In this document: positions 1-47,067 of the stretch, one piece after another | Layout of the letters: every line of letters begins with the position of its first letter | How positions within the stretch are numbered: the stretch's first letter is position 1 | From: a virus | DNA: 47,067 nt | IMG/VR virus record: IMGVR_UViG_3300027906_000027 | Span: 1 to 47,067 of that record | Direction: 5' to 3' (one strand) | Notes under the pieces: model-generated | Database searches by the model: none | What the model saw: the letters and a program-made list of their open reading frames with translations, nothing else | What the model was told of the DNA's origin: nothing | Translations under genes and position numbers: made by a program

Positions 1-789
1 ATATGTCTTGCAATAACTTGCTCTCACCCTTTTTGGTAATTCCTGGGATGTGGTATTTCTCAGTTAATAAGAAAGTTTCTAGCTCATCTATATTCTCATA
101 GTTAGCATCGTTATTAGTTATAGACTCAACAAGCATCTCAGATAGTAGAGTATTAGCTGTTTCTTGTAAGGTACCTGTAAGATCTTTTCCATGAGACATC
201 CTACGAGTAATACTCTTTAGCGTACCAAGAGCATTATCCATCTTAGCACGTAAGATTTCTGATCCACCTTCATCATCAAGAGTTGCTACCGCACCAGTTA
301 GTTCTAACTTTAGAGCATCATATTCTTCTTTAGCTTCATCTCTAATTGCTACATTTAATACTTCCTCTTGGAATTTACCTGTTTCTTGTGTAACAGGTTT
401 AATTAAATGTTTATTAATAACAGCTTGATTGATTCCAGAATCAGCAGAAGCTTCAGCAACAAACTTATCTTCTACATACCTAAGTATTTCATTTTGTGTT
501 TCAGGATCATAAGTCCAAAACTGACCTACTACTATATCTTTACCGTTTTTTTGACCAATAACTTCTTCACTGGTACCAAGTGCAGTAGTACGATATGCAT
601 CCCAACCTTTAGCTTTCTCGTCTAGGTATCCTCTCTTATAACCCCAAGCTATATTAGCCCCCATCCGTCTGAGGTTTAATGCTCTAGCTTTTTCTTCTAA
701 GGTAGCTCGATAAGCTTTCTCATCGAACTCATCCATTCTTTTATTAACGGCAAGTCGTTGCTTCTTAACAGCTTCTTCTATCTTAGCAT
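1..789. repeat. Left copy of the 789-bp overlap between window ends
   Basis: This stretch matches 46279-47067 base for base without gaps, except for about 35 substitutions counted by eye. The substitutions are clustered (about ten at 541-600) and absent from 1-120 and 721-789. It lies wholly inside the gp15-like gene. It looks like the closing overlap of a circular assembly made from two co-occurring strains rather than a packaged terminal repeat. Confidence 0.9.
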
Positions 790-1159
790 TCTGCTCTTCA
801 TCTAAATCAAAAGCAGATGTGTCACCGTTAGCTGCTCGTCTACCTTTAGTAATACCTTCTTCTCTTTTCTGAGTAATGTAATCTTTACCAACAGTTTTAG
901 CAGCTGTCTCTAAACCTTGATTTAAAGTCTCACTAAATTTAGCTAGTTGGTTAAGATTAAACTCATCATTAGCATTAGCTATCTGAAAGATACGGGATAA
1001 CTCATCACCAACAGAAGAGGCTTGTTTGCCCATCTCTTTGACTGATTCAACCCTATCCTTATCTAATTGTCTTGCTTGTTGTGCAAGCTTGCTGGAGTTC
1101 GATATAACCCCCGTACGGTTCCTAAAACCTGTACTGCGTGTTTGTCTTTCGTATGGCAT
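1..1159 (-). CDS. gp15-like internal virion protein, N-terminal part (cut by window edge)
   Basis: This frame opens with an ATG at 1159, five bases after the preceding gp14-like gene ends, and runs off the left edge with no stop. It encodes about 386 residues beginning MPYERQTRSTGFRNRTGV. Residue 142 onward (MDEFDEKAYRATLEEKAR) is nearly the same protein that appears at the right end of the window. Joining the two ends gives one 1229-residue protein whose C-terminal part is at 43748-46278. What is visible is acidic and helix-rich, with no recognised domain. T7 gp15 is an internal core protein ejected with DNA to extend the tail through the envelope. That role is inferred here from gene order (tail tube B, gp13-like, gp14-like, this gene, gp16-like). 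Confidence 0.85.
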   Translation of the reverse strand, partial: MPYERQTRSTGFRNRTGVISNSSKLAQQARQLDKDRVESVKEMGKQASSVGDELSRIFQIANANDEFNLNQLAKFSETLNQGLETAAKTVGKDYITQKREEGITKGRRAANGDTSAFDLDEEQNAKIEEAVKKQRLAVNKRMDEFDEKAYRATLEEKARALNLRRMGANIAWGYKRGYLDEKAKGWDAYRTTALGTSEEVIGQKNGKDIVVGQFWTYDPETQNEILRYVEDKFVAEASADSGINQAVINKHLIKPVTQETGKFQEEVLNVAIRDEAKEEYDALKLELTGAVATLDDEGGSEILRAKMDNALGTLKSITRRMSHGKDLTGTLQETANTLLSEMLVESITNNDANYENIDELETFLLTEKYHIPGITKKGESKLLQDI

Positions 1160-1164
1160 TGTAA

Positions 1165-2175
1165 TTAAGCTACTACACTTCTAAGGTTTACATCAATCTC
1201 TGTATAATTGACACCAAGATAACCATTGTCATTCTTAACTACAGCATGTGGGGCTGTTTGTAGAAGCTCTTGAGCTAAGACTCCTTGGAATCTATTAGAT
1301 TTAGGTTCTCCTTTATAGTTCCATTCATAGATACGGTGACCATCTGGGGATTTACTTATATAAGTGATGTTTTCTTTTAGTGCTATATCACTTGCTGGTG
1401 CTCCTCCTCCAGCTGGGTTACTAGGTATACCAGTACCATAAGTAGGATCAACACCACCTCCACCAAAGTTAAAAGTACCACCAGCCATGTTATATGCACC
1501 AAGACCAGTAGTAAAACCACTAATAATTGGTCCTAATATAGATGGTTTCTTAGGAGCAGATTGCATTATAGGTTTGATAGGCTCATAAGAGGCTTGTTTG
1601 TGGGTAGCGATACTCTTGGTTTGATTGATAGCGGCTATATCTGCTGAGTATTTATCCAGATCTATGCCATACTGTTCTATAGCATAGGCTCTAGTGACAG
1701 AATCTTGTGATGCATCTATCTGTGCCTGTTCAAATCCAAACTCTCGTTCAGCACCTTGCAGTAATGCTCCTAAACTGTTACCAGCTGGGGCACCACTAGC
1801 TAATACTTCACCTTGAGCTTGTATAGATTTAGCTAAATTCTCTTGAGACTTAAATGCTTGTTCTGCAAGCTTTTCATTAGCAGCTATTTGTGCAGCTGTG
1901 GAAGCTTGATCAGCAGCTATTTGATTGTTTTGCTTGATAGCAGCTAGTTCTGTTTGAGCAGCAGCATCAGCTTCTAATTCTTTCTCGAATACTAGACCTT
2001 TTAATTTATCATTATAGGCAGCAATTGTTAACTCATTGGCATACTTAGTTGTAGCCATATGGTTAGATCTTAATACAGCATCTCGCTGGGCAGCCCATTG
2101 GGCATTTTGTTGTTGTATGCCTGTGATAGCTTGCCCAGCACCTAACGCTATACCAATAGCTACGGGGTTGCACAT
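1165..2175 (-). CDS. gp14-like internal virion protein with C-terminal S74-type chaperone domain
   Basis: This 336-residue protein starts MCNPVAIGIALGAGQAITGIQ. A hydrophobic N-terminus is followed by a long Ala/Gln/Glu-rich helical region (about 20-190) typical of T7 gp14-like core proteins, which enter the outer membrane on ejection. A Gly/Pro linker (about 205-260) leads into residues 262-336, beginning SDIALKENI, which match the start of the intramolecular chaperone/peptidase S74 family. That family folds trimeric fibres and cuts itself off with a Ser-Lys dyad; Ser262 and Lys267 would be the pair here. At about 75 residues the domain is shorter than usual. The start overlaps the gp13-like gene by 16 bases, and the gp15-like gene follows after five. 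Role assignment rests on order and composition; the S74 match is from motif recognition. Confidence 0.78.
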   Translation of the reverse strand: MCNPVAIGIALGAGQAITGIQQQNAQWAAQRDAVLRSNHMATTKYANELTIAAYNDKLKGLVFEKELEADAAAQTELAAIKQNNQIAADQASTAAQIAANEKLAEQAFKSQENLAKSIQAQGEVLASGAPAGNSLGALLQGAEREFGFEQAQIDASQDSVTRAYAIEQYGIDLDKYSADIAAINQTKSIATHKQASYEPIKPIMQSAPKKPSILGPIISGFTTGLGAYNMAGGTFNFGGGGVDPTYGTGIPSNPAGGGAPASDIALKENITYISKSPDGHRIYEWNYKGEPKSNRFQGVLAQELLQTAPHAVVKNDNGYLGVNYTEIDVNLRSVVA

Positions 2176-2612
2176 AGTTTTATAAACTCTATAAGAGGGA
2201 CACCATTGATAACATGGTAGTTAATAAATTTAAACTTCAATAACTTAAGTAATTTTATATGACTTTCATTTCGCATATCAGCATGGTTGAATACATAGGT
2301 ATTAGGTAGACTATCTACCCAGCGTTTCGCTTCTCGTATAAATGTATGTGGGTACTCTGTGCTGGCCTCAGTACAAAGCATCCATATAACATTTTGAGGA
2401 GTCACTCCTGCCACTCCAGCAGCCTTGCCGTTGGGTACCTCAAAATAAACAGAATGCCCATATGCGGAATTATAAAATGACTGGACACATACTGCTTCTG
2501 CACAGTATCCAGTAGTCTCTTCTGCTTCACGCCTATCTTCTAGGCGTAAGTTTTGCCCCACACGGAGAGCTAACTCTGCTGTGAGGGGCTTAATAAACTT
2601 ACTTTCGTACAT
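2160..2612 (-). CDS. gp13-like virion protein (hypothetical)
   Basis: 150 residues from an ATG at 2612 (MYESKFIKPLTAELALRVG), overlapping the end of tail tube B by 14 bases. An in-frame TTG at 2654 would add 14 residues and is less likely. The gene sits where T7 gene 13 sits, between tail tube B and the gp14-like gene. T7 gp13 is needed for morphogenesis but is absent from mature particles. The middle (EVPNGKAAGVAGVTPQNVIW) and overall size recall the small acetyltransferase-like proteins found at this position in T7-like phages, but I cannot identify catalytic residues. Function is inferred only from order. Confidence 0.65.
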   Translation of the reverse strand: MYESKFIKPLTAELALRVGQNLRLEDRREAEETTGYCAEAVCVQSFYNSAYGHSVYFEVPNGKAAGVAGVTPQNVIWMLCTEASTEYPHTFIREAKRWVDSLPNTYVFNHADMRNESHIKLLKLLKFKFINYHVINGVPLIEFIKLCATP

Positions 2613-5600
2613 GTCGTCTGGTGTTATATCTACCGTCCCAGCTTGCTGAAACAATAGTTGCGGAAAAAGGTTGGTCTATTTTAACTTTAAATCTAAACTT
2701 ATCATTCTTTCTATATATAGGTACTCTGATTGACTTGTATAATAAAGAAGGTATCTCACCAAACTTATTCCAATCTGTTAACATACCTGATGAAGTGTGT
2801 GTATATAAATTAGCATTACCTATAACATCATCAACATTAAAGGACACAGGACCAGATAAACCTAATTCAAAGTTGTAACCACCCATCCTAAGATCACCAT
2901 CTATATCATACTTACCTTGATCATAAGAGAAGTAATATTGTGGTAACTCAAATTCAGTTGTATATTTATACCCAATAGCCATATGCCATTTAGTCATATC
3001 ACTTAAGGTTTTTTTAGCATTACTTCCTGAACCTGTTGCAAACCATTCTTGACGGAACCCTTTATTAAAGGTCATAGTAGATCCAGATACCGAATCAGGT
3101 ACCAAAACTGTACCTGCTTCACCATTACTAGGCTCGTAAGCAGTAGTATCAGGGTCGTCTGGTACTCCTGAAAGTACAACAATCTGGGGATTATATGTTT
3201 GATCAATAGTATAAGGTAACGTAATAGTAACAGGTCTTACAATATCGGATGCATTACCACCTAAAGCTACAGAAACACCAGTTGTAGTGTTACTACCGTC
3301 ACCTTGTTTATACATCACAAGGTTATCTAACGCTGCTTCAAGGGTACGGTTAACTCTTAAACCAGCAACACCTTCTCCAAGTGTTTGAGAATCATCACCA
3401 ATAGTATAGCTTCTAGCACTCATACCGTTATCATCACTTAGATATTCATGCCTACTTAGTATAACTTCATTATTATCTTGTAAAGTTATTGTATAGAATG
3501 AACCTCCAGTATAGAAACAATGCCTTAATACACCTGTTAATGTCCAAGTATACCAAGCTGATTGTTCTCTCTGATCTCCAGAATCAAAGTACTTATAATT
3601 ATAAATTGTAGAGGTGTTGAAGTTAGTATTATGATACGTAGAATTATTAATACCAAAAGTTACTAAACCTAAATCGGATGATCCTGAATTTACATTTAAA
3701 GTTTTTGGTAAAAATTCAGGGACAACTCTAGTTTGATCTATAATTTTAGGAGGCACACTTTCATCAACTATAGCCATCTCAAACGCTTTAGTGTAAGCCC
3801 CCGAATGGTTCACAAACATATAGGTTGTACCCATATCTAATGGCTTAATGGTAGGACTACATTCATAGCCAGCTACTTTTTTAAGACGAGCAGTTTTAGG
3901 AGAGAAAGAGTCTTGCTCACTAAATAGCATAAATTGTCCAGCATCACTGAACATCATTATACCTTTTTGTGTAGGTAGTACGTGATTAATATATGCTGGT
4001 TTTACATCTGATACTGATATATCAATAGGGTTATCATCACTAGAAGTTATAGCTGAGACTGCAAAGAAATTATGATAATCACCTGGCTGACTCAATACTA
4101 TTTGTTCATCTGCAATAAAGCCTAATCTATTTCGGTAGAAAAATATTTGGTTTATACCTTTACCAACAAAAGATGGATCAGGATTAGTTTCTGTATCTCC
4201 TACCTTTCTCTGCGCCCATTCAAGCCCGTTAGGGTTAGTACCCGTACCCCCTAGTTTACAAAATTGAAAGCTTGTTATATTACCACCTGAACGTACTGCT
4301 ACTAATGCATGAGGCATGTCAACTAAAAGCGCATAGATTCCTGGGGCTACTGTTTCTTCCCAGACACCAGACCCTTTAATCTCATCATCTGCTTTAAATT
4401 TTAACCAGTAGTTATCAGCATCAGATTCTTCTGTGTTCGATACTTCTACTAAATAACCGTGAGCACATTCAGCAGGTAACTTAGATACATCTTGAGCACT
4501 ATCCTGGAATACTGATAAAGCTTCATTAGCCATACCACCTAGTACTTGTACATTCATAGCACCAGAACCAGCTTTCTTAATTAAAAGGCCACCACCTACT
4601 ACTTCATAAGTATAAGCACTACCATACTCAGCTGTTAAATCAGCTTTTAAACCATTAAGCACGTTCGCCATACTTAAGGTTCCTTTGTCTGGATTCTTAG
4701 GTGTTATGTATTTTGCTACACCAGATTTATATCTATAAGTATCATACTTTTTAACACCTGTAATTTCTATATCATAACAAACTGTACTACCTGCTGAATC
4801 AGGTATACAAACAGCATTTTGAATAACAGTACCTACATCACCGACATCAACACCGCCATCTCTTAAAGTAGCTGTGGCTGTATAACGTATATCATAGTTC
4901 TGAACATAACCTAAGAATTTACTCTCATCATCTGTAGCATTGTCTTGATACTCTTTTGATTGATCTTCAAAATATGGTTGACCATTGACTATTACGGTAG
5001 CTCTTAGACCTTTAGCATTAACATTGTTGGTACCACTTGTACCAATACCTCCTTCAAAATCTCTCTGTCCTGCGAACATTGAAGCTGGATCTACATGATT
5101 CCAACTTGATTTACCTGCCAATGAATTTCCATCATTATCAGTACCACCTCTACGATATGTAGTAATACCTGTTGCCATTTGCTTTTCATCAGCATCAGGC
5201 ATGGTTGCCCCAGCTGCCCCCAGATGTATGACATACTCAGTATTATATGCAAGAGTATCTATCTTAACAAAAGCATAAGCTTTACCACCGTTATAACCTA
5301 ATGTAGTCCCTAAGGTACTTATAGTTTTAGTGGGGTTAGATATATATGTATAATCTTGTATAGTATGCTTACCTACAGTACCTGCTCCACTGAGATAATC
5401 ATAAGCATTAGTCGTACCTTCAGTCACATTAACTGAAACTCCTGTTTCTGCATTCCACACTCGTATAGGTGTAGATCCAGAGTTAGCAGGGGTAATCTGT
5501 ACTATAAATTTCTCTCCTTCTTTATTTAAAATCTCAAACCACTGTCCAGTTGATGTAGTATTAGTCAGCTTATTCACATACTCAGCTGGAGGACGTTTCA

Positions 5601-5727
5601 TTAAGCCAAAAGTTACATCAGGAACAGCATTATCACAGGATCTTAGCTGGCCTGGGAATTTAATAAAATCTGGCTGCTGGGAAACCCCACCTAAAAAGTT
5701 AGGAATACGTTGATTAATAGCTGCCAT
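2599..5727 (-). CDS. Tail tubular protein B (gp12-like)
   Basis: 1042 residues starting MAAINQRIPNFLGGVSQQPD, the characteristic N-terminus of T7 gp12-family nozzle proteins ('FLGGVSQQP'). The protein forms the distal tube of the short tail and with gp11 provides the attachment site for fibres. It is longer than T7 gp12 (about 800 residues). The rest is Gly/Asn/Thr/Tyr-rich beta structure, as expected for a beta-propeller nozzle. The stop of tail tube A and this start share one base (TAATG), indicating coupled translation. I am confident of the family; no separate enzymatic domain was seen. Confidence 0.93.
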   Translation of the reverse strand: MAAINQRIPNFLGGVSQQPDFIKFPGQLRSCDNAVPDVTFGLMKRPPAEYVNKLTNTTSTGQWFEILNKEGEKFIVQITPANSGSTPIRVWNAETGVSVNVTEGTTNAYDYLSGAGTVGKHTIQDYTYISNPTKTISTLGTTLGYNGGKAYAFVKIDTLAYNTEYVIHLGAAGATMPDADEKQMATGITTYRRGGTDNDGNSLAGKSSWNHVDPASMFAGQRDFEGGIGTSGTNNVNAKGLRATVIVNGQPYFEDQSKEYQDNATDDESKFLGYVQNYDIRYTATATLRDGGVDVGDVGTVIQNAVCIPDSAGSTVCYDIEITGVKKYDTYRYKSGVAKYITPKNPDKGTLSMANVLNGLKADLTAEYGSAYTYEVVGGGLLIKKAGSGAMNVQVLGGMANEALSVFQDSAQDVSKLPAECAHGYLVEVSNTEESDADNYWLKFKADDEIKGSGVWEETVAPGIYALLVDMPHALVAVRSGGNITSFQFCKLGGTGTNPNGLEWAQRKVGDTETNPDPSFVGKGINQIFFYRNRLGFIADEQIVLSQPGDYHNFFAVSAITSSDDNPIDISVSDVKPAYINHVLPTQKGIMMFSDAGQFMLFSEQDSFSPKTARLKKVAGYECSPTIKPLDMGTTYMFVNHSGAYTKAFEMAIVDESVPPKIIDQTRVVPEFLPKTLNVNSGSSDLGLVTFGINNSTYHNTNFNTSTIYNYKYFDSGDQREQSAWYTWTLTGVLRHCFYTGGSFYTITLQDNNEVILSRHEYLSDDNGMSARSYTIGDDSQTLGEGVAGLRVNRTLEAALDNLVMYKQGDGSNTTTGVSVALGGNASDIVRPVTITLPYTIDQTYNPQIVVLSGVPDDPDTTAYEPSNGEAGTVLVPDSVSGSTMTFNKGFRQEWFATGSGSNAKKTLSDMTKWHMAIGYKYTTEFELPQYYFSYDQGKYDIDGDLRMGGYNFELGLSGPVSFNVDDVIGNANLYTHTSSGMLTDWNKFGEIPSLLYKSIRVPIYRKNDKFRFKVKIDQPFSATIVSASWDGRYNTRRHVRK

Positions 5728-6380
5728 TATCTTTTAATAACTTGGAATGGTTGGTAGCTTTGGTATGGATTACGTTGGGAACTATCTTGGAAGATATTGT
5801 AGTCTGCTTGGTTTGTATCATACTGGATACAGGAAGCCCTTGCAAGCGTCTCATCTGGTGACATAACCTCATTGGCCTCAGGGCTAGCTATCATGCGGTT
5901 AGAGGCGATCCTAGATGCCTTAGCGGTGACGTAATCACGGAATGGTTGGGGCATATCATCAAACTCATATAACCAAATCACATCACAGTATAGGATGTTC
6001 TCTGTTAAGTCAGTGAATTTGTTGGTATGTTTATAGCGATCATATAGTTGTGCTACTTGTTGTCCAGTAGCTAGAGTTCTTGTTCTCCTGACAACATCAT
6101 AATTGTCTGCGTGTTTATACCTATTCGGATCTACCTGTAAGGCATTTGCGGGGAACTCAATCTCATTGTTATTATCAACAGGTAAAGGAAATTCGATTTC
6201 TGAATTGAAAGCCCATCCTTCTGCCTGAACTTCACGACAAACTTGCCGAAGAGTTTTCTGAGCAATAGCAACTTCTGGGCTTTGAGTATCCAGAGTGTTT
6301 ACAGGAGACTCTCCAACACTCATTAATATTGAGTTTACAGCATCCAGTTCTGTGGACGTTGCGTATGTTAAAGTTGTCAT
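5727..6380 (-). CDS. Tail tubular protein A (gp11-like)
   Basis: 217 residues from the ATG at 6380 (MTTLTYATSTELDAVNSILM). The TELDAVNxxLxxxGExPVN segment is the hallmark of the T7 gp11 adaptor, which forms a 12-mer ring between portal and nozzle. The frame stays open upstream to 6464, but the extra residues would be read from the terminator hairpin and the capsid gene end, so they are not counted. The start is unusual: it follows the T-run of the terminator directly, with no Shine-Dalgarno sequence. The C-terminal region carries the family-like 'FRDYVTAKASRIASNRM' helix. Confidence 0.92.
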   Translation of the reverse strand: MTTLTYATSTELDAVNSILMSVGESPVNTLDTQSPEVAIAQKTLRQVCREVQAEGWAFNSEIEFPLPVDNNNEIEFPANALQVDPNRYKHADNYDVVRRTRTLATGQQVAQLYDRYKHTNKFTDLTENILYCDVIWLYEFDDMPQPFRDYVTAKASRIASNRMIASPEANEVMSPDETLARASCIQYDTNQADYNIFQDSSQRNPYQSYQPFQVIKR

Positions 6381-6410
6381 AAAAAAAAAGGGGGAGCCGA
6401 AGCCCCCCAT
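6381..6410 (-). terminator. Strong intrinsic terminator after the capsid gene
   Basis: On the minus strand GGGGGGC-TTCG-GCTCCCCC is followed by nine T residues. This is a G+C-rich stem with one G-T wobble, a stable cTTCGg tetraloop and a U-run. It lies ten bases after the capsid stop, the position of T-phi in T7, where partial termination makes capsid mRNA exceed tail mRNA. Confidence 0.93.
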
Positions 6411-6420
6411 AAATGTATAT

Positions 6421-7524
6421 TTAGAATGCGGTAGGTGCAGTGTTGGTTGTATGTAGCTCAACACAAGCGGCAGGATTAAGATAATCTGCGCCCATAGCGA
6501 GTCTTCCGAGGATTACATCACCTTGGTAGATGACAGAAACATCGCCAGAAGTTACTTGAACCTGTGGTCCAATAGTTTCTACAACACCAGCAGCTTCTTT
6601 CTGGAAGATTAATCCACAAGAAGTTGCGAATCCGTTAGCAGGACCATAATCATTATTGATTCCTGCAACAGAAGGTTCACCATTCTCAGTAGCGGCTCCA
6701 ACAAATGAACCAGCATTATCAATAGTAGATGCAGTACCATACTTGCCTTGGAACGGAACGTTCATAGACTTGTAGATCTTGATACCAGCAATAGAGATAA
6801 CACCACCACCTGTTTGAAGACCTGTACCTTGCTCGTCACGGTTGATCAAAGCATTAGAAGATACATTCTCTATTAGAGAATAGTATTGGCGTGGAGAAAG
6901 TACGGCAGCTCTCCCGTCAGAACTCAATCCTTTCTCATCTAAGACAGCAGCAGCTTCAAAGAAAGCAGATACTAACTTAGCAGAATCAAGAGCATCAGCA
7001 GCAGCACCAGTACCAGTACCAACCTGAAGGGTTGTACCACCTGGCTCTACCTTACCTGAAGCAGAGATTGGGTGTGCTACACGAGCACCACGTGAGATTG
7101 CACGGAAGATTAAACGATCATACTTTTCAGCAAGAGCATAGCCGATCTTCTTAGAGATTTCTCCTCTCAACTCATAATGAGCAAGGGTCTCGTCAAGGTC
7201 GTATACAAAGGCAGAACTGATCAATAGGTCATCAACGACTATTGTCTTTTCTGCTACTGGGGGATCGCCTGAACCCAAGATAGGGGTTCCTGGAGTGTGG
7301 AAAGCCGCACCCATGCGTCCTGTGTAGATGAACTGTAAACTCTTACCGTTCTTAAGTGTACGTCTCGTAACCATGTCACGAGCGATTGTGTTATGCTGGA
7401 AACCTTTGAATAGTTCTCCAGAAAACAATTGTAAATAGGTGGCGTACTTATCAGTTGCGCCTCCATATCCTGTACCGCTAGATAGATTTATCCTACCTAA
7501 GGCGGTTTGGGTAGCATTAGCCAT
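6421..7524 (-). CDS. Major capsid protein (gp10-like)
   Basis: 367 residues (MANATQTALGRINLSSGTGY). The segment LQLFSGELFKGFQHNTIARD and the later VIYQGDVILGRLAMGADYLN match the HK97-fold T7-like cyanophage capsid family and its usual length. The protein builds the icosahedral shell around the scaffold. The gene follows the psbA/hli insertion and a 165-base leader, and is followed by an intrinsic terminator, an arrangement that suits very high expression. The leader has no Shine-Dalgarno sequence; bases before the ATG are AT-rich (TACTCTTTAA). I see no frameshift extension corresponding to T7 gp10B. Confidence 0.95.
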   Translation of the reverse strand: MANATQTALGRINLSSGTGYGGATDKYATYLQLFSGELFKGFQHNTIARDMVTRRTLKNGKSLQFIYTGRMGAAFHTPGTPILGSGDPPVAEKTIVVDDLLISSAFVYDLDETLAHYELRGEISKKIGYALAEKYDRLIFRAISRGARVAHPISASGKVEPGGTTLQVGTGTGAAADALDSAKLVSAFFEAAAVLDEKGLSSDGRAAVLSPRQYYSLIENVSSNALINRDEQGTGLQTGGGVISIAGIKIYKSMNVPFQGKYGTASTIDNAGSFVGAATENGEPSVAGINNDYGPANGFATSCGLIFQKEAAGVVETIGPQVQVTSGDVSVIYQGDVILGRLAMGADYLNPAACVELHTTNTAPTAF

Positions 7525-7689
7525 TTAAAGAGTAAATGTGTATGTTTGACTTACTCTAATCGATTAGAAATTTTATTGTTGAAATTTTAGGGTATTTCAT
7601 CACCACAGCTGCGGCAATAGGGTATCGAACGTATTCGGCCTAAAGCCAATCACAGAGAGGTCCGACACTGAGGTGCCTCTCTGCTTTGT
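7525..7689 (-). promoter_or_regulatory. Capsid leader with hairpin
   Basis: This is a gene-free leader before the capsid ATG. It has an 8-bp inverted repeat (cagagagg at 7653-7660, cctctctg at 7676-7683, 15-base loop) and a small GGC-CTAAA-GCC palindrome at 7638-7648. There is no T-run after the hairpin on the minus strand, so it is not a terminator. It may be an RNA-processing or stability element, or mark a late promoter. Function not shown. Confidence 0.45.
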
Positions 7690-7842
7690 TTACAAGGTAG
7701 TCAAAGCTTCTTCAATCCCAATCTCTTCTTCAAGATCATTGAGTTCTTTAGTTGCTTCTTTAACTTGTTCCACCTGCTTAGCTTTAACAGCTTCAGGTGT
7801 AGGGTTGTTAGTTATAAAACTTGTGGGTATAGCATTATCCAT
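7690..7842 (-). CDS. Small acidic helical protein (50 aa), unknown
   Basis: A 50-residue frame (MDNAIPTSFITNNPTPEAVK...) whose ATG overlaps the stop of the upstream exported-protein gene as TAATG, the linkage used between many certain genes here. The second half (KQVEQVKEATKELNDLEEEI) has clear heptad-like spacing and should form a helix or coiled coil. It lies just before the capsid leader. I do not recognise a family. The tight coupling and non-random amphipathic sequence argue that it is real. Confidence 0.6.
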   Translation of the reverse strand: MDNAIPTSFITNNPTPEAVKAKQVEQVKEATKELNDLEEEIGIEEALTTL

Positions 7843-8204
7843 TAGAAAGTATACTTAGCTCCTGCTTTGACGTTGTATACATTGTCCAAGTCACCAGCAG
7901 AAATACCAGCGAACTCACCATAGAAGGCTAACTTATCTGTAGCCTTAAGGTTAGCCCCGACTTTACCAGAGATCTCAGTCTCAGTACCGTCAACACCATT
8001 AGCTGCTAGTACTGTTGGACCACCTTGAACGTAGTAGCCTACCTTCTCAGTACCTCCTTCGTAACCAACGTGAATATCTATAGCTCTAGCTACATATTCA
8101 GAACCAACATGACCTTGGTTCAATTCCGTGTTAATGTATACCCCAGCGAATGCAGGTGCAGACGCAAATGATGTTGCTGCGAGAGCAAGTGCAATTGTTT
8201 TCAT
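7842..8204 (-). CDS. Exported small beta-barrel/porin-like protein
   Basis: 120 residues with a textbook signal peptide (MKTIALALAATSFASAPAFA, cleavage after AFA) and a 100-residue mature part of alternating polar/hydrophobic strands rich in Gly, Tyr, Val and Thr. It ends in aromatic YTF, the C-terminal signature of Gram-negative outer-membrane barrels. Predicted strands include YVARAIDIHVGYEG, KVGYYVQGGP and KLAFYGEFAG. It would be secreted by the infected cyanobacterium rather than packaged. It lies between psbA and capsid and so should be strongly transcribed. Small proteins of this type occur in other cyanophages; the role is unknown to me. Barrel assignment is inference from sequence pattern. 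Confidence 0.75.
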   Translation of the reverse strand: MKTIALALAATSFASAPAFAGVYINTELNQGHVGSEYVARAIDIHVGYEGGTEKVGYYVQGGPTVLAANGVDGTETEISGKVGANLKATDKLAFYGEFAGISAGDLDNVYNVKAGAKYTF

Positions 8205-8213
8205 TGTTTTAAA

Positions 8214-8264
8214 TTAGATAGTTTTTGTGTAAACTACACCACGATACTTTAGTTTTACAGTCAT
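8214..8264 (-). CDS. 16-residue leader-like ORF with YRGV motif
   Basis: A 16-codon frame (MTVKLKYRGVVYTKTI) ends nine bases before the ATG of the exported-protein gene. KLKYRGVVY resembles the opening of the small cyanobacterial/cyanophage DUF4278 proteins (KLTYRGVxY). It may be a decayed remnant or a leader peptide coupling translation. Low confidence because of size. Confidence 0.3.
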   Translation of the reverse strand: MTVKLKYRGVVYTKTI

Positions 8265-8343
8265 TGTAATACCTTAGTACCTAAGCCCCGTTCCATGCCT
8301 AGGTTTCATGCGTCCATGATAAATGGATGAACGGACGTGATGT
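8265..8343 (-). other. Short intergenic stretch with inverted repeats
   Basis: Bases 8311-8337 contain cgtcc...ggacg arms with an inner ccat...atgg pair. 8298-8303 is the palindrome CCTAGG. No T-run follows on the minus strand. Possible RNA structure between psbA and the exported-protein gene; no firm function. Confidence 0.3.
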
Positions 8344-8469
8344 TTATTGCTTGAGTTTTTTGTAAATCTGATTAGCATCTAGTAAAATTTTAATCTTAGT
8401 AGATGGCTTGCTTGCTGACATTCCAGCATTAACTCTTCTGCTGAACTTATCATACATTGGATCAGGCAT
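8344..8469 (-). CDS. Small basic protein (41 aa) downstream of psbA, unknown
   Basis: 41 residues ([20 protein letters not shown]...) starting inside the last codons of psbA (8-base overlap) and ending IYKKLKQ. It is Lys-rich (eight Lys) with no membrane segment. Translational coupling to psbA is suggested by the overlap. No family recognised. It fills the gap that would otherwise follow psbA. Confidence 0.5.
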
Positions 8470-9514
8470 TTAATGTTACCTCTGTAGCCGCTAAATCTAG
8501 CGGGAAATTGTGTGCATTTCTTTCGTGCATTACTTCCATACCTAAGTCGGCACGGTTAAGTACGTCAGCCCATGTAGGGATGGTTCTTCCACCTGCATCA
8601 ACAACGGACTGGTTAAAGTTAAAGCCGTTGAGATTAAAAGCCATAGTGGAGACTCCCATAGCGGTAAGCCATATGCAAGTGACGGGCCAAGCAGCCAAGA
8701 AGAAATGTAAACTACGGCTATTATTAAAGCTAGCATACTGGAATATGAGTCTCCCAAAGTAGCCATGAGCCGCAACAATGTTATACGTTTCTTCCTCTTG
8801 ACCGAATTTATATCCATAGTTCTGAGAATCTAATCCAGTTGTTTCACGGATTAATGATGATGTAACAAGGCTCCCATGCATTGCAGCAAACAAGGCACCT
8901 CCAAACACACCTGCTACTCCGAGCATGTGGAAGGGATGCATTAATATGTTGTGCTCTGCTTGGAAGACAAACATGAAATTAAACGTACCCGATATACCTA
9001 AAGGCATACCATCAGAGAATGAACCCTGACCGAATGGGTAGACTAGAAATACAGCAAATGCCGCTGCAACTGGAGCCGAATATGCTACACATATCCAAGG
9101 TCTCATTCCTAATCTATAACTAAGTTCCCATTGCCGTCCCAGATATGCTGAGATACCGATGAGAAAGTGGAATACAATAAGTTGATATGGTCCTCCGTTA
9201 TATAACCACTCATCGAGGGTTGCAGCTTCCCAGATTGGGTAGAAGTGAAGACCGATTGCGTTGCTTGACGGGACGATAGCCCCTGAGATGATGTTGTTTC
9301 CATAGAGTAAAGAACCAGCGACAGGTTCACGGATACCGTCAATGTCAACTGGAGGAGCTGCGATAAACGCAATAATAAAACATGTTGTTGCGGCTAGTAA
9401 GCAAGGTATCATCAGCACACCGAACCACCCCACGTAGAGGCGGTTGTTTGTGCTTGTTACCCACTCACAAAACCTATCCCAATTAGAGGATTGATTAAGA
9501 GTAAGTGTTGACAT
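8462..9514 (-). CDS. psbA: Photosystem II D1 protein
   Basis: 350 residues with full D1 identity: [20 protein letters not shown] near the N-terminus, five transmembrane helices, [15 protein letters not shown], the [15 protein letters not shown] helix with the chlorophyll/iron-binding His, [19 protein letters not shown] at the QB site, and the oxygen-evolving ligands in [17 protein letters not shown]. The mature C-terminal Ala is followed by a short tail (TEVTLNA), shorter than in host D1, which still leaves a CtpA-type processing site. The N-terminus is about two residues shorter than host forms. The phage copy replaces photodamaged host D1 so electron transport continues during infection. 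The start shares a base with the hli stop. There is no intron or frameshift; the gene looks functional. Confidence 0.99.
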
Positions 9515-9705
9515 TAAAATACACCAGGAATAATCTGGCCTGTGAATATGTAGGCACCTAGTAAAGCTGTGAATCCTATCATAGCTAATTGCCCATTAGT
9601 GCGTTCAGCTGTTATAAAATAAGATTCTTCTTCAGGAGTTCTTGCTTTTGTTTCTTTAGCAAGAATGTTTTGCTTTCCGTATTCTGTAGTAACAGTCATT
9701 GACAT
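9514..9705 (-). CDS. hli: High-light-inducible protein
   Basis: 63 residues with one transmembrane helix carrying the chlorophyll a/b-binding signature [13 protein letters not shown] (ExxNGxxAMIGF, where Glu and Asn bind pigment), followed by [16 protein letters not shown]. HLIPs act in the thylakoid membrane, binding pigment and protecting or assisting photosystem II. Placement directly before psbA with a TAATG junction makes a two-gene photosynthesis cassette under late/capsid control. Derived from the cyanobacterial host lineage. The N-terminal 35 residues are soluble and phage-variable. Confidence 0.97.
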
Positions 9706-9721
9706 AAAATAAGAGTTCAGG

Positions 9722-9750
9722 GTGGCGAGGATGATCAGTCAGGTCGCCAC
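9722..9750 (-). promoter_or_regulatory. Hairpin in the scaffold-hli intergenic region
   Basis: The 7-bp arms gtggcga and tcgccac enclose a 15-base loop, 17 bases before the hli ATG at 9705. No U-run follows, so it is not an intrinsic terminator. Placement at the head of hli-psbA suggests an RNA-processing, stability or translation-control element. The rest of 9706-9826 is AT-rich with no ORF. Confidence 0.45.
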
Positions 9751-9826
9751 AAATACTAAATAAATGTATAAAGAAATATCTATAACCATACATACTCTAC
9801 CTAAATATGTTTCTAATGCATATAAT

Positions 9827-10687
9827 TTAGACATTCAAATTAGAACGTTCTATCTTTCTCTGAACATCTGCACGATAGGCTGGGTCTGTTTCATACTCAG
9901 GTTTATTCATATCCCTGACTACTTCAGCCATGCTTCTATAAGCATCACCAGCTACAGGTTTCTTACCAGTAACTATGTTAGAATCTCTACCTTCTGCTTC
10001 TTCCATTTGACCTACGAGTGCTTTGATTGCAAATTTAACAGCTGACTTATTACCAGTGGCTAGGACATCATCAAAAGATTCGATGTCATCTTTAGCTAGA
10101 TTCTCACTAGCCCACTTCATTAGGTCATTATAACCTGACTCACCACCAGCTAGACCTTTAAGGTCAGAGACTTCTGATTCAGATAGCTCAGGTTGAGCAG
10201 CTGCTTCTTCTATACCTACTTCTTGACGTACACCTTTAAGGTATGCATCAACAACAGTTTTATTTAAACCAGCTTCACCTAGTTGATTGTACATCTCTTC
10301 AGTAAGAGTACCATTATTCTCAGCAAAATGCTGATTCATTTGAAATGGATCTATCTCAGCTTTCTGAAATACATCACCAAGTTGATCGCCATATAATTCT
10401 TTAGCAGAATCGTAGTTTACACTACCATCTTCGGCATAGAACTTAGGTGTCTCTGTTGCCTCAGGCTCAGGTGTTGCTACTTCTTCAGTAGACTTACCTT
10501 CACCCATCTTTTTCTGAAGCTCTATATATGCACTCTCTAAGTCTTCTGCATTCTTATACTTACCAGCTAATAATTGTTCTTGTTCTTTCTGCATCTCCTG
10601 ACCGACAGCTAAAGTCTCAGAATCTCTGGCTTCAGCTTCAGCTAATGCTACTGGGTCATTAGATGGATCATAAGTTATCGTTGGCAT
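9827..10687 (-). CDS. Capsid scaffolding/assembly protein (gp9-like)
   Basis: 286 residues, very acidic and helix-rich (MPTITYDPSNDPVALAEAEA...), with Glu/Gln-rich coiled segments and a C-terminus ending YRADVQRKIERSNLNV. The basic C-terminal helix is the part that contacts the coat protein in T7-like scaffolds. It guides procapsid assembly and then leaves. The gene lies five bases after the portal gene and before the photosynthesis cassette and capsid. Composition, length and position all fit. Confidence 0.9.
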   Translation of the reverse strand: MPTITYDPSNDPVALAEAEARDSETLAVGQEMQKEQEQLLAGKYKNAEDLESAYIELQKKMGEGKSTEEVATPEPEATETPKFYAEDGSVNYDSAKELYGDQLGDVFQKAEIDPFQMNQHFAENNGTLTEEMYNQLGEAGLNKTVVDAYLKGVRQEVGIEEAAAQPELSESEVSDLKGLAGGESGYNDLMKWASENLAKDDIESFDDVLATGNKSAVKFAIKALVGQMEEAEGRDSNIVTGKKPVAGDAYRSMAEVVRDMNKPEYETDPAYRADVQRKIERSNLNV

Positions 10688-10692
10688 AGGTG

Positions 10693-12285
10693 CTATTGTA
10701 ATTGAGTTTGTAATTGAGCAGCAGCTTCACCAATATTCTCCGCTGCTTGTGGGTTCTTAGCGGGGTCTAGCATAGGAGCACTAGCAAGTTGACCAGCTTG
10801 ATCAGTTAATGACTGCATCTGCTGTGCCTGCATTGCTTGTTGTTCCTCAGCTTGGACATCTTGCATACTCTTAACTAGGTTAAGTACATCAATTCCTTGT
10901 GCAGCTGCGAGGCGTTTGATAGCTTCGTCAGGATTCAAGAACTTCATCAATGCCTCTGGTCCCATTGTTTGTGAGACTGTAGTTACAAATTGAACTAAAG
11001 CTTCACGATCTTGACCACGACCTAATGCATTAACACCAGCTACTATGGTAGGTCTGACTAGACCTTTAGGTAATGCTGGTATCTGTTTAGATTTGGTGAG
11101 TGTATGCATCTTTCTACTTAGGTATGGTATTAGAAACTCAGTAGTTAAGAGTGAGAATAAACCACCCAACTGTTGTTCTAATTCCATCTGTGTCATACGA
11201 ACTTCTTCCGCTGTAGTGCGTTCGCTTTGACGTACATTCAAGACAAGGAAAGCTTCTGCTAATCTCTTCTCTAACGTATTGACAAGCTCAAATGCTGTAC
11301 GGAAGTCAGCAGTTTTACCTACTTGTACTACTCCTATATCATCTGGCCTTCCCTGAATGATAGCACCATTCCCTGCTTGTGCTAGGCTCTGAGGCTTAGT
11401 CACACTGCTGGGGGATACTGTGAAGATTACTTTAGCTGCTGCTGCGCTACCTTCCACGAGGGCTTGCATCAATGCTTCAAGAGACTTGAGGTCACCAAGG
11501 AACTCTTCTACTCTTGAACGTCCGTAGTCTTCTCCATCAACAGTTACAAACCTGAGGGGGAGCCAAGGACTCTTATCCTTTGGAGCTTTACCGTAGCTGT
11601 CAGGTAATCGTATGTCATCAGCTTCCTGATACCAAGTCCAGCCTGTACCTTTACGTTTAACACAAGTGTAGACATCAACATCTTTAGTGCCGTTGGCTCC
11701 ACTGTCATCTACTGGGCTGTTAGGTTTCTTAGCTGTCTTAGCCGCAAACTGTTCTCCTAATAGTTCCCTATTAATTTTTTCACGAGTTACAATTTCCGTA
11801 ACTGATCCATTACCATCCCTCTCTACTACATAACGGTTCAAAGGATACATCTTTAAACCTTCTGGTCCCATATAAACTAACGCATTACCTGTCACTACCA
11901 AGTGCTTGATAGCAGAAAAGATTTGAACACGATCAGTAGAGGCAGCAATGCTGTCCATAATCATTCGTTCAACCTTTGCAAAACTAAGATCTAATTCACT
12001 CTTGGCTTCAGCTGGTATCTCAACTCCAAGTTTAGAATCATCTAATTGAAGTTTGAAGAAGCTAGTCGAGGGAGGGAGTAAACCTAACATAAGTTTTGAA
12101 CTTAATGTGGTAACTCCCTTAGCCCCTATTGATTGCCAAGGTGTTTTTAATTTAGTATAATTTGCAGTGACATCTTCTTGTGTAAGAAGAGATGGTATAG
12201 TTAATTGAGCACATTCGATTGCAATATCAAGGAAGGCATTACGATTACTTGTTAGTTCATGGTAACGTTGCCTTGCGCTTTTCAT
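10693..12285 (-). CDS. Portal / head-tail connector protein (gp8-like)
   Basis: 530 residues (MKSARQRYHELTSNRNAFLD...), the same size as T7 gp8. Typical features are the N-terminal helix with RQRYHEL, WQSIGAKGVTTLSSKLMLGLLPP, the segment SERTTAEEVRMTQMELEQQLGG, and a Gln/Ala-rich C-terminus. The dodecamer is the DNA entry/exit channel, docking the terminase during packaging and tail tube A afterwards. The start forms TAATG with the upstream 99-residue gene. Confidence 0.96.
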   Translation of the reverse strand: MKSARQRYHELTSNRNAFLDIAIECAQLTIPSLLTQEDVTANYTKLKTPWQSIGAKGVTTLSSKLMLGLLPPSTSFFKLQLDDSKLGVEIPAEAKSELDLSFAKVERMIMDSIAASTDRVQIFSAIKHLVVTGNALVYMGPEGLKMYPLNRYVVERDGNGSVTEIVTREKINRELLGEQFAAKTAKKPNSPVDDSGANGTKDVDVYTCVKRKGTGWTWYQEADDIRLPDSYGKAPKDKSPWLPLRFVTVDGEDYGRSRVEEFLGDLKSLEALMQALVEGSAAAAKVIFTVSPSSVTKPQSLAQAGNGAIIQGRPDDIGVVQVGKTADFRTAFELVNTLEKRLAEAFLVLNVRQSERTTAEEVRMTQMELEQQLGGLFSLLTTEFLIPYLSRKMHTLTKSKQIPALPKGLVRPTIVAGVNALGRGQDREALVQFVTTVSQTMGPEALMKFLNPDEAIKRLAAAQGIDVLNLVKSMQDVQAEEQQAMQAQQMQSLTDQAGQLASAPMLDPAKNPQAAENIGEAAAQLQTQLQ

Positions 12286-12584
12286 TAGTATGTCTTGTTA
12301 GCTCCAGTGTTGATACCTTGCATTGTTCCTGGACCAGCTGTGCCAGTACCAGCAGCATTCTTGGTAGATAATTGAGTGGTACCTTTAGATTTAGATTTCT
12401 TCGTTTTTTTCTGAGCTACTATTTTTGTTTTCTTTTTAGTAGTATCAGCTGGTGTTGGTGTAGGTGTTGCAGGGAGATCTGCTTTAACTTCTTCTATTGG
12501 AGGTGCGATAGGAGGTGGGTCGTTTGGTCTAACGTCAGGCAAGTCAGGAGCCTTAGGTGTTCTAAATAAATTTCCTAAACACAT
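12285..12584 (-). CDS. Pro- and Lys-rich small protein (99 aa), unknown
   Basis: 99 residues: MCLGNLFRTPKAPDLPDVRP, then a proline-rich half (DPPPIAPPIEE), a Pro-Thr repeat (PATPTPTPADTTKKK), a Lys cluster (KKTKKSKSKG) and a Gly/Thr-rich end. It looks disordered. It directly precedes and is coupled to the portal gene. Proteins with an MCLGxLF-type start occur upstream of portals in other marine T7-like phages; I know no function. It could be a minor virion or assembly factor. Confidence 0.7.
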   Translation of the reverse strand: MCLGNLFRTPKAPDLPDVRPNDPPPIAPPIEEVKADLPATPTPTPADTTKKKTKIVAQKKTKKSKSKGTTQLSTKNAAGTGTAGPGTMQGINTGANKTY

Positions 12585-12586
12585 TG

Positions 12587-12766
12587 TTAATCTTGTAGTT
12601 GTTGTTTTAATAACTTTATTATTGATATCTGACCTGCTCGATAAGAGATCTGTTTAGGATCTAAGTTATGATCAGGAAATTTATCAGGAAAACGTTGTTC
12701 TAAATCCTCTACAATACGCTCTAGTCTTCCCCAATCAAGCGTACTTTGGGAGGTTTGTATTTGCAT
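12587..12766 (-). CDS. Small hypothetical protein (59 aa)
   Basis: 59 residues from the ATG at 12766 (MQIQTSQSTLDWGRLERIVE...). An in-frame TTG at 12772 adds two residues. It overlaps the end of nrdB by 32 bases and stops two bases before the next gene. The sequence is amphipathic helix (LERIVEDLEQRF, GQISIIKLLKQQLQD) with no membrane segment. It sits between nucleotide metabolism and structural genes. No family recognised. Confidence 0.6.
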   Translation of the reverse strand: MQIQTSQSTLDWGRLERIVEDLEQRFPDKFPDHNLDPKQISYRAGQISIIKLLKQQLQD

Positions 12767-13454
12767 GTTCAAAAAATGCGGGCATTCTAGCTCTCTTGGT
12801 GTCAGAAAGTTCGGGTGCTTTGCCTTCGTACATTAACCGATCACTAGTATCGGTCCAAAATTTTCTGTCTAAATATTTGTCCTGAGTATTTCTACCTAGA
12901 GGCTCAAAGATCCAATTGACAGTGGCCTTCCTAAGTTTATCCAGAGAAGCAGAAGGGCGTAGCCCCATATCATGACAAACAAGAGAATTACATCCAACGT
13001 GGATCTGTTCGTCTCGGCTGATGTCTGCCGATACTGTCCGTAGACCAGCATCACCAGTAAACCTAAAGAAAGGGAGTAGAACAAAGAAGATTGCACGTTC
13101 AGCTACCAAGGCTTTAAGTATTTCATGGTCAGGATGAGCCATCCAAGCATCCCTTAATCGGAATGCCTCGGCTTCAGCCTTTTCATCAACGCCATGAGCG
13201 TTAGTTATATAACCAAGGGCAAGATCATGGTTGATCTCATCCTTTACGTTTGATTCGAGGAGATCCCTTGCAGATGAGGGAACCTCCTTTCCAAGTGTCT
13301 CTGTAATCCAGTCACCCACAGGTATTTCCATGTGGCGTATTGAGAGAGCACGGAAGATGGTCTCTTCTGCTCCCTCTTTAAACTTTCCAGCTGTTGTTTG
13401 GACTGGAGACCATTTTCTTTTCCTTGCGAGGAGTTTATCATAAGGTGTTTTCAT
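12735..13454 (-). CDS. nrdB: Ribonucleotide reductase small (radical) subunit, atypical
   Basis: 239 residues from the ATG at 13454, which forms ATGA with the nrdA stop. Ferritin-like NrdB motifs are visible: KDEINHD (ExxH), the VAERAIFF glutamate and RDEQIHVG (ExxH), the usual metal ligands. Four residues after the first His, where the radical Tyr normally lies, there is Leu (EINHDLAL). The first acidic ligand is not clear. At 239 residues it is much shorter than bacterial NrdB (about 350-375). Published re-annotation of the P-SSP7 RNR moved it to class I with a divergent NrdB, which fits this gene pair. It should supply the radical to NrdA. The cofactor chemistry is inference. Confidence 0.87.
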   Translation of the reverse strand: MKTPYDKLLARKRKWSPVQTTAGKFKEGAEETIFRALSIRHMEIPVGDWITETLGKEVPSSARDLLESNVKDEINHDLALGYITNAHGVDEKAEAEAFRLRDAWMAHPDHEILKALVAERAIFFVLLPFFRFTGDAGLRTVSADISRDEQIHVGCNSLVCHDMGLRPSASLDKLRKATVNWIFEPLGRNTQDKYLDRKFWTDTSDRLMYEGKAPELSDTKRARMPAFFEHANTNLPKYA

Positions 13455-14821
13455 TCTTGACAATCACATTGAGGGGGTTCAATAATCCCCTTCAAATAAT
13501 CTTCGACATCTTCTTCATCTAATGCTGCATACGCATTGCTTTTATCTTGTGTGTCTCCCATTACCTGAAGGCTGTAGTAGAGGGAGGTTTGGGGCGAAGC
13601 CAACCACTCTTCCACGAAGCCATCGTTGTATTGTACAACATCGCTCCAGCTATTAAACGAATAGCCGTGAAGAAGTCCCGTATTGTTGAGCATTATCATT
13701 ATGCCGTCTGCTACACGCCTGTATGCGTCCCAGCCAACTTCCGAAGCGATCTCAACATCGCCATAATCATAAGATTTTACCCCGAACGTACCGCTGTCAC
13801 GGTCTACAGTCCGAGCAATTGGTGGTGCAATTTCTGGACAGGATGTGAATCCATCTTTATCTTTTGTATTATAGGAACAAGAAGCAGTAGGAGCAATAGC
13901 AAAAGCTCTCTCCATTTTATGATAATGAGCAACCTTAGCTGCACCGTTAATAGCATCTCTTAATGTACTAGCTATAATACCAGCAGTTCCTTGACTTATA
14001 TTATTATTATTAATTTGATGCAATGCTTCACCAAATTCTTTGTAAGTTACTTTGTATCTTCGTAAGAGGTTGGCGAGTCCGAGCATTCCCAGCCCGACTT
14101 GCCTATCGTTTTCTTGGAGCAGATACTCTCCAGTCCTTCCAACACCTGTTCGGCTATGAAGGTTGCACAACTCGGACATACCTGTAGTGAAAGCCGTTTG
14201 TAAGCTGCTGAGTTCACAGGCACCGAGACTGACATGTTCGAGCAAGCACGTTCCACGTGAGCGCAAGTATACTTCAAGACAGACGTTTCCATAGATACGC
14301 TTCCCATTAGAGTCATGTTTAATTTTATTTAACCATATGTCACCAGATTTGATGCCATATATTATTGCTTCCCGTGTATTCGGGTCAGTATTTTTCCATT
14401 TTTCATCATCAAGGTTGACACACCGCTTGATCCACGGGAGTTCAGATCTAGGAGTAGTAATGAACTCGATAAGATCAGGATGGTCGATGTCCAGATGACA
14501 CACAACCGCACCATTTTTGTAGATGCCTCCTCTTCTTAATGTTTCGTTGAGGACTGAGTATATTTTTGCAAACGAGATTGGGCCGCTTGCAACAAGACCC
14601 TTGCCGTTCTCAGTTCCTTTGGGTCTAAGGTTGGATAAGTGGACCGCCACTCCTGCTCCATAGCGGAGAGCATGTGACACAAAACGCCAAGATTTTTCAA
14701 TGCCATCTTCTCCCTCCATACTGTCCTGTACTACAAATACAGTACAGGATACAGGTAATCTTCCTTCTGGATTATCCATCCAGTTTTGGACTCTTCCAGT
14801 CCTAGCGATCATGTTGTTCAT
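13451..14821 (-). CDS. nrdA: Ribonucleotide reductase large (catalytic) subunit, class I-like, short
   Basis: 456 residues, lacking the N-terminal ATP-cone and much of the N-terminal region of host enzymes. Catalytic landmarks are present: PVSCTVF (active-site Cys), YGNVCLEV (finger-loop N-x-C-x-E), GTCLLEHVSLG (second redox Cys), TSLYYSLQV (the Tyr-Tyr radical-transfer pair of class I), and a C-terminal CDC motif for re-reduction. It makes dNDPs/dNTPs from ribonucleotides for phage DNA. Loss of the cone suggests no dATP shut-off. It is coupled by overlap to mazG upstream and nrdB downstream. Class I rather than B12-dependent class II is supported by the YY pair and the adjacent NrdB-like gene. 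Confidence 0.93.
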   Translation of the reverse strand: MNNMIARTGRVQNWMDNPEGRLPVSCTVFVVQDSMEGEDGIEKSWRFVSHALRYGAGVAVHLSNLRPKGTENGKGLVASGPISFAKIYSVLNETLRRGGIYKNGAVVCHLDIDHPDLIEFITTPRSELPWIKRCVNLDDEKWKNTDPNTREAIIYGIKSGDIWLNKIKHDSNGKRIYGNVCLEVYLRSRGTCLLEHVSLGACELSSLQTAFTTGMSELCNLHSRTGVGRTGEYLLQENDRQVGLGMLGLANLLRRYKVTYKEFGEALHQINNNNISQGTAGIIASTLRDAINGAAKVAHYHKMERAFAIAPTASCSYNTKDKDGFTSCPEIAPPIARTVDRDSGTFGVKSYDYGDVEIASEVGWDAYRRVADGIMIMLNNTGLLHGYSFNSWSDVVQYNDGFVEEWLASPQTSLYYSLQVMGDTQDKSNAYAALDEEDVEDYLKGIIEPPQCDCQE

Positions 14822-15207
14822 TAAACTAAATCTTTTAAGTTAGGTAAATAATAGTTTGGACCCTTTAATACCTTACCATCTTGTCGGTATATTGGTTTTC
14901 CATTTTCATCTAGCTTGCTCATATTACTTCTATGAACACGCTTGTAAGCTTCATCTAAATCCCATCCAAAACATGCTGCCATTTGATGACAAACATAGAC
15001 AAGATCAGTAAGCTCTTTTAATAAATGCTCTTTTGCTACAGGATGTTTAACATCCCATAACATTTCACGGGCTGCTTCAAGAAGCTCTCTGTGTTCTTCA
15101 CTGATCAGCCCTATTTGCAAGTTGAGAGACCCACGCTCCAGTGATCCTTCCAGATTGAAAGCTTTTCGGAATTCGTATGCGCTCTTTGAGTAAGTGCTCT
15201 TTCTCAT
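14821..15207 (-). CDS. MazG-superfamily nucleotide pyrophosphohydrolase-like protein
   Basis: 128 residues with the all-alpha NTP-PPase pattern: LISEEHRELLEA (ExxE) followed about 26 residues later by HLLKELTDLVYV (ExxD), the Mg2+-binding acidic residues. These enzymes hydrolyse (d)NTPs or related alarmones to monophosphates. It sits beside RNR and DUF3310, implying nucleotide-pool control. The start overlaps the DUF3310 gene by 110 bases in another frame; the stop shares a base with nrdA. Substrate unknown; similarity to cellular MazG is only at motif level. Confidence 0.82.
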   Translation of the reverse strand: MRKSTYSKSAYEFRKAFNLEGSLERGSLNLQIGLISEEHRELLEAAREMLWDVKHPVAKEHLLKELTDLVYVCHQMAACFGWDLDEAYKRVHRSNMSKLDENGKPIYRQDGKVLKGPNYYLPNLKDLV

Positions 15208-15391
15208 TAGTTAAGTAGTGGATAGCTTTTTCTAGGTCTGTAATAGGATCATCCTTATGACCAGCACGGCATACATATTTAATAGCATTACCGAGGTGAT
15301 AGTTGAGTTGCTGATCTCTAATAAAATCCCATACTTCTATGGAACCCCGTTTATAATACTGGGGTCCATAGGATTGGTTCGTTTCGGTCAT
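15098..15391 (-). CDS. DUF3310-family protein
   Basis: 97 residues from the ATG at 15391; an upstream TTG at 15397 is possible. The core YYKRGSIEVWDFIRDQQLNY... with GNAIKYVCRAGHKDD and TDLEKAIHYL matches the phage DUF3310 family (short helical proteins, sometimes called nucleotide kinase-like). The C-terminal 36 or so residues overlap the mazG-like gene and are probably variable. It lies in the nucleotide/replication block after the 5' exonuclease. Biochemical function unproven. Confidence 0.85.
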   Translation of the reverse strand: MTETNQSYGPQYYKRGSIEVWDFIRDQQLNYHLGNAIKYVCRAGHKDDPITDLEKAIHYLTNEKEHLLKERIRIPKSFQSGRITGAWVSQLANRADQ

Positions 15392-16076
15392 AATCAAAGT
15401 CAGTATGTTGTAGGATCTTAGCTAACCGTGCATTAAGTAGAGCGTCATCGTCTGATAACCCTCGCTCTTTAAATGCTTGACAAATAGCACCCCATTTATT
15501 ATCAGGGTTTTTATTTAACAATTCGGTGGCACGTTTGATTCCGATTCCTGGGCATCCACCGTAACCGTCAGTTGGGTCGCCTGAAATTGATTGGATTAGA
15601 TGCCAATCATCTCCATCTTCTTTTGTAATTTCTACAACATCATCCGTTAGGTTCCATAGATTTCCTGGGATCTGACGCATATCTTTATCTGGGCTGACGA
15701 GTATGTTGTCAACACTAGGGAATTGAGTGGCATCCATTCCGAGTGCATCATCAGCTTCCAACCCATCCCTTAGGACAAAGTTGTAATTTTCTTTACAATG
15801 GTTGAGCAAGCGTTTATATCCTAGAGGCTTACGCCTAAGTCTATGACCCTTGTAATCGGCACAAATTTTCTTCCTAAAATTCTTAGGACTAGAAAAGTAT
15901 AGTACAAATTCATCATCAAACATTGCCTTTGTGACCTTTTTTAACTCTCGTTCAAAGATTTTAAGGACTTGGCTAAAATTAGATTGAGCAATGATAACAT
16001 CATCACCAAAATCTATACCTTCCTCAGCAGCTTGAGCCGATTTATAAGCTAAAAAGTCGCAGTCAATCAATAACAT
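15351..16076 (-). CDS. T7 gp6-like 5'-3' exonuclease (FEN-type)
   Basis: 241 residues from the ATG at 16076, which overlaps the polymerase stop as TAATG; an upstream start at 16094 would add six residues. Motifs: LIDCDFLAYKSA (first Asp), FVLYFSSPKNFRKKICADYKGHR, GLEADDALGM, NILVSPDKDMRQIPG and GDPTDGYGGCPGIGIKRATELL (helix-hairpin-helix). These are the divalent-metal Asp clusters and DNA-binding helices of 5' nucleases. It removes RNA primers and degrades host DNA for recycling, with the adjacent RNR and MazG. No domain appears to be missing. Confidence 0.93.
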   Translation of the reverse strand: MLLIDCDFLAYKSAQAAEEGIDFGDDVIIAQSNFSQVLKIFERELKKVTKAMFDDEFVLYFSSPKNFRKKICADYKGHRLRRKPLGYKRLLNHCKENYNFVLRDGLEADDALGMDATQFPSVDNILVSPDKDMRQIPGNLWNLTDDVVEITKEDGDDWHLIQSISGDPTDGYGGCPGIGIKRATELLNKNPDNKWGAICQAFKERGLSDDDALLNARLAKILQHTDFDYDRNEPILWTPVL

Positions 16077-17344
16077 TAATGTACCTCTGCCCAATTGTCG
16101 CCTATGTTAGCGTCAGCGGCAATCGGGATTCGTAATTTATAATATTCACCAGCTTGTGCTGCTGCAAATTTACATGCAAAAGCAACGTACTTAGCTGATG
16201 ATGGTGGCGCACCAAACACTTGCTCATCATGTACAAAGGCGTACCTTTCATGAGGATAAAGTGTGCTGTTTAAAACTTCACTAGTACATATGCACCAACG
16301 CTTTGCGATTACCGCTGCCGATGCTTGTAAGAGATAGTTGAGGGACTTGTGCCCTTTGTCAACGCTGATATTACGACTGTCGATGGCACGGATGCTACCG
16401 CTTTCAGATACTCTTTTGGTAGCCTCAACAAGATCACTAAGACCAGGAATGGCTTCCATATAAGCTTTCCGTATTTCGGCCCCCTTCTTCTTAGCAGCCT
16501 CAGGGGATAAGAGGTTGTCATAGGATAAACCAATTTTCTGGTTGCCAGCACCGTATAGAAAGGCATAGGTAATAGTTTTGACCTGCCTTCTGGTAACTCC
16601 GATCTTGTCTGCATTGACTTGGTGGATGTCTCCATTAAGTAATATGTCTGCATACCTACCTTCATCGTAACGAGCTAGGTAATGTGCAAACATGCGTAGT
16701 TCTATCCCTGCAAGGTCACTGTCAACCAGTTTCCAGCCAGGTTTTGTAATAAAAAGTTCCCTACAATCAGCATCGCTACTGACTTGGGCAATATTGGGAG
16801 TAGCGTGAGCCATTCGGTGTGTAGCTGCTCCAATAAAACAGGAGTGGTGAAGCCTGCCATCCTTGACTAACTTCAACCATGCATTACTGCCTTGCGACAA
16901 CATTCCGAGCTTCTTTTGGATAATCAGAATCTCAAGGAATAGTAATGATTCGTTTGTATTGATTTCCTTCAGGACAGTTTCATCAATAACTGCTTTACCT
17001 GTAGGAGTTTTTTTAATTGGTGTCCAACCTTGAAAGGTTTTAAACCACCAAGCAATATGTTCTCGACTACTAGGATTAAAATCCTTAAGCCGTTGCATTT
17101 CTGCACCTTTAACATAACCTTGGTTTTTGTTATCACGTTTTGGTGTGAATAGATTACCAGGCACTGCCCAGCATATCTTCTGTGTGGCCTCTCTAAGCTC
17201 CTCTAAGCGTGTTAAAAGAGTGTTCTCTAGTGCTTGGGCTTTCTTAACATCCAAAGGCCATCCAACCCGTTTTTGGTCCTGCATCATCTCAGCAATGCGA
17301 TGCTCTAAGATGAGGGGTTCAGGTATTTTTGGAAATGTTCCCAT
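16076..17344 (-). CDS. DNA polymerase (family A), polymerase domain ORF
   Basis: 422 residues with family-A motifs: A (LVDSDLAGIELRMFAHYLAR), B (RRQVKTITYAFLYGAG) and C (YAFVHDEQVFG), containing the two metal Asp residues and the O-helix Lys/Tyr. It corresponds to T7 gp5 from the start of the polymerase region. The exonuclease half is a separate upstream ORF in another frame overlapping by 40 bases. The ATG at 17344 has no Shine-Dalgarno, so expression probably relies on coupling or on -1 frameshifting from the exonuclease ORF. Compared with T7 the thumb is short. Whether the halves associate as two chains is inference. Confidence 0.95.
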   Translation of the reverse strand: MGTFPKIPEPLILEHRIAEMMQDQKRVGWPLDVKKAQALENTLLTRLEELREATQKICWAVPGNLFTPKRDNKNQGYVKGAEMQRLKDFNPSSREHIAWWFKTFQGWTPIKKTPTGKAVIDETVLKEINTNESLLFLEILIIQKKLGMLSQGSNAWLKLVKDGRLHHSCFIGAATHRMAHATPNIAQVSSDADCRELFITKPGWKLVDSDLAGIELRMFAHYLARYDEGRYADILLNGDIHQVNADKIGVTRRQVKTITYAFLYGAGNQKIGLSYDNLLSPEAAKKKGAEIRKAYMEAIPGLSDLVEATKRVSESGSIRAIDSRNISVDKGHKSLNYLLQASAAVIAKRWCICTSEVLNSTLYPHERYAFVHDEQVFGAPPSSAKYVAFACKFAAAQAGEYYKLRIPIAADANIGDNWAEVH

Positions 17345-17868
17345 AGTTTTGTGAGTACAACGACATCTTGTTTGCAGTATTCCTGCATCTCAGGGGTCCA
17401 ATCCTTCCAATCAGTTGTCTGACCGAAATCTCCTTTACGACATCCTAGACGATACCCGTAGGCTGCTAGGCTATGTGATCCATATAACTTAGCTGGCATG
17501 TCACGCCACCTACGTTTAAGATCTATGTCCAAGAGGTTTGGATGGTAAAATCTACTGAGAATTAAGGTATCCCAGTGTTTAGCCATGAGCTTCCTGAAGA
17601 ATGGGTAGTGCTTCTGGGCTTGTGCTACGTCATACGCTATCCCATTATGAGATACGATGTTATCACAAGCCATCAGATTAGTTAAGCCGTTAGCAATAGA
17701 ATTACTAGCAGCCATAGGTAATTCTTTAGGATTATCCGCATATTTTTCATCATTATACTCCTCAACAAGACCTGTATCCAGATCTTGAGTGACTATACAA
17801 TGGATGCGGGTGGAATCTAGCCCATCTGTTTCCATGTCAAAGGCTAGGTTTATACTTTTTTCTTCCAT
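17305..17868 (-). CDS. DNA polymerase 3'-5' proofreading exonuclease ORF
   Basis: 187 residues carrying the DnaQ-like domain that is the N-terminus of T7 gp5: Exo I (LAFDMETDGLDS), Exo II (SHNGIAYDVAQ) and Exo III (MQEYCKQDVVVLTKLWEHF). All three acidic motifs are present, so it should be active in proofreading. It ends PSS, 40 bases into the polymerase ORF, which lies in the -1 frame. The overlap holds CCAAAAAT, only a weak slip site. A frameshift, a sequencing indel or a genuine split are all possible. Confidence 0.93.
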   Translation of the reverse strand: MEEKSINLAFDMETDGLDSTRIHCIVTQDLDTGLVEEYNDEKYADNPKELPMAASNSIANGLTNLMACDNIVSHNGIAYDVAQAQKHYPFFRKLMAKHWDTLILSRFYHPNLLDIDLKRRWRDMPAKLYGSHSLAAYGYRLGCRKGDFGQTTDWKDWTPEMQEYCKQDVVVLTKLWEHFQKYLNPSS

Positions 17869-18017
17869 GTATAAGTTTTATCTTTAAACTGTGCCTTAGC
17901 AACAGCTTCAGATGATGGTGGATGCGGTTTTTTTAAGTATGTATACCAAGGGTGTTCATATTCACTGCCTTCAAAAATCCGTGGTCGGGTTGAACTCTTG
18001 TTCGGGTTTAATTTCAT
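17850..18017 (-). CDS. Small basic protein (55 aa) between helicase and polymerase
   Basis: 55 residues (MKLNPNKSSTRPRIFEGSEY...), overlapping the helicase C-terminus by 47 bases and the exonuclease start by 19. It is Lys/Pro-rich (LKKPHPPSSEA, KDKTYTWKKKV). It fills the only gap between helicase and polymerase, which supports reality. Not recognised. The equivalent T7 position holds small genes (4.x) of minor function. It also carries one copy of the dispersed CCACCATCATC motif. Confidence 0.55.
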   Translation of the reverse strand: MKLNPNKSSTRPRIFEGSEYEHPWYTYLKKPHPPSSEAVAKAQFKDKTYTWKKKV

Positions 18018-19578
18018 GAAAGTTACAAGTGTCTGAGTCGTAGGTAAGGTTACAGGCTACTCCGAGTTCTCCGCAGTATCTATTTTTAAGTACTCGCACA
18101 GTAGTTGAAGCTTTCGATTTATCTGCCTGCTGATCCCGTTCAAGCGCAATAATTCCATCTGACAATTGACCAATGCTGTGCGAGCCTCGAAGTTGTCCAA
18201 TATTGACTCTGGCTCCTTCTTCGTGGTTATGATCACTTTGGGTTCGTCTGACATGGGATACAAGAAATAGTGAAATACCTGTTCTCTCGACTAGAGAACG
18301 TAAGCGGGTCATTGTTTGGTCCAGCATTCTCCTCTCATCTCCTTCGAGACCAGACATAAGAATACTAATGTGGTCTAAGAATATAAAACGACACTCCAAT
18401 CCACTGGCAAGGTATTCGATCCTGTTAAAGATAATGTCAGGATCAAAACTGCCAAAGCCATCAAACATGTAAAGCTTCCAATTAGCAATGGTATTATGAA
18501 AATACTCTTTGAGTTGTTGCTCATTGTACTCTCCTAGTTGTAGATTGTGACCAACAGCCGAGGACATTAATCCAAGTGCTGTTCGTTTATTGTTTGCTTC
18601 AAGCTCCACGACCCCAACTGATTCCCCACTCTGGAGCAGGTCAGTTGCAAGTTGACGACAGAATGAGGTCTTTCCACTACCAGTGCCAGCAGTAATGGTG
18701 ATAAGCTCCCCATACCTGATCCCGTGTAGCTTCTCGTTGAGTCCTTTGAATGGGTATTCATGGGCGCATGGTGCTTCGGGGGTGGTAATTAATTCAAGTA
18801 ACGATTTAGCATCAACAATTCCGTCAGGGCGATACGTCTTTGCGTCCCAGATAGCTTTGCGTATTGCTTCGGGGTCACCTGCCTGAAGGGCTTCAGACGC
18901 ATCCTTGTATTTCTCAAGTATAGCAATTTTTGCTTTTCCAGCTGGTAAAAGCTCAGCGCATTCTTGAGCTGCTGACCTACCTGCTTCATCATTGTCGTAA
19001 AAGAATACAACTTCTTCATAACCTTGTGTTAAGTCTAGTACTTTTTGTAGATCTTTCTTAGCCCCCGCAGCACCGTTAGGTACTGACATGTGAGGCCATT
19101 TTGGCATAGCTGCGTGTCCTGAGACAGCATCCATCTCCCCTTCATAAAGGGTCAGTCTTGACCCCTTATCTGGAAATAGATTCTGTCCGAAGAACTGGTT
19201 GTCTTCATTTTTACCGTCCCAGTAGAAGTCCTTGTCCTTTGTTTTGACCTTAGCTGCGACTACCTGACCTTTCTTATTAAAGTAATGGAAACGTAAAACG
19301 TCCCCATCCTTATGTACTCGGTACTTACGGCAGTCCTCTTCACTTAGTCCACGTTTGTTTAAACGTACTGGGTTACCTTTTAACATTGCTCGATTGCTCC
19401 GTTCTGGCTGATGATGGTGGATTGATCCATCCCCGCTTTCATAGTGGTCACATACAAAACAATAAGTATGTCCGTCAGAATAGCGTGAGCAGCCGTCTGA
19501 AGAACCGCAATGTTGACAAGGCTCGTGATGTAGGAACTCTGATTGTTCATGGTTTGAGCCAGTTGATTGGGATTGCAT
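17971..19578 (-). CDS. Primase-helicase (gp4-like)
   Basis: 535 residues from the ATG at 19578; a longer upstream start is disfavoured by deep overlap with endonuclease I. A zinc-binding primase domain has Cys21, Cys24, Cys40 and Cys43 (CQHCG...YCFVC), with the same spacing as T7. The TOPRIM core has EGEMD near 146-150, FYDNDEAG near 193 and KDASE near 225. The RecA-type helicase has Walker A AGTGSGKT near 297 and a later RFIFLDHISIL. The acidic C-terminus ending in Phe (NPTTDF) is how T7 gp4 contacts its polymerase. It unwinds the fork and primes lagging strands. Confidence 0.96.
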   Translation of the reverse strand: MQSQSTGSNHEQSEFLHHEPCQHCGSSDGCSRYSDGHTYCFVCDHYESGDGSIHHHQPERSNRAMLKGNPVRLNKRGLSEEDCRKYRVHKDGDVLRFHYFNKKGQVVAAKVKTKDKDFYWDGKNEDNQFFGQNLFPDKGSRLTLYEGEMDAVSGHAAMPKWPHMSVPNGAAGAKKDLQKVLDLTQGYEEVVFFYDNDEAGRSAAQECAELLPAGKAKIAILEKYKDASEALQAGDPEAIRKAIWDAKTYRPDGIVDAKSLLELITTPEAPCAHEYPFKGLNEKLHGIRYGELITITAGTGSGKTSFCRQLATDLLQSGESVGVVELEANNKRTALGLMSSAVGHNLQLGEYNEQQLKEYFHNTIANWKLYMFDGFGSFDPDIIFNRIEYLASGLECRFIFLDHISILMSGLEGDERRMLDQTMTRLRSLVERTGISLFLVSHVRRTQSDHNHEEGARVNIGQLRGSHSIGQLSDGIIALERDQQADKSKASTTVRVLKNRYCGELGVACNLTYDSDTCNFHEIKPEQEFNPTTDF

Positions 19579-19894
19579 AATAAGCACACCACGGGAAGCC
19601 GTGTTTCTCGGCCCACATGGCATAAGTTGTCTTAGATTTTTTATTTATTTTATTATAGGGTGCCTGAAATACAAAACGAATATCTAAATCTGGATGTAAT
19701 TTTTTTACGGCAAGCATCTTACGCCTGTCTGAGGGCTTAAAAAAACCCTTAGCTTCTAGGTATATATCCCTAACCTTAAAGTCAGGGATGTAATTAGCTT
19801 CTATAAAGTAATTTAATTTAGTACATTCGTACTCATAGTTAACCTCTAACTCGTCAAGTAAATCAGCCACCTGTTCTTCTAGGCGGCTACGCAT
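19547..19894 (-). CDS. Endonuclease I, Holliday-junction resolvase (gp3-like)
   Basis: 115 residues. Catalytic signature of T7 endonuclease I: an N-terminal Glu (RSRLEEQVADLL), YIPDF (Asp) and YLEAKGFFKPSDRRK (E-x-K). It cuts branched DNA during recombination and packaging and helps degrade host DNA. About 30 residues shorter than T7 gp3. It shares a base with the SSB stop (TAATG) and overlaps the primase start by 32 bases, consistent with the T7 order 2.5-3-4. Confidence 0.94.
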   Translation of the reverse strand: MRSRLEEQVADLLDELEVNYEYECTKLNYFIEANYIPDFKVRDIYLEAKGFFKPSDRRKMLAVKKLHPDLDIRFVFQAPYNKINKKSKTTYAMWAEKHGFPWCAYYAIPINWLKP

Positions 19895-20481
19895 TAGAAG
19901 TCTTCATCCTGTTCTTCTATTGAACAAGGTGATGCATCTACTATTTCAGGCGCATCTATCTTAAATCCTGTAGTAGCTCCACCGAATGTTTTCAATGCAT
20001 CTTCAGCAGACATATTACCTTGATCGGTAACACCAGCACCGTTATTAAGACTAATAACTTGTACTGCCTTAAGCTTAAGAGATGTGCCTATATCTCCAGC
20101 TGGCATGATGTAAGGCTTCTGAATGAAAGCTAACTTAACTGTACTACCATTATAGATTGGTGTTTCTTTATCTGTGATTAAGGTACCCTCTGTATCAACG
20201 ATAGCAGGGAATAACTTATCCTTATCTTTCCATGAGAATCTAACCTGATAGGTGCCAGGATTGTTCTCTAACTCCTCCCAAGGCTCAGGTTTAACAGTAA
20301 CCCTCTTAGGGTTCTTAGCTTTTGATCGTGCCCAATCAAGAGCAGATTCTCTTTCTTCTTCTAACTTAGACACTATACTCTTAGGGAGTAGGGCTGATAG
20401 TTTATAGCCCCAATCCCCAGGTTTTAGTATAGCTTGGAACCCATCAAGTACAACGGGTTCAGGGGTGACGTAAGTGGTCAT
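19894..20481 (-). CDS. Single-stranded DNA-binding protein (gp2.5-like)
   Basis: 195 residues; the OB-fold region includes TYQVRFSWKDKDKLFPAIVD and GSTVKLAFIQKPYIMP. It ends in an acidic tail with terminal Phe (EEQDEDF), the T7 gp2.5 hallmark for binding the polymerase and helicase. It coats ssDNA and coordinates replication and annealing. It lies four bases after the RNA polymerase gene. The leader is T-rich (GTTTTTTTTGTTAACCGC) and lacks a Shine-Dalgarno sequence. Confidence 0.93.
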   Translation of the reverse strand: MTTYVTPEPVVLDGFQAILKPGDWGYKLSALLPKSIVSKLEEERESALDWARSKAKNPKRVTVKPEPWEELENNPGTYQVRFSWKDKDKLFPAIVDTEGTLITDKETPIYNGSTVKLAFIQKPYIMPAGDIGTSLKLKAVQVISLNNGAGVTDQGNMSAEDALKTFGGATTGFKIDAPEIVDASPCSIEEQDEDF

Positions 20482-20485
20482 GCGG

Positions 20486-22855
20486 TTAACAAAAAAAGTA
20501 AGTGGACTTTTCTACTACTTCGGGATCTAATGTCCCTACTATAGGTGGCGGTTCTGATGCATTGATGGCTTCACCAAATCGTGTAAGCCAACAGTCGCTC
20601 GTGAATATTTCCTTGTAGGTTTTACGCACAAGCTCATTGAGTGTTCCCATGTCTGTTGCTCTAGTAAGTACTGAGTCATGGATAACGGTAAATGGTCCAT
20701 TGAACTGTTGAAAAGAACGGTGCAACAGGGATGCATCTAAGGAGTGTATGTAATTAGGTGCAGTACTTAGCTTATGTTTTCTAGGACTTGCTATTATTTC
20801 TCCATTAGGTTTGGGTACTCTTATAGACACCCTACCTAATAGTTGTAGCTCCATACGCTCTGTCTCTATATTATCTCTACGTTGGTTGACGATAAAACCA
20901 GATGGTGTTACCCATTCAACGACTTCTGCTCCATTCTTAATATATTCTCCTACATGTTTCTTGATCCAGCGCATTACACGCATTGGACCAGGAACTATAG
21001 CATCCATGCTTTGATAGACTGCATTAACTACCTGAGTTAACTCCTCGGTGGTTGGTTCTATACCCTGTTCTTTAAGAGATTCTCGGATGTACGCCCTCGA
21101 ACTATCTTTAGTTGAATTGTAGGGTATGGTCATTACGGTACGCTTTGTGGTTTTCCGTACCATCCAAGGATGCATGTACTCAGGTAAGTATTTCTTAGCC
21201 TCTGTGGCTACAGCTTTGTAAGCATCACTAGGTTTGTCAGCAGGGGCAACGTTAACAAGTTCAGCTGTTGATTTATCTTTAGCTAAACCTGCTAGTATTT
21301 GTAGCCCTGAACAGGTAGCATCTACCGCTACCATTAGACCTGTAGTTTTCTTGTCACGTTTAATACAACAGTGGTAGTGTTCATGACATGCTGCCATAAA
21401 TTGCCACGGTTCTTCTACCTTTTCCCAATCGGGAAGGTTATCTATCGGGTCTAATGCAACCCTTGTGATTAAGTCTTTATTATCCTCTACCCATTTAAGA
21501 CGATCAGACATAGTATCCTTATCCAAACCAGCCGTTGTAGCTACTTGGAAAGACAACCATTTCTCAGCATCTTTAGTGAGAGGTGACTCATCAGCAAACC
21601 TTATAAGGGACTTACCAAAGTCAGTATCTTGTGGTGTTAAGAATGCAGGTATAGGGTATGCTCTACCCCTATAGTCGAACGACCAGGGTAGGTAATAATA
21701 CTCTTCATACCTAAACTTCTCAGCTGCTTCCAGTTGTGTGCGAGTTCTTACTGATCTTTTGAAATTAACCCGATCAGTATTATAAGCTTCAGCCATCGCT
21801 CTCCTCCACGCCAGACTTTTCTCGCTATCCTCATCAGCGTCAGGAGGTCTTGGAGGTTTGTAAGCTTCAGTAATAGGAATAAACTTTCCTACACTTCTCT
21901 TCAACTTCTTCAAGACTAAAGCTGTATCTAGTACAACTGTACTCACACGGTACTTAACGTTCTGAAGCTTGTTTAAGAAAGCCATCGGAACCTTCCCGTG
22001 TATAATGGTGGGGTTGCCCCTTCGTGTTAGCTGATGCCCTCGCATCATTCGGTTTGTAATGTAACCACCGTAGATAATACCACCGTTTACATCATAATCC
22101 CATTCGTCTGGGGTTACTAACATAGGCCAAGGTATACCAGCAAATAACTCAGCTGATTTGATTAGTTCTTCACGCTTACTCTTGAATAAATCTGTAGGTA
22201 CCACCCTATAGATATGTCTTTTAATAGAAGAACGCTTTTTACTAATCTCAAACCAACCAGTAGTTTCAATTAAAGATACTAAACCCCATCTACCTAAACT
22301 AATTTTAGTTTTAGTAGGCCATCTATCCCAGCGTATATCACGCTCACCAAACTTTTGACTGGCTATAGTTTCTTTCTGTTGAGTACCACAAGCTTCATGG
22401 AAATATACCCTATTAAGGTATTCCATAAATTCAGGATGTTCTCTGTTGTACCAGCGGAATTTACATTCAGCTTCTAAAGCACTGCCAATTGAATCTAGTA
22501 TTGGTGTTAGTTTGTCGGCTGCTTTAGTCTCAGGAGTGTTGAATACTCTGTCAAATGTCACCTTCAAGATGATGGTGGCAATAGCTAATGGTTCTAACTC
22601 ATCAAGATACTTAGCGATAGGTTGATAAAACTTACCGTTCTGTCCGTTCTTGATCTTCCATTTAGTATCCTCAATCTTTTTAATTAAAACTGGTAAAGCT
22701 TCCCTTATTGAGGCCACTCCGTAAACGCTTGCTGAAGCGTAGGACTTCTCCTCTAGTTTTCTTGTTGACTCTTGTAGTCTTTGTTTGCCGCAGGCGATTG
22801 CCTCGGCCTCCAGAGCGAATTGCCTTGGCAACTGGAGCTTGTTGAGATTCACCAT
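20486..22855 (-). CDS. Phage single-subunit DNA-directed RNA polymerase (gp1-like)
   Basis: 789 residues from the ATG at 22855 (MVNLNKLQLPRQFALEAEAI). The LPRQFALEAEAIACG region aligns with the T7 N-terminal LAREQLALEHE helix. Catalytic residues: LMVAVDATCSGLQ (metal Asp), RKTTKRTVMTIPYNSTKDSS (Lys and Tyr of the O-helix) and FTVIHDSVLT (second Asp). The C-terminus ends YFFC, near the aromatic 'foot' FAFA of T7. It transcribes the middle and late genes. Bases 21995-22017 share a 23-bp element with the region after the terminase gene. Another frame (22680-22922) overlaps its first 176 bases. Confidence 0.97.
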   Translation of the reverse strand: MVNLNKLQLPRQFALEAEAIACGKQRLQESTRKLEEKSYASASVYGVASIREALPVLIKKIEDTKWKIKNGQNGKFYQPIAKYLDELEPLAIATIILKVTFDRVFNTPETKAADKLTPILDSIGSALEAECKFRWYNREHPEFMEYLNRVYFHEACGTQQKETIASQKFGERDIRWDRWPTKTKISLGRWGLVSLIETTGWFEISKKRSSIKRHIYRVVPTDLFKSKREELIKSAELFAGIPWPMLVTPDEWDYDVNGGIIYGGYITNRMMRGHQLTRRGNPTIIHGKVPMAFLNKLQNVKYRVSTVVLDTALVLKKLKRSVGKFIPITEAYKPPRPPDADEDSEKSLAWRRAMAEAYNTDRVNFKRSVRTRTQLEAAEKFRYEEYYYLPWSFDYRGRAYPIPAFLTPQDTDFGKSLIRFADESPLTKDAEKWLSFQVATTAGLDKDTMSDRLKWVEDNKDLITRVALDPIDNLPDWEKVEEPWQFMAACHEHYHCCIKRDKKTTGLMVAVDATCSGLQILAGLAKDKSTAELVNVAPADKPSDAYKAVATEAKKYLPEYMHPWMVRKTTKRTVMTIPYNSTKDSSRAYIRESLKEQGIEPTTEELTQVVNAVYQSMDAIVPGPMRVMRWIKKHVGEYIKNGAEVVEWVTPSGFIVNQRRDNIETERMELQLLGRVSIRVPKPNGEIIASPRKHKLSTAPNYIHSLDASLLHRSFQQFNGPFTVIHDSVLTRATDMGTLNELVRKTYKEIFTSDCWLTRFGEAINASEPPPIVGTLDPEVVEKSTYFFC
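21995..22017. repeat. 23-bp element inside the RNA polymerase gene (copy 1 of 2)
   Basis: cccgtgtataatggtg plus ggggttgc-type continuation; 22 of 23 bases equal 27306-27328 just downstream of the terminase gene. On the minus strand the core reads CACCATTATACACGGG. It encodes PTIIHGK in the polymerase, so the match cannot be explained by shared protein sequence. Confidence 0.7.
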
Positions 22856-22922
22856 AGGCGAGATACATTGCGTATTCTTGGTCAGTGAGTTGATCAATCT
22901 CAAATTGGTTCAGATCAGACAT
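22680..22922 (-). CDS. 80-aa ORF overlapping the 5' end of the RNA polymerase gene
   Basis: A frame starting MSDLNQFEIDQLTDQEYAMY, with ATGs at 22925 and 22922, overlapping the preceding gene by about ten bases and the first 176 bases of the RNA polymerase gene. The first 28 residues are acidic and protein-like. The last 50, inside the overlap, are strongly basic and may be constrained by the polymerase frame. It provides the coupling step between the early cluster and the polymerase. No family recognised. It is either a true overlapping gene or one whose start matters mainly for coupling. Confidence 0.5.
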   Translation of the reverse strand: MSDLNQFEIDQLTDQEYAMYLAYGESQQAPVAKAIRSGGRGNRLRQTKTTRVNKKTRGEVLRFSKRLRSGLNKGSFTSFN

Positions 22923-23223
22923 CATAGTTTTTACATTGTTGGTCAGCGGGGAAATCCTCACAGTATTCTTCAATATTATTGAAGGCTTTCCAGTTTGGAA
23001 GGAAGAAACCAAGCTCACCTTGGTGATTAAGTTTAACATCTAACCTACCTATAGCAGCTAGAAGTACCATTAAATCAGTTGGTTCTTTTGGATGCATTAC
23101 ATCATCCAAGCGGTAGATCTCACCAGTGTCATCATTAACCCAATAACCTTTAGCATCTAGTAGTAGAGCTAGGTCTTGTACATTAATAGTCTTCTGTTGG
23201 GATCGTATCACGTATTTCGTCAT
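22915..23223 (-). CDS. Early hypothetical protein (102 aa)
   Basis: 102 residues (MTKYVIRSQQKTINVQDLAL...), overlapping its upstream neighbour by 41 bases. It contains GYWVNDDTGEIYRLDDVMHP and a Cys-bearing acidic end (EEYCEDFPADQQCK). Mixed alpha/beta, soluble, no membrane segment or recognised domain. T7 early products at this location inactivate host functions, but nothing in this sequence specifies a target. Confidence 0.75.
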   Translation of the reverse strand: MTKYVIRSQQKTINVQDLALLLDAKGYWVNDDTGEIYRLDDVMHPKEPTDLMVLLAAIGRLDVKLNHQGELGFFLPNWKAFNNIEEYCEDFPADQQCKNYDV

Positions 23224-23485
23224 GGGTGATAATGCTTAGTTCGCAGAGGTTTTCCATACATTTGTCTATGTACTTTTGAGCATAAGCGAATGACTTGTAA
23301 GACCGTTCTTCGACCTGACCAGTTATCCATTTAGATCTAACAATACACAGGTATTCTGGTTTGAGATCCCACTGACAGGCTGCATGGAAGCCATCTTGGA
23401 TTGTATAAGGAGTTGTTTTGTCAGATGCTTTCCAACGCATGACCTCCCTGATCCTATTTTTATAAGGATCTTTTGATCGTTTCAT
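23183..23485 (-). CDS. Early hypothetical protein (100 aa)
   Basis: 100 residues beginning MKRSKDPYKNRIREVMRWKA. The ATG makes an ATGA junction with the tiny gene before it. A basic N-terminus is followed by YLCIVRSKWITGQVEERSYKSF and an acidic tail (HDEIRDTIPTEDY). Soluble. No family recognised. It sits in the overlapping early cluster. Confidence 0.75.
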   Translation of the reverse strand: MKRSKDPYKNRIREVMRWKASDKTTPYTIQDGFHAACQWDLKPEYLCIVRSKWITGQVEERSYKSFAYAQKYIDKCMENLCELSIITHDEIRDTIPTEDY

Positions 23486-23601
23486 GTTTGTCCAATTGGG
23501 AAATATCCTGGTGAGGATGGTAAATCTCGGTGGGTGCTCCAGTTAGCAAGGAAGGTTATACCCATTAGTATACAGAATGTATACGCTAAGGCAAACCTCA
23601 C
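23482..23601 (-). CDS. Tiny membrane peptide (39 aa, GTG start)
   Basis: 39 residues: a hydrophobic segment RFALAYTFCILMGITFLANW followed by a polar tail (STHRDLPSSPGYFPIGQT). GTG overlaps the previous stop (GTGA) and its own stop overlaps the next ATG (ATGA). Double coupling in a chain of genes is good evidence of translation. Single membrane segment with N-terminus probably inside or uncleaved. Function unknown; a membrane-acting early protein is possible. Confidence 0.6.
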   Translation of the reverse strand: MRFALAYTFCILMGITFLANWSTHRDLPSSPGYFPIGQT

Positions 23602-23852
23602 TTCTTACGCTCCACGAGAAAGTCATATTTGTCCACCATTGTTTTACAACCTTCGCAGAATAAACCACACCAGCTGAAATGGAAGACACGGGTACCACCG
23701 CCACAGTGAGGGCAGCGGATAACTCTCCCGATAACACCAGCGTTGTCACATCTGGTGTACCTAGTCATAGGTTCTAAGTTATCATGGATAACCTTGGTAT
23801 GTACTACCTTACCATGACGGATGATTAGTTTCTTATAGGTCTTGGCAGACAT
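23598..23852 (-). CDS. Small zinc-ribbon protein (84 aa)
   Basis: 84 residues: a basic N-terminus (MSAKTYKKLIIRHGKVVHTK) and a four-Cys zinc ribbon, CPHCG (positions 47-50) and CGLFCEGC in the 60s, preceding KTMVDKYDFLVERKK. Zinc ribbons of this kind bind nucleic acid or protein partners such as RNA polymerase. It lies in the early cluster, so a host-takeover or transcription role is conceivable but not shown. Confidence 0.78.
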   Translation of the reverse strand: MSAKTYKKLIIRHGKVVHTKVIHDNLEPMTRYTRCDNAGVIGRVIRCPHCGGGTRVFHFSWCGLFCEGCKTMVDKYDFLVERKK

Positions 23853-24009
23853 TGTTTCTTAGTGGTGGCTCATAGAAGATGGATTGATTCTTAACTCGTT
23901 GTGATTCTACTAGAATCTGAGCAGATTTGATAGACATTCGTTCTAGGATTACCTCCATCTGTGTTTGTAGGTGCTTGAAGTCACCTATCAGTGTGTTCAG
24001 TTCGGTCAT
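23833..24009 (-). CDS. Small helical protein (58 aa)
   Basis: 58 residues (MTELNTLIGDFKHLQTQMEV...) overlapping the endonuclease VII-like gene by 29 bases and the zinc-ribbon gene by 20. Leu/Met/Ile spacing through residue 35 suggests a coiled coil or helical hairpin. The dispersed motif CCACCATCATC lies 16 bases before its ATG. Not recognised. Confidence 0.6.
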   Translation of the reverse strand: MTELNTLIGDFKHLQTQMEVILERMSIKSAQILVESQRVKNQSIFYEPPLRNNVCQDL

Positions 24010-24370
24010 AGGCAGTGCTCGGCTTGATGATGGTGGATAATGTCAGGTATTTGAGTGCTTTAAACATCATGTCGGGGTCATCGTTGAACTTACCAAAGCC
24101 AAGGTTGCAGCTATTACACACATAGCCTCGGAAGTTATCGGTGTGGTGACAGTGATCGAGCACCCAAGCCTCCGTAAAGCGTCCACAAGCAGGGCAATCC
24201 CCTGGATCTGGTGTTGGGTGTAGTTTACGTAGCCTAGCCCGTACAGAAGCCATAGCGTTGGAGCATTTCTTACATGTATTCTTACGTCCAGCTGTTGCTG
24301 TTGAGAATAATGGGAATGACTCCACAGGTTTGGACTCCATGCACTTACGGCAGTTCTTTAGATGATGCAT
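23981..24370 (-). CDS. Endonuclease VII-family (His-Me finger) nuclease
   Basis: 129 residues. The N-terminus has a Cys pair (CRKCMESK) and CKKCSNA. The core CPACGR, VLDHCHHTDNFRGYVCNSCNLGFGKFNDD is the recombination endonuclease VII family (T4 gp49), with Cys2-Cys2 zinc, catalytic Asp-His (LDHCH) and Asn (CNSCN). It cuts branched DNA or makes nicks. It is expressed early, before the T7-type endonuclease I, so it may attack host DNA. It overlaps its neighbours at both ends (TAATG at the start). Confidence 0.9.
   Translation of the reverse strand: MHHLKNCRKCMESKPVESFPLFSTATAGRKNTCKKCSNAMASVRARLRKLHPTPDPGDCPACGRFTEAWVLDHCHHTDNFRGYVCNSCNLGFGKFNDDPDMMFKALKYLTLSTIIKPSTAYDRTEHTDR
24026..24036 (-). 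promoter_or_regulatory. CCACCATCATC motif before the 58-aa gene
   Basis: Exact copy on the minus strand, 16 bases before the ATG at 24009, while lying inside the coding end of the endonuclease VII-like gene. Confidence 0.35.
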
Positions 24371-24504
24371 TAGATGTCACATAATACGGATAAGCGTTTG
24401 GTGTGTTGTTTAGAGTTATCCTCAGGATACTCCTTATCATTCATAGGCTCATAGAAGTCTTCCATGTCCTCGTCATTCTTTTCATGGTCTTTGTTCTGTG
24501 ACAT
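24370..24504 (-). CDS. Small very acidic protein (44 aa)
   Basis: 44 residues (MSQNKDHEKNDEDMEDFYEP...), highly acidic then basic at the end (KQHTKRLSVLCDI). It overlaps the preceding gene by 23 bases and joins endonuclease VII by TAATG. It might be a DNA mimic or inhibitor, as many small acidic early phage proteins are, but that is speculation from charge alone. Confidence 0.55.
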   Translation of the reverse strand: MSQNKDHEKNDEDMEDFYEPMNDKEYPEDNSKQHTKRLSVLCDI

Positions 24505-24730
24505 TTAGATCGGATGAGTAGTCAGTGTATACAAGTGAGTCCTCAAGGTCAGCTATTCCTAGCTCCTTAAGGTACTCAAGCTGAGTCTGTTCAGTATCCT
24601 CGAAGGTAACAGTCACTAGACTCTGCTTATAATCCATTTCGTAATTGATAGCTCTGGATAAGAACGTATCAAGTACACCCTTGTCAAAGTACATGCGTAC
24701 CTTATTGGTCATGTCAGTGTATGTGCTCAT
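24482..24730 (-). CDS. Early hypothetical protein (82 aa)
   Basis: 82 residues from the ATG at 24730 (MSTYTDMTNKVRMYFDKGVL...), making ATGA with the previous stop. A TTG at 24745 could extend it by five residues. Net acidic, with YKQSLVTVTFEDTEQTQLEY. Soluble, unrecognised. The chain of overlaps supports translation. Confidence 0.7.
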   Translation of the reverse strand: MSTYTDMTNKVRMYFDKGVLDTFLSRAINYEMDYKQSLVTVTFEDTEQTQLEYLKELGIADLEDSLVYTDYSSDLNVTEQRP

Positions 24731-24999
24731 GAAGCCATCCTCCAATCATCTTTGAAGTCTTCTACTATGTCATAGTACGTGACACGGGCTGCCTTGATAC
24801 AATTCTGGTTGACCCAGAACCCATAACTCATGCGTGGATTGAGGCATAAGTTAGTGATGGCTCTCTTAGATACATTCTCGTAGATGTAGATGTCGCCACT
24901 GTTACAAGTAACACGAACTATCCCTCTAAAGAAGTTAAGAATAACAATCTCTTTAACCCATTGTGATGTGCGCTTTTTAGGTTGGAACTTTAGTCTCAT
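24727..24999 (-). CDS. KTSC-like small protein (90 aa)
   Basis: 90 residues. A basic N-terminus (MRLKFQPKKRTSQW) is followed by IYIYENVSKRAITNLCLNPRMSYGFWVNQNC, which resembles the KTSC fold (short beta/alpha domain seen in small phage and bacterial proteins: Y-x-Y-x-N/G-V...L...S-x-G-x-F/Y). Early gene. No enzymatic motif. The KTSC relation is a weak pattern match. Confidence 0.65.
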   Translation of the reverse strand: MRLKFQPKKRTSQWVKEIVILNFFRGIVRVTCNSGDIYIYENVSKRAITNLCLNPRMSYGFWVNQNCIKAARVTYYDIVEDFKDDWRMAS

Positions 25000-25082
25000 A
25001 ATAAATAAGCAAACTACATTGGCGAGAGGCGAGAACCCCTCATGCAGCCGTGATTGTGGTCAACAGCTGCAAGTGAGGATCA
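25000..25082 (-). other. Short spacer with hairpin
   Basis: Arms tgcagc/gctgca (minus strand) enclose about 18 bases, followed by a repeated ggcgaga pair at 25021-25033. No T-run. No ORF. Confidence 0.35.
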
Positions 25083-25193
25083 TCATATGGTGTAAGTCTC
25101 ACCATTCTCAATCCTTTCCTGTCTGTACCTCTTGCGTTCTAGTCTTAGAATAGCAGTCCAGACATCTTCGGGGATAGGCTGACCATTAGTCAT
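25083..25193 (-). CDS. Tiny basic protein (36 aa)
   Basis: 36 residues (MTNGQPIPEDVWTAILRLER...), overlapping the previous ORF by eight bases in the same ATG-inside-stop style. Arg/Glu-rich helix (RLERKRYRQERIENGE). Not recognised. Size limits confidence. Confidence 0.45.
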   Translation of the reverse strand: MTNGQPIPEDVWTAILRLERKRYRQERIENGETYTI

Positions 25194-25344
25194 GGTCGGT
25201 GATGTCCCAATATCCTGATGGGTGTGATCGGTACTCATAATTAGTATCGTGTAGGTGAGTAAGTGCTGCCAACACTGCGGGATCTTTTAGGGCACTGCGG
25301 CTAACTAGTACCCTGCCTTGATCAATAGGTATTAGATCAGACAT
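25186..25344 (-). CDS. Small early protein (52 aa)
   Basis: 52 residues (MSDLIPIDQGRVLVSRSALK...), overlapping the first early gene by eight bases. The end is rich in His/Asp/Tyr (HLHDTNYEYRSHPSGYWDITDHD). Soluble. Not recognised. Confidence 0.55.
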   Translation of the reverse strand: MSDLIPIDQGRVLVSRSALKDPAVLAALTHLHDTNYEYRSHPSGYWDITDHD

Positions 25345-25960
25345 TGTGTATCCTCTTGTAAGTGACCCATGTGATAGCTTGGATGTCAGAGTTTAAATAC
25401 TCTTCATTGAGTTCCTCATTGATGAATGAGGTAGCATCTCTGTATCCTTGCTTGATTGTTTGCCTTAAGCGTTTACCTATGGCTGGTACTTCCTTGACTG
25501 GAAGACGCACACCCATAAATATACAGTAGGCATGTCCGTCAATGCAAACATCATTGACCTCAGGTCTAGTGATGCAGTTGAAGAACTCATTAACCTTAGG
25601 TCCATGTAGTATGGACTCGATAGACTCGCCAGTATCCTGTAATATTCTAACTGCCTTCTCTTTGTTGAGAGGTGGAGTAGAACATTTAACTGCTAGTGCG
25701 TCCTCAGCTGTACCATATGTCCATGCCTTGAGCATAGTCTCAGCATTAAGAACATTAGTAGGCCACCTGTTAAGTGGACTGAGAGCGCATAGAACACCCG
25801 CTGCCTTGTCTGTGCTTGTATTGAAGCGTTGACCTAGCTTGTAGGCGATCCTGTGAGCTTCAGGGTACCAAGTAATGCCCTCTATGACCTCAAGTGTTGT
25901 TGCTTGAGTGAACATAGAGACCACGTTGCGAGCTTCTCTTGATAGTTGAGAGTAACTCAT
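25337..25960 (-). CDS. First early gene; unknown protein with faint HhH-glycosylase-like layout
   Basis: 207 residues (MSYSQLSREARNVVSMFTQA...), the first gene after the non-coding terminal region and so probably the first expressed. It contains AGVLCALSPLNRWPTN, a Lys/Glu helix, GPKVNEFFNCI and DVCIDGHAYCIFMG. The order 'G-x-K...F...V-x-I-D-x-H' loosely recalls helix-hairpin-helix DNA glycosylases, but no catalytic Lys/Asp can be assigned, so I make no functional call. Similar proteins are, to my recollection, common in cyanophages without known function. Confidence 0.8.
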   Translation of the reverse strand: MSYSQLSREARNVVSMFTQATTLEVIEGITWYPEAHRIAYKLGQRFNTSTDKAAGVLCALSPLNRWPTNVLNAETMLKAWTYGTAEDALAVKCSTPPLNKEKAVRILQDTGESIESILHGPKVNEFFNCITRPEVNDVCIDGHAYCIFMGVRLPVKEVPAIGKRLRQTIKQGYRDATSFINEELNEEYLNSDIQAITWVTYKRIHNV

Positions 25961-25968
25961 AGTGCCCC

Positions 25969-25979
25969 AGTGATGGTGG
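25969..25979 (-). promoter_or_regulatory. Copy of the CCACCATCA motif directly before the first early gene
   Basis: The minus strand reads AACCACCATCACTGGGGCACT and then the ATG at 25960. The final two motif bases differ from the others (CACT instead of CATC). Placement just upstream of the first start is suggestive of a promoter or leader element. Confidence 0.4.
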
Positions 25980-26040
25980 TTGTGGAGTGTTCAGGAATTA
26001 CACCTGAATAAGCCTAGCCACTCCACGAAATAGTTCATAT

Positions 26041-26072
26041 GTATTACACACTTTCACTTAGTCTTAAGTCAA
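26041..26072 (-). promoter_or_regulatory. Candidate early promoter for host sigma-70-type RNA polymerase
   Basis: On the minus strand TTGACT (26072-26067), an 18-base spacer, then TGTAAT (26048-26043) overlapping TAATAC. It would start transcription about 75 bases before the first early gene. Good -35 match, moderate -10. No competing better match was found nearby by eye. Confidence 0.5.
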
Positions 26073-26452
26073 GGGATAGTTGGCTATCATAGTACATATG
26101 AACTAGTTTAATTAATCATGTTCATTTGTTTGACGCAGCAACGGCAGAGATGCCACGTTCTCCCACATCATCCCCAAGTCTCCCTGACCCCTCAAGGTCT
26201 ACAGTTGCTTAGGTAACGCTTGCCAAGGCCAGTGACGTTAGAGTATAAATACTCAGGTTGTCCGTTTAACTCTTTGGGTTTCAAGCTGTTCTCTTCTTAC
26301 AAGGAAGAGTCCTGATGTTTGATTGTGTTTGGTTTAATCCTCCTTTGTTTTGTATACCTGTACAATATAGGAGATCAGGTAGTTTGCAATGAGTAGAAAT
26401 ACTTAGCTGTTCGTTTTGGTATCGGTTGATACATTTGATAGCTAGGCACGTT

Positions 26453-26463
26453 GATGATGGTGG
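26453..26463 (-). promoter_or_regulatory. Outermost copy of the dispersed CCACCATCATC motif
   Basis: Exact 11-mer on the minus strand in the non-coding terminal region. Other exact copies are at 24026, 22568, 19410, 17911 and 16197, with a near copy at 25969. All are on the transcribed strand orientation and all lie between 16 and 26.5 kb. Confidence 0.4.
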
Positions 26464-26489
26464 TATCGTGTACCCTGGTATTTCTTGGG

Positions 26490-26615
26490 CCTAGGTATTT
26501 ATACTTAGGTAATTATACTTAGGTATATATACTTAGGCATTAATACTTAGGTATAATTGCTTAGGTATATGTACTTAGGTAATAGTACTTAGGTATATAT
26601 GCTTAGGTGTTTGTA
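26490..26615. repeat. 14-bp tandem array (nine copies)
   Basis: The CTTAGGT core begins at 26490 (cctaggt), 26504, 26518, 26532, 26546, 26560, 26574, 26588 and 26602, an exact 14-base period, each followed by an AT-rich seven-mer such as atatata. On the minus strand the core is ACCTAAG. A lone copy is at 26218. Confidence 0.95.
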
Positions 26616-26732
26616 CTCATAGGCGAATTAGTTTTGCTTATACCTGTTATAACGTGGATTTATCTCTTGGCAACCTTCTGGGTATAATTACCTAGTAAAC
26701 GGTGTTGGATTCCTCACATACAGATGTCAATA

Positions 26733-26842
26733 AGTATAAATACTTACCCCGCAAGGTAGTAGTACATATGTATCACTACTTGGTGGTAGACGTAGGTAGA
26801 AATACTCACCCCGTGTGGTAGTAGAACATATGTATCACTACC
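26733..26842. repeat. 62-bp-period direct repeat with inverted-repeat cores
   Basis: Two 48-base segments (26733-26780 and 26795-26842) match at about 40 of 48 positions. Each contains AAATACT, ACCCCG and GTAGTAG..ACATATGTATCACTAC, the last an inverted repeat around ACATATGT. A third, degenerate inverted repeat (gtagtactaatgtaccactac) lies at 26851-26871, and a taccccttcggggggta hairpin at 26883-26899. Confidence 0.85.
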
Positions 26843-27240
26843 TTTCGGGAGTAGTACTAATGTACCACTACTAGTACAAATGTACCCCTTCGGGGGGTAG
26901 TCAGTACCCCCAACGTTCTTAATACCCAACAGAAAATTATGCCAAAATTAAGGGGCTAGGGTTGCCCGCAAGACATCCGCAAGTACTCGATAACTAGAAG
27001 CGACATAGATCTGTCCTACAACCACACACACAGTCGCTAGGGACCAGAATATATAGTAGTTAGCGGATTTCACTTGCTTGGGTTGTGCTGGAATGGTCAT
27101 GGGTCAGGTAAAGATAGGTAATATAGCTTAACGGTCCTATTATTCTTAATAGAAGGATAAGCGATAAAAGCTTTTTAAAGGTATTCAAGGTGTAGAAGAG
27201 GAGTAGTTTCAAAAGGATCGTAGAGTTATTACGATAGGCG

Positions 27241-27265
27241 AAAGGGGAGAAAAACAATCTCCCCC
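27241..27265 (-). terminator. Terminator-like hairpin after the packaging genes
   Basis: Minus strand GGGGAGA-TTGTTTT-TCTCCCC followed by TTTCG. A perfect 7-bp G+C-rich stem but only a three-T run, so efficiency is uncertain. It follows the last late gene. Confidence 0.55.
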
Positions 27266-27305
27266 TTCTTTGACCGCTGTTTCCACACACGGGACGCACC
27301 ACTTC

Positions 27306-27328
27306 CCCGTGTATAATGGTGTGGTTGC
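27306..27328. repeat. 23-bp element after the terminase gene (copy 2 of 2)
   Basis: Matches 21995-22017 at 22 of 23 bases. It begins two bases after the large terminase stop in the direction of transcription. Confidence 0.7.
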
Positions 27329-27329
27329 T

Positions 27330-29078
27330 CTAGATCCAAGTAGGCAAGGGCTTCCCTGTTGTCTTTCCTCTTGCTTCTTGTCTTTGTTGGAGGTTCATTC
27401 CGAACACCATATGGTTGGCTGCTGCTTGAGGATTATCCTTCCACTCTTCTTCTAAATCCAACCACTCTTGATCTCTTCTTGTCTTTATAGCGTCTTTAGC
27501 TGAGATAGCTAAGGCATCGGTAAACCATTTAACCCCTTGGGCAAGGGCATCGATTCTGTCATCGTGTTTAACGGCCCCTTTTTCCCTGCACATGCGGGAG
27601 ATTTGGTATCCAAGCATATATTGGAATCTAGTTTCAGTTGGCCTCTCAGCACCCGATTCATAATCCCACTTAATAACCTTGGGGTCAACAACCAGCCTGT
27701 GCTGATTAAAGCAAGGCTCAAGACTGTCAATGATGCGATCTTCTTTACGGACATTAGCTCTAGTTTCCTCTATGTTAATTGATGTTTTAGTGTTGATACA
27801 ATGTTTACGGAATAGCTCTGACACTATACCATCTCCAAAGTTACTCTCAATGAGTAGAGTGGAGGCTTTATACTTTCTACAAAGTTTAAGGATGTCTAAT
27901 AATGTATTGTCTGAATAACCGTCTGTAGAGGCGTAGATTTCATGTAAATACATAATCCCATTCAACTGGGAAATAAAGCAGGCTACAGTCTCATCTGAGC
28001 CCCTTCCAGAGGGGTCTATGGAGCAGATAGTTTCACTATACTCCTGCCACTCCCCCTGAGTCTGCATTGGTTTGTAATAATAGTCCCCTGGGAGTCCTAC
28101 ACAGGGCAGGTCTTTAAGGATATTATCAGGATCAGAGCACCATATTATGTTTTCTGGTGCGTGGGTCGGATTGACGGGAGTAACGATGAGATCGGCAAAC
28201 TTGAGAGGAAACTTCTCAGCATCAGAGAGAGAAGTATCCAACATAAACTGTAACATAAAGTTACTACGACCCATAGCACTCTCACGTTCCAAGAGATCCT
28301 CTTCAAGAAATCTTGTATCTGTTGGTTTCCAAGAGAGGTCTTTTTCATTTTCTAAGTCAGCTGCAAGCTGTGGTGAGAGTAAACCATCATACATAGCCAC
28401 CTTTCGAGGGTATCTAGCAGGCCATACAAATGGCTTATAGTTACGCTCTCTGAGCTTGTTATAGACGGTAAAAGTAGTCTGAGGAGTTCCAAGGAACATG
28501 ATGCGAGAATCAGGCTTAGGAGTGAGAATAGACTCACACTCAGTAACAAGTTGAAGAAGTTTTTCACGTTGTAGCTCGGTCATACTGTTATTAGGGACTT
28601 CTACATCATCTAATACCATCAAATCAGCACGGCTTCCCGTTAACTGACCTGTAATACCCACAGACTTAACTGAAGGTGCTTGGTGAGGTGCAGCTGGTCC
28701 TACATCAAAGGATACTCTTGACCACCTTTGGTCATCATTCTTAGGCTTTAACTGGCTCATCCAAGGGACTTCCAGTATTAGTCGTTGACAGAAGATTGAG
28801 AATGAGTCGGCTCTATCCTTAGAAGCCGATACAACCATAATCTTCTTATTCGGGTCGTTATATAACGTCCAAAGAACAAAAGCCGCAGTAATCCAAGATT
28901 TACCAACGCCTCGAAAAGCTTGAATCTGGAGTCTCTTGGGTCCATGTTGTAAATATTCAGCAATACAGAGTTGTGCTCTAGTAGGTTGCGGTAAATCTAA
29001 GTGGGTCCATACAGCTGTAAGGAAGAACCTGAAGTCCTCCCTTAGCTGGTCATATATTGTCTTATGTTTTTTCTTCAT
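27330..29078 (-). CDS. Terminase large subunit (gp19-like)
   Basis: 582 residues from the ATG at 29078, which forms ATGA with the HNH stop; a TTG at 29087 is less likely. ATPase: Walker A AFRGVGKSW, Walker B DLMVLDDVEVP and a downstream ILTPKPDSRIMFLGTPQ coupling motif. Nuclease: CSIDPSGRGSDETV, LLIESNFGDGIV and HDDRIDALAQGVKW, giving the RNase-H-like acidic triad. It translocates concatemeric DNA through the portal and cuts it at the genome ends. Length agrees with T7 gp19. Last late gene before the terminal region. Confidence 0.97.
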   Translation of the reverse strand: MKKKHKTIYDQLREDFRFFLTAVWTHLDLPQPTRAQLCIAEYLQHGPKRLQIQAFRGVGKSWITAAFVLWTLYNDPNKKIMVVSASKDRADSFSIFCQRLILEVPWMSQLKPKNDDQRWSRVSFDVGPAAPHQAPSVKSVGITGQLTGSRADLMVLDDVEVPNNSMTELQREKLLQLVTECESILTPKPDSRIMFLGTPQTTFTVYNKLRERNYKPFVWPARYPRKVAMYDGLLSPQLAADLENEKDLSWKPTDTRFLEEDLLERESAMGRSNFMLQFMLDTSLSDAEKFPLKFADLIVTPVNPTHAPENIIWCSDPDNILKDLPCVGLPGDYYYKPMQTQGEWQEYSETICSIDPSGRGSDETVACFISQLNGIMYLHEIYASTDGYSDNTLLDILKLCRKYKASTLLIESNFGDGIVSELFRKHCINTKTSINIEETRANVRKEDRIIDSLEPCFNQHRLVVDPKVIKWDYESGAERPTETRFQYMLGYQISRMCREKGAVKHDDRIDALAQGVKWFTDALAISAKDAIKTRRDQEWLDLEEEWKDNPQAAANHMVFGMNLQQRQEARGKTTGKPLPTWI

Positions 29079-29404
29079 TCTATCCAAGTAAGGATTCTAT
29101 TTTCTCTAAAAGGGTCTGGAGGGAAACTATCCCTAAACCAATCTAGCCAGTTTTTGCTTCCTTTATTCTGATTACATTTAGTACAAGCGGGAACACAGTT
29201 CCTAGTGACATTAGTACCCCCCATAGATCGGGGATGTACATGGTCAATGGTAAGATCATGTTCTCGATAGCGTTGTCCACAATAAATACATTCATAATTG
29301 TTTGCCTCTTTAATAGCTTTTCTCCATAGTCGCTTTGCTTCAGCTGACTGCATAGCTAAAAGATTGAATAGGTAGTGTTCAGAAGTTGGAAGGATAGGTG
29401 TCAT
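29075..29404 (-). CDS. HNH endonuclease
   Basis: 109 residues with a full HNH motif: CIYCGQRY, LTIDHVHPRSMGGTNVTRN and CTKCNQNKGSKNW (two CxxC zinc knuckles, DH and N). It is coupled to the large terminase and to the gene before it (ATGA overlaps on both sides). HNH proteins beside terminases assist cutting in some phages (HK97-type); in a T7-like phage it could instead be a homing or packaging accessory nuclease. Confidence 0.92.
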   Translation of the reverse strand: MTPILPTSEHYLFNLLAMQSAEAKRLWRKAIKEANNYECIYCGQRYREHDLTIDHVHPRSMGGTNVTRNCVPACTKCNQNKGSKNWLDWFRDSFPPDPFRENRILTWIE

Positions 29405-29670
29405 TTTTTACTGCGATTTCGTGCTCTGTTTGTCGATGGATCTTCCCGTACTAAGGTACCTTTCGAGGTATGCGAGTAGTCTTTTCCACCTTTACCATAG
29501 TTACCATCCTTTCGTCTGGCACGGTTCAGTTCTGCACGATAATTTTTATTAGCAGTAGTTTTATTCCTTTGTCTTTGTGCAGCATTTTTCTTTGCCTTAG
29601 AAGCGGGATTATCTCTATAATTCCGTGCGCTCCGTTTCAGCTTACTGCGGGGCATTGCTCTTGGAGCCAT
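29401..29670 (-). CDS. Very basic small protein (89 aa)
   Basis: 89 residues, about a third Lys+Arg (KLKRSARNYRDNPASKAKKN..., ending TNRARNRSKK), with no acidic cluster or membrane segment. It should bind nucleic acid. It lies between the two terminase genes and the HNH gene. Proteins with an RNYRDNP...YGKGGKDYSH pattern recur in marine phages, to my recollection without assigned function. Possibly involved in DNA condensation or packaging. Confidence 0.78.
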   Translation of the reverse strand: MAPRAMPRSKLKRSARNYRDNPASKAKKNAAQRQRNKTTANKNYRAELNRARRKDGNYGKGGKDYSHTSKGTLVREDPSTNRARNRSKK

Positions 29671-29909
29671 TATCTATGCACCGCTTTCTGTACAGCTTCA
29701 AAATCTACCTTCGGCATTAGGTCTGCTAATTTACCCAAAGGTGACTCATCAAAGCCAATACCAGTGATGTCATTTTTATATAACCAGTCCGTAGCAGCTT
29801 TAAGGTCTGCTGTGGTAGCTTCGCCAGATTTAATACGGTCAATCAGTTCTACAGTTACAAGATTATGTAAAGCATTAAACTGATCCTCTGTAGCCCGTTT
29901 ATCCATCAT
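29670..29909 (-). CDS. Small terminase subunit (gp18-like DNA maturase A), probable
   Basis: 79 residues (MMDKRATEDQFNALHNLVTV...; an ATG one codon later is also possible). Helical, with IKSGEATTADLKAATDWLYKND, which resembles cyanophage small terminases. It would recognise the concatemer and regulate the large subunit. It is coupled by TAATG to the basic protein and upstream of the HNH and large-subunit genes, the T7-like 18-19 order with extra genes inserted. Confidence 0.75.
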   Translation of the reverse strand: MMDKRATEDQFNALHNLVTVELIDRIKSGEATTADLKAATDWLYKNDITGIGFDESPLGKLADLMPKVDFEAVQKAVHR

Positions 29910-30069
29910 CTTTTATTCCTGGAAATAAATTACGTTTGACAATTTCTACCGCTTTATCATCGATAGTATTATCTGTAGTGTTTGCATAAGCTTCGAGTAA
30001 TTGAATGATCAAATTCTTCACAGCTGTTGTGGAAAGAAATGCCATTAGGATTGGTTTAATCACGATCAT
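29899..30069 (-). CDS. Small protein (56 aa) at the small-terminase start
   Basis: 56 residues (MIVIKPILMAFLSTTAVKNL...). ATG overlaps the previous stop (ATGA) and its end overlaps the small terminase start by 11 bases. A moderately hydrophobic first third precedes an amphipathic helix and an acidic/basic end (DDKAVEIVKRNLFPGIKDD). It lies where T7 has its holin (17.5) just before gene 18, so a holin-like role is possible, though the hydrophobic stretch is short. Unproven. Confidence 0.6.
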   Translation of the reverse strand: MIVIKPILMAFLSTTAVKNLIIQLLEAYANTTDNTIDDKAVEIVKRNLFPGIKDDG

Positions 30070-30704
30070 TTGTCATTAGTAGGTTTTGTTGGACAGTCGA
30101 ATTCTTGTTTATCCCAAGGGAATTTCTTCTCTTTAGGAGTACAAGTTTTGTTTAAATATTCTTTAACAGCAGCTTTTTTCTTTGCTTCATACGCAACTAT
30201 AGGTACTACATCGTTACACATAGTATATACACGAGTACCTTCAGCTAACATGAAACCTTTTCGTTGGAGTTCAGCGCATCTCAACATACGGGTTAATTCA
30301 TAGTCAAGTCGCATCTTCTCTTCAATCCGTTGAGATATACGTTTACATCTGCGTAAACCTGATATATCTAAAGGGAACATAAAATTAACTTGGCCTCCCC
30401 AATTTTCAGCTATTGTATAAGTTCTTTGGTTCATCTCATCATCATACGGTGTTGTATGATTACCCATATAGAACGGTGAGAAAGTCATCGTGGCACCATT
30501 GCAGGACACCCCAGAACCATAGTGCTGCCTTGAAGGAGCACCATTATTCTGGAATTGGACCGCTTGGTTCGTGACATTTCCAGTCGCTGCTGCAACGGGA
30601 TTAGACACATTATTAGTTTCGTCTTCAGCTTTTACAGGAGCTACTGAGAGAAGACAGACAAGGAAACAGTAGTAGAGTCGGTTTCTATAACTCGATCTAT
30701 TTCT
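30066..30704 (-). CDS. Secreted/structural protein of unknown function; start codon not identifiable
   Basis: An open frame whose credible protein begins with a signal-peptide-like stretch (NRLYYCFLVCLLSVAPVKA, then EDETNNVSNPVAAATGNVT). It continues through GAPSRQHYGSGVSCNGATMT, YMGNHTTPYDDEMNQRTYTI, RCKRISQRIEEKMRLDYELT and several Cys residues. I believe similar proteins occur in other cyanophages. No ATG, GTG or TTG lies near the signal region. The frame extends upstream to 31004, but that part is the alternate frame of the overlapping 124-residue gene. Likely a frameshift, an indel or an unusual start. The left boundary given is arbitrary. Confidence 0.6.
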   Translation of the reverse strand, partial: RNRSSYRNRLYYCFLVCLLSVAPVKAEDETNNVSNPVAAATGNVTNQAVQFQNNGAPSRQHYGSGVSCNGATMTFSPFYMGNHTTPYDDEMNQRTYTIAENWGGQVNFMFPLDISGLRRCKRISQRIEEKMRLDYELTRMLRCAELQRKGFMLAEGTRVYTMCNDVVPIVAYEAKKKAAVKEYLNKTCTPKEKKFPWDKQEFDCPTKPTNDK

Positions 30705-31015
30705 GTTAGCTCGATTACTTGACTTGCTGCTCGTGTCACGACCTCTAGTGAGAAGTCTGAACCAGCTGTTGTCATGTTGAAGATTGAATCGCTGTCTACT
30801 ATTCCTCCAGAGCTTGCTGATGAATGGGTTATGTTGTCCCCAGACCATTTGTTTAACGCTGCTCCATAGGTTGTAGTGGTGATTTCTTCTGTTATTTCTT
30901 GAGTTGTAGTTGTAGTGCTGTTCATCGAACCTTGAGTAAAGTTGGGTTGAACTAGCTCTGCTCGTACAATAGTTGGTGTTAGCAGTAACAACGGTAAAAG
31001 CCATAATTTTTTCAT
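30641..31015 (-). CDS. Exported Thr/Ser-rich protein (124 aa)
   Basis: Signal peptide MKKLWLLPLLLLTPTIVRA, then a mature part rich in Thr/Ser/Glu (SMNSTTTTTQEITEEITTTT) with predicted strands (SDFSLEVVTRAASQVIELTE). The ATG overlaps the preceding stop (ATGA). Its last 64 bases overlap the next, start-less gene in the -1 frame. Location between tail accessory genes and packaging genes suggests a minor virion or lysis-associated protein. Function unknown. Confidence 0.7.
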   Translation of the reverse strand: MKKLWLLPLLLLTPTIVRAELVQPNFTQGSMNSTTTTTQEITEEITTTTYGAALNKWSGDNITHSSASSGGIVDSDSIFNMTTAGSDFSLEVVTRAASQVIELTEIDRVIETDSTTVSLSVFSQ

Positions 31016-31182
31016 GCTTTAGGTTTGTCTTTAACCATTGGACAGTTTACGGTACCTTTGTTTTTGTTATTATTACCAGTGGTCAAACCAAATGTGGCAA
31101 GGGCTCCCGTAAATACACTGGCAACGAACGTGATATCTGAGTTACCTGATTTCTTAACCATAGGTAGCTCGACATAATTCAT
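31012..31182 (-). CDS. Small membrane-like protein (56 aa), possibly the 3' half of a split gene
   Basis: 56 residues from the ATG at 31182 (MNYVELPMVKKSGNSDITFV...), including TFVASVFTGALATFGLTTG, a short hydrophobic stretch, and a Lys/Asn end. In the other direction the frame reads upstream to 31209 (VGLYLIIT), joining smoothly in sense to the end of the 49-residue ORF (GVVVWSGF). Together they resemble one small two-helix membrane protein broken by a -1 shift. Confidence 0.55.
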   Translation of the reverse strand: MNYVELPMVKKSGNSDITFVASVFTGALATFGLTTGNNNKNKGTVNCPMVKDKPKA

Positions 31183-31190
31183 AGTTATGA

Positions 31191-31340
31191 TCAGATAAAG
31201 CCCGACCAAACCACTACTCCAAGACGTACAAAAGTACCAAGAATCTGTATTTGTTGTTCTTGATCCTCTGCTGCATCTTTGAGTTTATTTAGGAGGTTTG
31301 GTTTCGGGCTTCCTTTTTCTTCTTCTGGTTTTCCTTCCAT
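31191..31340 (-). CDS. Small membrane-associated protein (49 aa), possibly the 5' half of a split gene
   Basis: 49 residues: a polar N-terminus MEGKPEEEKGSPKPNLLNKL, an acidic Gln-rich helix (KDAAEDQEQQIQIL) and a hydrophobic end GTFVRLGVVVWSGFI. It overlaps the 142-residue gene by 52 bases. I believe similar proteins in other cyanophages run on past WSG. Here a TGA follows FI and the continuation lies in the -1 frame. Holin-type role possible, unproven. Confidence 0.55.
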   Translation of the reverse strand: MEGKPEEEKGSPKPNLLNKLKDAAEDQEQQIQILGTFVRLGVVVWSGFI

Positions 31341-31717
31341 GTATCTACTTTTTTCTGTAAGAATTTTTGTACTTGTTTTTTAATCTTATTGAAGAAAGGT
31401 GTAGCAAGGGTCGTAGTGGCTACAGCTGCTACAGCTGCATAGGTAGCCGTAGCTACCACTTCAGCAGTTGGAAGAGGCAAATCTATCTTTATAACAGGCA
31501 CCCTTAAACTTGGTTGTTCAGTTTTAGTTTCTGTCTCTTCCTTTTCGCTAGGTACTTCTTCCATCTCCACTCCCTTAGGTGCTTCCAAATTTTGAGGAGG
31601 AATAACAACCGTTGGAAAGATTGGCATCTCTGCTGACGGTTGCTTTAGATCAACGCTAGGCATGTCTAAAGCACTTGGAAGTTTACCTCGACCTAAATTT
31701 ATAGATGGAATTTTCAT
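31289..31717 (-). CDS. Structural/membrane protein of unknown function (142 aa)
   Basis: 142 residues: a Pro-rich N-terminus with repeated short motifs (MKIPSINLGRGKLPSALDMP..., VDLKQPSAEMPIF), a Glu/Thr-rich middle, a hydrophobic Ala/Thr segment (TAEVVATATYAAVAAVATTT), then a strongly basic amphipathic end (NKIKKQVQKFLQKKVDTWKE...). The MKIPS...LPKLPxxD style occurs in other cyanophages at this location. One membrane segment likely. Function unknown. Confidence 0.7.
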   Translation of the reverse strand: MKIPSINLGRGKLPSALDMPSVDLKQPSAEMPIFPTVVIPPQNLEAPKGVEMEEVPSEKEETETKTEQPSLRVPVIKIDLPLPTAEVVATATYAAVAAVATTTLATPFFNKIKKQVQKFLQKKVDTWKENQKKKKEARNQTS

Positions 31718-31734
31718 TAATCAATTAAGACATA

Positions 31735-32190
31735 TTAAGAAGGCTTAGTGGGCCATGTGATGTCCCAAGGAAAACCACTTTGGTCAGGTAAATCCCTTAA
31801 AGCTTGTCTGTAAGTTTTCCATTCTGCTTTCTTGTCATCTGTCAGGTCTGGTGAAGTTACTGTCCATTCGTATTTATTTAAAAGGTCATCCCTTTTACTT
31901 CTAATATCTCCTGCTTCAAATGGAGTATTATAAGTTTTCCATTCTTCGGCTGTTTTATATTTTGTCCAATAATTAGGATTTGCTTGTAACTTTTGTTTTA
32001 ATATATCCTCTACTTCTTCTTTAGTAGTAAAAGGCTGACGAGTTTCTGGGTCGTAGTCAGGCATGTTACATTCCCATTTTGTTGTCCCATCTTCTTGAGT
32101 TGCTATCCATGCAGACTCAAGATTGTCAGATACCGTAACCGTAATAGTTGCTTCGTTAAGTTCGCTTTGTGGAATTTTAATATTAAGCAT
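31735..32190 (-). CDS. Phage tail assembly chaperone-like protein
   Basis: 151 residues from the ATG at 32190 (MLNIKIPQSELNEATITVTV); an in-frame upstream start adds five. The C-terminal segment RSKRDDLLNKYEWTVTSPDL... with KAEWKTYRQALRDLPDQSGF and DITWPTKPS matches the phage tail assembly chaperone domain (W-x-x-YRQALRDLPxQ...WP), usually found beside tail fibre genes where it helps fibre folding. It follows the fibre cluster, consistent with that role. Confidence 0.85.
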   Translation of the reverse strand: MLNIKIPQSELNEATITVTVSDNLESAWIATQEDGTTKWECNMPDYDPETRQPFTTKEEVEDILKQKLQANPNYWTKYKTAEEWKTYNTPFEAGDIRSKRDDLLNKYEWTVTSPDLTDDKKAEWKTYRQALRDLPDQSGFPWDITWPTKPS

Positions 32191-32551
32191 CAGATTCAAC
32201 TCCAATTAGTCTAAGGTGAGCACTGTTGGCCCCCTCTTTTTTCACAACACTGCCAGCTACTAAGTGTATTTTAGTGTTTGGAATAGAGTAAAATGCACTA
32301 CTAGCAGCATATAATCCATTTATATAGCCAGGAACCTGCTGATCATTAACCTTCCAGTTAAAGTAAGAATTCCTTTGGATCATTCCAATAAATTTCTTCC
32401 CTGCTGGAACTGTGTAACAAATCACATCGTTTGCACTACTGGTGTTGTCGACAGTTATTTGATCTCCCACTTGATATGGAGCTGTGGTTGGATCTGCTAT
32501 TGCCACTCCTCCTGATGATGTAGTTGCTACTACATTCGCTGTTAATCCCAT
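32183..32551 (-). CDS. Small beta-rich structural protein (122 aa)
   Basis: 122 residues (MGLTANVVATTSSGGVAIAD...), rich in Val/Ser/Thr/Gly and Asn, with CYTVPAGKKFIGMIQRNSYF suggesting a jelly-roll or head-fibre-like fold. It lies between the fibre-like protein and the tail chaperone and overlaps the latter by eight bases. Probably a minor virion protein. No family call possible. Confidence 0.65.
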   Translation of the reverse strand: MGLTANVVATTSSGGVAIADPTTAPYQVGDQITVDNTSSANDVICYTVPAGKKFIGMIQRNSYFNWKVNDQQVPGYINGLYAASSAFYSIPNTKIHLVAGSVVKKEGANSAHLRLIGVESDA

Positions 32552-32561
32552 AATTAATAAT

Positions 32562-34100
32562 TTAAGTAATTAAAATTCCTGATGTTCTTAGATCAATATT
32601 ACCAAAGTTGCCATCAGCAGCACTTGGTTCTTGAACTGCTCTGTAAGTGCCAGCTACATATCTATATTCACCGTCACCAGTTCCAGCCTGTGTGATAGAT
32701 GCATCATAAAAGGTCGTAGCATTTAAAGCATTATCAAAATCTAAAATTTGCATAGCTGCCCCAGAAGAGTTATCTACTCCACTTGTTTGGTTCCATTTAT
32801 CACCAACAAGGTATGCATATCTTGGTACTCCTGGGGAGTGCATTACTACTCCAGCAGGATTACCAAACCTACGACCATCAACTGCTAAGTGTCTAATTAA
32901 ATTTCTAGCTTTATCAGTTGAATCAATATCAAGATCATTTGCACCTGAATAACCTGCTCTAACACACCACTTTTTATTTACAGTAGCACTACCTGAATTA
33001 CTAACATAAGCTTCTAAACTTTTACCAAGATTAGAAAGATAGATGACGTTGTACTCGTTTGTCCAGCTACTACTACCAAAGTGACCTTGAAAAGCCCAAT
33101 ACTCACCCGCAGTGTTTTTCACTAGACCAATAGAAGTTCTATTGTTGTCCACTCCTGATATATAGTAAGTACCACCGTGCCAACTCCAATTAGTTTGATA
33201 ACCATATACTTTTCGAGTTTTACCTGTAGTTAAACTAACTAATCTAAGAGATGCATTGGCATTGTTAGTACCACCTGTAATTAGTACATGCCCATCCATA
33301 TAGTATGAACCAGCAGCACCTCTTTCTAAAGAAACAGTTTGGTTAGTTGAATCACTACCATCGGTCTTCATAGTGACTGATGTATATGTATTTGAAGTAC
33401 CTAATGTAGAGGTATCATACTTTCTAAAGAAATTTTCACCATCTTTAAAAGTATAGAAATACCTTTCTCCATCCCAAACCGCAAGGGTATGGTCCATGCT
33501 ACTTCCATAAGTTGTAGTTGATGTTGAGTTAGTTTCATAACGTCTGACTACAAAATCTCCGTAATCTTTAACTCTTTTTATAAAGTAAAACCTACCATCT
33601 GCACCCCACCAAGAATCGGAGCATCTAGTTATACTTTGAGATGCTACAGCTGTATTCCAGTATCTTGAGCTATACTGGGTAGCAGGAGTGGTTGGTCCCC
33701 AATCAGCAGTGAAATCTTCTCCTTCAAATAATACACCTCCAGCACCGTATACTCTAACAGTAGCAGTACTGTCACCAGTAGTATCTTTGTTACCTTCTCC
33801 CCAACCTACTCTATGTACACCTGTACTTACTAGTTTTTGTGAAGTAGTGGCTATTAACGTTTGAGAGTTATCTAAAATTTCGTTACCACTAAAACCAGTT
33901 GTACTACCTTGTGCAACTGTTGGTCCATCTATTGAACCTTCTTTAAGAGTAATATTTCTTAAATTGTCGTTTGTTAAAGAAACAGTTTTAATAACAGCTT
34001 TTTGAGAACCTGTAGTTGTTGCGAGTGTTACCCCTGGATTTTTTAAATCTGAGTATTTTTTGCCAGTATGAGAGCTAAACTCTTTTAATGAATCTGCCAT
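32562..34100 (-). CDS. Fibre-like virion protein (512 aa)
   Basis: 512 residues (MADSLKEFSSHTGKKYSDLK...), almost entirely Ser/Thr/Gly/Asn/Tyr beta structure with many Trp/Tyr (SYYMDGHVLITGGT, RKVYGYQTNWSWHGGTYYIS), suggesting a beta-propeller or beta-helix adhesion module. Three bases after the tail fibre stop. Likely a second receptor-binding or tail-decorating protein. No enzymatic motif seen. Confidence 0.75.
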   Translation of the reverse strand: MADSLKEFSSHTGKKYSDLKNPGVTLATTTGSQKAVIKTVSLTNDNLRNITLKEGSIDGPTVAQGSTTGFSGNEILDNSQTLIATTSQKLVSTGVHRVGWGEGNKDTTGDSTATVRVYGAGGVLFEGEDFTADWGPTTPATQYSSRYWNTAVASQSITRCSDSWWGADGRFYFIKRVKDYGDFVVRRYETNSTSTTTYGSSMDHTLAVWDGERYFYTFKDGENFFRKYDTSTLGTSNTYTSVTMKTDGSDSTNQTVSLERGAAGSYYMDGHVLITGGTNNANASLRLVSLTTGKTRKVYGYQTNWSWHGGTYYISGVDNNRTSIGLVKNTAGEYWAFQGHFGSSSWTNEYNVIYLSNLGKSLEAYVSNSGSATVNKKWCVRAGYSGANDLDIDSTDKARNLIRHLAVDGRRFGNPAGVVMHSPGVPRYAYLVGDKWNQTSGVDNSSGAAMQILDFDNALNATTFYDASITQAGTGDGEYRYVAGTYRAVQEPSAADGNFGNIDLRTSGILIT

Positions 34101-34103
34101 TTT

Positions 34104-37100
34104 TTATAAATTTGTGAGTTTTAATATAGAAGTGATGTCTGCACCTCCTCCAGAAGAAGCACTAAATTGTAAATTCCCTGAACCATCTGTAGTTAAACTA
34201 GCGTTTGCAGCACCATCGGTAGCAGGTAATGTCCAAATAACATTACTACCAACTGTAGCTGCTGCTTTAAATCCAACATAGTTTGAACTATCAGAATCAG
34301 CAAAACGAACCTCTTTTTGAGCATTTAGTGTTATATCTCCAGTAAAAGTAGCTCCAGAAGGACCAGTTACAGCATCTACATAAGCCTTTACTGACTGTTG
34401 TGTTGGTACTTTTGTATTACTGTTGGAAGACATATTATCTTCATCAACACGGTCAGAGGTTGTTAAAGCAGCGTCTAGTTTTGTATGATCAGCATTCGTA
34501 AAGGTATTAGAATCACTAGCTGCTTCAACCGCAGCTGCTATGTGATCAGCAGTAACAACACCAGTTTGACCATTAACACTGGTTACATTTGCAGTCGGTG
34601 ACGCAAGTACTGTGAAATCAGCCATAGTACCAGCAGTACCACTATTTCTAATATAAGTCTTACTTTCATCAGATCTTATAACTACATCACCTTCTTGCGT
34701 AGTCAAACCTAACATAGCTGACTGATTAGCAGCTGTTTGGGTTTTAGTTATAGCAAGTTGATTTTCCCATTCTAAATTTCCTGGAGTACTTGCACCAGCT
34801 TTTAAATACTGATTAGCTGAAGGAGCACCCGCTGGCATTGTTAAAACATAGTTAGTTCCAACAACAGCTGGGGCAGTTATAGTAATATGGTTTGAATCAT
34901 CATCGTCATTTAAACGAAGATTATCAGTAACCACTAAGTTACCAGTAACCGTTGGGTTTGAAATTGTAGGTGAAGTAGCACTTAAAGCCGCAGCCCAGCT
35001 AAGCTGACCTGAACCATCTGTTTTTAAGTAATAGTTAGCTGTACCATCAGCTGTAGGCCAGTTTAAACTATCAATAACAACTTTACCTGAACCATTAGGA
35101 GTCAGAGTTAAGTCAGCATTACTAGCTGTAGTGATATTACCTGTATTGATTGTAACATCTCCTGAAGCACCTAAAGTACCAACAGTTGTGTTACCTGCTG
35201 ATAATGTACCTGTAGTACTAAGATTTTCATTACCAAAACTAATTGCCCCAGTACTATCAGTTATAGTCGCTGCATTAATAGTTGTAGTATCAACTACTAA
35301 AGAACCACCAGTAATAGAACCAGTTGTACTTAGATTTTCATTACCAAAACTAATTGCCCCACTACTATCTGTAATAGAACCATTAGCAAAAGTTAAGTTA
35401 CCAATAGTTGAACCAGTTAAAGCATTAAAGGTACTTCCAATAGTGACTACACCAGTTCCAGATGGATCAATAGTTATATTATCATTATTGTTACTTGTAA
35501 CAGGGCCAGTTAAAGTAATACCTTTAGATTCTACCTTACCAGATCTCTGATCAATAGTAAACGTTTCACCAACCTTAAACTTACCAACATGGTTAGTACT
35601 TGATTGCCAAACCTTACCCATATTTCTATTGATAACTTCATTAGCCTCAATAGGTACACCTCCATTCTCAGGAGCAGCACGATAATCAGTCCCAGCACCT
35701 ACATATTCAAATGTATGACCACCAGTACTAACATATGACCTTTGATAGAAGTTTACTGTAGCACCATCCGTAATAGCGTTGGTTAAACCATCGTTGATTG
35801 CTGGATTAGTACTATTAGTCTTCATTATAGTTACAGTCCAGCCATTTGTAGCTGTCCATGAACCACCTATAGGAGTAGCTGACACTATTTCATAAGTATC
35901 AGAACCTATTGTAACTAAGAAACTATCTCCTGGTCTTAAGTTCGTTGTAGTATTATTAAATCCAGTACCAAAGTAACCAGATGTAATAGTAGTTGGATCA
36001 ATATTAAATGAAGTCTGTCCAGCAGCTTTAGCCCCATCTACTGTAGAAGTAAATATTGTTGTGGATGATTTACCATCTGCTATTAAACCGTACCGACCAT
36101 AGTCAGTAGTACAGTTAGCAAGGTTAAGCATACCACCGTTAAGACTCTTAGCGTGATAATGACAGAATGTTCCAAAGAATGATACTAATTGAGCGTACCC
36201 GTTATTAGTACATAGTATTCCTGGACCATCCATGTTGATTTGAGTGAATGCGTCAACAACAAATGACCTTAAAGGACTTGTTGAAGAAGGTACACTACCA
36301 TCTACAAGTATACCACCAGCTGTCATACCAGAATCTCTATCTCCACCTAGTCCACCAGTTTGTGTAACTGGGTCGTAAGCAGCATTATTGATGTCTGTAT
36401 CAGATATTGATGTACAGTTTTGTATATATGGTGACTTCTTGAGAGAACAGTTAGGTCTAAATGCAGCTATCCATCCTTGTACAGGAGGTAAACCATAAGT
36501 AGCATGAGGGTCTATGTTAGTTCTTTGCTCATTTCGGTTTGCTTCAGGCACATATCCTGTAGCATCACCCCTTGCACTAGCTGTAGAACCACCTGAAGTA
36601 GTCCAACCACCAGCTTTAAGACCAGAGAAAGCAAATCCCCAAATATAAGTACCACTATTCATCTCAAACATCGTTTCATATTCCGATGTTCCGTTTATAA
36701 CAGCATCTGAAGCATTAAAATCTTTACTTCTATCGTACCTTTGGGTGTTACTTGGGTGTATAAAGCAACTACGCATTGTAGTACCAACAATAGAAACGTT
36801 ATCAGCTTCTACACGTAGAGGTAGAACCTCTTGGTAAGTACCAGCAGCAACAGAAAGCATCCAACCTTGACCTACACGACCTGCTTGGTTGGTAATTGTA
36901 CCACCACTCACGTATGTATGAGCCAAACCTGTATCAACTGTTGTCTCTAATTGACATTCAAACGTAGTATTACTTGTAATATTAGATACAAAACGTAATG
37001 GATCGTCTGCTTCAGGGAAAGTATGGTTGTTGGTACCACCTCCATAGTTACAACTCCAGATTAACCCAGCCATAGTAACTTTCATACCAACCCTTAAATT

Positions 37101-38750
37101 ATGGTTAGCGTCTGTTGTTACTTCTAGTAATCCAGTTTGATGGTTATAACTTGCAGTTGTTACATTAGTTGTAGTAGTTGAAGATATATTCTCGTTTACA
37201 TCAAGTAAAGCACCTCTAATAGTCTTCTTAGCCTTAATGATTCTATGACCATCGTTAAGATCATTACCATTAACAGAGTCTACATATACTACCTTAGGTT
37301 GTGAAGTAAATGTACCACCTGAAGTGATAGCTCTCCAAACACCAGTATTAGCACCAGTCTTTTCCCACATAGAAAGAGTCTGGTCATTTAAGTGGTCATA
37401 CCATATTTTACCTTCAGTAAAGTTAGTTTCTGTAGGAGGAGTACCTTTATTGGTTGTATGGCTATACATTATAGCGTCAAAACGCTTTGCTAAAGCCTTA
37501 CCTGTAGCAATACTGTCATCACTATCCCAATCAGTGTTAGGATAGTTAGCTACAGTTGTAGAAGCATCTAACTCTGCTGATGTGATTACATCATCATTCC
37601 TTATTTTAGCTAAATCTACAGTGTTATCTGGTATAGATAAGGATACCTCCCCATCAGCTGTGTATGTTGTTGTAATAGGTACACTAGACTGAATCTTAAC
37701 AACACCTTGTTGAGAAGTGGTAGAGCGATCTACACCAACAGTTACATCACCAACAGTACCACCAACAGCATGAGATACATTTATAGCATCTCCACTAACT
37801 TGGTTTATCTTAATAATACCTTGTGTAGTAGGAGTAGTACGATCAGCTGAAACGACAGCATTCCCATCATACCCAGCATCACTTTCATCTGAAGGGCCAA
37901 CTTTAATACCATGACCTGAGTTGACAGTAATAGCACCTTTATTGCTTTTAGTACTGTTTTCTGAACTAATTACAGCATTACCGCTAGTATAATTAACATC
38001 TATTGCCTCACCTTCATTAATAGTTACAATACCTTTATTGGTTTTAGAACTATCTTCACCTGATATTGTTGTCTGACCGTTAGAGTTTGTACCACCTGTA
38101 GCATCAGTTAAGTCAATACCTTCACCTTCTATAAGGTCATCAAAGATAACTTTTCTTAACTGTCTACGATTTACAGCATCATCATCTGAATCAGCATCAG
38201 CTACATGCTCAATTCTCCTATCAACACCTGATACTGGGTGTGCTACATCAACAGCATTAGCACTAAACTTAGATTCTTTAATAGATAGTTTAGCTTCATT
38301 AACACCTTCTTCAGCGATATGCTGGATTCTTCTAAGTTCTGAGTTTAACTCACTAGCACGTATAGTACCTTGAGAACTGAAATCACTTTGAAGTTCAGAT
38401 GTAATACGCTCTAAAGTAATAATAGCATTAGCTGTTGGCTTTGCTACACCATTATCTGTATTTAAAGTAATTTGGGTATTTCCAGAATTAAACTGATAGT
38501 TATTTACTGGAGTGGTAGCTGCAATACTACCAGCAGCAGAACCGCTAGTATTAGATGCATCATATTGTGGGTGGCTTGTTCCAGCTGTACCAGCATTAGC
38601 AGCTTCTGATTGTAGTACGGCTGTATTGGAATCACGGCTAGGTTCAAAAATATAAACCTTTAAGTCTGATCTATTTATTAGATCTATGTTTCCGAGGTTG
38701 AAGGTTACTGTATTACCATCCCCCGCATATTCGAGTCGTGTTGTTGCCAT
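34104..38750 (-). CDS. Tail fibre protein (gp17-like)
   Basis: 1548 residues. The N-terminal region (MATTRLEYAGDGNTVTFNLG..., ITLERITSELQSDFSSQGTI, SELNSELRRIQHIAEE, RRIEHVADADSDDDAVNRRQL) aligns in layout with the tail-attachment domain of T7 gp17. The rest is trimeric-fibre-like: pectate-lyase-type beta-helix in the middle (SGTYIWGFAFSGLKAG..., GILVDGSVPSSTSPLRSFV) and Gly/Thr/Ser repeats, including a 37-residue duplication near 35221-35361 (GAISFGNENLSTTG twice). It determines host recognition and is much longer than T7 gp17 (553 residues). Confidence 0.93.
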   Translation of the reverse strand: MATTRLEYAGDGNTVTFNLGNIDLINRSDLKVYIFEPSRDSNTAVLQSEAANAGTAGTSHPQYDASNTSGSAAGSIAATTPVNNYQFNSGNTQITLNTDNGVAKPTANAIITLERITSELQSDFSSQGTIRASELNSELRRIQHIAEEGVNEAKLSIKESKFSANAVDVAHPVSGVDRRIEHVADADSDDDAVNRRQLRKVIFDDLIEGEGIDLTDATGGTNSNGQTTISGEDSSKTNKGIVTINEGEAIDVNYTSGNAVISSENSTKSNKGAITVNSGHGIKVGPSDESDAGYDGNAVVSADRTTPTTQGIIKINQVSGDAINVSHAVGGTVGDVTVGVDRSTTSQQGVVKIQSSVPITTTYTADGEVSLSIPDNTVDLAKIRNDDVITSAELDASTTVANYPNTDWDSDDSIATGKALAKRFDAIMYSHTTNKGTPPTETNFTEGKIWYDHLNDQTLSMWEKTGANTGVWRAITSGGTFTSQPKVVYVDSVNGNDLNDGHRIIKAKKTIRGALLDVNENISSTTTTNVTTASYNHQTGLLEVTTDANHNLRVGMKVTMAGLIWSCNYGGGTNNHTFPEADDPLRFVSNITSNTTFECQLETTVDTGLAHTYVSGGTITNQAGRVGQGWMLSVAAGTYQEVLPLRVEADNVSIVGTTMRSCFIHPSNTQRYDRSKDFNASDAVINGTSEYETMFEMNSGTYIWGFAFSGLKAGGWTTSGGSTASARGDATGYVPEANRNEQRTNIDPHATYGLPPVQGWIAAFRPNCSLKKSPYIQNCTSISDTDINNAAYDPVTQTGGLGGDRDSGMTAGGILVDGSVPSSTSPLRSFVVDAFTQINMDGPGILCTNNGYAQLVSFFGTFCHYHAKSLNGGMLNLANCTTDYGRYGLIADGKSSTTIFTSTVDGAKAAGQTSFNIDPTTITSGYFGTGFNNTTTNLRPGDSFLVTIGSDTYEIVSATPIGGSWTATNGWTVTIMKTNSTNPAINDGLTNAITDGATVNFYQRSYVSTGGHTFEYVGAGTDYRAAPENGGVPIEANEVINRNMGKVWQSSTNHVGKFKVGETFTIDQRSGKVESKGITLTGPVTSNNNDNITIDPSGTGVVTIGSTFNALTGSTIGNLTFANGSITDSSGAISFGNENLSTTGSITGGSLVVDTTTINAATITDSTGAISFGNENLSTTGTLSAGNTTVGTLGASGDVTINTGNITTASNADLTLTPNGSGKVVIDSLNWPTADGTANYYLKTDGSGQLSWAAALSATSPTISNPTVTGNLVVTDNLRLNDDDDSNHITITAPAVVGTNYVLTMPAGAPSANQYLKAGASTPGNLEWENQLAITKTQTAANQSAMLGLTTQEGDVVIRSDESKTYIRNSGTAGTMADFTVLASPTANVTSVNGQTGVVTADHIAAAVEAASDSNTFTNADHTKLDAALTTSDRVDEDNMSSNSNTKVPTQQSVKAYVDAVTGPSGATFTGDITLNAQKEVRFADSDSSNYVGFKAAATVGSNVIWTLPATDGAANASLTTDGSGNLQFSASSGGGADITSILKLTNL
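35221..35361. repeat. 111-bp-period duplication inside the tail fibre gene
   Basis: The 30-base stretch beginning agattttcattaccaaaac occurs at 35221 and 35332, 111 bases apart (37 codons). The two 37-residue units are similar in protein, typical of modular fibre shafts. Confidence 0.85.
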
Positions 38751-38774
38751 TGTTTATTGTATTTGGGACATGGG

Positions 38775-41700
38775 TTACTTAGGCATGTTCATTAATTGTT
38801 CAATATAATCATACCTACCTGATCCACCATAAGATTTTCTTCTTACTTTTTCAGTGATCTTCTCAGCTAGTTTAGGATTCTCCCTTAAGAGTTTCTGCAT
38901 AGCAATCTTTTTCTCTTGTACAAAAATACGATGCACATCTTGGTAGAAACGTTGTTCAAAGATTTTGTCATCTTTGTTTCTTAAATTTAATTCTTTATAT
39001 CGATTCAAATCTCTACGCCATCTACCGTTTGGTGCCATCAAAGCATTAAGACGGGATCTTAAACTACCCATAGACATATATCTTTGTATTTCTGATTTTT
39101 CAAAAGAATTAAGACGAACACCTTTATATGTATTCAGGATGTTTGGTATGTCAAAACTCATCTCACGTAAACCTTCACGTACAGGATCACCTTCACTCCA
39201 TGTGATAGCAATAGGGCTAAGAGCATTAAACCAAGTCATCAAGGGATTCCCTGGGGGTGGATAGAACTTCTTACCAGATCTATCTTTACTGAGTATATCG
39301 TATTTAGGGGCCATAGCAGATTTAGCTATAGGTAACCTACGTCCAACATATTCCCATAATCCACTAGCTTCTTTCTCATTAGCATCCAGTATATTATTCA
39401 TTTGGTTCATTAAACCACTCCAAGGTAACACTTGAGGTACTAAAAACTTAGCCATAATTCTTTCTATATTTTTAGTAGTACCTTGAGTTGGGTTTAAAAC
39501 TTCACCAATATCTGCTACCCCTGCTAACATAGATTTATCTACAATAACAGAAGTACCCATCCATGTAAGTTTTGCAAACCATTCATCTCTAAGATCTTCC
39601 CCTAGTATATGCTGGTAAGCTGCTAAGTTAGCTGTAGCTGCTAGTATTGTATTAAAAGGTTCTATATCTCTGTATGAGACATAACCATTACCTATTTTAA
39701 ATGAATTAGGTTGAATACCATTAAGCTTCCATAAGTCTCTGGTTTCTTTATCAGGAGGATTATCTCCAGTCATGTTACCAGTGAGAGATGCTATAAAGGC
39801 AAGTGTAATTAAAGAATTACCCATAGCTCTACGGCCTCTTAGAATAGCCCTTTCGTATTCAATATTTTCAGGTTTAATACCATACTGTTTTAGTAGTACA
39901 TCAGGATCACCTTTAACAAGATCTTGCCATTTTTGCTGTAATCTACCTAATTCAGTATGACTAAAGGATAATTCTAAAGCATTAATACCTGTACGAACAA
40001 AGGGGAAGAATGCTCTCATCCCTGTACCTTGTCCAATATTTTCAAGGAAAGCTAAACTACCTGTCAATCTTTTAGTTAATGCAGCTTCATCACCTGCCAT
40101 TTTAGATGCAAGATCACTTACAACATTAACACCATGCCTATCTTTTCTAAAAATAGCATTTTCAAACTCACCTTCAATATTCTTTACAACACCGTCTAAA
40201 TCATTAATATCTAATTTACCTTCATCTACTAACTTTAAAATAGCATTGGTAGCTTCTAATCTTTGATCTAAACGACCAATGATTGTTCTAGCCATAGCAT
40301 CTCCAGATCCCATAAGGACTTGACTATACTGAACCCAAGGTGATGTATTAAAATCAACAACAGCATTTAAAGCAGCATAACTAGCTTTCTGAGCTTCTGA
40401 TCCATACCTTTCTACAAATCTCTCATGTTCCTTCCAAGCTTTTATGTCTTTAGAAAAACTAAAGCGAGTAGCATATGTCTGGTCTTGAGGTATTTTAGCA
40501 GTAGAACCTTTTTGACCAAACCCTAAGGAATCAGAAAGTTGTACTTCTTTTTTGTTAACACCTAAGTCCCAGTTATGTTTAAACATCCTCATACCTTCTG
40601 AATAAGCTTCAGCTAAGGCATTAAGTTGAGAAGTAGCTTGAAGAGCGACTCTTTGGTTTTTAACTCCTGGAAGTTGTGCTCCAAGGAAAGCTTGTACACT
40701 TCTTAGACTAGCAATAAAGTTGGTACCAACAATAGCTTTGAGTGGTGTTTTGAGACTACTTAACATAGAATTATAGTAAGCACTTCTCAGTTCTAACCTA
40801 ACTCTACCTTTAATGTCCACACCATCCATTCTACCGCCTTTCATTACACCACTAAGATACTCTTGAACTTGATCCATTACTCGTACTTTACCGCCTGAAA
40901 GCATGTAAAGTTCTAGTAAATCTGCTCGTTGCTGTGAAGTACCTTCTCTACTAAGACGTTTTAACTCATCGTAGAACTCATTTTGTTGCCTAGCAATTAC
41001 TTCTAGTTCTCGATTAATAGTTTTCCTAATCTCAGCAGGCATTAATCTATTACCAAAGTTCTGCTGTACTAGCTCATTACCTGTCATATAACTGATTTTT
41101 TTTGTTTCAGTCATAGCAAGCTTCATAGTATCAAAGATTTGATCTGTTTGACGTACTAAAGTTGTACCAGATGGTAGTTCCATAGCACCTTGAGCAAGCA
41201 TTTGTACTCGTTTGGCTAAAGATTTGATAACAATTTCAAGGGCTACTTTAGTTGCAGCATTACCTGTTCTAACTATTTCCCCGTCATGTATCCAGAAGAT
41301 AGCATTAGTAGCATCTCCTACATCTTTATCAAAAATACTGCGTAAATTTTTAGCATAGTTTTCTCCTCCATCGTCCAAAGCTTTGTATAACTCAGCTACT
41401 TGGACTAAGACTGATCTTTGAACATCTTTGAAATCCATAGTATTTAATGGATTTTTAGTAAGCTCTTCAGATAAATCTGCTGCTATTTCTCTAATATATT
41501 CAGCTAACTCCTTACTACCTCCAGCCATTCGCCTTATTTGGCTTTCTAAGAATAGCTGTGTAGTACCTGTATCTACACTAGATTTACCTTCTCTAGTAGT
41601 AAGTACTAACTCTCGTATAGCTTTTTTAGATTGTGCCGATAGATTACTATCTAATGGTGGAGTAGCCTTCTCATTAGCATCAAACTTATCTGGATTACGG

Positions 41701-43742
41701 AAAGGTGAAGGTTTTTTACCAGCATTTTCTAGATCTTTAGCACTAGCACCAGCCTCATCAATCCAAGGATCACCATTAGCATTAGCATTTTCTCTAGCTA
41801 TTGCTTCATAGTTTTCTACTTCATCAGCAATCCTACCGTCAACATCAACACGCTTTAGTTCTATCTGACTTTCAGGGTACCAATAAACACGAACATCATG
41901 CTCTTTAATACCTTTAGCTGTATTGACTTGACCTTTATATTTGATACCACCGTACCCTGCTTCAGCTAATGCATCGTTAATGTCATCAATAAGTTCAGCA
42001 GCATCATTTCTAGGAAATGTACCTTCTTCCTTTATCCTTGCCATTATATCAGCATAACTAGCTGACTCACCTTTAGGCCAGTATCTTTCCCATTGAGCAG
42101 CATCTCCAAATTCCCCGTAAAGTCCTTCAGGGAAATCAGACATATCAATCTCACCTCTGCGTAAGATATTAGCAATAGGATTTCTTGAACCCCATTCCAT
42201 CTTGGCATCAGCATCAAGCCATTTTATTGGATTTGGAGAACGGGTACCATCAGCCATAGGTATACTACCAGTTTCTACTACTTCATAGACAACTCTGTTT
42301 TCACCAGCTTCATCTAATTCATAGACATAACCTCTCTGTCTACCTTCTTTGAAATCATCTGTACTACCATACTTACGAAGACGTTCTTTGGATGAGATAG
42401 ATATATCATCTGATACATAGAATCCATCACCAAATAAGTTTTCATCACTCCATACTACTTCCCCACTCTTTTTAAAAGACTTGTCAATATTTAAGTCTTG
42501 AGATCCTGGGAGTATTCTAGCTTCTTTTGCTGTTTTCTTTTTATATCCTTGAGGCTGCTTACCTTCTTTGAAAGGAGCACCATGATAATAAATTGAATTA
42601 CCACGGGTACTAGATAAGTTACCTTGTCTTAATGAGTTGAGTGTGTTCCAATCATCTTCACCTAAGTTTCTCTTTAACCAATCTTTATAAGGATCAGTAG
42701 AAACACCTACTCCTTCCTCAATTTCCACTCCTTTCATGGAGTTACTAGCTTCATCAGCTTTCTGTATACCCTCTTCTATAGTCTGTGTCATAGTATTTGT
42801 ACCTATGATGTTAGACTCAGATATACTCTTACCTGCTGCTCTAGCTCTTACAGCAGCCCATCTACCACGGGCAAAACCAGCTATCATCCAACCACCTAAG
42901 TTAAAACCAGACCCCGCCATAACGGTTTTAATTCTAGCTACCCAAGGGTTATCTTTATCTGGATCTACTGAGAGTGCTTGAGATAATGGCATCCACGGTG
43001 CAAACTCATTAACCAAGTTTGCCATGTTGGCATACTCTGAGCTTTCCGAAATGAAATCTGCAATAGCACCTTCAGATGCAATCTTGGTACCTTTGGGGAT
43101 GAATTGCATCACCCTAGTACCTAATTTGGTTTTAGCTACACGTAGCTTCCAAGGTAATCTTCCGCTGTTATATGCTAAACCTGCTGGTTTGTGACCAACA
43201 ATACCTTTAATAAAAGATGGATTGTTAGCAGCATGGTGCATGTTTTTCCAAAACTTAGTATTCTTAGCTACCTTGGAGGTTAAACCAATCTTACCTCCGA
43301 CACCACGAGTAGCAGCAGTTAAAGCTACAAACTCAGTAATACCACGGGTAAGTTTACCTAAGCCAGAATTGTTCTCTGGTTCCCATGCATCAGGGATTTC
43401 AAGTGGGTTTTTAATCTCATAGTTTTGATGGAATATGTTTTCTTTATCTTCCATCTTGATGCCGTGTGCTTTATACACACCCCATCTAGTAGTATCATAA
43501 AGACGTTTACTAAATCCACCTACACTTTCAACAGCGTCAACTGCACCGCCCCATAGGGCTTTACCAGTTTCTTCAACTAACTGTTTAGGATTGTCAGGAA
43601 GGAAGCCTTGATCTGCATCTTCAGGCGTACCCTTTGCGGCTTCTGCTGCTTCCTGTCTTTGGGAGTCTGTAAGGGCTTCAGCCTCATCTCCCAGAGCATC
43701 ATAATCAGTTAAATCTAAACCAGTATCGTATAAATCATCCAT
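38775..43742 (-). CDS. gp16-like internal virion protein with embedded ADP-ribosyltransferase-like region
   Basis: 1655 residues, longest gene. The position after the gp15-like gene and the helix-rich C-terminal two thirds fit T7 gp16, an ejected core protein. No lytic transglycosylase domain is seen at the N-terminus, unlike T7. Residues about 378-630 instead look like an ART-type domain of phage polyvalent/ejected proteins: SIYYHGAPFKEG (385), LFGDGFYVSDD (437), EAGYGGIKYKG (594) and VRVYWYPESQIELK (618), matching the yHGt...G-GfYvtd...GYdGi.Y...v..PeqI layout. C-terminal membrane-compatible segments (SLITLAFIASLTGNM) fit channel formation. Enzyme activity is inference. Confidence 0.82.
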   Translation of the reverse strand: MDDLYDTGLDLTDYDALGDEAEALTDSQRQEAAEAAKGTPEDADQGFLPDNPKQLVEETGKALWGGAVDAVESVGGFSKRLYDTTRWGVYKAHGIKMEDKENIFHQNYEIKNPLEIPDAWEPENNSGLGKLTRGITEFVALTAATRGVGGKIGLTSKVAKNTKFWKNMHHAANNPSFIKGIVGHKPAGLAYNSGRLPWKLRVAKTKLGTRVMQFIPKGTKIASEGAIADFISESSEYANMANLVNEFAPWMPLSQALSVDPDKDNPWVARIKTVMAGSGFNLGGWMIAGFARGRWAAVRARAAGKSISESNIIGTNTMTQTIEEGIQKADEASNSMKGVEIEEGVGVSTDPYKDWLKRNLGEDDWNTLNSLRQGNLSSTRGNSIYYHGAPFKEGKQPQGYKKKTAKEARILPGSQDLNIDKSFKKSGEVVWSDENLFGDGFYVSDDISISSKERLRKYGSTDDFKEGRQRGYVYELDEAGENRVVYEVVETGSIPMADGTRSPNPIKWLDADAKMEWGSRNPIANILRRGEIDMSDFPEGLYGEFGDAAQWERYWPKGESASYADIMARIKEEGTFPRNDAAELIDDINDALAEAGYGGIKYKGQVNTAKGIKEHDVRVYWYPESQIELKRVDVDGRIADEVENYEAIARENANANGDPWIDEAGASAKDLENAGKKPSPFRNPDKFDANEKATPPLDSNLSAQSKKAIRELVLTTREGKSSVDTGTTQLFLESQIRRMAGGSKELAEYIREIAADLSEELTKNPLNTMDFKDVQRSVLVQVAELYKALDDGGENYAKNLRSIFDKDVGDATNAIFWIHDGEIVRTGNAATKVALEIVIKSLAKRVQMLAQGAMELPSGTTLVRQTDQIFDTMKLAMTETKKISYMTGNELVQQNFGNRLMPAEIRKTINRELEVIARQQNEFYDELKRLSREGTSQQRADLLELYMLSGGKVRVMDQVQEYLSGVMKGGRMDGVDIKGRVRLELRSAYYNSMLSSLKTPLKAIVGTNFIASLRSVQAFLGAQLPGVKNQRVALQATSQLNALAEAYSEGMRMFKHNWDLGVNKKEVQLSDSLGFGQKGSTAKIPQDQTYATRFSFSKDIKAWKEHERFVERYGSEAQKASYAALNAVVDFNTSPWVQYSQVLMGSGDAMARTIIGRLDQRLEATNAILKLVDEGKLDINDLDGVVKNIEGEFENAIFRKDRHGVNVVSDLASKMAGDEAALTKRLTGSLAFLENIGQGTGMRAFFPFVRTGINALELSFSHTELGRLQQKWQDLVKGDPDVLLKQYGIKPENIEYERAILRGRRAMGNSLITLAFIASLTGNMTGDNPPDKETRDLWKLNGIQPNSFKIGNGYVSYRDIEPFNTILAATANLAAYQHILGEDLRDEWFAKLTWMGTSVIVDKSMLAGVADIGEVLNPTQGTTKNIERIMAKFLVPQVLPWSGLMNQMNNILDANEKEASGLWEYVGRRLPIAKSAMAPKYDILSKDRSGKKFYPPPGNPLMTWFNALSPIAITWSEGDPVREGLREMSFDIPNILNTYKGVRLNSFEKSEIQRYMSMGSLRSRLNALMAPNGRWRRDLNRYKELNLRNKDDKIFEQRFYQDVHRIFVQEKKIAMQKLLRENPKLAEKITEKVRRKSYGGSGRYDYIEQLMNMPK

Positions 43743-43747
43743 TTTAG

Positions 43748-46700
43748 TTAGTTAGGTTTTTGCCATTCAAAATGCCATGCCTCATCATCATCTACACCAA
43801 TAGTCCAATCATTATCAAAAGGTCTAAAGTTATAGTTATCAATATTTTCCATTAACCATGCGTGTAATGCTTCACCTTCTGGTCCGTCTGGTAAATTTAT
43901 ATCTATAGCTGTACCTAAATTATGATAAGACTGCCCTGGTTCTGCTGCTAACTCTGGTTTGCCTTTTTTAATTGCATCTTTTTTAGCTTGAACCTGTTCA
44001 TTATATGTTCTATAACCGCTATTAAGCTGTACTTTATGACCAGCTTTAGTAGCATCATTTATTAAACGTATTAAATCAGGAGCTACATCTTTTCTAATTT
44101 TAAAGTCTCTACCAAAGACTGCCTGTCTTGCTACAGAAGCATTATTATCTAGATTAACAAGAAGATTATCAGGTAGTTGACCTGCTATATTCGTTCCTAA
44201 TTTAATTTCAGAAGCATCTACATCATCAAAAGCAAAATCAATACCTTCAAATTCAGGTTGGTTTGCTAGTAATGCACTGATAACTTGTACACCTGCACCT
44301 CTACTACCCCAAGCAGGGTTGTTTCTAGCTTCTACTAAAAGGTTATTCCACCTTTCTTTACCAAGTATTCTTTCAGCTGCTCTACTAAATGATCTGTTAT
44401 TTCCTGGATCCCATACACGTTCAGTACCTATGTTAGTCGTGATATTAATCATATCTTTAACTTGTTGTACTCTTGCTTGATATGGAGCATATTCAGGATT
44501 GGGTTGTATATCCCTGTTAAGGTTGAAGAAGTCACCTATAAGACCTGTTATAGGAGGTTGTTGTGCTCTTTCAGCACCACCCATCTTACCTTTATCTAAG
44601 AAAGGTGTAGGCTGTTCCATACTTTCAAGCTCAACTAACATAGCATTTAAACCATCTAAGTCAGTAGGTAAATCTCTTGTAACAGGATTAGGATCATCTT
44701 GACGATTAAATCTTCCATCAGCTATTAGTACACTTGTACCACCAATATTAGATAATGGTGCATAATCTCCAGTTATATAGTTTTTAGCAGCTTGGCTAGA
44801 GAATCCTCTGTAAGTAGTATCCCACTCACCCATAGCATCTTCTCCATAAGCCATACCTGTAGCAACCATTCTTAAAGCTACATTCTTATTATCTGTTTCT
44901 TTGTTAGCAATTTCAAGAAGTTTATGAAGTTTAACTTTAGTTACTTTCTCTAAAGCTTTTGGATTATTTAGTAACTCTTCATAAGACATATCATTAAGAC
45001 CAGCTTCTTTAAGTAAAGCGGGGGCTTCATTAACAGTAACTAAAGTCTGCCCGTCATAAGCTAGAGTATTTAAAAGGTTAGAAGTATCAACTATACCTAC
45101 TTCATCATATACTCGTCCTGTAGCTCTAGTGCTTGCATTGCTAGTAATGATTTCTTTGTTTGCAGGTGTAAGGTTTTCTTTTAACTCTTCAACTTTTTGG
45201 ACACTCTCAGGTACTTCAATAGGTTCTACACCTTCATTCAAAGCTGCTTGAAGATTATAGATTTCATAACGATTCCTACCACCTCCATTATAAGAATCTA
45301 AATCAGCTAGTTTCTGAAATATAGGTAGAGGCTCACCGTTAGTTAATTTAAAGTACTCTGGGGGTATATAAGATTTAGTTGATAATAAATCTACCTCTCC
45401 AGATCCAGTGTTTTGTTCTGTTTCAAATGTCTGTTCTAGTATTCTAGTTTTCTGACGTTTCTCTATAGCTTGCTCTGGTTTATTCAAAGGTATATCATTA
45501 AGCTCTTCGTTAGACCAACGTTTAGTACCCTGATCAAATTCGAAAATATCTCTTTGCTCAACACCATTTATAGTACGAGTACTAAATGTACTCTTGTCAT
45601 CATCATGGTCAGCTATAAGAGCTTGTTTTACTATACCAGTAGCAATATTCATTGCTTGTGTTACAGTAAGATTTTTATCATTTCTTATTTGATCTTTAGC
45701 TTCAGCTATAACCCATTTCCTAGCATAATCAACAACCTTCTGTGAACCTACAAGTTCTCTATCGTTTTTACTTAAAGAATTTAAAACCTTTTGATTAATC
45801 AATTCGTCAAACTGTGTATCAAAAGTTTTAGCTAATTCTTTTTCCTTATCTGTTACTAAGAAAGCTTTATCAACAAGCAAACCTTTTTCACGGTACTCAT
45901 CAACAACTTCTTGATTAGGTAATCGACCTGCATTAAGTAGTTGATCAAATGTTATAGTACCTTCTACAGAAGTAGAAAGCAGATTGTCAATCTCTCTTGT
46001 AGTTTGATCTGGAGTATAGTACTTAGGATCTTTTAACTCTTTATCTAAATTGAATAACTGAGTGTGTACTCCTGGGACACCTTCATACTTATCTCTTAAG
46101 GCTTGGCTTTCTGCCATAGCAGTTGAAAGAGGTATCTCACCGCTATAAAATCTGGATATAATATCAGCTTTAGATTTCTTAACAAGACTTAAATCAGACT
46201 CATCTTTTTCTTTTAGCTTCGCATTATAAGCTTTCATTGCCTTACCTATAAGCACTTCAGTATTAAACTCTGAAGGCCATATGTCTTGCAATAACTTGCT
46301 CTCACCCTTTTTGGTAATTCCTGGGATGTGGTATTTCTCAGTTAATAAGAAAGTTTCTAGCTCATCTATATTCTCATAGTTAGCATCGTTATTAGTTATA
46401 GACTCGACAAGCATCTCAGATAGTAGAGTGTTAGCTGTTTCTTGTAAGGTACCTGTAAGATCTTTTCCATGAGACATCCTACGAGTAATACTCTTTAGCG
46501 TACCAAGAGCATTATCCATCTTCTCACGTAAGATTTCTGTTCCACCTTTCTCATCAAGAGTTGCTACCGAACCAGTTATTTCTAACTTTAAAGCATCATA
46601 CTCTTCTTTAGCTTCATCTCTAATAGCTACATTTAATACTTCCTCTTGGAATTTACCTGTTTCTTTTGTAACAGGTTTGATTAAATGTTTATTAATAACA

Positions 46701-47067
46701 GCTTGGTTAATCCCAGATTCAGCAGTAGCTTCAGCAACAAACTTATCTTCTACATACCTCAGTATTTCATTTTGTGTTTCAGGATCATAAGTCCAAAACT
46801 GACCTACTACTATTTCTTTACCATTCTTTTCACCAATAACTTCGTCACTGGTACCAAGCATGGTAGTACGGTATGCGTTCCAACCTTTAGCTTTTTCGTC
46901 TAGGTATCCTCTCTTATAACCCCAAGCTATATTAGCCCCCATACGCCTGAGGTTTAATGCTCTAGCTTTTTCTTCTAAGGTAGCTCGATAAGCTTTCTCA
47001 TCGAACTCATCCATTCTTTTATTAACGGCAAGTCGTTGCTTCTTAACAGCTTCTTCTATCTTAGCAT
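43748..47067 (-). CDS. gp15-like internal virion protein, C-terminal part, with M15 peptidase domain
   Basis: This frame is open at the right edge and ends at 43748. It is the continuation of the gene at 1-1159; the full protein is 1229 residues. Most is helical and unrecognised. The last 94 residues form a VanY/M15 D-Ala-D-Ala carboxypeptidase-type domain: SGYRTYNEQVQAKK, SYHNLGTAIDI (H-x6-D zinc ligands), DDDEAWHFEWQKPN (ExxH, catalytic Glu and third ligand). Such a domain would cut peptidoglycan peptide crosslinks while the core proteins build a channel through the envelope. It follows six bases before the gp16-like gene. Domain call is strong; timing of use is inferred. Confidence 0.9.
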   Translation of the reverse strand, partial: AKIEEAVKKQRLAVNKRMDEFDEKAYRATLEEKARALNLRRMGANIAWGYKRGYLDEKAKGWNAYRTTMLGTSDEVIGEKNGKEIVVGQFWTYDPETQNEILRYVEDKFVAEATAESGINQAVINKHLIKPVTKETGKFQEEVLNVAIRDEAKEEYDALKLEITGSVATLDEKGGTEILREKMDNALGTLKSITRRMSHGKDLTGTLQETANTLLSEMLVESITNNDANYENIDELETFLLTEKYHIPGITKKGESKLLQDIWPSEFNTEVLIGKAMKAYNAKLKEKDESDLSLVKKSKADIISRFYSGEIPLSTAMAESQALRDKYEGVPGVHTQLFNLDKELKDPKYYTPDQTTREIDNLLSTSVEGTITFDQLLNAGRLPNQEVVDEYREKGLLVDKAFLVTDKEKELAKTFDTQFDELINQKVLNSLSKNDRELVGSQKVVDYARKWVIAEAKDQIRNDKNLTVTQAMNIATGIVKQALIADHDDDKSTFSTRTINGVEQRDIFEFDQGTKRWSNEELNDIPLNKPEQAIEKRQKTRILEQTFETEQNTGSGEVDLLSTKSYIPPEYFKLTNGEPLPIFQKLADLDSYNGGGRNRYEIYNLQAALNEGVEPIEVPESVQKVEELKENLTPANKEIITSNASTRATGRVYDEVGIVDTSNLLNTLAYDGQTLVTVNEAPALLKEAGLNDMSYEELLNNPKALEKVTKVKLHKLLEIANKETDNKNVALRMVATGMAYGEDAMGEWDTTYRGFSSQAAKNYITGDYAPLSNIGGTSVLIADGRFNRQDDPNPVTRDLPTDLDGLNAMLVELESMEQPTPFLDKGKMGGAERAQQPPITGLIGDFFNLNRDIQPNPEYAPYQARVQQVKDMINITTNIGTERVWDPGNNRSFSRAAERILGKERWNNLLVEARNNPAWGSRGAGVQVISALLANQPEFEGIDFAFDDVDASEIKLGTNIAGQLPDNLLVNLDNNASVARQAVFGRDFKIRKDVAPDLIRLINDATKAGHKVQLNSGYRTYNEQVQAKKDAIKKGKPELAAEPGQSYHNLGTAIDINLPDGPEGEALHAWLMENIDNYNFRPFDNDWTIGVDDDEAWHFEWQKPN
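46279..47067. repeat. Right copy of the 789-bp overlap between window ends
   Basis: Corresponds to 1-789. The first 120 and last about 70 bases are identical; the middle has the counted substitutions. Both copies keep the gp15-like frame open, so both are functional alleles. Confidence 0.9.

What the first reader, a model, noticed from the sequence alone, without database searches (positions are those of the whole stretch)
38775..43742. ADP-ribosyltransferase-like region inside an ejected gp16-like virion protein
Seen: residues about 378-630 of the 1655-residue protein have the ordered motifs SIYYHGAPF, LFGDGFYVSDD, AGYGGIKYKG and VYWYPESQIELK, the layout of ART-type domains found in large polyvalent phage proteins. 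Known: T4 Alt is an ADP-ribosyltransferase injected with DNA that modifies host RNA polymerase; T7 gp16 is ejected but carries a transglycosylase. Inference: this phage may deliver an NAD-dependent host-modifying enzyme as part of its internal core, in place of the T7 enzyme.
Basis: partly seen in the sequence, partly recalled or inferred. Interest (0 to 1): 0.75.

Follow-up and report, generated by a model that had tools for sequence, protein, structure and literature searches.

The report
ADP-ribosyltransferase-like insert in cyanophage ejection protein
An uncultured T7-like cyanobacterial virus carries, inside a protein it probably ejects into the host with its DNA, an extra enzyme-like domain that is a remote relative of the NAD-using ADP-ribosyltransferases other phages pack into their particles, but two of its expected active-site residues are missing, so whether it works as an enzyme is open.

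Summary
The 1655-residue gp16-like protein (window 38775-43742, minus strand) carries the four motifs in the stated order. They lie in a ~257-residue net insert that isolated relatives (9515-10a, P-SSP10, NATL2A-133) lack; twelve further IMG/VR gp16 loci have it. No Pfam or PHROG model detects the window's domain. Three lines still place it in the ART superfamily. (1) Profile comparison with 62 canonical ART-PolyVal-type sequences scores 33.2, against at most 19.9 in 150 column shuffles. (2) The predicted fold of a compact homologue finds diphtheria-toxin and RES-type ART domains at the top of the PDB, and ART-PolyVal-like phage proteins in BFVD. (3) A bridging phage sequence matches PF18760 at E=1.5e-4. 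H387 and Y442 are invariant. The canonical A-x-x-Y tyrosine and the acidic third residue are not kept; a strictly conserved His (H615) sits two residues upstream. Catalysis is plausible but unproven. The insert does not replace the T7 cell-wall enzyme: gp15 carries an M15/VanY peptidase instead. A related clade adds a zincin-type metallopeptidase (HELWH) behind the ART. Best reading: a divergent polyvalent-type effector module carried on the ejected core of marine cyanopodoviruses; target unknown.

The parts
38775..43742 (-). gp16-like internal virion (ejection) protein, 1655 aa, carrier of the insert
   Evidence: phrog_6651 E=9.6e-232; synteny gp14-gp15-gp16-tail fibre as in 9515-10a and P-SSP10
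41823..42608 (-). ART-like insert, residues about 379-640
   Evidence: absent in nearest relatives; profile similarity to ART-PolyVal type; fold search with homologue model
42570..42596 (-). motif I SIYYHGAPF (H387)
   Evidence: HG invariant in 14 sequences; aligns with YHGT of ART-PolyVal
42405..42437 (-). motif II LFGDGFYVSDD (Y442)
   Evidence: N-L-F-G-x-G-F-Y invariant in 14 sequences; aligns with GFYFT of ART-PolyVal; the downstream A-x-x-Y tyrosine is missing
41931..41960 (-). AGYGGIKYKG, counterpart of the GYDG motif of ART-PolyVal
   Evidence: aligned in the full-length profile comparison
41853..41906 (-). motif III KEHDVRVYWYPESQIELK (residues 613-630); invariant H615; V617 lies at the canonical third catalytic position
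43748..47065 (-). gp15-like protein (5' part cut by the record end)
   Evidence: 81% identical to L001 gp15 residues 125-1216
43763..44101 (-). M15/VanY peptidase domain at the gp15 C-terminus: the likely cell-wall enzyme of this core
   Evidence: PF02557 E=4.7e-16

Best explanation
Residues about 379-640 of the gp16-like protein form a divergent ADP-ribosyltransferase-superfamily domain of the kind found in phage polyvalent proteins, inserted between the conserved N-terminal part and the large conserved C-terminal core of the ejection protein. Shown: the insert, its conservation and its relation to ART-PolyVal sequences. Inferred from T7 and P-SSP7: the protein sits in the internal core and leaves the particle before the DNA, so the domain reaches the host at the first moment of infection. 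Inferred from family: it binds NAD+ and transfers ADP-ribose to (or hydrolyses NAD+ near) a host component in a way that favours take-over. H387 and Y442 would hold NAD+. The acidic third residue is missing, so if it is active it should be a mono-ART using another residue (H615 is the candidate) or substrate-assisted catalysis. Estimates: ART fold about 0.88; ejected with the core about 0.85; catalytically active in this phage about 0.5.
For: HH profile score 33.2 (P about 1e-4) against 62 ART-PolyVal-type sequences; column-shuffle maximum 19.9 of 150, other gp16 segments 10-18.6; cyanophage-only rows still 29.0. A full-length alignment puts all motifs in register. AF2 model of compact homologue L026, pLDDT 69.5, pTM 0.72. 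PDB top four hits all ART superfamily: 1dtp prob 0.75, RES toxin chains 0.69 and 0.57, MbcT 0.30. BFVD prob 1.0, E down to 1.2e-5, with ART-PolyVal-like and polyvalent proteins. Bridge L066 matches PF18760 E=1.5e-4 and DUF3990 E=0.003. dN/dS 0.26. Related gp16s add a zincin-type domain, as polyvalent proteins do (PMC5512222).
Against: No Pfam or PHROG hit for the window's domain. The model of the window's own domain is poor (pLDDT 57). PDB hits have E>=0.02 and TM about 0.3-0.35. The A-x-x-Y tyrosine is N/D/E, and the third position is V617 rather than E/D/Q. Ejection and catalysis are not tested for this phage, which is known only as an uncultured record.
Confidence: 0.6

Rival explanations
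1. The domain has the ART fold but has lost catalysis and serves as a binding or structural module of the ejectosome (for example a NAD/ADP-ribose sensor or a host-protein docking domain).
For: Canonical A-x-x-Y tyrosine and acidic third residue absent in all cyanophage gp16 members; the window clade has Y/F where most relatives have D in VYW(D)P; the insert evolves faster than the rest, dN/dS 0.26 versus 0.08-0.18.
Against: H387, Y442 and H615 strictly invariant, as in an active pocket; of 51 canonical ART-PolyVal-type sequences about half also lack E/D/Q/H at the third position.
Confidence: 0.25
2. The domain is an NAD+-consuming enzyme of the RES/NADase kind, or a nucleic-acid-targeting ART, rather than a protein mono-ART.
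For: RES-type toxins (Xre-RES, MbcT) rank 2-4 in the PDB fold search.
Against: Profile similarity is to ART-PolyVal, which are predicted to modify proteins (PMC5512222); fold hits alone do not resolve the subclass.
Confidence: 0.1
3. The motifs are a coincidence and the insert is an unrelated lineage-specific domain.
For: No library model matches the window's domain; low-confidence model for the window sequence.
Against: Shuffle and segment controls, ordered motifs conserved across three phage groups, fold-search hits, bridge sequence L066.
Confidence: 0.07

Closest known systems
ART-PolyVal (PF18760), ART domains of polyvalent proteins, e.g. Roseovarius Plymouth podovirus 1 vRNAP
   Same: HG in strand 1, G-x-Y in strand 2, GY(D/G)G and a V-Y/V-x-P-x-QI strand in the same order; embedded in a giant virion-delivered protein; often beside a zincin peptidase (PMC5512222)
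   Different: carrier is a T7-type gp16 core protein; below the Pfam threshold; A-x-x-Y tyrosine absent; third acidic residue replaced, invariant His two residues upstream
T4 Alt
   Same: ART superfamily, virion-borne, delivered with DNA
   Different: Alt is of the R-S-E type and a separate protein; this is an H-Y type domain inside an ejection protein
T7 gp16
   Same: position in the gp14-gp15-gp16 core cassette; large core protein with a conserved C-terminal region
   Different: no transglycosylase detected; cell-wall enzyme is M15/VanY on gp15; ART-like insert at about 379-640
Internal virion proteins of Tangaroavirus cyanophages (9515-10a, P-SSP10, NATL2A-133)
   Same: about 37% identity over most of the protein
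   Different: lack the ART insert; no M15 domain found in the 9515-10a gp15
Phormidium phage Pf-WMP3 ORF26
   Same: large protein in the core cassette of a cyanobacterial podovirus, with an ART-type domain by fold search and motifs
   Different: ART-like domain lies near the C-terminus and is more like canonical ART-PolyVal (AIYLTK...DTVAIYNPDVIK); not at the same position in the carrier

Membership tests
ADP-ribosyltransferase superfamily | ART split beta-barrel fold | tested here: inconclusive
   compact homologue model: PDB top hits all ART superfamily, prob up to 0.75, E=0.02; BFVD prob 1.0; the window's own model is poor
ADP-ribosyltransferase superfamily | H-Y (or R-S) NAD-binding residues | tested here: met
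   H387 and Y442 invariant in 14 sequences
ART-PolyVal (PF18760) | Pfam curated score | tested here: not met
   no match in the window at E<=10; only the bridge L066 matches, E=1.5e-4, below cut-off
ART-PolyVal (PF18760) | profile similarity over all motifs | tested here: met
   HH score 33.2 vs shuffle maximum 19.9
ART-PolyVal (PF18760) | A-x-x-Y tyrosine after motif II | tested here: not met
   N/D/E in all cyanophage gp16 rows; kept in L052, L062, L066
ART-PolyVal (PF18760) | acidic residue in strand 5 (H-Y-D) | tested here: not met
   V617 at that place in the best alignment (register uncertain by one or two residues); canonical set E14 D5 Q5 H3 and 24 others of 51
T4 Alt type (R-S-E) | R, S and E active-site residues | tested here: not met
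   HG and GFY motifs instead
T7 gp16 type ejection protein | internal virion protein homology and cassette position | tested here: met
   phrog_6651 E=9.6e-232; synteny
T7 gp16 type ejection protein | N-terminal transglycosylase | tested here: not met
   no Pfam lysozyme/SLT hit in the window protein
T7 gp16 type ejection protein | ejected into the host | not testable with these tools
   loss of the core on host attachment is reported for P-SSP7 (PMC8954989), not for this phage

The most novel reading that the evidence does not exclude
T7-like marine cyanophages use gp16 as a carrier for swappable effectors: an ART with a new H-Y-H type active site, alone or with a zincin peptidase, delivered ahead of the genome to modify the cyanobacterial host before any phage gene is expressed.
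Probability: 0.3. Interest if true: 0.72.

Novelty: new variant of a known kind. Interest (0 to 1): 0.52.

Why it matters
Cyanopodoviruses are common viruses of the ocean's main photosynthesisers, and how they seize the host before making their own RNA polymerase is poorly known. An effector carried on the ejected core would be the earliest possible step and is testable with one purified domain. It also extends polyvalent-type effectors from N4-like virion RNA polymerases and conjugative elements to the T7-type ejectosome, and shows that the core proteins are mosaic carriers of enzymes.

Tried and rejected
Pfam, PHROG and PDB sequence searches of the domain gave nothing. Erwinia phage pEa_SNUABM_6 hit (E=0.1) inspected: no ART motifs. 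GenBank phages hold no relative of the insert at useful E. Pattern hits L056, L063, L064 are short out-of-context frames. First structure prediction on the window sequence was too poor to interpret alone; repeated on compact homologue L026. Hydropathy of gp16 gives no clear transmembrane segment before the insert (maximum 1.16 in the whole protein), so the side of the membrane on which the domain ends cannot be told. I first took the D in VYWDP of relatives as the catalytic acid, then dropped it: it is Y/F/T/S/E in others and not the aligned position.

Full report
1. Observation. The gene lies on the minus strand at 38775-43742 and encodes 1655 aa. It matches the PHROG family of internal virion proteins with E=9.6e-232 over nearly its whole length. 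Its neighbours are a gp15-like protein upstream and a tail-fibre protein downstream, as in 9515-10a and P-SSP10. The record is an IMG/VR virus of 47,067 bases. Its two ends overlap within gp15 by about 790 bp with differences, so it is close to a complete, circularly permuted genome. It has a T7-type RNA polymerase and psbA: a cyanopodovirus.

2. The region is an insert. Window residues 346-690 hold 345 residues; the same stretch has 88 in 9515-10a and P-SSP10, 87 in NATL2A-133 and 52 in P-SSP7. Of 35 gp16 rows examined, 13 carry it (window plus 12 IMG/VR loci on 12 contigs; L025 and L026 are identical). Of these, 4 (window, L017, L019, L018) have the ART-like part alone. Nine (L024-L027, L033, L044-L047) have it followed by a ~200-residue domain with HELWH...DEWFAETMSDE, a zincin signature with weak Pfam matches to zincin families. 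On a tree of the gp16 C-terminal part the 11 long insert-bearing rows need one change, but the branch has weak support (66/0), so one origin is not shown.

3. Is it an ART? No library model hits the window's domain, so I built the case from relatives. (a) Related loci: L001/L017 (91% in this part), L008/L019, L011/L018 and others, then a DNA pattern for NLFG[DN]GFY. The pattern also brought in other long phage proteins: L052/L060/L062, and L066. In 14 sequences HG, NLFGxGFY, Y597 and H615 are invariant. (b) L066 matches PF18760 ART-PolyVal with E=1.5e-4 and DUF3990 with E=0.003, both over the same stretch. (c) I gathered 62 sequences of the canonical ART-PolyVal type, mostly from prokaryote genomes. 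Profile-profile comparison gives score 33.2, P=1e-4; without L066 31.7; cyanophage gp16 rows alone 29.0. The maximum of 150 column shuffles is 19.9, the reversed profile 16.3, and other gp16 segments 10-18.6. The metallopeptidase profile as a control gives 13.1. The extended alignment brings YHG, GFY, GYGG and V-Y-W-x-P-x-x-Q opposite YHGT, GFYFT, GYDG and V-F-x-P-x-Q-I. (d) Structure: the window domain itself modelled poorly (pLDDT 57; weak fold matches). The compact homologue L026 gave pLDDT 69.5 and pTM 0.72. The first four PDB matches out of 350,542 chains are diphtheria toxin catalytic domain, Xre-RES (two chains) and MbcT, all of the ART superfamily; probabilities 0.75, 0.69, 0.57, 0.30; E 0.02-0.21. 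BFVD matches reach E=1.2e-5 and probability 1.0 and include proteins named ART-PolyVal-like, polyvalent, a PARP-like protein of an iridovirus, and Pf-WMP3 ORF26.

4. Active site. H387 and Y442 match the H and Y of H-Y type ARTs. The tyrosine of the canonical A-x-x-Y is N, D or E in every cyanophage gp16 row; L052, L062 and L066 keep it. In the best alignment the third catalytic position falls on V617. In the canonical set that position is E14, D5, Q5, H3 of 51, the rest T, M, V, S and others, so it is loose in the family itself. H615, two residues upstream, is invariant in all 14. The register here is uncertain by one or two residues. The insert evolves under constraint (dN/dS 0.26 to L001; 0.08-0.18 elsewhere in the gene). 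This fits an effector, but also a loosely constrained binding module.

5. Not in place of the T7 enzyme. The window's gp15-like protein ends in an M15/VanY peptidase (E=4.7e-16). Relatives L001, L008 and L011 have it too, and so do L026 and L045 by a model built here. Other relatives carry at the same gp15 end what reads as a lysozyme-like (L024, L027, L033, L044) or an SLT-like stretch (L028, L030), judged by eye. The 9515-10a gp15 has no such hit. So the cell-wall function sits on gp15 and is swapped among phages; the ART-like insert is an addition to gp16. Shifts of enzymes between gp15 and gp16 are known (PMC8954989).

6. How it may work. In T7, gp16 leaves the head, its N-terminus stays in the periplasm and the C-terminus reaches the cytoplasm; the P-SSP7 core disappears after attachment (PMC8954989). 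By inference the insert reaches the cell envelope or cytoplasm before phage transcription. NAD+ is cytoplasmic, so the enzyme reading needs the insert to face the cytoplasm; hydropathy does not settle this. Iyer et al. propose that polyvalent ARTs modify host proteins early, as T4 Alt does, and that fused zincins process the carrier or act on host proteins (PMC5512222). The present case fits that scheme with a new carrier. Full-text searches found no paper on an ART in a cyanophage ejection protein; most subscription papers are not covered.

7. Verdict. Observation confirmed; ART-superfamily assignment likely (about 0.88); enzyme activity open (about 0.5); RNA polymerase as target unsupported. 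A new variant of the polyvalent ART kind, not a categorically new system.

Noticed in passing
L024, L025, L026, L027, L033, L044, L045, L046, L047 (gp16 ORFs): Related gp16 proteins carry a second insert after the ART-like part with HELWH...DEWFAETMSDE, a zincin-type metallopeptidase signature with weak Pfam matches.
   Followed up: partly
window 43763-44101; L001, L008, L011, L026, L045, L024, L027, L028, L030: The gp15 C-terminus is a swap site for cell-wall hydrolases: M15/VanY, a lysozyme-like stretch, an SLT-like stretch, or none, in close relatives.
   Followed up: partly
window 1-788 and 46280-47067: The ends of the record overlap within the gp15 gene with sequence differences, so the genome is probably near complete and circularly permuted although classed as linear; gp15 starts at 1159 (minus) and continues at the high end.
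   Followed up: partly
window 1165-2175 minus: The gp14-like protein has a C-terminal extension (SDIALKENITYIS...VLAQELLQTAP) that looks like an S74-type intramolecular chaperone domain usually found on tail fibres; PHROG hits to tail-fibre families agree.
   Followed up: no
L052, L060, L062: Very long core-type proteins (up to 2218 aa, incomplete) combine a ParB-like stretch, the same ART-like domain, a HEAVH motif and a gp16-like C-terminal part: polyvalent architecture in another podovirus group.
   Followed up: partly
window 8462-9514 minus: psbA (photosystem II D1) auxiliary gene (phrog_182).
   Followed up: no
L085 21550-22140 minus (Pf-WMP3 ORF26): Unannotated ART-PolyVal-like domain near the C-terminus of a core protein of an isolated cyanobacterial podovirus; a culturable system to test the idea.
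   Followed up: partly
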